This document shows positions 1 to 20,259 of a stretch of DNA of 20,259 nucleotides, piece by piece. The DNA is from a virus: the IMG/VR virus record IMGVR_UViG_3300042305_001591, positions 1 to 20,259 of that record; one strand, given 5' to 3'. Positions within the stretch are counted from its first letter, which is position 1; each line of letters begins with the position of its first letter. Below the pieces are notes generated by a model. That model was not told where the DNA came from, did no database searches, and saw only the letters and a list, made by a program, of their open reading frames with translations. The position numbers and the translations under genes are program-made.

Positions 1-540
1 GAGGCCGAGCGGTACGCCAAGCAGCTCGAGGCTCTCAACGCCCTCAATGAACAGGCCCAGCTTGATGCCATGGGCGAAGAGGAGCGGCTCGAGGCCGAGG
101 CGCAGGCCCGCATCCTCGAGATCATCAAGTCGCACAACGCCCTGGCGGCGGCGGATCGACTGGCCAAGGCCGGCGAGACCACCGCAGCCATCCAAGCCAT
201 CGAGAAGACATTGGCGGACGAGCTGGCCAAGCGGGCCAAGGCCGCGGCCGACGAGGCAGCCAAGAAGGCCGAGGAAGAGCGCAAGAAGCGAGAGGAAGAG
301 CAGGAGGAGTACCGCAAGTGGTGGGCCGAGCAAGAGGAAGCCCAGCGCAAGCAGGCCGAGGCAGCCCGCAAGGCTCAAGAGGCGTGGATCCAGAGCCTCA
401 AGGCCATCAGGGCCGAGATCAACGCCACCTTCGGCGGTGAGGCCGCGGCGAGCATCACCCAGTTCGGCCAGCAGCTCACCGTCAGCGGCCTGCAGGCCGC
501 CGGCAACATGAACCGCATCGTGGTGGAGGGCGTTGGATGA
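1..540 (+). CDS. C-terminal part of a coiled-coil phage protein, probably tape measure (5' partial)
   Basis: The frame is open from base 1 to the TGA at 538-540, giving 179 residues with no start in the window, so the N-terminus is missing. Nearly the whole fragment is charged and helical: long runs of Glu, Lys, Ala and Gln make a continuous coiled coil to about residue 140, followed by a less charged tail rich in Gly, Ala and Val. A long alpha-helical protein just ahead of tail and fibre genes is the usual signature of a tailed-phage tape measure protein, which sets tail length and is threaded through the tail tube. That identity rests on position and composition, since no enzymatic domain is visible. 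The stop overlaps the next gene's ATG (ATGA), which suggests translational coupling. It could instead be another coiled-coil virion protein. Confidence 0.6.
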   Translation, partial: EAERYAKQLEALNALNEQAQLDAMGEEERLEAEAQARILEIIKSHNALAAADRLAKAGETTAAIQAIEKTLADELAKRAKAAADEAAKKAEEERKKREEEQEEYRKWWAEQEEAQRKQAEAARKAQEAWIQSLKAIRAEINATFGGEAAASITQFGQQLTVSGLQAAGNMNRIVVEGVG

Positions 541-1370
541 GCCTGCCTGGCTATGACCTTGCACTATCCCAGCAGCTGGGGCGCGACCGCACCGGCAAGA
601 TGACCGCCTCGAGGCGGATCGTGGTGCAGACCCTCTCGCCCTCGGCGGCCCTGCTCTCGCCGGATGTGCCGCAGCTCAACTCGACGCACCCCGACGATCC
701 GCGGATGCGCCTCGACCGCTACAGCGTCACGACCAACCAGAGCGGCATTTGCACCGTCGAGTGTCAGTACTCCAACGACAACCGATTCGTGGATCTGCGG
801 GCCCCGAACCGCGACGCGCCGACCTGGTACCACTGGGGCTGGGCCAGCCGCAAGGCCACCGTGGAGATCCCGATGGCGGTGCGGTCGCAGGTCCTGAGCA
901 CCAACGGCAACGGCGACCAGGTGGAGAAGCTGGTGTGGAAGCTGGCCAAGAAGCAGCTGGTGGAGGTGCGGGTGCTGCGACCACTCCAAGTGCGTGTGGT
1001 GGTGCAGGATGTGCGGGTCTTCGACGCCATCGCCAAGCAGACCGACAAGCTCCACAAGATGCCGGATGGTGGCATCTATCACTTCGAGGGCGGCACGGTG
1101 AGCCAGGTGGACGACGCCGGCACCTACGACATCAACTACACCTGGGAGATCGACTACGGCACGTATTTCCTGCCCGAGACCGGCAGCGACCTGATCAAGT
1201 ACTGCCTGCCCGACGAGGATGACGTGCCGGTAAGGCTGCCCTACACCGTCTTCGCCGTGGTGCAGGACGGCAACCCCGAGACCCAGCGGCCGCGGTGCTT
1301 CCCGCAGGACCTCTACGACTACGAGCCCGAGGGCTGGCGAGAGCTGCCAGGAGCCTCGAGGATCATCTGA
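537..1370 (+). CDS. Probable tail/virion structural protein, family not recognised
   Basis: This is a 277-residue protein that starts at the ATG overlapping the preceding stop. It is soluble, with no signal peptide or membrane segment. It is rich in Val, Asp, Tyr and Trp in alternating patterns typical of beta structure, for example the stretches around residues 60-120 and 180-230. I recognise no family. Its place directly after the tape-measure-like gene and before the fibre suggests a distal tail, baseplate or adaptor protein, by analogy with siphovirus gene order. G/C-rich third positions through its whole length support it as a real gene. The function is inferred only from neighbours. Confidence 0.7.
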   Translation: MSLPGYDLALSQQLGRDRTGKMTASRRIVVQTLSPSAALLSPDVPQLNSTHPDDPRMRLDRYSVTTNQSGICTVECQYSNDNRFVDLRAPNRDAPTWYHWGWASRKATVEIPMAVRSQVLSTNGNGDQVEKLVWKLAKKQLVEVRVLRPLQVRVVVQDVRVFDAIAKQTDKLHKMPDGGIYHFEGGTVSQVDDAGTYDINYTWEIDYGTYFLPETGSDLIKYCLPDEDDVPVRLPYTVFAVVQDGNPETQRPRCFPQDLYDYEPEGWRELPGASRII

Positions 1371-1372
1371 CC

Positions 1373-1777
1373 ATGGCAGACCCCCGCCTCATCCTCGGCC
1401 GCATCGTGGAGGTTCAGGGCCAGAGCCCTGGGCCGGCCAGCGGCATCACCTACACCATCGCCGTTCACGACAACAACGTGGAGGGCATCTACCGGCTCGA
1501 GCGGCAGACGCCGGTGCAGCGGTGGCCCGACCAGATCGACGTGGTGGCGCTGCGGCGTGGGCAGCTGGTGATCGGCGCCGTGGCGGCGAACGTGGTGCAG
1601 TGGCACTTTCACGAATACCCAGCCTTCCGTGAGTGTGGGCCTGATCCGCGAGCCATCCAGCTGCGCGTCGGTGATGGCGGCCCTGGTACCGTGCGGCCTC
1701 CATTGGTGCCTGGTGCCGGCGAAGGCGAAGCAGGACCAGGTGACAGTGCCCCCATACCTGACGTGAACCCAGACTAA
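1373..1777 (+). CDS. Small virion-associated protein of unknown function
   Basis: The ATG at 1373 lies 2 bases after the previous stop and gives 134 residues. A longer in-frame start exists upstream but would overlap the previous gene by 76 bases. The first 80 residues look like a small beta barrel, with alternating hydrophobic strands in a region around IVEVQG and ITYTIAVHD. The last 40 residues are a Gly/Pro-rich, disordered tail. The very end reads PIPDVNPD, nearly the same as the C-terminus of the unrelated protein encoded at 10050-10934. It is probably part of the tail operon. No domain is recognised. Confidence 0.65.
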   Translation: MADPRLILGRIVEVQGQSPGPASGITYTIAVHDNNVEGIYRLERQTPVQRWPDQIDVVALRRGQLVIGAVAANVVQWHFHEYPAFRECGPDPRAIQLRVGDGGPGTVRPPLVPGAGEGEAGPGDSAPIPDVNPD

Positions 1778-1780
1778 CCC

Positions 1781-3142
1781 ATGCCGATCCGAACCGACAT
1801 CCTGAGCCCGATCAACACCAACGGCGTCGATCAGTTCGACCCGGCGGCGGTGCTATCGAGCATCAACAGCGGCCTGGTCTACGACGTGCAGGCCTACGCC
1901 ACCATCCGGCCGCAGATCTCGACGCCCTTGGACGCCTCGGCGGCCGGCACGATCAGCGTGCAAGGGTCCAATGACAACGAGACCTGGTGGCCGATGCCGC
2001 AGGGCGCGGTGGATTACAGCTCGGCCGGCCTGAAGGAGCCGATCTACGTGGCCGGCATCCGGTACGTAAGGTTCCAGGTCACGACCACCAGCGGCACGGT
2101 GGAGTACAAGCTGCTGGTGACGGGCACGACCGGCGATGTTCTCGAGGTGCCGACGGCCGTCACGACCCGCGGGTACTACGGCGTCTTCAGCGCCAACGCC
2201 GACCAGACAATCGGCAACGCTACGGCCACGGCGGTGGTGTACGACACGACTGAGGAGGCCACCGGCGTCAGCATCGGCAGCCCGACCTCGAGGATCGTGG
2301 TGACCAACGCCGGCACCTACAACTTCCAGTTTTCGGCCCAGCTGCGGCACACGACTGGCGGCACCGAGCACGTCAGCGTTTGGTTCCGTCACAACGGGAC
2401 CGACATCCCGCGGAGCAACACGGACTACGCCATCTCTGGCAACAACGCCGCCGAGGTGATGGCGTGGAACTTCGTGTACACCATGGCTGCGGGTGACTAC
2501 TTCGAAATCGTCATGTCCGCCACGGACAGCGATATCACGCTGGACTACATGGCGGCGGCGACGAGCCCGACGCGACCGGCCACGCCGGCGGTGATCCTGA
2601 CCGTGGTGCAGGCGAGCTCGGGCACGCCAGGCGTCACCGGAGCGACTGGGCCGGCAGGCGCCACGGGCCCGACTGGATCCATCGGGCCAACGGGTGCGAC
2701 CGGCCCGGCTGGTGCGACAGGTCCAGTCGGTGCGACAGGTCCGACAGGGCTCACCGGCGACACTGGACCAACCGGCGCGACCGGGCCGGCTGGTGCAACC
2801 GGGCCGGCCGGCGCGACTGGACCCACCGGAGCGACTGGGCCGACAGGAGCCACAGGGCCGACAGGAGCTACAGGGCCGACAGGAGCTACCGGGCCCGCCG
2901 GCCTGGTGTGGCAAGGTACTTGGGCCGGCACGACCACCTTCTACTACGTGAACGATGCCGTGGAGTACAACGGCTCAAGTTACATCTGCATCGCCGATAC
3001 CACCGTGCCGGGCTCGAATCCCGCCACGGCGACCACCGAATGGGATCTCTTGGCCTCGAAGGGCGACACGGGATCAGGCGGCAGCGCCAGCGCGGCCGTC
3101 GATGCCGCCGGCAAGATCTATGCTTACCGCGGGTTCAGATAA
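1781..3142 (+). CDS. Collagen-like phage fibre with C1q/TNF-like middle and carbohydrate-binding end
   Basis: This 453-residue protein has at least three parts. Residues about 1-125 form a beta-rich N-terminal region. Residues about 130-280 resemble the jelly-roll trimerisation fold of C1q/TNF-like heads. Residues 281-373 are 31 uninterrupted Gly-X-Y triplets, mostly GPT, GPA and GAT, as in bacterial and phage collagens that form trimeric rods. After the rod, residues about 374-425 have the W-x-G-x-W ... Y ... V-x-Y-x-G-x-x-Y pattern of small carbohydrate-binding modules (CBM5/12-like) found in phage fibres. The order suggests a trimeric fibre that displays a glycan-binding tip. The last four 18-bp repeat units are almost identical at DNA level, so the rod length can change by slippage. 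No good ribosome site precedes the ATG, so translation may be coupled to the gene ending 3 bases upstream. Confidence 0.85.
2621..2899 (+). repeat. Collagen-type Gly-X-Y coding repeats
   Basis: Thirty-one in-frame 9-base units encode Gly-X-Y triplets. Synonymous sites vary through the first two thirds. The final four GPT-GAT pairs are nearly identical 18-bp copies, which points to recent expansion. The repeats explain the long open frames on the opposite strand here, which encode runs of Gly-Pro-Val-Ala and are not genes. Confidence 0.9.
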
Positions 3143-3151
3143 GGACACACC

Positions 3152-3571
3152 ATGCCAGCGAACACCTCGCCGATCTTCGGCCTCACCAGCAAGACCAACA
3201 CGGTGGCGACCACCGGCACGGGCAGCACGTCTCTGACCGCGCCCAACCAACTGACCACCCTGTACACCGCCGGCACGAATGGAGGCATGTACGTCGGCGC
3301 CAACTGCAAGGCCACGGGCACGACGGTGGCCGGCATGATCCGGTTTTGGCTCACCCCCAGCGGCGGAACCAGGCGGCTGCTGGGCGAGGTGCCCACCACG
3401 GCCATCACGGCCTCGGGCACGGTTCCATCGGCCGAGGTTCAGCACCTCGCGCCCCTGATGACTCTGGTCAATGGCATGGAGGGCATGCCCTTGGCCTCGG
3501 GCGACGTGGTCGAGGTGAACACCAACGCGTCCGAGGTTTGGAACGTCACCAGCATCGCCGTGGACTTCTGA
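3152..3571 (+). CDS. Small fibre-associated virion protein, unknown function
   Basis: The ATG at 3152 has a good AAGGA site at 3141-3145, six bases upstream. The 139-residue product is rich in Thr, Gly, Val and Ala, has no charged helices, signal peptide or membrane segment, and reads as a beta sandwich. Proteins of this size and composition are common next to phage fibre genes, where they serve as small head-decoration, fibre or neck components. I cannot assign one of these roles. The gene is separated from the collagen-like fibre by 9 bases and from the next gene by 1 base, so all three are probably made together. Confidence 0.7.
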   Translation: MPANTSPIFGLTSKTNTVATTGTGSTSLTAPNQLTTLYTAGTNGGMYVGANCKATGTTVAGMIRFWLTPSGGTRRLLGEVPTTAITASGTVPSAEVQHLAPLMTLVNGMEGMPLASGDVVEVNTNASEVWNVTSIAVDF

Positions 3572-3572
3572 C

Positions 3573-4691
3573 ATGAACCGCGGGTACTTCGAGGTCAACG
3601 GCCGCACCAACACCGGGCTTTTCCTCCGGCGTGGCCGCATCCCACCGCCTCACAACCTGTACGCCAACCCGCACCAAGGCAACGTGATCGGCAGTTACAG
3701 CACGGGCAGCACGACGCCCACCGTGCTCACCACTGCGTACTCCTTCGGCGTGAGCGGCACCCTCAGGGCCCTCAGATTCATGGTGCCGCAAACCCGCGTG
3801 CTCACCGAGATCTGGTACGCCACGGGTGCCAACACCGGCAGCCCCACCGGTGCCTTGACCGTCGAGCTGCGAACCTCGAACGCCAGCAACGCGCTGCTGC
3901 CCGGAACATTGGTCACGAGCGAGTCGAGCACGCCAGTGGCCTCGTCGTGGAACCGCGTGGTGCTCACGACGCCGCAGCAACTGACGATCAACACGATGTA
4001 CTTCATCGTCGTGGGTGATCCGGCGGGCAACGCGACCAACTACTACCGGGTCTTCGACAACACCGGCGGACTCGCGGCCACCTTGGCCACGGGTGAGGCT
4101 CGATTCTGGTGCCCCGTCAACACCACCAACGGATTCGCCACGGCTGGGACGCTGATCAACGGCGGCCACGTCATGCTGCTCAAGTTCTCCGATGGCACTT
4201 GGATGGGAATGCAGAACGCCGGCGGCGGAACGCCCGGAAGCAACACCCTGAAGCGCGGCATCTACATCGACAACTTTGAGACAGACATGGAGATATTCGG
4301 CATGAGCGTGGGCTCTGCCGCCAGCTGGAGCGGAGTGGAGATCTTCGGCGGCAATCAAGCTCCAAACTCCTCGCCTCTCTACACCCAAGCTGTGACGGCC
4401 GACAACCGCGCCCTGCTCTTCTGCTACTTCGAGCGACCGTTCCGCATGCGGGTGGGCAACAGCTACCGCGCCGTCATGACCTTCTCGGCCAACAGTTCAG
4501 CACCTGGGCAGATCGGCACGGCCAACTTCGCCAGTTCGCCAGACCCAACGGTGGGCATGCCATGGGGGACCAAGCTGCAGGCCACCATCGCCACCAGCGG
4601 CAACGCCTGGCAGACCGGCAACAAGACTCTGGGCCTGAGCCAGTATGCCATCCTGCTGATGGTGCGCAGGGTGCTGGACCCAAGGGTGTGA
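3573..4691 (+). CDS. Probable tail fibre or receptor-binding structural protein
   Basis: This 372-residue beta-rich protein starts at the ATG one base after the previous stop. Residues about 45-170 form a segment rich in Ser, Thr, Asn and Val, with strands and a YFIVVGDPAG-type turn as in jelly-roll carbohydrate-binding domains. A second such segment covers about residues 200-330. There is no coiled coil and no enzyme motif. Two tandem beta-sandwich units next to a collagen-like fibre suggest a receptor-binding or fibre-tip protein. This is inference from composition and position, not from a recognised family. Confidence 0.65.
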   Translation: MNRGYFEVNGRTNTGLFLRRGRIPPPHNLYANPHQGNVIGSYSTGSTTPTVLTTAYSFGVSGTLRALRFMVPQTRVLTEIWYATGANTGSPTGALTVELRTSNASNALLPGTLVTSESSTPVASSWNRVVLTTPQQLTINTMYFIVVGDPAGNATNYYRVFDNTGGLAATLATGEARFWCPVNTTNGFATAGTLINGGHVMLLKFSDGTWMGMQNAGGGTPGSNTLKRGIYIDNFETDMEIFGMSVGSAASWSGVEIFGGNQAPNSSPLYTQAVTADNRALLFCYFERPFRMRVGNSYRAVMTFSANSSAPGQIGTANFASSPDPTVGMPWGTKLQATIATSGNAWQTGNKTLGLSQYAILLMVRRVLDPRV

Positions 4692-4692
4692 C

Positions 4693-4977
4693 ATGAACAG
4701 CACGGCCATCCTCACCGCCATCGCCACCCATCGAGCCGCCAACGCCGGCGACCTTCCGGCCATCATCGCCATCGACACCGTGGCCGATACCGTGACTTGC
4801 CACACCTTCGCGCAGCTCGAGGCGAGCGTGGATCCGGAGTGGAAGCCGGTTCACACCAACTACATCTCGATTCCCGACTACTACAAAGATGACATTCCCA
4901 TGGTGCTCGACACCTTCACCCGAACGACCATCCGCGACTACCTGTGGCTGCTGCTCGAGGCCGAGACGCGCCCGTGA
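4693..4977 (+). CDS. Small hypothetical protein of the tail operon
   Basis: The 94-residue product has its ATG one base after the preceding stop and an AAGGG site at 4682-4686. The N-terminal 35 residues are helical and Ala-rich. The C-terminal half (SIPDYYKDD ... DYLWLLLEAE) is acidic and ends in a probable amphipathic helix. No family is recognised. Its place between two structural genes suggests a minor virion protein or a fibre assembly factor. Confidence 0.6.
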   Translation: MNSTAILTAIATHRAANAGDLPAIIAIDTVADTVTCHTFAQLEASVDPEWKPVHTNYISIPDYYKDDIPMVLDTFTRTTIRDYLWLLLEAETRP

Positions 4978-4981
4978 TGCG

Positions 4982-4991
4982 GGTACACTGA
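4982..4991 (+). promoter_or_regulatory. GGTACACTGA motif upstream of a structural gene (possible -10 element)
   Basis: In the 38-base gap before the gene at 5016, the 10-mer GGTACACTGA contains TACACT (4984-4989), which resembles a bacterial -10 box. The same 10-mer recurs at 17515-17524. No convincing -35 is visible. It could be an internal late promoter or chance. Confidence 0.25.
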
Positions 4992-5015
4992 CACGACCAC
5001 CCAAGGACCTGACCC

Positions 5016-5933
5016 ATGGCCAACGAGATTCTGAACACCGGCGCCACCTCACTTGCAAGCGGCAACTGGAAGACCCTGGCCGGCGCCGCCGGCTCCGGCA
5101 TCGTCGATGATGCCGAGCTCTTCATCCAGAACGGCTCGCAGGCCGTGACCTCGGATATCAGCTGGACGGCCCTGACCAACGGCATCAAGTCTCTGGACAT
5201 CACGGCCGGCTTCTCGGGCACCATTGGCGGCAGCTCGGGCAGCATGGCCTTCCAGACCCGCAACAGCCTCTTTTCCCAGACCACCCAGCTGCCTCGGGTG
5301 CGCTACGAGGCCAGCGGCGGCGCCGTGTACTACACCGCGGAGAACGCCTCGGCCAACGACGAGGTGCACTACCTGCAGGTGAACGGCGGCGGCAACATGT
5401 ACGTGACGGGCACCTGCTCGGTGCGGCGCCTCGAGCTGCAGGCCGGCCGAGTGTTCGTGTCCCAGAACGTCGGCAGCACGGCCAACTATCGGTGGGTATT
5501 CACCGGCGGCGTCGGCACCATCGACGTGGTCAACAGCGGCGGCACAAACGACATTCACGCGCTGACCATCACGGGCGGCCAGCACCTCATCAAGCGTGGG
5601 ATCCAGGGCACGACGGTGACGGCCGGCAGCCGCACCGAGGGACTGACGGTGGCTGGCGGCAACGTGACGGTGGACGCCGGCAGCCGCAACCTGGCGGCGG
5701 TGACGGTGACCGGCGGCCAGCTGGTGGTGCTCAACTGCGGCAACCCTGATGTGCCCACCGCGGGCATCACCAACCTGCTCGCCCTGGGCGGCACCATTGA
5801 CTTCTCGAGGCTGCAGCGCCCCATGACGGTGACCCTGGTGGAGGATGCGCCCAGCTGCGTCATCATCCCCAGCAAGCTGCTCACGATCACGACGCGCAAC
5901 GCCATCGGCCGCGGCGCTGACGGCCTCAACTGA
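5016..5933 (+). CDS. Beta-rich repetitive virion protein (possible beta-helix)
   Basis: The ATG at 5016 has AAGGA at 5003-5007. The 305-residue product contains regularly spaced short strands with Gly/Asn/Ser turns, especially residues about 110-245 (repeated patterns such as LTITGGQ, LTVAGGNV, VTVTGGQL at about 18-22 residue intervals). This looks like rungs of a right-handed beta-helix or beta-solenoid, a fold common in phage tailspikes. No catalytic residues of known tailspike hydrolases can be picked out. It is probably a tail spike, fibre or decoration protein. The stop TGA shares its A with the next gene's ATG. Confidence 0.7.
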   Translation: MANEILNTGATSLASGNWKTLAGAAGSGIVDDAELFIQNGSQAVTSDISWTALTNGIKSLDITAGFSGTIGGSSGSMAFQTRNSLFSQTTQLPRVRYEASGGAVYYTAENASANDEVHYLQVNGGGNMYVTGTCSVRRLELQAGRVFVSQNVGSTANYRWVFTGGVGTIDVVNSGGTNDIHALTITGGQHLIKRGIQGTTVTAGSRTEGLTVAGGNVTVDAGSRNLAAVTVTGGQLVVLNCGNPDVPTAGITNLLALGGTIDFSRLQRPMTVTLVEDAPSCVIIPSKLLTITTRNAIGRGADGLN

Positions 5934-6862
5934 TGCCCAAGCTCATCCTGAGAGACCGGCAGCTGGGCGTGGTCTCCAGAAAGCTGGTGACCGATACAGG
6001 CGGTGCGCCGTGCTGCTGTGGTGGCGTCTGCTGCCCAGCGGATGCGCCATGCCTGCAGACGCCGATCTTGGCGTGCAACGCCGGCGGCCTGATGGTGCCG
6101 GTGAGCTGTGCCCAGAACCGCGGGTATCGCATGCGGGTGAGCACCACCTGGCGAAGCCTCAAGCGTGAGACATACACCGACGTGCAAGGCATGCCGGTGG
6201 TGTCCGTGGCACAGTTTGGGATCTCGGCCTCGGCCCAGTATTGCGTGAGCTCTGATCCAGCCGGCGGCGAGAACGCCATCGCCAGGCTGATTCCCGACAC
6301 CATGCGGCTCGAGGGTGCGACGTTCCAGAGCGCCACGGTGAGCGGGCAGAGCGTGTTTGAGTTCGTGGCGTCGGGGTCCGTGCTGATTCCCACCGGGCCA
6401 GCCAACAGCGACCAGCTGCCGGTGGTCAATCAGGAAGGGCCTGGACGGCCGGCGGTGGTCGAGCTGCTGATTTCACAGCCACTCGGCTTCCACTATCCCA
6501 TCCTCGGCCAAGGTGGCGGCGCCACAGGCACTGGCACCTCGCCATTCTTCCCCATCAGGCCTTGGCCATGCACCCTTGCCTACGTGTGGCCGGTGGACCC
6601 ATTGAATCGTGACAGGCGGGCTCAGGAGCAATACACCTTCGCCGATGCATGCGATGCCGGCCGATTTACCTGGTCTGGCACCGCCGAACAGCGTCGATGG
6701 AGATTGGACCCTACGGGCCTTCTTACCTTTTCCGCCGAGCTTGAGACCACCTGGACCCGCGAGTACTGCAGGTGCGGTGGTGGCGGGGGTCCGACCGACC
6801 TGACCACCGGCGGCGGCTGCGCCAACTGCGGCGACCCCTCCACCCTCGAGGTGATCGAATGA
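5933..6862 (+). CDS. Cys-rich probable virion protein, unknown function
   Basis: This 309-residue protein is coupled to the preceding gene by a TGATG overlap. It carries a dense cysteine cluster near the N-terminus (C27-C28-C29, C33-C34, C40, C48, C58) and a second at the C-terminus in the Gly-rich last 35 residues (CRCGGGG, then CANC). The middle, about residues 60-270, is mixed beta with no recognised domain. The two clusters could bind zinc or form disulphides in the mature particle. It closes the structural operon together with the next Cys-rich gene. No signal peptide is seen. Confidence 0.65.
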   Translation: MPKLILRDRQLGVVSRKLVTDTGGAPCCCGGVCCPADAPCLQTPILACNAGGLMVPVSCAQNRGYRMRVSTTWRSLKRETYTDVQGMPVVSVAQFGISASAQYCVSSDPAGGENAIARLIPDTMRLEGATFQSATVSGQSVFEFVASGSVLIPTGPANSDQLPVVNQEGPGRPAVVELLISQPLGFHYPILGQGGGATGTGTSPFFPIRPWPCTLAYVWPVDPLNRDRRAQEQYTFADACDAGRFTWSGTAEQRRWRLDPTGLLTFSAELETTWTREYCRCGGGGGPTDLTTGGGCANCGDPSTLEVIE

Positions 6863-7146
6863 ACCCATGGGCGGCCATCGCGGGTGCGAGCAAGTGGGTG
6901 AGCTGCACCTCGGCAACGGCCCAAGAAGCCGCCAAGAGGGCCAGCGTGTGCGGGGCCTGCCCGAGCCGGGTCATCGTCCGCGTCCGCGGCACGAACCTCC
7001 AGGCGGCTTTCTGCGGCCCGCCCATGGACCCGCGCGAGGACACCTGCGGATGCCTGGTGCAGTGGCGGTCTGGCGGTCTGGCGGTCTGGCGCCCTGCTGG
7101 CAAGACGACCTGCGAGAGCGAAGGCTGCCCTGCGGGCCACTGGTGA
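6859..7146 (+). CDS. Small Cys-rich (zinc-ribbon-like) protein
   Basis: The ATG at 6859 overlaps the previous stop (ATGA) and gives 95 residues. An upstream in-frame start is less likely because it would overlap the neighbour by about 90 bases. Cysteines fall at C16, C31-x2-C34, C52, C63-x-C65, C85 and C90, with H94 near the end, a spacing that suggests two metal-binding knuckles. An 8-bp unit is repeated 3.5 times inside the gene (7063-7090). Because 8 is not a multiple of 3, gain or loss of a unit would shift the frame and remove the last Cys/His pair. It is the last gene of the late module. Function is not recognised. Confidence 0.6.
   Translation: MNPWAAIAGASKWVSCTSATAQEAAKRASVCGACPSRVIVRVRGTNLQAAFCGPPMDPREDTCGCLVQWRSGGLAVWRPAGKTTCESEGCPAGHW
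7063..7090 (+). repeat. 8-bp tandem repeat (TGGCGGTC, 3.5 copies) inside a gene
   Basis: Three perfect head-to-tail copies of TGGCGGTC at 7063-7086 are followed by TGGC. They encode W69 to W77 of the Cys-rich protein. A unit length that is not divisible by 3 makes this a potential slippage-driven frame switch. Confidence 0.85.
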
Positions 7147-7163
7147 CCGAACAGCACCCTATC

Positions 7164-7177
7164 GACCCGTTCGGGTC
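7164..7177 (+). terminator. Hairpin after the structural module (possible terminator)
   Basis: GACCC (7164-7168) pairs perfectly with GGGTC (7173-7177) around a GTTC loop, 17 bases after the last structural stop codon. There is no T-run after it, so it is a weak candidate for intrinsic termination and could instead stabilise the mRNA 3' end. Confidence 0.3.
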
Positions 7178-7223
7178 CTGCTGACGATCTGCGGAATCGT
7201 GCCCGAATCCTCAAGCGATGCCA

Positions 7224-7251
7224 TCGACGCAGCCGAGTATAGAGGTATACT
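7224..7251 (+). promoter_or_regulatory. Candidate early promoter
   Basis: TCGACG (7224-7229) and TATACT (7246-7251) are separated by 16 bases and match sigma-70-type -35 and -10 boxes at 4 of 6 and 5 of 6 positions. It sits in the only sizeable gap between the structural genes and the recombination/replication genes, about 55 bases before the first gene of that module. The -10 falls inside an inverted repeat. Confidence 0.45.
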
Positions 7252-7252
7252 C
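7235..7252. promoter_or_regulatory. Inverted repeat over the -10 box (operator-like)
   Basis: GAGTATA (7235-7241) and TATACTC (7246-7252) are perfect inverted 7-mers around GAGG. A dimeric repressor bound here would occlude the -10 box. It is too AT-rich to be chance hairpin noise in this GC-rich DNA. The regulator is unknown; the small helix-turn-helix protein at 16339 is one candidate. Confidence 0.45.
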
Positions 7253-7259
7253 AGTGCGT

Positions 7260-7277
7260 CAGCCGCGTGTGCGGCTG
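7260..7277 (+). promoter_or_regulatory. Leader hairpin with GTGT loop
   Basis: CAGCCGC (7260-7266) pairs with GCGGCTG (7271-7277) around a GTGT loop. It would form at the very 5' end of a transcript from the promoter upstream, 28 bases before the GTG start at 7306. A second perfect stem with a GTGT loop lies 26 bases before the start at 10050. Confidence 0.4.
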
Positions 7278-7305
7278 CGAAAGACCAACCCCGCAGGAGA
7301 CCAAC

Positions 7306-7734
7306 GTGGACGACATCATCCTCACCGGCCGCAACCCCAAGGCAGACGCCAAGCTCATCGCCGACGTGCTCAACGCACCGACGCAGCAGGAGCTGGTCGA
7401 GTGCGACGATCCGTTCGACGGCGGCTGCCCGGCCGACCTGCTGCCACGGCGCGTGCCCGACCGCCGCGGGTACGGCAGCACCAAGACCGGCTCCACCGAC
7501 TACCTCGCCGGCCTGCGTGCCGGCCTGCGGGTGGTCGAGGAGATGGCCACCCAGCTCGACAACCGCACCGAGCTCTGCTGGCAGCAGTACCTGGCCGCCA
7601 TGGCGACCAAGGACGAGCCCAAGATCCTCGAGGCCCGCCGGCGTTGGGCCGCCAGCGTCGAGACGTGGCGGACGATGAAGCAGGCCGCGGATCGCATCCT
7701 CACCGCCATCGACCTGGCGAAGGGAGGCGCGTGA
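7306..7734 (+). CDS. First gene of the early module, unknown function
   Basis: I place the start at GTG 7306 because AGGAGA (7295-7300) sits five bases upstream; a longer in-frame GTG at 7267 lies inside the leader hairpin. The product has 142 residues: an acidic N-terminal half with a CDDPFDGGCP segment (about residues 33-42) and a helical C-terminal half (residues about 65-140) with regularly spaced Arg/Glu/Ala. No domain is recognised. It heads a run of coupled genes ending in exonuclease and RecT, so a role in recombination or early takeover is possible but is inference only. Confidence 0.65.
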   Translation: MDDIILTGRNPKADAKLIADVLNAPTQQELVECDDPFDGGCPADLLPRRVPDRRGYGSTKTGSTDYLAGLRAGLRVVEEMATQLDNRTELCWQQYLAAMATKDEPKILEARRRWAASVETWRTMKQAADRILTAIDLAKGGA

Positions 7735-8078
7735 TGGCCTCCCGGCACCTCACCATCAAGAACCTGCTGCTGCTCACCAACTGGCTGCGTGAGAACGTCG
7801 AGCTGCTCAAGGCTGAGTACGCCCCGGCCGTGGCGAAGGCCGCCGAGGCCGCGCTGGGCTTCCCGATCAGCGACCGCAGCATCCACAGCATCGCCGAGGC
7901 TGAGGGATTCACCCTTCGCCGGCACCTCGAGATCGAGCGGGCCGCGGCCAAGACCAAGCCCGAGCCGCAGCTGTTCGACGGCGCCGCCCTCGAGCGGCTC
8001 GACCGCCTCGAACGCCTCACCGTCCGCCTCGCTCACCACCTCAACCTGCAGCACCTCATCAAGGAGACCAACCAGTGA
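7734..8078 (+). CDS. Small helical protein upstream of the exonuclease, unknown function
   Basis: The ATG at 7734 overlaps the previous stop (TGATG) and has an AGGGAGG site at 7721-7727. The 114-residue product is almost entirely helical: a Leu-rich helix (KNLLLLTNWL), an Ala-rich stretch, a SDRSIHSIAEAEGF segment at about residues 46-60 that could be a turn and recognition helix, and a Leu-spaced C-terminal coiled coil. A DNA-binding role is possible but the helix-turn-helix is not clear. Its stop overlaps the next gene's GTG (GTGA), so it is co-translated with the exonuclease. Confidence 0.65.
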   Translation: MASRHLTIKNLLLLTNWLRENVELLKAEYAPAVAKAAEAALGFPISDRSIHSIAEAEGFTLRRHLEIERAAAKTKPEPQLFDGAALERLDRLERLTVRLAHHLNLQHLIKETNQ

Positions 8079-8917
8079 ACGACATTGCCGATGGCATCTA
8101 CGCCGCCATGACCGAGGAAGCCTACCGGGCCCTGCCCTACGTGAACGCCTCGAGCATCAAGGCCGGCCGCACCAGCATGCAGCACATGAAGCTCGCCATG
8201 AGCGGCGTGTCCGAGAGCTCGGCCGCCAAGGAGCTCGGGACGATCACCCATGCCATGCTCCTCGAGCCGGCGAAGATTGATCGGGTGGTGGTGGCCCCCG
8301 ACTTCGGCGATCTGCGGACCAAGGCCGCCAAGGAGGCCAAGGCCGCGTGGACCGCGGGCCTTCCGGCCGGCGCCATCATCGTCGATGTGGAGACCTACCA
8401 GGCCGCCCAAGGCATGGTGGAGGCCTGCCGGCGGCACCAGACCATGCGGGACCTGCTGGCCGCCGATGGCAGCAGCGAGCTGGTCTTGGTGTGGACCGAC
8501 GCCGAGAGCGGCCTGCGGTGCAAGGCGCGGGTGGACCGCCTCATCCACCACCACCTGGTGCTCGACGTGAAGACCGCCAGGGCCGCCGGCAGCTTCGCCT
8601 TCACCAGGGCCGTGGCCGCCTACGGGTACCACATGCAAGCGGCGTGGTACCGCCGCGCCGTGGCCGCGACCACCGGCGAGCTGCTGCCCTTCGTCTTCGC
8701 CGTGCTCGAGAGCAGCGCACCCTACAGCTGCTGCCTCTACGAGCTGGACCACCAGGCCCTCGAGCAGGTCGACGCCATCAACTCGCAGATACTGCGGCAG
8801 TGGGCCGCCTGCGTCGAATCTGGCGAGTATACTTCTATCCAGCAGGACGGCCAGGTGCAGCTGCTCGAGCTGCCCGGCTGGGCCTTCTCTGGTGCCGCCG
8901 ACGTGGCCGGCATCTAA
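8075..8917 (+). CDS. PD-(D/E)XK exonuclease, RecE/exodeoxyribonuclease VIII-like
   Basis: This 280-residue protein starts at GTG 8075 with AAGGAG upstream. The N-terminal Y-x-x-L-P-Y-V-N-A-S-S-I-K region and the G55-T-I-T-H59-A-M-L-L-E64-P block are typical of phage PDDEXK-like exodeoxyribonucleases. The catalytic core is visible as K150-A-R-V-D154, then D164-V-K166 on the next strand, then Q188-x3-Y192, the QxxxY helix of lambda-exonuclease/RecB-type nucleases. The known activity is 5'-3' resection of double-stranded DNA to give 3' overhangs for a single-strand annealing protein. The next gene encodes exactly such a partner (RecT). The metal ligands look intact, so it is probably active. The sequence AGTATACT occurs at 8826-8833, inside the gene. 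Confidence 0.88.
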   Translation: MNDIADGIYAAMTEEAYRALPYVNASSIKAGRTSMQHMKLAMSGVSESSAAKELGTITHAMLLEPAKIDRVVVAPDFGDLRTKAAKEAKAAWTAGLPAGAIIVDVETYQAAQGMVEACRRHQTMRDLLAADGSSELVLVWTDAESGLRCKARVDRLIHHHLVLDVKTARAAGSFAFTRAVAAYGYHMQAAWYRRAVAATTGELLPFVFAVLESSAPYSCCLYELDHQALEQVDAINSQILRQWAACVESGEYTSIQQDGQVQLLELPGWAFSGAADVAGI

Positions 8918-8941
8918 CCCCAACCCCGTAGGAGATCCCAA

Positions 8942-9793
8942 GTGAGCGATGACATCGACGCCATCATGGCCGACGCGCGGCCCAATCCGCCGACGCAACC
9001 GCAACCGCAACCGCAACAGGCCGCCATGGTGGTGGCAGAACCCAAGGCCAGGGTGCCATTGGGCCGGCGTGGCCTCGAGGCCGACAACCTCGACAGCCTC
9101 TACCGCATCGCCGTCATGTACCTCGAGGGCGGGGCCTTCAAGCCCGAGTTCTTCGCCGGCTGCGAGACCAACCGCAGCAAGCTCGCCAGGGTCATGTTCA
9201 CCCTCGAGAAGGGCATGGCCATCGGCCTGGCCCCCACCGAGTGCATCGACGCCATGGCCTTCATCCGCGGCAAGATCACAATCTATGGCGATGCCCTGGT
9301 GGCCTGCGTGAAGCGGCACCCCGAGTGCACCGGCATCTCGACGGTGTGGGGTGGCGACGGCGACGACTTCGGCGCCACCGTGACCGTGGGCCGGCGGAAC
9401 CAGGCCGACGTGGTGGTGAAGTTCACCATCGCCGATGCCAAGCGTGCCGGCCTCTGGGGCCAGCGCGGTCCCTGGAGCTCCTACCCCCAACGCATGCTGC
9501 AGCAGCGTGCCCGCGGCTTCGCCATGCGTGACCAGTTCCCCGACGCCCTCATGGGCGCCATCACCGCCGAGGAGGTGCAGGACTACCGCGACGACTGGCG
9601 GACGGTGCCGACGCCGCCCGCGGCGGCTCAGATGCAGACCAGCGTGCAGCCGGAAGCTCTGCCGGCTCCCCAGAAGGCCGTCGAGGCCGCGCCGAGGCCG
9701 CAGGAGCCCTCCAAGGCCCAGCAGCCTCCCAATGGAGCCCCCACCGCAGCCCAAGCCCTGGCGGCCATCAGGACGGCCACCAAGGGCAACTGA
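8942..9793 (+). CDS. recT: RecT-family single-strand annealing protein
   Basis: The start is GTG 8942 with TAGGAG 10 bases upstream. The 283-residue product has an acidic leader and a short (QP) tract (encoded by four CGCAAC units at 8994-9017). Residues about 45-215 are the RecT core: the KGMAIGLAPTECIDAMAFIRGKITIYGDAL block and the GPWSSYPQRMLQQRARGFAMRDQFPDAL block near the end are hallmark segments of the family. The last 60 residues are Pro/Ala/Gln-rich and disordered, as is usual where these proteins interact with host SSB or partner proteins. RecT anneals complementary single strands produced by the neighbouring exonuclease, for homologous recombination and for concatemer or end repair during phage replication. 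Confidence 0.92.
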   Translation: MSDDIDAIMADARPNPPTQPQPQPQQAAMVVAEPKARVPLGRRGLEADNLDSLYRIAVMYLEGGAFKPEFFAGCETNRSKLARVMFTLEKGMAIGLAPTECIDAMAFIRGKITIYGDALVACVKRHPECTGISTVWGGDGDDFGATVTVGRRNQADVVVKFTIADAKRAGLWGQRGPWSSYPQRMLQQRARGFAMRDQFPDALMGAITAEEVQDYRDDWRTVPTPPAAAQMQTSVQPEALPAPQKAVEAAPRPQEPSKAQQPPNGAPTAAQALAAIRTATKGN

Positions 9794-10049
9794 TTCTCTC
9801 TTCTCCTGCGTGGTGGCCGGCGAGCCGAGAGGCAGCCGGCCGCGTTGGACCCATAGGTGCAGGTGGTTCGGGGTGATCGGCCCCCCAAAACAGCACCAGG
9901 GCCATGCCGCGGATCCCTTTCGTTCCGCCGGCAACTCCCCCTCAGGCGCAAGGGCGTGCCCGTTCGCGCTGGGGATCTCGAGGCCGGAAGGCCTCGGGAC
10001 CCATTCGCCGGCCGTGTGGCCGGATTTCACCCCCCATCAGGGAGTACCC
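9794..10049 (+). ncRNA. Highly structured non-coding stretch between recT and the next gene
   Basis: These 256 bases hold no credible gene. Six consecutive stem-loops tile 9815-10023: (1) 9815-9821 with 9835-9841; (2) 9856-9860 with 9893-9897, enclosing 9870-9873 with 9881-9884; (3) 9906-9913 with 9924-9932, one bulge; (4) 9936-9940 with 9971-9975, enclosing 9946-9949 with 9966-9969; (5) 9976-9985 with 9990-9999, ten pairs with one G-U closed by a GGAA (GNRA) tetraloop; (6) 10008-10013 with 10018-10023, GTGT loop. Stems 4 and 5 abut and could stack. No T-run follows any stem, so these are not ordinary terminators. It could be a 5' leader element, an antitermination (put/boxB-like) element or a free small RNA. 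Random pairing in GC-rich DNA is the alternative. Confidence 0.5.
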
Positions 10050-10934
10050 ATGACCGACAGAGACCATGCCGCCACCGTCCGCCTGCTTGCCGAGCTGCCC
10101 TTCCTCACCGGCAAGGTGCCCGGCCGCGGCCACCCGCCTGGCGAGGCGCTGGTGACCTATCACGCCGAGCTCGCCCAGTACATCCTCGACCACCACAACA
10201 AGCACGACCAGCAGCGTGCCCTCAACATGAACGAGGCTCAGAAGCTGGCCCGCGTGATGAAGGCCGGCGACTGGGTGGAGGGCCTGCGCGTCACCTGGAT
10301 CGTCTTCGACACCAACAACAATCTGGTGAACGGGCAGACCACCCTGCAGGCCATCGTCCTGGCGAAGGCAAAGCTGAAGATCCGCACCGCCTGGGGCGAC
10401 GATCCGAGCTGCATCGCCCTCTACGACGCCTTCCGGCCCAGGAGCAACGCCTACCTGGTGGGCTGCCTCGGCGCCGACTACGCCAACATGCGGGGAGCCT
10501 TCGCCCGCATGCGGCTCATGTTCGACAAGGGCCTGCCCCTGGGCAAGCCGGCGCCCACCGAGGTGATCGACCTGACGGTGAACGACAAGGTGGCCAACAG
10601 CATGATCGGGCGGTGCGGCGGCGCCTCTCGCGGCCTGCGTGCCGCGGGCATCCCCTACGCCATCGCCGCCTATGCCTGCTGGCGCATCGCCAAGGTTCAC
10701 GGCGTCGAGAAGGCCTGGGAGTTCATGCACCGCACCATCCAGGGCACCGAGCTGAAGGACAGCGACCCGCGGCTGCAGCTGGTGCGGCAGTTCCGGGCTG
10801 GCAGCTTCAACGTGGACGGCGACCGCCGGCGTGGCGTGTCCCTGATCATCAAGGCCTGGAACATCCTGCACAGCAGGAGCTCGGCCAAGCTTCGCGCCGT
10901 GGCCGGCGAGCCCATTCCCGACGTGAACCCCTGA
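10050..10934 (+). CDS. ParB/DGQHR-like phage protein with degenerate signature
   Basis: The ATG at 10050 has GGGAG at 10040-10044, which makes it the start; a long upstream in-frame extension would read through recT in another frame and the structured leader. The 294-residue product matches the layout of a widespread phage family related to ParB-like domains: an early helix-rich part, an A-x-x-M-x-x-G-D-W segment, then a strand followed by a GQ-containing turn at residues 94-100. Usual members carry DGQHRL there. This one reads N94-G-Q-T-T-L99, so the His and Arg are replaced. The C-terminal half is helical. Function in the family is mostly unknown; ParB-like folds can be nucleases, CTPases or DNA binders. 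The C-terminus PIPDVNP repeats the end of the protein at 1373-1777. Confidence 0.6.
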   Translation: MTDRDHAATVRLLAELPFLTGKVPGRGHPPGEALVTYHAELAQYILDHHNKHDQQRALNMNEAQKLARVMKAGDWVEGLRVTWIVFDTNNNLVNGQTTLQAIVLAKAKLKIRTAWGDDPSCIALYDAFRPRSNAYLVGCLGADYANMRGAFARMRLMFDKGLPLGKPAPTEVIDLTVNDKVANSMIGRCGGASRGLRAAGIPYAIAAYACWRIAKVHGVEKAWEFMHRTIQGTELKDSDPRLQLVRQFRAGSFNVDGDRRRGVSLIIKAWNILHSRSSAKLRAVAGEPIPDVNP

Positions 10935-10956
10935 GGAGCCAAGCCATGACCGAGCG
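10935..10956 (+). repeat. Left copy of the 22-bp direct repeat
   Basis: This copy contains GGAGCC, the ATG at 10946 and the first codons of the HNH gene. It matches 11615-11636 with one mismatch. Confidence 0.9.
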
Positions 10957-11629
10957 TAACACAGCGTTCGTTCCCAATGTAAGCACATCCGAACGCATCA
11001 TCAGCGAGGTGCATCGTCACTTCGTCATGGAGTACACCCAAGACCGTCCGCGCAAGATGCCAAGCATCACGGCGATCCAAGATGAGTGGCGTGGAAAGTA
11101 CCAGGAGATTCGCAACCAACCATTGCCAGCCGATCACGTCTGCTGGGAGTGTGGGCATGCCGGATCACGGATCGAGCGAGCCCACATTCTGATGCGCAGA
11201 CTGGGCGGAACCGATCATCCTGGCAACCTTTGGATGCAGTGCCGCCGATGCCATGACGAGACCGAGTTCATGGACGTCTGGTACAAGGTCCATCGGTTCG
11301 CCGATCCGTTCCGTGACAAGAACGGGACGATGTGGAGGGCCCTGAACGTCTACGAAAACCGATTCCGATTCTCTAACAGAAGCAAGCCCAAGGGCATCTG
11401 CAAGCCTTTCCTCAAGACAGACCCAATCGACCAGGTGTCGGAGCTCGATGACGAGTGCATCATGGTGGTGCAGGCATGGATGCACCAGATCGACTGTCAG
11501 GGCAACGAATACGCCAAGGCCCTGCTGCCGGCATTGTGCGATAGGTTCACTGACGCCGCCAAGACCTGCAAGGACATCAAGGGCACCCTGTTCGACAAGA
11601 CCAAGCCACACACTGGAGCCAAGGCATGA
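10946..11629 (+). CDS. HNH endonuclease with Cys4 zinc site
   Basis: The ATG at 10946 has AGGAG at 10934-10938. The 227-residue product has the HNH layout at residues 66-103: C66-x2-C69, then R-A-H80, N94 and C99-x2-C102-H103. The two CxxC pairs hold a structural zinc, and H80, N94 and H103 supply the beta-beta-alpha-metal catalytic site, as in phage HNH and homing endonucleases. The flanking regions (1-60 and 110-227) are helical and probably bind DNA. Base composition falls to about 50% G+C at 11341-11400, against markedly higher values in adjoining genes, and codon choice is more relaxed, which indicates recent acquisition. It may cut DNA to promote its own spread; a packaging role is less likely because it is far from the terminase. 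All catalytic residues are present. Confidence 0.82.
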   Translation: MTERNTAFVPNVSTSERIISEVHRHFVMEYTQDRPRKMPSITAIQDEWRGKYQEIRNQPLPADHVCWECGHAGSRIERAHILMRRLGGTDHPGNLWMQCRRCHDETEFMDVWYKVHRFADPFRDKNGTMWRALNVYENRFRFSNRSKPKGICKPFLKTDPIDQVSELDDECIMVVQAWMHQIDCQGNEYAKALLPALCDRFTDAAKTCKDIKGTLFDKTKPHTGAKA

Positions 11630-11636
11630 CCGAGCG
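11615..11636 (+). repeat. Right copy of the 22-bp direct repeat
   Basis: This copy encodes the last HNH residues (Gly-Ala-Lys-Ala) and at the same time carries the ribosome site, the ATG at 11626 and the first codons of the next gene. Confidence 0.9.
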
Positions 11637-11901
11637 AGAAGCCATCACCGACGAGCTGGTATGCCAGCGGGCCCAGGCCAAGGAGCGCGAGTACACCGTG
11701 GGCTGGCGGGCATTCCGCGACGGCCTGCCCTGCCCCAGCGGCCACCTGGCGAAGCTGGGGTACCTCGAGGCCCAGAGCGCGGCCGACGTGCACGGGCGCG
11801 ACATCCTGTGGAGCGCCAAGGTGCCCGACACCGGGTGGCTGCCCGACGAGACCTGCAGCTGGCGGCGTGCCGAGACCGACCGCGACCGGCCGCCGGCGTG
11901 A
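11626..11901 (+). CDS. Small hypothetical protein after the HNH gene
   Basis: This 91-residue protein has its ATG overlapping the HNH stop (ATGA). Its ribosome site GGAG (11615-11618) lies within the last HNH codons. It begins Met-Thr-Glu-Arg like the HNH protein, because both starts lie in copies of the same repeat. It is rich in Arg, Glu, Trp and Ala, with the segment GWRAFRDGLPCPSGHLAKLGYLEAQ at about residues 26-50; small phage proteins with a G-W-x-A-F/Y pattern of this type are common, but I know no function. It probably followed the ParB-like gene directly before the HNH gene arrived. Confidence 0.65.
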   Translation: MTEREAITDELVCQRAQAKEREYTVGWRAFRDGLPCPSGHLAKLGYLEAQSAADVHGRDILWSAKVPDTGWLPDETCSWRRAETDRDRPPA

Positions 11902-12195
11902 GGCAACTGGTAAGCAACACTGATCGGTTCGACCGGCAACCGGAGTAAACCGGAGTGCCCGACTACTCCGGGTGGACCGCCGACAACCGAGGCCACCCGA
12001 GGTGTGAAAACGCCTCGGGTGGATTCAACCAGAAGCCCTTGTGTTATCGGGCAGCGGCTGGTACCATGTGGGTGCTTCTCCCTGATCTGACAATGCAGCC
12101 TCATCGACACATCGACCCCCCTCCGTGCCAATGGCGTCCTGCATGCGCCACGGGAGAAGCCACGGCTGGGGGTCGTTGTGTCCGTGAGATGACCA
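11902..12195 (+). ncRNA. Structured leader or small RNA upstream of the replication initiator
   Basis: These 294 bases separate two genes and hold no convincing coding frame. Perfect stems are: A, 11950-11956 with 11965-11971; C, 11993-12002 with 12013-12022 (ten pairs); D, 12031-12036 with 12074-12079; E, 12113-12120 with 12168-12175 (eight pairs), enclosing 12123-12125 with 12151-12153 and 12132-12136 with 12146-12150. A competing stem B, 11969-11975 with 11993-11999 (seven pairs), cannot form together with A or C. A tandem pair of CCGGAGT (11940-11946 and 11950-11956) gives A two possible 5' arms. Mutually exclusive stems ahead of an initiator gene suggest conditional control (attenuator, riboswitch or antisense target) of replication. 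The ribosome site at 12186-12190 lies just after stem E. Confidence 0.5.
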
Positions 12196-12969
12196 ATGGC
12201 AGATGACTGGATCAAGGTGCGGGTGAACCTGCACACGCACCCGAAGGTGGTGCGCATTGTGTGCGCAGTTTGTGCGCAGCTTGTGCGCGATGGGTGCGCG
12301 GCAAGTGCGCAGCGGTGCATGGTTGTCGGTGCGCTGCACCAGGTGTGGAGCCTCTTTGACGCCCACAGCCGCGACGGAATCCTCGAGGGCTACAGCCTCC
12401 AGACCGTCGATGAGCTGGTGGGAATCCCTGGCTTTTCCAATGCCATGGGCAGCGTCGGCTGGCTCACGCAGACCGATAAAGGTCTGGAGATGCGAGACTT
12501 CGACATCCACAACGGAATGGGGGCCAAGCGTCGGGCCGATCATGCAGCCCAGACACGTGTGCGCAGAATGTGCGCAACTGGTGCGCACAACTCGCGCACA
12601 GAATGCGCACCAGAGAAGAGAAGAGAAGAGAAGAGTAAGAAATCCCCCCATAGTCCCCCCAAGGGGGACGCGGGCGAAGAGCCCCCCAAGCTCATCCCGG
12701 CGTACTCCGAGGCGTTCAACCGGTTCTGGGCGCGGTACCCGCGGGCTGGTCGCCATGCCAAGGTAAAGGCCTTTGGCTATTGGCAACGAGACCAGATCGA
12801 ACGGCCAACCGAGCCGGGAAAGCCCAGCCTGGTCGAGCACATCATGCTGAACCTCGAGAAGTACATCAAGAGCAAGAAGTGGCAGGATGGGTATGTGCAG
12901 CACACCACGACTTACCTGAATCAGCGTCTGTGGGCCAATGACCCACCCAGCCCGGAGATCCCCGAATGA
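12196..12969 (+). CDS. Phage replication initiator (winged-helix N-domain, replisome-organiser-like C-domain)
   Basis: The ATG at 12196 has only a weak GAGAT site. The 257-residue product has an N-terminal domain (about residues 4-118) with the D-W-I-K-V-R ... H-P-K-V ... W-S-L-F-D-x-H-S-x-D-G ... F-D-x-H-N-G-x-x-A-K-R-R pattern of phage winged-helix initiators. A basic, Cys-bearing linker (about 119-165) follows. The C-terminal domain (about 166-250) has the F-x-x-F-W-x-x-Y-P-R ... Y-L-N-x-x-x-W pattern of phage replisome-organiser proteins. The family binds origin iterons and recruits helicase or its loader. Two iteron arrays lie within the gene itself, at residues 19-40 and in the linker 122-139, as in lambda O. 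Cys, Val and Arg choices there follow the DNA repeat. It heads the replication operon and its stop overlaps the next ATG. Confidence 0.8.
   Translation: MADDWIKVRVNLHTHPKVVRIVCAVCAQLVRDGCAASAQRCMVVGALHQVWSLFDAHSRDGILEGYSLQTVDELVGIPGFSNAMGSVGWLTQTDKGLEMRDFDIHNGMGAKRRADHAAQTRVRRMCATGAHNSRTECAPEKRREEKSKKSPHSPPKGDAGEEPPKLIPAYSEAFNRFWARYPRAGRHAKVKAFGYWQRDQIERPTEPGKPSLVEHIMLNLEKYIKSKKWQDGYVQHTTTYLNQRLWANDPPSPEIPE
12250..12315 (+). repeat. Iteron array 1: six GTGCGC units at exact 11-bp spacing
   Basis: GTGCGC begins at 12250, 12261, 12272, 12283, 12294 and 12305; the following base is A in four units and G in two. Degenerate extra units occur at 12315 and 12329. Because 11 is not a multiple of 3, the unit passes through all three codon phases (Val-Arg, Cys-Ala, Ala-Gln), so selection on DNA and not protein is the likely cause. 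One unit per helical turn would put all binding sites on one face. Confidence 0.88.
12559..12613 (+). repeat. Iteron array 2: five TGCGCA-type units at exact 11-bp spacing
   Basis: TGCGCA begins at 12560, 12571, 12582 and 12604, with CGCGCA at 12593, so all five share an 11-bp register. TGCGCA is palindromic, suited to a dimer or to binding in either orientation. The array lies in the linker-coding part of the initiator gene and is followed at once by the purine tract. Confidence 0.88.
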
Positions 12970-13490
12970 CGACCACCAAGACCATGCCCACCGTGACCGC
13001 CACCAAGCCGGCAGCCATTGAGCCCGAAGAGGTGACAATCCTGGCCACCCTGCTGACTGGCGACGAGACTGTGAGGCTCTGGGCCCGCCGCATGGGCATC
13101 TCGAGCGACGTGATGAGCCACCCGCGGCTCCAGGAGCTCTACGACGCGCTGCTGCTTGGCTCGAACGTGCACGAATCGGTCAGGCACATGGCCGTGATCG
13201 AGCGGCCCCTGCCAGATCACTGCGCACCGCACCGCACGCTCTTCACCGCGGCCATGTACTACAGCGGCATGCCGGGCTTTGAGGGCAGGCTGATGGCCTT
13301 CCAGCGTGCGGCACGCCGCCGGCTAGACCGGTGGGCACCGCAAGTGCTTCGGCACATTGCCAAGCGGATCGAGGAGGGCAAGGCCGACAAGGATGCGTTG
13401 CACGGTGCCGAGCTGCTTGCCTTCGCCGCTTGGACGCCACAACATACCGGGCCGTGGGTCTGGAACCCCGGCGAGGAGGTGACCAAGTGA
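12966..13490 (+). CDS. Replication-module protein, possibly a DnaB-N-like domain
   Basis: This 174-residue protein has its ATG overlapping the initiator stop. After a Thr/Pro-rich leader (about 20 residues) it is helical. Its first helices (P-E-E-V-T-I-L-A-T-L-L ... H-P-R-L-Q-E-L-Y-D-A-L-L) recall the N-terminal domain of DnaB helicases, where an E-x-x-V-L-x-x-L-L helix is followed by a H-x-x-I-Y-x-A-I helix. It stands directly before a RecA-fold ATPase, the order of the two halves of DnaB. The likeness is weak, and a helicase loader or a small helper protein is equally possible. It ends with an AGGAGGT site (13474-13480) that serves the next gene. Confidence 0.55.
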   Translation: MTTTKTMPTVTATKPAAIEPEEVTILATLLTGDETVRLWARRMGISSDVMSHPRLQELYDALLLGSNVHESVRHMAVIERPLPDHCAPHRTLFTAAMYYSGMPGFEGRLMAFQRAARRRLDRWAPQVLRHIAKRIEEGKADKDALHGAELLAFAAWTPQHTGPWVWNPGEEVTK

Positions 13491-14491
13491 ACGTGCCGAA
13501 TGACTGGAATGACTTTCCGTCCTGGGTGGACCGCAAGGCCATCGAGGAGAACCTAGCCAAGCACCGGTCCCCGGCGGACCTGATGACCGGCCGTATTGAC
13601 GGCATCATCGACGGAACCATCAGGCCGGTGGCCACGCCCTGGCCGGCGTTCGACGACATCAAGGCGGCCATGCCTGGCACGATCAACGTGGTGTGCGGCG
13701 ACCCCGGCAGCGCCAAGAGCTTCCTGGTGCTGCAGCTGATGGCCCATGCCCATCGTGCCGGCGTGCCCGTGGCGCTGCTCGAGCTTGAGTGCACCCGCGA
13801 GTGGCACCTGATGCGGTACCTCGCCCAGCTCTCGAGCGAGCCGCAGGTCACCAACCTCGACTGGATCGCGGCCAACCCCGAGCGCATCCGCAGCCTCATG
13901 AACCTGCACCGCAGCAGCCTCAACAGCCTGGGCAACGTCATGGACGTGGCCGATGGCAAGCTCCTGACGCACCGCGACGTGCTGCGGTGGGCTCAGGCCA
14001 AGCTCGAGCAGGGCGTCAAGGTGCTGGCCATCGACCCGATCACCGCCATGCAGCCCAGCGAGAAGCCGTGGGAAGACGACCAGAACCTCATCACCGGCCT
14101 GCGGCGTCTGCTCGAGCGGCACCATGCCGCCGGGTGGCTGGTGACCCATCCCAAGAAGGGCCGCAAGACCGAGATCTCGATGGAGGTGCTGGCCGGCGGC
14201 GCCGCCATCAGCCGGTTCACCGACGTGGTGCTCTGGCTTGAGCGCCGCGAGCGGCCCGAGACTCACGTGGTGTTCGGCAAGCGGCGGTGGGACGGGACGG
14301 AGACCGAGGACCGGCACCAGGACATGGTGCGAGTGCTCAGGGTGCTCAAGTGCCGCGACGGCGTGGCCGCCGGCCGAAAGCTCAGTGTCATGCTCAACCC
14401 GACCAGCCTGACCATCGACGTGAAGGGCTGGATCAAGCGGATCGAGATCAAGGACGAGGATGATGCCACGGCCGTGGACTGTGGCTGGTGA
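13487..14491 (+). CDS. RecA-fold AAA ATPase of the replication module (RepA/DnaB-like)
   Basis: The start is GTG 13487, six bases after a perfect AGGAGGT and overlapping the preceding stop (GTGA). The 334-residue product has a Walker A at residues 71-78 (G-D-P-G-S-A-K-S, with Ala where Gly is usual) and a Walker B at 179-184 (V-L-A-I-D183-P). A conserved T-H-P-K-K-G segment near residue 220 and a later basic region also fit RepA/AAA_25-type hexameric ATPases. These proteins act as replicative helicases or helicase-like motors at phage and plasmid origins. Upstream genes supply an initiator and a possible N-terminal partner, so it is probably the phage helicase or loader. The C-terminal 40 residues are basic and then acidic. 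Confidence 0.78.
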   Translation: MNVPNDWNDFPSWVDRKAIEENLAKHRSPADLMTGRIDGIIDGTIRPVATPWPAFDDIKAAMPGTINVVCGDPGSAKSFLVLQLMAHAHRAGVPVALLELECTREWHLMRYLAQLSSEPQVTNLDWIAANPERIRSLMNLHRSSLNSLGNVMDVADGKLLTHRDVLRWAQAKLEQGVKVLAIDPITAMQPSEKPWEDDQNLITGLRRLLERHHAAGWLVTHPKKGRKTEISMEVLAGGAAISRFTDVVLWLERRERPETHVVFGKRRWDGTETEDRHQDMVRVLRVLKCRDGVAAGRKLSVMLNPTSLTIDVKGWIKRIEIKDEDDATAVDCGW

Positions 14492-14510
14492 ACCAAGAGT
14501 GGAGCAGGTG

Positions 14511-14780
14511 ATGACCAAAAGGCACATACAGGTGGCGGCCGAGCTCCTCGAGGCGGCCCAGAAGCGAGCGGAAGCGGCCGAGGCGAGGGCGGCACAGGCC
14601 GAGGCCGACCGCGACGTGCTGGCGACCGAGGTCACGGCGTGGCGAGATGCCGACGCTTCGCACAAACTGCTTGAAGCCATCGATGTGTGCGACGTTTATG
14701 GCCACCGCCATGCCGTTGAGAACGCCCAGAAAGAAGTTGACGCAAGCGGTGCCCTTCAGCGGGCGAAGGAGGACAAGTGA
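14511..14780 (+). CDS. Small coiled-coil protein
   Basis: The ATG at 14511 has GGAG at 14501-14504. The 89-residue product is mostly one Ala/Glu/Arg-rich coiled coil (about residues 8-50), followed by a short region with Cys and His. It ends in QRAKEDK, nearly the same as the end of the protein at 14880-15194, because both ends lie in copies of a 25-bp direct repeat. No function is known. It follows the ATPase gene by 19 bases. Confidence 0.6.
   Translation: MTKRHIQVAAELLEAAQKRAEAAEARAAQAEADRDVLATEVTAWRDADASHKLLEAIDVCDVYGHRHAVENAQKEVDASGALQRAKEDK
14756..14780 (+). repeat. Left copy of the 25-bp direct repeat
   Basis: It encodes the QRAKEDK end of the coiled-coil protein plus AAGGAGG and the GTG at 14777. 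Confidence 0.88.
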
Positions 14781-14848
14781 GCGACGACAAGACCGGCGGC
14801 AGCGTGTCGCCCATGTACAACCTGACCGTCCGCGACGCGATGCGGTGA
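14777..14848 (+). pseudogene. 23-codon remnant resembling the start of the next gene
   Basis: The GTG at 14777 has AAGGAGG at 14766-14772 and overlaps the previous stop. The peptide has a D-K-T-G-G-S-V-S-P start and an L-T-V-R-D-A segment, which parallels the D-D-G-G-T-A-F-P ... M-S-L-R-D-Y-F-A order of the downstream 104-residue protein. It stops after the R-D motif. It is best read as a truncated copy of the same family. A genuine translated micro-peptide is the alternative, given the strong ribosome site. Confidence 0.45.
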
Positions 14849-14879
14849 ACAGCGGCGAGAGCCGCAAGGAGTGAATGTC

Positions 14880-15194
14880 ATGAGCAAGACCGACGATGGT
14901 GGAACGGCGTTTCCGTTGGTGGTGAGGCACGAGCGAGACGAATACAGCGCGGGCATGTCTCTCCGCGACTACTTCGCGGCGAAGGCAATGCAAGCGATGG
15001 TCGGAAACTACCGCGTGGTCAACCATCGAAATCCTCTGATTGAAGGTGACACGACGACAACGGAGCCGCACCGCTCGATGATGCTGGACACAGACCAGAA
15101 GACCGGCGAGCATCATGGGGCGGTTGAGATTGCCGGTGACGCATACGCCGTCGCCGACGCCATGCTCCGTCAGCGGGCGAAGGAGGCCAAGTGA
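14880..15194 (+). CDS. Small phage protein with GGxAFP and LRDYFA motifs
   Basis: The ATG at 14880 is eight bases after AAGGAG (14866-14871); the in-frame GTG at 14871 overlaps that site and is unlikely. The 104-residue product has G-G-T-A-F-P at about residues 7-12 and G-M-S-L-R-D-Y-F-A-A-K-A-M-Q-A-M at about 25-40, a pair of motifs common to small accessory proteins of many phages and prophages whose function is unknown. The C-terminal helix carries Y-A-V-A-D-A-M-L. Third codon positions are less G/C-rich than in neighbours, which suggests recent arrival. The gene lies within the repeat-bounded cassette. Confidence 0.7.
   Translation: MSKTDDGGTAFPLVVRHERDEYSAGMSLRDYFAAKAMQAMVGNYRVVNHRNPLIEGDTTTTEPHRSMMLDTDQKTGEHHGAVEIAGDAYAVADAMLRQRAKEAK
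15170..15194 (+). repeat. Right copy of the 25-bp direct repeat
   Basis: It encodes the QRAKEAK end of the 104-residue protein plus AAGGAGG and the GTG at 15191. Confidence 0.88.
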
Positions 15195-15223
15195 CCAAGA
15201 ATCCTGGACGGTTCGATCCATGA
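15191..15223 (+). CDS. Possible 10-codon leader ORF coupled to the next gene
   Basis: The GTG at 15191 follows AAGGAGG (15180-15186) with ideal spacing. Ten codons later the TGA at 15221-15223 overlaps the ATG at 15220 of the next gene, which has no strong ribosome site of its own. Ribosomes could end here and restart on the next gene. It might instead be an accident of the right-hand repeat, which carries this start signal. Confidence 0.35.
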   Translation: MTKNPGRFDP

Positions 15224-15807
15224 GAGCCACCAACCTGCTCAGATCGGCGGCAAGGCCGTATCTCGCCACGCCAAGCCACGCCAAGGCATCGGTGCAGCCA
15301 GAAGCACCCCCAAGACCGCGTGGCCGTCCTGAGCCATTCAGCCGCGAATGGCTGATCTTGGCCAGCCGGCTCGGCATGCCCGACACCATGGCCGACTGGC
15401 CTAAGACGCCGCCGACCAACTGGGGAAACGACGGACGCATCAGGGCAGCCGACTACCGCCTGCGATACACCTGGACCGAGTGGTGCCGGGAGCGGCCGGC
15501 GGTCCTGCTCACCCTGATCCTCGAGCGGGTGCAGCATGCCAGCCGCGGGCACCTGGTCGAACGTGCCTGGGCCGTGGCCGTTACCGAGCAGACCGACCTG
15601 CAGCTGCTCACCCAGGCATGGCGGCACGTCGTGGGGTGCGTGATGGCCCGCAACGACGCCGCGACGGCCGAACGCATGCGGGTGATGGCCAAGGTGTGGA
15701 ACCAGACCAAGGGCGCCGGCATGAGCTGCCTGGACGTGTCGAGGCTGACCAGGACGCCCTACAGCCACATGATGAAGGCGAAGAACCATGGACACAAGAA
15801 GCAGTGA
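15220..15807 (+). CDS. Hypothetical accessory protein, helical
   Basis: The ATG at 15220 is the only suitable in-frame start and overlaps the stop of the 10-codon leader ORF. The 195-residue product has a basic Ala/Pro-rich leader (about 1-45), then a helical body with W-L-I-L-A-S-R-L-G, Y-T-W-T-E-W-C-R-E-R-P and a C-terminal basic segment ending in HGHKKQ. No family is recognised. The Trp/Arg-rich helices and basic tail could contact nucleic acid, but this is speculation. Its end overlaps the next gene by 20 bases. Confidence 0.6.
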   Translation: MRATNLLRSAARPYLATPSHAKASVQPEAPPRPRGRPEPFSREWLILASRLGMPDTMADWPKTPPTNWGNDGRIRAADYRLRYTWTEWCRERPAVLLTLILERVQHASRGHLVERAWAVAVTEQTDLQLLTQAWRHVVGCVMARNDAATAERMRVMAKVWNQTKGAGMSCLDVSRLTRTPYSHMMKAKNHGHKKQ

Positions 15808-16123
15808 GTACATCAGGATGACCCAAGAGGCCAACCACCTGCGCGACGAGCTCGCCCGCGTGCAGCTGCAGCTCGCCGGCACCAGGGCGGAAATCGCCGA
15901 GTGGCGGCGGGTCTTCGTCACCGGCAGCATCGTCGATGGAACGCCGGCCCACCGGATCCTGAAGACATTGGCCGATGAGGTCCGCGCGTGGCGGAATCTC
16001 GGGCATCAGGGCGAGATCGTGGGCGGCAACACTGAGCAGGCCAGCATCGACCTCGAGCAGGCCATCAACGCCACCGACGCCAGCGGCGTCTTGGATGACG
16101 CGAGCGGCACAGCCGCAGTATGA
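15788..16123 (+). CDS. Small coiled-coil hypothetical protein
   Basis: This 111-residue protein starts at the ATG at 15788, inside the end of the previous gene. Residues about 8-45 form a heptad-like coiled coil (hydrophobic Leu/Val/Ile spacing with Glu/Arg between), and the rest is acidic with a flexible Ala/Gly/Ser C-terminus. No domain is recognised. It belongs to a string of small overlapping genes between the replication and packaging modules. Confidence 0.6.
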   Translation: MDTRSSEYIRMTQEANHLRDELARVQLQLAGTRAEIAEWRRVFVTGSIVDGTPAHRILKTLADEVRAWRNLGHQGEIVGGNTEQASIDLEQAINATDASGVLDDASGTAAV

Positions 16124-16147
16124 TCTCATACACCGAAGAGGAGCACC

Positions 16148-16342
16148 ATGGAACACAACGACACCGACAACGCCCGCAAGCTCATCGCCGAGGCCAACGT
16201 GGCCTGGTTCATCGCGCCCAAGGAGAACGTGAACCCCATCGATTTGGTGGCCCACATCGCCAAGGCGCTGGGCGAGGCCCGCGAGCAGGGCCGCCAGGAG
16301 GCCGCAGGCAAGGCCAAGCCGGCCAAGAAGGGGGCCGAGTGA
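16148..16342 (+). CDS. Small helical protein
   Basis: The ATG at 16148 follows GAGGAG (16138-16143). The 64-residue product has helices with acidic and hydrophobic faces and a Lys/Ala-rich tail (KAKPAKKG). Its stop overlaps the GTG of the next gene (GTGA), so it is co-translated with the helix-turn-helix protein. It could be a partner of that protein. No family is recognised. Confidence 0.6.
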   Translation: MEHNDTDNARKLIAEANVAWFIAPKENVNPIDLVAHIAKALGEAREQGRQEAAGKAKPAKKGAE

Positions 16343-16560
16343 AGCGACGGCTCAACAACGCGCCTCGGCACGTCCGCCAGATCGTCCTGGACCTGATCGA
16401 CCATCAGGGCATGACAGCCCGCCAGGTGGCCGACATCATGCCCGGCGTGAACCGGCACAACCTGATGCAGTGGCTCGCCAGCAAGGAGCGGCCCCAGCTC
16501 GCCGAGGGCACCATTGACCGCATCATCCAAGTGGTCACCAAGGCGCCCAAGGTACCATGA
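16339..16560 (+). CDS. Small helix-turn-helix DNA-binding protein
   Basis: The GTG at 16339 overlaps the previous stop, with AAGGGGG upstream. I reject a longer in-frame start at 16120 because that stretch reads as Arg/Gly/Gln shadow of the neighbouring gene. In the 73-residue product, residues about 24-48 (M-T-A-R-Q-V-A-D-I-M ... V-N-R-H-N-L-M-Q-W-L-A) form a helix-turn-helix of the Cro/CI type, and a C-terminal helix may dimerise. It is a candidate for control of the early promoter, including the 7-bp inverted repeat at 7235-7252, but no target is shown. Its stop overlaps the next ATG. Confidence 0.68.
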   Translation: MKRRLNNAPRHVRQIVLDLIDHQGMTARQVADIMPGVNRHNLMQWLASKERPQLAEGTIDRIIQVVTKAPKVP

Positions 16561-16763
16561 GGCGCATGGACGTGACCGCCAGAGACCGTGACAAGGCCCG
16601 CGAGATCGCCCGTAGGTTCCAGACCGCGGCTCGGTCCCAGACCATGAGCGGGTACGTGGCGGCCATGGATGAGGCCGAGAAGTACGTGGCCGAGGCCCTG
16701 GCCTACTGGCGTGAGCATGCGGTGCTGCAGGCCCGCCTCGATCACCGCGAGGGAGCGGACTGA
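16557..16763 (+). CDS. Small basic helical protein
   Basis: The ATG at 16557 overlaps the previous stop (ATGA). The 68-residue product is one or two charged helices (A-R-D-R-D-K-A-R-E-I-A-R-R, then an acidic segment E-A-E-K-Y-V-A-E-A-L). An in-frame ATG at 16566 is also possible. No family is recognised. The gene precedes the VRR-NUC nuclease with a TGATG overlap. Confidence 0.55.
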   Translation: MRRMDVTARDRDKAREIARRFQTAARSQTMSGYVAAMDEAEKYVAEALAYWREHAVLQARLDHREGAD

Positions 16764-17122
16764 TGGGCGCCGCCGAGAACGCCGTCACCCGCAGCGTTCT
16801 CGGCGCCATCGCCTTGCATGCCGCCGGCGGCCATCCCGCCGTCTTCGTGCGGGTACAGGCCGGCATGATCAAGGTGGGAGACCGCCTCATCAAGCTCGCC
16901 GCGGCCGGCACCGCCGACCTGGTGGGCGTCTACCGCGGCCGCGCCGTGGCCATCGAGGTGAAGACTCCCAAGGGCCGCCAGGCCGACTCTCAACGTGAAT
17001 GGGAGGCCCAGTGGACCGCCGCCGGCGGCGTCTACCGGGTGGTTAGATCCGGCTCCGAGGCCCTCGAGCTGCTCCAGCAGATCGACCAGGAGCTGGGCCG
17101 TGCCCTACATCCGCAAAGGTGA
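16763..17122 (+). CDS. VRR-NUC domain nuclease
   Basis: This 119-residue protein starts at ATG 16763 (TGATG overlap). It is a single VRR-NUC domain, the stand-alone phage type of the PD-(D/E)XK superfamily: an N-terminal helix with E5, then G49-T-A-D52-L, a strand, I64-E65-V-K67 and the helix with Q77. D52, E65 and K67 form the catalytic triad. Stand-alone VRR-NUC proteins of phages cut Holliday junctions or branched DNA, which would suit resolution of replication or recombination intermediates before packaging. The end overlaps the next gene by 23 bases. Confidence 0.85.
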   Translation: MGAAENAVTRSVLGAIALHAAGGHPAVFVRVQAGMIKVGDRLIKLAAAGTADLVGVYRGRAVAIEVKTPKGRQADSQREWEAQWTAAGGVYRVVRSGSEALELLQQIDQELGRALHPQR

Positions 17123-17435
17123 GGCGGGGGGGCCGTGGATCCCCTGGGCCGACTGGTTCGTGGGCGACCAGGCCGAGGGCAAGCGCCGGCACAACGCGCG
17201 GATGAGGCAGGAGGCCGCCAAGGCCGCCAAGGCCCTCGCCATGCCCAAGGGTGCCCGAGTGGTCTGCACCTGGCAGCGCATCGGCCAACGCCGGCGTGAC
17301 GAGATCCGCGGCGTGCTGGTGAGGGTTTATCCCTACATCGTGCCCGGCATCGTCGTGGCCGTGGTTCGCCTCGAGACCGGCCAACGCCTCAAGATCGACG
17401 TGACCCGCGTGCGACTCGACAGGAGCAAGCCATGA
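17100..17435 (+). CDS. Small basic hypothetical protein
   Basis: The GTG at 17100 has AGGAG at 17088-17092. The 111-residue product has a Trp/Pro-rich beginning, a long Ala/Lys helix (about 28-55) and a C-terminal beta-rich part (V-V-C-T-W ... V-V-A-V-V-R-L-E-T-G-Q-R-L-K-I-D-V) that may be a small SH3- or OB-like barrel. No family is recognised. The stop overlaps the ATG of the tiny membrane protein. Confidence 0.55.
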   Translation: MPYIRKGEAGGPWIPWADWFVGDQAEGKRRHNARMRQEAAKAAKALAMPKGARVVCTWQRIGQRRRDEIRGVLVRVYPYIVPGIVVAVVRLETGQRLKIDVTRVRLDRSKP

Positions 17436-17524
17436 GCGTCTTCTGGTTCGCCGTGCTGTGTCTCGAGCTGGTCTGCATGGCCATCGCCATGGTCTGGTGG
17501 AGAGGCCGAAGCAAGGTACACTGA
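17432..17524 (+). CDS. 30-residue single-pass membrane peptide
   Basis: The ATG at 17432 has AGGAG at 17421-17425, six bases upstream, and overlaps the previous stop. The peptide has a hydrophobic core of about 20 residues (V-F-W-F-A-V-L ... A-I-A-M-V-W-W) followed by a basic end R-G-R-S-K-V-H. This is a typical one-helix membrane peptide with a cytoplasmic tail. The strong ribosome site argues that it is translated. With the two membrane proteins that follow it may belong to a lysis or envelope module. Confidence 0.6.
   Translation: MSVFWFAVLCLELVCMAIAMVWWRGRSKVH
17515..17524 (+). promoter_or_regulatory. GGTACACTGA motif abutting the lipoprotein gene (possible leaderless -10)
   Basis: TACACT (17517-17522) ends six bases before the ATG at 17529, where a transcript would start at about the first base of that codon. 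The 10-mer is the same as at 4982-4991. The GAGG at 17523-17526 is too close to the ATG to be a good ribosome site, which fits a leaderless mRNA. Confidence 0.25.
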
Positions 17525-17528
17525 GGCC

Positions 17529-18278
17529 ATGCGGAGACCTACCCAGATCGCCACCGTGGCCGCCATGGCCTGCATCCTCGCCGGCTGCAAGTGCAAGCCC
17601 AGCGCATCGCCCAACGCCGGCACCAACCTGCCCGCGGCCGTCTCGGCGACCAAGGAAGCCGCCCAGGCCGTGCAGGCCGCGGCAACCAAGATCGAGACCG
17701 CCAACACCGAGGTGGCCAAGGTGCCCGAGCTCGCCGCCCAGGCCGTGACCATCTCCACCGGCGTGGCCGAGCTGAGGACCACCAGCGGCACCCTCGAGGC
17801 CGCCAGCGTGGCCATCGGTGCCGACGCCAAGAAGGTGGCCGAGCTGCAGGAACAGCTGGCGGCATCCCAGAAGCGGGTGGCGGACCTCGAGGCCAACAAG
17901 AACGGCCTGCTGGCCAAGCTCCTGGCCGCGGCCGCCATCGCCGGCTTGGGCCTCGCCGTGGTCTCCATGGTGTGGCTGCGGTCTGCCCAAGGAGCCATCA
18001 CCGGCGTGGCCGTCTTCGGCGCCGCCATCGCCGGCCAGTGGATCCTCGAATACCGGGTGGTGATCGGCCTCTCCGCGCTGGCCTTGGCCGCGGCGTGGAT
18101 CGCCTACGCCCTGGTGCGTGAGCGCAAGGCCGCCAGTGAGGTGGTGCGGCTCGTCGAGACCTTCAAGCCGCGGCTGGACGCCGACAGCTTCAAGACCGTG
18201 GCCAACGCCATCCAGAGCAAGGCCACCAAGAAGATCGTGGACACCATCCAGAGGGCCATCGGGACCAAGAAAGCATGA
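17529..18278 (+). CDS. Membrane-anchored lipoprotein with coiled coil
   Basis: This 249-residue protein starts with a lipoprotein signal peptide: basic R2-R3, a hydrophobic stretch and the lipobox L17-A-G-C20, so Cys20 would be lipidated. Residues about 35-120 are a long Ala/Lys/Glu coiled coil outside the membrane. Three hydrophobic segments follow at about 127-148, 155-170 and 178-195, then a helical cytoplasmic tail. A lipid anchor plus coiled coil plus membrane helices recalls spanin-like or holin-associated proteins, but the arrangement is unusual. It is placed between two other membrane proteins and overlaps the next gene by four bases. Function is uncertain. Confidence 0.65.
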   Translation: MRRPTQIATVAAMACILAGCKCKPSASPNAGTNLPAAVSATKEAAQAVQAAATKIETANTEVAKVPELAAQAVTISTGVAELRTTSGTLEAASVAIGADAKKVAELQEQLAASQKRVADLEANKNGLLAKLLAAAAIAGLGLAVVSMVWLRSAQGAITGVAVFGAAIAGQWILEYRVVIGLSALALAAAWIAYALVRERKAASEVVRLVETFKPRLDADSFKTVANAIQSKATKKIVDTIQRAIGTKKA

Positions 18279-18610
18279 GCGAGGTACCAGCTGTGGAGCA
18301 GACCCTGCAAAGCATCGCGCGAGAGAGCGTGGTGCTACTGACCGTCGTGATGATCGCCGTCGTTGCCGGCTTCGTGTGGGCCAAGTTCCTCAAGCCCTTC
18401 GTGGACCGGCAGGCCGAGATCGCCACCGCCCAGGCCGACGCGCTGCGCTCGATCCAAGAGACCAGCCAGGCCGCGGCGGACATGGCCAAGGAGCAGCAGC
18501 TGCACGCCAAACACACCATGGAGGCGAGCACCAACCTGATCAAGGTGACCAACACCCTGCTCGAGGCCAAGTTCACCTGCCACGCCGACCGAAGCCCTGA
18601 CCGCCGATAG
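18275..18610 (+). CDS. Single-pass membrane protein with coiled coil (holin-like candidate)
   Basis: The ATG at 18275 overlaps the previous stop. The 111-residue product has one membrane helix at about residues 18-38 (S-V-V-L-L-T-V-V-M-I-A-V-V-A-G-F-V-W) and a long coiled coil afterwards (about 42-100). Phage holins and related membrane proteins of this size are common next to terminase genes, but no endolysin is visible in the window, so lysis is only one possibility. Confidence 0.6.
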   Translation: MSEVPAVEQTLQSIARESVVLLTVVMIAVVAGFVWAKFLKPFVDRQAEIATAQADALRSIQETSQAAADMAKEQQLHAKHTMEASTNLIKVTNTLLEAKFTCHADRSPDRR

Positions 18611-18618
18611 AGTTCAGC

Positions 18619-19023
18619 ATGAAAGCCAGGGACATCGACACCAAGAAGCGGGGGAGGGGGGAACCGCGCAAGGGTGCGAGGAAGCCCAAGCCCAAGGCCG
18701 AGGTGGTGGCCGAGATCTGCCAGCCGACCCATGAGCGGCGGAACGTGCAGCTGGTGATCGAGGAGCTCGAGGGCTACAGCATCCGTGGCGTGCCGGTGCC
18801 GGCCGAGCTGGCCGAGGCGCTGCCCGATGCCTGCGCGAAGCTGCTCAAGGACGCCACCCCGCGGGTGAGGGCTGCCGGCGTGAAGCTCGCCCTGGCCTGC
18901 CTGAAACACAACCTCGAGCTGCACATGCACGCCGACAAGCTGCAGCGGCTCGACGCCGGCCAGGTGACCGAGCGCCATGCCATCCAGCTCTACGGCAAGG
19001 ATGCCCCAGTGGAGGCCGTGTGA
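18619..19023 (+). CDS. Candidate small terminase subunit
   Basis: This 134-residue protein starts at the ATG at 18619, 8 bases after the previous stop, with no clear ribosome site. The N-terminus (about 1-35) is very basic, with Lys/Arg/Gly. A helical body (about 45-115) follows, then a short acidic end. The family was not recognised by motif. The assignment rests on size, a basic DNA-binding start, helical body and the position immediately before the large terminase, the usual place of the DNA-recognising small subunit. A different small DNA-binding protein remains possible. Confidence 0.5.
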   Translation: MKARDIDTKKRGRGEPRKGARKPKPKAEVVAEICQPTHERRNVQLVIEELEGYSIRGVPVPAELAEALPDACAKLLKDATPRVRAAGVKLALACLKHNLELHMHADKLQRLDAGQVTERHAIQLYGKDAPVEAV

Positions 19024-19088
19024 CCGACCCGAGATGCGACTGTGGCGATGCCGACTGTGCCACCTGCGGCAAGGGGAAGCCGGCGTGA
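19020..19088 (+). CDS. 22-residue Cys-rich micro-ORF between terminase genes
   Basis: The GTG at 19020 has GGAGG at 19011-19015 and overlaps the previous stop. The peptide carries C6-x-C8 and C13-x2-C16, followed by a basic Gly/Lys end. Four Cys in 11 residues could bind one zinc. The stop TGA overlaps the next GTG (GTGA). Exact coupling on both sides and the strong ribosome site support translation. A role as a small terminase accessory is speculative. Confidence 0.5.
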   Translation: MTDPRCDCGDADCATCGKGKPA

Positions 19089-20259
19089 GCTACACCCCTT
19101 ACGGCGGCATCGAGAAGGTCTGGAAGAGCAGGGCCACCGAGGTGCTCGCACCTGGCCCGGCCGGCACCGGCAAGACCCGCGGGATCCTCGAGAAGGTGCA
19201 CCTGTACCTGCTCAAGTACCCCAAGACCCGCGGCCTGATCTGCCGGAAGACCCGCGCCTCGATGACCGAGAGCGTGCTGGTGACCTTCGAGGCGAAGGTG
19301 GTGCAGGTAGGCTGCGACCTCAACAACCAGAGCCGGCGGACGCGCAGCAGTTACGACTACGACAACGGCAGCGTGCTGGTGGTCGGGGGCCTCGACAACC
19401 CCGACCGCATCATGAGCACCGAGTACGACATCATCGCCGTCTTCGAGGCCACCGAGTGCTCCGAGGATGACTGGGAGAAGCTCACCACCCGCCTGCGGAA
19501 CGGCAAGGGCCCGTACCACCAGATCGTGGCCGACTGCAACCCCGCGAGCCCGAGCCATTGGCTCAAGCGCCGGGCCGACCGCGGCCAGATGGAGGTCTTC
19601 GAGTGCCGGCACCAAGACAACCCGGTGCTGTGGGACCGGCAGGCCAAGGACTGGACCGAGCAAGGCCGCAAGTACCTGGCGACCCTGCAGAGCCTCACCG
19701 GGCACCGACGCGCCCGCCTGCTCGATGGCAAGTGGTCAGCGGCCGAGGGCCTTGTCTACCCCGAGTTCAACACCGCCACGCATGTGGTGGCCTCCATGCC
19801 GGCCGGCTGGGAGAAGTGGCCCAAGCTGCGCAGCATCGACTTTGGCTTCGTGCACCCCTTCGTCTGTCAGTGGTGGGCCATCGACCCGGATGGCCGGATG
19901 TGGCTCTACCGCGAGATCTACCAGACCAAGCGAACCGTGGCCGAGCATGCCGCCATCATCAACCGCTACAGCGACGGCGAGACCTACGTGGCGACGATCA
20001 CCGACCATGACGCCGAGGATCGCGCCACCCTCGCAGCTCATGGCATCCAGAGCGTGCCGGCGATGAAGGACCACCGCACCGGCCGAGACGCCATGCACGA
20101 ACGCCTGCGGGTGCAGGGCGACGGCAAGCCGCGGCTGCTGTTCCTGGCCGGCTGCACCCTCGAGACCGACCGCGAGCTGTACCAGGCGAAGAAGCCGACC
20201 AACACCGTGGCCGAGTTCGACTGCCACATCTACCCACCAGGGCAGGATGGCAAGGCGCC
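19085..20259 (+). CDS. Large terminase subunit (3' partial)
   Basis: The GTG at 19085 overlaps the micro-ORF stop, and the frame runs off the window after 391 codons. The ATPase part has Walker A at G24-P-A-G-T-G-K30-T31 and, at about residues 115-135, an I-I-A-V-F-E121-A-T-E124 block followed by L-T-T-R-L-R, the Walker B/RLR signature of PBSX-type (Terminase_3) subunits. The nuclease part shows D252-F-G after a strand and a second acidic set at D307-H-D309. The third metal ligand near the C-terminus is expected at about D377 in the F-D-C segment. The enzyme packages phage DNA into capsids and cuts the concatemer. Its presence here implies that the capsid genes follow outside the window. Confidence 0.92.
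   Translation, partial: MSYTPYGGIEKVWKSRATEVLAPGPAGTGKTRGILEKVHLYLLKYPKTRGLICRKTRASMTESVLVTFEAKVVQVGCDLNNQSRRTRSSYDYDNGSVLVVGGLDNPDRIMSTEYDIIAVFEATECSEDDWEKLTTRLRNGKGPYHQIVADCNPASPSHWLKRRADRGQMEVFECRHQDNPVLWDRQAKDWTEQGRKYLATLQSLTGHRRARLLDGKWSAAEGLVYPEFNTATHVVASMPAGWEKWPKLRSIDFGFVHPFVCQWWAIDPDGRMWLYREIYQTKRTVAEHAAIINRYSDGETYVATITDHDAEDRATLAAHGIQSVPAMKDHRTGRDAMHERLRVQGDGKPRLLFLAGCTLETDRELYQAKKPTNTVAEFDCHIYPPGQDGKA

Follow-up and report, generated by a model that had tools for sequence, protein, structure and literature searches.

A predicted HNH endonuclease gene sits exactly between the stop codon of one gene and the start codon of the next in what appears to be a tailed-phage operon, and it is bounded by two nearly identical 22-bp direct repeats, each holding a ribosome site, a start codon and the first codons of a reading frame. 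We favor, with moderate confidence, the reading that short-homology recombination joined this gene to the operon as a module at a gene boundary, and that its translation is coupled to that of the gene that follows it. It could probably be carried as a removable module that leaves its neighbors working. The stretch of DNA analyzed (the window) is a whole record of 20,259 bases from an uncultured bacterial virus.

Anatomy of the HNH locus

The features on which the argument rests are given below in window coordinates; G001 is a related contig without the HNH gene.

8075–8917, + strand: exonuclease VIII-like gene (phrog_412), candidate partner in short-homology recombination
8942–9793, + strand: RecT-like single-strand annealing protein gene (phrog_561), by PHROGs family match
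10050–10934, + strand: upstream gene, 294 residues, phrog_5931 (unknown function); 51% identity to its G001 homologue
10935–10956, + strand: left 22-bp repeat, with the SD (GGAG), the HNH gene ATG and Met-Thr-Glu-Arg
10946–11629, + strand: predicted HNH endonuclease gene, 227 residues, 57.0% G+C, with domain matches
11615–11636, + strand: right 22-bp repeat, with an SD inside the HNH 3' end, the ATG of the 91-residue gene and Met-Thr-Glu-Arg
11626–11901, + strand: 91-residue gene of unknown function; its G001 homologue begins at the same Met and is 38% identical over the alignment

The gene order is exonuclease VIII-like, RecT-like, phrog_5931, HNH, 91-residue gene, replication initiator and DnaB-like ATPase; the genes ahead of the exonuclease VIII-like gene, including one for a collagen-like repeat protein, we read as tail-type. 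The collagen-like Gly-X-Y repeat tract lies at 2621–2919 in a putative tail-fiber gene. In tblastn the upstream gene weakly resembles a protein annotated as "ParB-like nuclease domain protein".

The two repeats are identical at 21 of 22 positions and lie 680 bp apart, which confirms both the coordinates and the identity given in an earlier annotation made from the letters alone (hereafter the sequence-only reading). The left copy starts on the base right after the stop codon of the upstream gene (TGA, 10932–10934) and places the HNH ATG at 10946, and the right copy has its SD within the final HNH codons, where the HNH stop overlaps the start of the 91-residue gene as ATGA. Since the right copy lies inside the HNH end, the HNH gene would be read within the operon and the 91-residue gene started by the stop/start overlap. 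The positions of stop, start and repeats also agree with the earlier proposal that removing 680 bp would keep both the upstream gene and the 91-residue gene whole. The ribosome sites of the HNH and 91-residue genes have no unusual folding (z -0.37 and 0.16, respectively), and, with a transposable element and its target-site duplication in mind, none of the 25 longest inverted repeats of the window falls at the ends of the module, which is filled by the HNH gene. A swap of CCGGAG-type elements around the 91-residue gene was considered and set aside as weak, its score being reached in 20 of 500 shuffles.

As the sequence-only reading had noticed, the HNH gene is lower in G+C (57.0%) than the upstream gene (67.8%) and the 91-residue gene (73.2%), but low G+C alone is no proof of foreign origin because the replication initiator (12196–12969; 61.0% G+C) has the same third-position G+C as the HNH gene (0.744 against 0.746). 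Before the replication initiator lies a noncoding stretch (12036–12192) that is conserved in G001 at about 79% DNA identity and has a strong predicted fold (z -3.12, equaled by none of 200 shuffles). Three of its 41 consensus pairs are changed on both sides yet kept between the window and G001, and in Rfam nothing reaches the gathering score, mraW RNA being weakly matched below threshold on the opposite strand; the stretch may be a new structured RNA or an origin.

The HNH domain is matched in Pfam (HNH_5, E 1.2e-4; HNH, E 2.8e-3; both under the curated cut-offs), in the PHROGs HNH families (down to E 9.9e-7), in solved IscB structures (IscB HNH, E 8.4e-6) and in NCBIfam; the structure prediction gave no reliable fold (mean pLDDT 32.5). 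Outside this domain the protein has no relatives in the collections searched. At full length its only homologues in these collections are those of three contigs with an identical gene, the plasmids and genome contigs searched giving none and the phages a single match of 30% coverage.

Rarity of the shared start block

In dinucleotide shuffles of the window (n = 100), the mean number of 22-mer pairs that differ at no more than one position is 0.01. The real window has three such places, excluding the collagen-like repeat and an 8-base-spaced site (7062/7070): the HNH repeat, a pair at 14756/15170 that also lies at a gene boundary, and a pair at 17274/17600 that does not. This last direct repeat (17274–17295 and 17600–17621, at most one mismatch) has a spacing of 326 bp in the window and 320 bp in the related contigs G004 and G005.

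Because gene starts resemble each other, we also compared start contexts, using the 254 annotated starts of four GC-rich phages (Nigel, YuA, TM4 and D3112). The best of their 8,242 start pairs matches at 18/22 positions and comes from TM4, a phage with known start-associated sequences; the best of the 250 adjacent pairs matches at 14/22. Among 253 start pairs of the window, with starts hand-picked from the list of open reading frames, the HNH and 91-residue genes match at 21/22 and the runner-up at 15/22, and automatic start picking with a crude gene caller agrees (best other pair 14/22). No other ATG or GTG site exceeds 15/22 in four related contigs (the window, G001, G004 and G005). The start-pair comparison and these motif counts rule out general ribosome-site similarity as the main cause of the repeat, a doubt that the sequence-only reading had raised against itself.

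When the viral collection is scanned, the repeat pattern is found in four contigs, three of them close relatives and one unrelated. In the unrelated contig (IMGVR_UViG_3300048833_000778) the exact 22-mer occurs once, at the start of a phage gene that presumably resembles a terminase small subunit; a start context of this kind can therefore arise or spread without the HNH gene.

Relatives at the locus and a sister boundary repeat

Six related contigs (G001–G006) were reached, of which G002 and G003 do not cover the locus and stand outside the counts. The HNH module is present in three of the four that do (G004, G005 and G006) and absent from one (G001). In the three carriers the HNH protein and DNA are identical and the surrounding backbone is 99.4–99.9% identical; G004 is probably complete, since its 30,696 bases have 127 identical bases at both ends. 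As the module is the same in all three close relatives, no instance of its exact gain or loss is seen. Megablast found nothing among named phages that matches the window, no relatives of the upstream gene were found in genome contigs, and further alignment queries returned only the same contigs. One more contig, found via the upstream gene, has no HNH or 91-residue-like neighbor in its list of open reading frames and is excluded from the counts.

G001 differs at the gene boundary. Its upstream homologue stops at the corresponding codon and is followed by 126 bp and then by the homologue of the 91-residue gene, starting at the corresponding Met; DNA similarity to the window ends at 10919, near the stop codon, and is back at 11625, one base before the ATG. 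Since G001 keeps both neighbors with 126 bp between them, the two genomes differ by a module that fits between stop and start. The G001 spacer has its own SD and is no more similar to the HNH module than shuffled sequence is, 158 of 200 shuffles reaching its score. No HNH homologue is found elsewhere in G001, the best match (E 0.13) being rejected because it lies in an open reading frame without HNH character (10987–12354), which we take to be a capsid-type gene.

The sequence-only reading had spoken of a clean, reversible insertion at a gene start, and overall its interpretation is partly supported. The place of the insertion stands, the foreign-looking module lying exactly between the upstream stop and the downstream start and missing in G001. 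The words clean and reversible are not supported, because the spacer of G001 is not a single repeat, is dissimilar to the HNH module and has its own SD, and because all three close relatives keep the module unchanged; an empty site with a single repeat was found in none of the relatives compared. The pattern of presence and absence that this reading had hoped for is seen instead at a sister repeat of the same phages.

14759–14780, + strand: sister repeat copy 1, with AAGGAGG and GTGA (stop/start overlap), at the end of the open reading frame ending at 14780
15173–15194, + strand: sister repeat copy 2, at the end of the open reading frame 14871–15194
15199–16098, + strand: variable module, 900 bp in the window; other genes (693 bp) in G005

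The sister repeat (GCGGGCGAAGGAGGxCAAGTGA) also combines an SD with a GTGA stop/start overlap and lies at the ends of two different genes. Near-identity with the relatives stops at window position 15198, four bases past the repeat, and is back at 16099. G001 has the repeat three times, and its first two copies enclose a cassette, C (525 bp copy to copy), where the window has one copy and no C. In G005, C follows the second copy, where the window has the different 900-bp module, and in G004, whose backbone is 99.66% identical to that of G005, C is present twice in tandem, each time behind a repeat copy. The order of modules is A-C-B-D in G001, A-B-D in the window, A-B-C in G005 and A-B-C-C in G004. 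The two C copies of G004 match at 507 of 531 aligned positions, and recombination inside C, not at the 22 bp, may therefore explain the tandem step. The gene before the first sister-repeat copy aligns poorly between G001 and the window just ahead of the repeat. A single-copy site without the cassette is thus found for the sister repeat (14759/15173) but not for the HNH module. As judged from these alignments, repeats of a ribosome site with stop/start signals edge moving modules in this phage group, and no other finding speaks more strongly for the view that the HNH module is likewise a moving cassette.

Several further observations were made around the sister repeat, whose stretches span window 14756–15198, positions 2178–2983 of contig L019 and 8267–8708 of contig L018. 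Cassette C begins with a very repetitive GGC-A/T-AC stretch, predicted to encode a short Gly-rich protein, which lies at 8709–8890 in L018 and 2200–2340 in L019 and varies in length between contigs. The window (16103–16118), L018 (8887–8902 and 9410–9425) and L019 (2342–2357) share a block of 16 bp close to the replaced module's right edge.

Proposed origin of the module and its place among phage cassettes

In the explanation that we favor, the HNH gene would be a one-gene module set exactly at a gene boundary of a tailed-phage operon, and both module ends would be copies of one translation-start block (SD, ATG and first codons), the left copy starting the HNH gene and the right copy, in the last HNH codons, starting the 91-residue gene. 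Short stretches of identity around the start codon would have let the module enter by recombination; the exonuclease and RecT-like protein that the phage itself encodes about 1 kb upstream are plausible agents, and a break made by the HNH enzyme may have set the event off. RecT-type annealing proteins work on short, diverged matches. Recombination between the repeats would remove the module and leave the 91-residue gene intact. The insertion is likely neutral because the HNH 3' end supplies the ribosome site of the 91-residue gene; both neighbors would be expressed, and the putative nuclease may be mobile. Counted against this explanation are the lack of an exact empty site, the identical module in all three close relatives, the 22-mer at an unrelated gene start, the 17274/17600 pair away from gene boundaries, the shortness of 22 bp for RecA-type recombination and the Pfam scores under their cut-offs.

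True homing, in which the HNH enzyme cuts the start of the 91-residue gene in phages that lack the HNH gene and break repair then copies that gene in, would make homing the driver and the repeats a by-product of the first capture of the gene, and so overlaps with the recombination explanation. The HNH domain and the absence of the gene from one relative speak for it, and according to passages of a review (PMC2988022) T4-type phages are well documented to carry free-standing HNH and GIY-YIG genes between conserved ones. Here, however, only one relative lacks the gene, and no full-length homologue beyond the three identical contigs appears in the collections searched, so that we hold homing as the driver to be rather unlikely. 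Convergence, in which coincidence and selection gave both genes a favorable start context (GGAG, seven bases, ATG ACC GAG), draws on the exact 22-mer at the unrelated phage gene start, in one of the four contigs found in the viral collection, and on the fact that ATGACCGA also begins the upstream gene and both G001 homologues. Yet a match of 21/22 is far outside the observed distribution of start pairs, no other site in the four related contigs exceeds 15/22, and the starts that match are those at either end of the single module absent from G001; we therefore consider convergence improbable. Least credible, and in our view very unlikely, is a tandem duplication of the start of the 91-residue gene with the HNH gene placed later between the copies: the tandem duplication of a whole cassette with its boundary repeat in G004 offers a parallel, but the HNH gene has nothing of the 91-residue gene past the first four codons, and the similarity does not extend beyond the repeat on either side.

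Phage gene modules flanked by repeats have precedents. In LRRHood, genes 43–46 form a 1.35-kbp segment between 29-bp direct repeats, and related Cluster C1 mycobacteriophages have a single copy (PMC3029335). As judged from passages of that source, LRRHood resembles the HNH module in having a gene insertion between short direct repeats with some relatives lacking it, but has a true single-copy empty site where the HNH-less relative here has another spacer; no start site is described for its repeat in those passages. In Island3, the 18 C-terminal residues of gene 68, or about 50 bp of DNA, also stand at the C-terminal end of the upstream gene (PMC3029335, in the same passages), so that an extra gene and its neighbor have a boundary repeat in common, very like the sister repeat 14759/15173; this repeat spans gene ends, whereas the HNH repeat spans gene starts. 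T4-type phages have free-standing homing endonuclease genes, mob (HNH) and seg (GIY-YIG), several of them with demonstrated homing; these likewise lie between conserved genes and are absent in some relatives, but the review nowhere uses the words "direct repeat" (PMC2988022). Cluster K mycobacteriophages have start-associated sequences with GGAGCC just upstream of the starts of many genes (consensus GGGATAGGAGCCC; PMC3203893, in part), which resemble the HNH repeat in having GGAGCC just before start codons but are present in many copies and have another consensus; the HNH repeat has only two copies and reaches into the coding region.

Of the features of such cassettes, the HNH module has short direct repeats at both ends, at gene boundaries; of those of free-standing HNH homing endonucleases, the gene has the domain and is present or absent at one site among relatives. 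By analogy, and with the reservation that an exact empty site is lacking, we group the HNH module with LRRHood and Island3 gene 68 as events of one kind. What is new is that both edges of a nuclease gene copy a start signal; the literature searched yielded no published description of an HNH gene lying between two repeats that each hold a ribosome site and start codon, although one may exist.

The gene-by-gene shuffling of phage genomes is a long-standing question. Here one phage group has two different repeats at module edges, each with a ribosome site and a start or stop/start signal, which suggests one way for insertions to do no harm, namely by bringing along or copying the start signal of the displaced gene. 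It is a speculative and, in our estimate, doubtful extension that these phages build variable operons with translation-ready joints, short repeats with a ribosome site and a start or stop/start signal at gene boundaries, where the exonuclease/RecT pair swaps single-gene modules with expression unbroken. The HNH gene would then be a self-spreading user of such a joint, its 3' end carrying the start signal of its neighbor. If this is true, homing and module exchange would be linked by a nuclease gene that uses such a joint.

Follow-up and report, generated by a model that had tools for sequence, protein, structure and literature searches.

Attenuation of the replication initiator by RNA is textbook knowledge for plasmids, and leaders of replication genes that contain pseudoknots are known from the IncI-complex repZ and from T4 gene 32. 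In the leader of pT181 repC, a pre-emptor pairing keeps a terminator-like hairpin from forming at the start codon (PMC5703833). Phage P4 uses segments of leader RNA to halt the transcription of its replication genes (PMC4825925). Here, we analyze the leader of the replication initiator in a viral record of 20,259 bases (GC ~66%), taken at full length and called the window below. Two crossing folds are kept in this leader and its relatives despite a near-total change of bases and a swap of the initiator, an indication of a hitherto undescribed form of RNA control over phage replication.

The Rfam 15 covariance models, applied at the gathering score to the window and nine relative loci, give no matches (C4, RF01695, included), and a permissive Rfam scan gives sub-threshold matches only. 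A self-cleaving ribozyme or a metabolite riboswitch was rejected, there being neither an Rfam match nor a conserved unpaired core. Visual comparison of loops and linkers across the lineages reveals no obvious common sequence; apart from the promoter block and short H pairs, nothing recurs. The open-access literature yielded no description of this leader element.

Architecture of the leader and its predicted promoter

The initiator gene of the window (12196–12969, plus strand; PHROG 2509/9474, epsilon15-type) is followed by a DnaB/AAA_25-type helicase gene at ~13490. The conserved leader RNA (12074–12188, ~115 nt, plus strand) lies directly before the initiator. The 5' arm of helix F (GCTTCTCCC, 12074–12082) is the predicted RNA 5' end and pairs perfectly with the 3' arm (GGGAGAAGC, 12152–12160), which adjoins the 3' arm of helix H; both arms covary. 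Helix G pairs ATGCAG (12093–12098) with CTGCAT (12139–12144), the latter within the loop of helix E/H; its arms differ elsewhere (ATGCGAAC/GTTCGCAT in the relative G001, other pairs in further relatives). Helix E, also supported by covariation, is an interrupted stem of 21 positions (12100–12120 with 12168–12188) that includes an eight-pair stem seen earlier (12113–12120 with 12168–12175). Helix H pairs CCGTG (12123–12127) with CACGG (12161–12165) and has other sequences in L130 and L140. A small hairpin D around the G 3' arm (TGGCGT/GCGCCA, 12132–12150, one T·G pair) is invariant between the window and G001, and so carries no covariation signal. Since F and G pair the RNA 5' end with the loop of the E/H hairpin (12100–12127/12161–12188), the two sets of helices cross. 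Each leader has the order F5, G5, E5, H5, G3, F3, H3, E3 (H is not separable in L152).

The E/H hairpin is terminator-like and stands right before the initiator: the extended E stem stops 7 nt short of the window ATG, its terminal part covering a weak GTGAG upstream of the start codon, and among the scored leaders the core of helix E leaves 10–26 nt to the start codon. A U-run directly 3' of E/H is found in five of the nine E/H leaders (L129, L130, L140, L151, and L154); a good one is absent from the window, G001, and L063, and that of L152 is weak. The F3 arm (CTCC) of L129 and L140 can also pair with the initiator ribosome site GGAG, a pairing not seen in the others and possibly a third state.

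Upstream of the leader, a promoter-like block on the plus strand (12039–12067; TTGTGT at 12039–12044, 17 nt, TACCAT at 12062–12067) is the best-scoring one in the 330-nt region, and is conserved in G001 and L063; by consensus, its −35 and −10 boxes are weak and fall under the cut-off of a strict scan. The start predicted from it is the first base of helix F (12074). The best forward site places the expected start at −1 to +3 of F5 in seven of seven leader regions; at control crossing stems (other high scorers) the offsets are scattered and promoter scores reach at most 4.9, all by a standard −35/−10 matrix from E. coli. No clear promoter stands out at F5 in L151 or L154. Minus-strand sites, scored with the same E. 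coli matrix, never recur at one position, and in the clade-1 leaders and L152 they score below the forward promoter.

Inside the initiator gene, GTGCGCA iterons spaced at 11 bp form two clusters (12250–12311 and 12559–12610), likely a lambda-O-like origin. Counterparts occupy the same places in L063 (GTCCGCA repeats) and L140 (CGTTAC repeats), and a purine tract 3' of the iterons (GAGAAGAGAAGAGAAGAG, 12614–12634) is also present in L063, L140, and G001. Elsewhere, the window encodes a recombination pair (8075–9793), Exonuclease VIII-like and RecT-like. Its terminase is closest to those of prophage-like contigs of Phycisphaerae and other Planctomycetes, and by these matches a planctomycete is a plausible host.

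Conservation of the crossing helices

Three contigs carry a leader identical to that of the window, and hence contribute no covariation information. G001 (IMGVR_UViG_3300032308_001254) matches positions 12034–12182 only, at 79% identity. Here, 9 of 34 pairs differ: nine changes on the 5' side and seven on the 3' side, all seven matched, give seven double-sided changes and two transitions to G·U, with no pair lost; the chance probability of this overlap in paired changes is 7e-6. A pattern search with GCGCCACGGGNNNNGCCACGGC returned G001 plus chance matches only. The G001 contig (26,954 bases) begins with a C-run in the initiator gene and ends in the 5' half of the same gene, and thus probably represents almost all of a circularly permuted genome of ~27 kb.

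Further relatives came from searches with terminase and helicase: L063/L064, L129, L130, and L140, plus the more remote L151, L152, and L154. Those of the first group have almost no leader sequence identity and the gene order of the window (small upstream gene, leader, initiator, and, where found, helicase). All counted members are metagenomic, and clade 1 comprises six distinct leaders; L151, L152, and L154 are distantly related and were recognized by the crossing-stem scan, so their membership is less certain. The layout is common to seven lineages, and two more distant phages have these same crossing helices. In the seven lineages, 141 of 141 core pairs form when each lineage retains its own arms, compared with 39–56% when arms are exchanged between lineages; as the cores were picked by hand, this swap control carries more weight than the 100%.

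The crossing-stem score exceeds all 300 shuffles in each of ten leaders, and 12074–12188 ranks first in a scan of both strands of the 20-kb window. The top pair in L129 and L140 is another crossing pair, involving the ribosome site, with the F–E pair a close second; in some other leaders it uses G, or F in a slightly shifted register. High scan scores of L122, L101, and L114 were discarded as large inverted repeats unconnected with replication genes. The initiator relatives of epsilon15, BUCT711, phiPSA1, Cobetia, and Vibrio overlap or abut the preceding gene and thus have no leader. The GenBank phage ctnlZ23 (L161, MW202710.1) was left uncounted, as it realizes a similar idea in another layout: at 1398–1500, immediately ahead of an initiator from this family, the loop of an intrinsic terminator hairpin kisses an upstream hairpin. 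Among helicase relatives in planctomycete genomes, eight helicase-bearing regions showed no promoter-coincident element, and named phages include no close relative of the clade-1 helicase.

The module behind the leader is exchangeable. L063 and L064 are ~96% identical upstream, and the 169 nucleotides that begin at the promoter and stop 3 nt short of the ATG are the same in both. From the initiator through the helicase the two differ, and 94% identity resumes past the helicase position. The initiators behind the leaders belong to several PHROG families. Since the leader is kept while initiators differ, the RNA is independent of any one initiator protein, which argues against autoregulation by the initiator.

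Competing folds and their possible roles

The initial annotation proposed a choice between stems A plus C and stem B further upstream (11940–12022, plus strand), and likened the leader to attenuators and copy-control RNAs. The pairings themselves are real: A (11950–11956/11965–11971), B (11969–11975/11993–11999), C, and E are perfectly complementary; a second 5' arm for A is present in the tandem CCGGAGT (11940–11946); C is even longer than claimed (13 bp with a GAAA cap, 11993–12005/12010–12022). The forced choice is not borne out. A with the 13-bp C reaches −39.8 kcal/mol vs. −12.3 for B, the minimum free energy structure has A and C, and a gap of ~27 kcal/mol leaves nothing to choose. Hairpins A and C lie between the upstream gene and the promoter in this lineage only; A, B, and C are missing from every diverged relative (G001, L063, L129, L130, and L140), G001 lacking all of 11902–12033, with its upstream gene stopping right before the promoter block. 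Being 5' of the predicted transcription start, the three stems would be present in readthrough transcripts only. Although B does have bases in common with both A and C, control of the initiator by A+C vs. B is scarcely credible against these points.

Perfect stems of 9–10 bp with short loops are no rarity at this GC content (0–5 per simulated 20-kb sequence); perfect stems of at least 7 bp number nine in the leader, compared with a mean of 0.47 in simulations, and the whole 294-nt region folds with z = −5.4 relative to shuffled sequences, 0 of 200 of which fold as well. Covariation in homologous leaders, suggested earlier as a check, is lacking for A, B, and C and strong for E, F, G, and H. 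The idea of an attenuator-like or copy-control-like leader with competing pairings was therefore right in kind and wrong in its parts: stem E belongs to the conserved RNA before the initiator, and the competing pair is F/G vs. E/H.

A pattern search for hairpin C gave one match, in an unrelated tail gene of L008. The region 11940–11971 contains a 6–7-nt arm in tandem and then the same arm inverted (two CCGGAGT copies and one ACTCCGG), a pattern seen with other sequences and gene positions in three lineages, the window, L018 (1142–1172), and L129 (minus strand, 2551–2584 of the reverse complement); perhaps it is an operator or a terminator.

Folding was modeled as nested only, without pseudoknots or kinetics, for eight leaders, L140 being left out of the count as its F3 and H3 share one base. 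In RNA cut after F3, helix F is complete or nearly so in seven of eight leaders (L151 forms G instead), and G is present in seven of eight, the window being the exception. In the full-length RNA, E/H takes over and F is lost in all eight. By this model, F/G would form while the RNA is being made, and E/H once it is complete.

The reading we prefer, with close to an even chance of being right, is that a bistable crossing-helix leader before the initiator attenuates the replication operon in cis. The arms, their covariation, the coincidence of helix F with the predicted start site, the predicted order of folding, and the position before the initiator are established computationally. Transcription from the promoter at 12039–12067 would produce an RNA from ~12074, with the first ~115 nt as the bistable leader. 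Early in transcription, the 5' end (F5, G5) would pair with G3 and F3, and this F/G pairing would act as a pre-emptor that delays E/H. Once the final segment has been transcribed, E/H, the stronger hairpin, would form directly upstream of the initiator ribosome site, and either displace F/G or join it as a pseudoknot. E/H would be the "off" hairpin, an intrinsic terminator where a U-run follows, or else a block beside the ribosome site. Regulation would proceed by termination or translation, with the choice presumably set by a signal or by kinetics; no signal or ligand pocket was found. Since the window, G001, L063, and L152 have no good U-run, simple intrinsic termination is not the common mechanism; in the window lineage, a translational effect seems more likely, since the weak GTGAG lies within the extended E stem.

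As F3 and H3 share no bases (one nucleotide in L140), F/G and E/H are not necessarily exclusive, and both might form at once as a stable 5'-terminal pseudoknot, protecting the mRNA 5' end or serving for 30S landing, with no switching. Both crossing helices are conserved, F3 directly adjoins H3 (0 nt between them) in four of the eight scored leaders, the very 5' end is base-paired, freedom of sequence suits a purely structural role, and standby translation of tisB requires a 5' pseudoknot (PMC7708055). However, the linkers of the window lineage look short for holding both helices (7 nt from G5 to E5), and five relatives have terminator-like U-runs; we consider this reading rather unlikely. Pairing that is kept despite a fast sequence turnover is also what specificity determinants show, and P4 replication genes are under RNA-dependent premature termination (PMC4825925), so that the leader could be a trans-acting antisense-type RNA, terminated or processed, whose F5/G5 pairs with the loop of another transcript in copy-number or immunity control. 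This is quite improbable, given that Rfam C4 is unmatched, no separate small RNA or antisense promoter is seen, and none of the clade-1 records, which are fragments, has an integrase, so lysogeny is not indicated. Finally, the interleaved inverted repeats could function as DNA, as an origin or protein sites with incidental RNA folding; they adjoin replication genes, and iteron clusters lie within the initiator gene. Yet the order of the arms is strand-specific relative to the promoter start, G·U pairs are kept, the pairing is long-range and crossing, and the likely origin is located elsewhere at the iterons, all of which make a DNA element very improbable.

The attenuator reading may be extended to a widespread class of phage leaders that lack a sequence signature, are defined by layout alone (promoter-F-G-E-H-G'-F'-H'-E'-initiator), and control the onset of replication across unrelated initiator families, with the fast-evolving arms as a specificity code between phages in co-infection; this broader proposal is unlikely. 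Neither sequence searches nor the existing Rfam models would reveal the leader, so it may be common.

Comparison with known leaders

The leader differs from those of repZ and T4 gene 32 in sequence, arrangement, and regulators. Its possible pseudoknot at the 5' end, together with a structured ribosome site, recalls the leader of the E. coli tisB mRNA (PMC7708055); tisB, however, is a toxin mRNA of other sequence and layout, with the ribosome site ~100 nt away. With the P4 CI RNA/seqA–seqC immunity system and P1 c4 it shares the character of a phage leader RNA with several complementary segments; those systems employ a separate trans-acting RNA, whereas none is seen here, and Rfam C4 is unmatched. 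Among known systems, pT181 repC is the parallel with the fullest documentation, and the similarity to pT181 and pIP501 (repC and repR leaders) extends to an initiator leader, a terminator-like hairpin before the start codon, and an earlier pre-emptor pairing (PMC5703833). Unlike pT181, the carrier is a phage, not a plasmid; F5/G5 pair with the loop (G3, F3) of the late hairpin rather than with its 5' arm (E5/H5); no antisense promoter was found with the E. coli matrix; and the window lineage has no U-run after the hairpin. The leader would offer a directly testable RNA control of the timing of phage DNA replication. What is new compared with these systems is a phage RNA with attenuator-like logic, whose shape is conserved without its sequence, and which is retained when the downstream replication module is replaced by another.

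Follow-up and report, generated by a model that had tools for sequence, protein, structure and literature searches.

In phage lambda, the iterons bound by the initiator lie within the O gene, upstream of an AT-rich segment that is required for unwinding, and in Stx phages extra iterons lengthen O by added residues (PMC7466680). An origin inside its initiator gene, and a gain of iterons that lengthens the initiator, are therefore already known. An active origin, oriJ, is also present in the Rac prophage (PMC3945230).

The stretch of viral DNA analysed here (the window; 20,259 bp) has a comparable arrangement: helically phased iterons lie inside a gene of an initiator family, and an easily melted purine and AT segment lies beside them, which together support the in-gene origin plan put forward in a preliminary description of this DNA. 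Judged from the sequence, this element is probably (at about 0.86) a phage replication origin within its initiator gene, where the initiator would bind the arrays and the adjacent tract would open.

Iteron clusters and purine tract in the initiator gene

The components of the locus and its neighbours are as follows.

12196-12969, plus strand: initiator gene, 257 aa, with phrog_2509 and phrog_9474 matches and an AlphaFold2 model
12250-12310, plus strand: cluster A, six GTGCGC sites at 12250, 12261, 12272, 12283, 12294 and 12305, all forward, in 11-bp phase
12274-12306, plus strand: 33-bp insertion (three iterons, 11 codons) relative to the relatives L114 and epsilon15; placement within the repeat approximate
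12329-12334, plus strand: seventh cluster A site, GTGCGC, where relatives have a reverse GCGGAC (gene position 101)
12559-12564, plus strand: cluster B iteron GTGCGC, forward
12570-12575, plus strand: cluster B iteron GTGCGC, forward
12581-12588, unstranded: cluster B central palindrome GTGCGCAC, dyad centre 12584.5
12594-12599, minus strand: cluster B iteron GCGCAC, reverse
12605-12610, minus strand: cluster B iteron GCGCAC, reverse, abutting the purine tract
12612-12643, unstranded: purine tract (24 nt) with AT-rich tail, the proposed unwinding element and least stable 32-mer
12644-12667, unstranded: C6-N5-C6-AA-G5 element following the tract
12966-13490, plus strand: 174-aa ORF between initiator and ATPase, without Pfam or PHROG match
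13484-14491, plus strand: AAA_25/DnaB-like helicase or ATPase of the replication module (PF13481, E=4e-10; phrog_239, E=2.5e-18)

The N-terminal half of the initiator (residues 1-164) matches phrog_2509, a replication initiation protein family (E=9.2e-42), and phrog_9474 is its second family match (E=8e-34). AlphaFold2 predicts a winged-helix N-terminal domain, a basic linker and a low-confidence C-terminal part, the N-terminal models consisting of two helices, a strand, two further helices and two strands, in that order, at pLDDT ~90 across most of the domain. Used alone in Foldseek, the N-terminal model gives weak matches to winged-helix regulators (best E=0.04), and the full-length model is uninformative; Pfam and NCBIfam searches gave no family for this domain, and a PDB sequence search with the initiator returned no match. 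The C-terminal part varies among relatives, and Pfam places a DnaT domain in five of 39 family members and Phg_2220_C in one, which suggests module exchange at the origin. The initiators of the window and of its relative L110 are alike as far as the purine tract (~12640) and diverge just beyond it, so that the conserved unit appears to be the N-terminal domain plus the origin, to which differing loading modules are attached. A homologue of the downstream ATPase lies near the initiator gene on the contig of L114, the closest initiator relative lacking the insertion.

We note several other features of the window. The segment 15202-16098, downstream of the replication module, finds no alignment in four otherwise 95-99.9% identical phage records (L001, L002, L104 and L107) and is a replaced cassette. 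An 8-bp tandem repeat, TGGCGGTC, is present in 3.6 perfect copies at 7063-7091 within overlapping ORFs and is possibly a frame-changing repeat, and collagen-like Gly-X-Y repeats at 2620-2895, in the ORF at 1781-3142, may belong to a tail-fibre-type protein.

The iterons begin 54 bp inside the initiator coding sequence and run to codon 138. Cluster A falls in the part that encodes the predicted winged-helix domain and cluster B in the part for the linker; the purine tract comes next. Every coordinate of the six-unit GTGCGC chain given in the preliminary description is borne out, as are the five positions of its second cluster, but the latter units are not direct repeats; two forward sites, a central palindrome in which GTGCGC (12581) overlaps its reverse complement GCGCAC (12583), and two reverse sites form a perfect dyad about 12584.5 (12559+12610 = 12570+12599 = 12581+12588). 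The total of eleven iterons also omitted the seventh cluster A site, at 12329, which lies 24 bp past the sixth.

These arrays far exceed chance. There are seven copies of TGTGCGC in the 20,259 bp, every one within the two clusters. A single hexamer recurs six times in a row at exact 11-bp spacing, and no chain longer than two arose when the gene was dinucleotide-shuffled 1000 times. The view that protein selection cannot account for the 11-bp array is upheld, since none of 5000 synonymous-codon shuffles that preserve the protein reaches the observed 13 sites (null maximum 11) or 11 lattice pairs (null maximum 6; p <= 2e-4). The same test is significant in all six relatives tested, each with its own word (p <= 4e-4).

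The segment at 12612-12643 is the least stable among the 20,228 32-mers of the window and holds its sole purine run of at least 15 nt. A purine tract had been described here at 12612-12642, and is present, but uninterrupted purines extend only from 12612 to 12635 (24 nt) and are followed by TAAGAAAT to 12643; the C6 runs reported at 12644, 12655 and 12682 are all found. In family genes the tract ACCAGAGAAGAGAAGAG comes after the final reverse iteron, and different phages translate it in different frames, three in all: TREEKRREE, (L/A)PEKRREE and (Y/D)QRREEK. The scan was conditioned on the tract DNA, and its informative parts are this frame diversity and the sequence upstream. In the 110 bp upstream of the tract at 76 loci, the best-repeating hexamer spacing is 11 in 39, 12 in 11 and 23 in 13, and shuffled sequences give a flat distribution.

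Of 81 tract loci, 15 have a pair of C5+ runs downstream of the tract; in the background set, such a pair occurs in 33 of 5844 tiles of 150 bp. Pairs of C5-7 runs stand directly 3' of the tract in the window and in L011, L045, L059, L084, L129, L131, L168 and others, with a short G run next in about half. We also note four loci (L099, L103, L100 and L101) that encode other replication-type proteins, whose N-terminus is not recognisably of this type, with the same GCACCAGAGAAGAGAAGA tract; the words preceding it in this set are GATATCA and GGCGTCA at 11 bp, and GTGAC in L101.

Relatives, iteron words and selection on the DNA

The plan of two iteron clusters and a tract recurs in more than 100 distinct phage and prophage genes, including those of epsilon15 and phiPSA1 and YdaU of Rac. 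The lattice in the nearest clade has spacings of 11 bp (forward-forward), 13 bp (forward-reverse) and 11 bp (reverse-reverse), and most of 79 relatives carry cluster A at F55, F66, R79 and R101 and cluster B at F334, F345, R358 and R369 (forward, F; reverse, R), exactly the sites found in epsilon15. Site orientation is plain in relatives with the word GTCCGC because it is not self-complementary. The window and L110, both with GTGCGC, form a supported clade (99) with L114, which has GTCCGC; the cluster B site offsets (0, 11, 24, 35 and 46) are alike in the window and L114, and L110 is off the lattice by one base (forward-reverse, 12).

A single-protein search of genome contigs with the window initiator gave no match, and a second contig scan with an alignment of the window and L110 proteins gave three loci, one of which (Achromobacter piechaudii, L290) has a GTCCGC lattice. 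A DNA search of viral contigs for GTGCGC in forward-forward-reverse order mainly retrieved unrelated arrays that are GC-rich or intergenic, and the initiators recovered were near-copies of the window, L110 and one more (L137), another GTGCGC gene without the 33-bp insertion. GTGCGC arrays in 11-bp phase also occur outside recognisable initiator genes in L150, L154, L160 (one contig), L134 and L164.

The repeat word varies by lineage (GTCCGC, GTGCGC, GTAACGC or GTCACGC) and is identical in both clusters. Over 101 non-redundant genes GTAACGC is found in 36, GTCCGC in 31 and GTCACGC in 14, with rarer words in others, these counts being descriptive as the types come from a list compiled after inspection. 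Agreement between clusters A and B is close: the mean numbers of sites of a gene's own type are 3.3, 6.5, 2.1 and 2.5, against at most 0.29 for any other. L114, 52% identical over the protein, has GTCCGC where the window has GTGCGC, and all eight comparable sites (three in A, five in B) have switched base with orientation correct. The probability of this is ~1e-6 as a hand product (0.213^5 x 0.133^3) of the C-to-G (0.213) and G-to-C (0.133) rates outside the arrays in the alignment of L114 and the window. In the genes compared, a change of word is a change of nearly all copies together. On the initiator N-terminal tree, which has few columns and many unresolved forks, iteron type requires 25 changes, against a shuffled mean of 54.7, and none of 200 shuffles is as low. 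It is visible in the sequences themselves that the iteron word co-varies with the lineage of the initiator and that it co-varies between clusters.

The protein follows the word. The residue within a G-x-A motif encoded by cluster A is N in every one of the 29 GTAACGC-type genes that show the motif and H in all nine of GTCACGC/GTCACA type, and the aligned Ser and Pro codons of L114 carry GTCCGC, in keeping with the earlier suggestion that the Cys/Val/Arg-rich segments are a by-product of the DNA repeat. The preliminary description as a whole would have been refuted by homologous initiators that keep these amino acids and lose the DNA periodicity; the relatives do the opposite, retaining the 11-bp lattice with amino acids that differ according to the word.

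Synonymous diversity was compared across a set of 51 distinct epsilon15-like genes that do not differ in length. Third-position diversity at 4-fold sites is 0.084 in iterons and 0.473 elsewhere (one-sided Mann-Whitney p=4e-7, all iteron sites), and at 2-fold sites it is 0.000 in the tract and 0.232 elsewhere (p=3e-5), the p-values being indicative because the genes are related. Near-frozen synonymous sites in iterons and tract, together with a tract that is read in three frames, argue that selection acts on the DNA; this selection, like the arrays, their lattice and symmetry and the low stability, can be read from the sequences compared.

The 33-bp insertion lies within the predicted DNA-binding domain. 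According to the AlphaFold2 models, cluster A codes for the first helix, the turn and the beginning of the second helix; the insertion falls in the turn region between the two. Counting from the conserved Trp of a WIK motif to the helix-2 Trp, 95 of 101 genes have 35 residues, and the window and L110 have 46. Inside a structured domain, multiples of 33 bp alone keep both the reading frame and the 11-bp phase, a rule (11-bp helical unit by 3-bp codon) that puts the growth of such an origin under the joint constraint of DNA geometry and the genetic code.

Proposed mechanism and competing explanations

A plausible scenario, drawn by analogy with lambda O (PMC7466680, PMC5043065), is that the N-terminal winged-helix domain of the initiator binds GTGCGC(A) words, one per helical turn, which would place all bound copies on the same side of the helix. 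The two-fold symmetric cluster B points at the neighbouring tract (12612-12643), which would then open, and the C-terminal part of the initiator and the downstream ATPase/helicase would be brought to the opened DNA. From the same analogy we infer binding by the initiator itself, melting of the tract and a helicase step, with loading through the C-terminal part and a partner protein. The cumulative GC skew of the window has its minimum at ~11-12 kb, lending weak support to an origin there as the change is small, and the 20,259 bp contain no DnaA box, which is neutral for an origin. The Rac YdaU gene belongs to the same initiator family and Rac has an active origin, so oriJ may be this in-gene element.

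Several other explanations of the arrays can be weighed against an in-gene origin. They could be operators, for initiator autoregulation or for another phage regulator, with the origin elsewhere; phased operator arrays exist and the initiator could repress its own gene. We consider this improbable, as the sites extend from 54 bp into the coding sequence to codon 138 and abut a conserved low-stability tract that an operator array leaves unexplained, and neither a repeat scan nor a hexamer-chain scan found a further helically phased array in the window. Slightly less probable still is that the words form a nucleic-acid hairpin (an RNA attenuator, or a single-strand or cruciform signal) and are not protein sites. 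The forward and reverse order of cluster B does yield strong predicted hairpins in epsilon15 (z=-6.4), L114 (z=-5.3) and the window (z=-4.1), and a change of word on both arms would preserve pairing. However, the window has only forward sites in cluster A, the cluster A of L114 folds weakly (z=-1.5), forward and reverse sites are often unequal in number (L084 cluster B has three forward and one reverse), and a hairpin needs neither 11-bp phase nor a word shared with a cluster ~270 bp away.

Explanations without a role for the DNA fare worse. Protein-level selection for Cys/Val/Arg-rich segments could be invoked because several of these residues are common to the window and L110, but it is contradicted by the fixed-protein codon shuffles and by the other residues that occupy the same lattice in relatives, and is very unlikely to have made the repeat. 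A functionless tandem repeat made by slippage is scarcely credible: slippage can produce such repeats, and 33-bp steps maintain frame, but frozen synonymous sites, the concerted switch of word across clusters and the lattice in distant relatives all contradict it. Chance repeats are contradicted by the dinucleotide and synonymous-codon shuffles.

If the element is an in-gene origin, it permits base-resolution origin prediction for many temperate phages and prophages, including epsilon15-like phages, Rac and many metagenomic phages. A more speculative proposal, which we regard as possible though not favoured, is that the origin writes part of its own reader: in the models, cluster A encodes part of the winged-helix domain that would bind cluster A, and a change in iteron word or number would then also alter the domain. 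Were this so, the initiator family would amount to a record left by nature of specificity switches that an initiator and all of its binding sites made in concert. The concerted switch of the word across separate sites raises the question of how all of these switch together when some sites encode the initiator.

Comparison with known systems

The likeness to lambda O and ori-lambda is one of layout and not of detectable homology, and the Pfam family Phage_rep_O matches neither the window initiator nor any of 39 family members. In both systems iterons lie inside the initiator gene, with an easily melted segment (in the window predicted, at 12612-12643) right beside them. The lambda iterons are longer and each is an inverted repeat, whereas those of the window are 6-7-bp words at 11 bp, arranged as two clusters and followed by a purine-biased tract. 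One of these clusters lies inside the predicted DNA-binding domain, for which we found no description in lambda in the open-access literature. Lambda also has the helicase loader P beside O, whereas the window has the 174-aa ORF and then the AAA_25/DnaB-like ATPase, with no P homologue identified.

Iteron plasmids of the RK2, P1 and F type differ in that the sites of the window are inside coding sequence, and Pfam finds no plasmid Rep winged-helix domain in the window initiator or the 39 family members. Origins of Gram-negative PICIs resemble the window in having two iteron sets with an AT-rich region, but in PICIs the AT-rich region lies between the sets and the origin comes after the pri-rep gene (PMC6092414), whereas both sets in the window precede the tract and are within the gene.

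In the open-access literature we found no earlier account of the epsilon15 and YdaU origins, the lattice, the two-cluster plan, word switching or the three-frame tract, and the inspected records of the epsilon15, SPN1S, phiPSA1 and Rac relatives carry no origin annotation. These relatives (phrog_2509, phrog_9474) share with the window a homologous initiator, iterons in comparable places and the same tract, and differ from it in having the word GTCCGC or GTAACGC and in lacking the 33-bp expansion.
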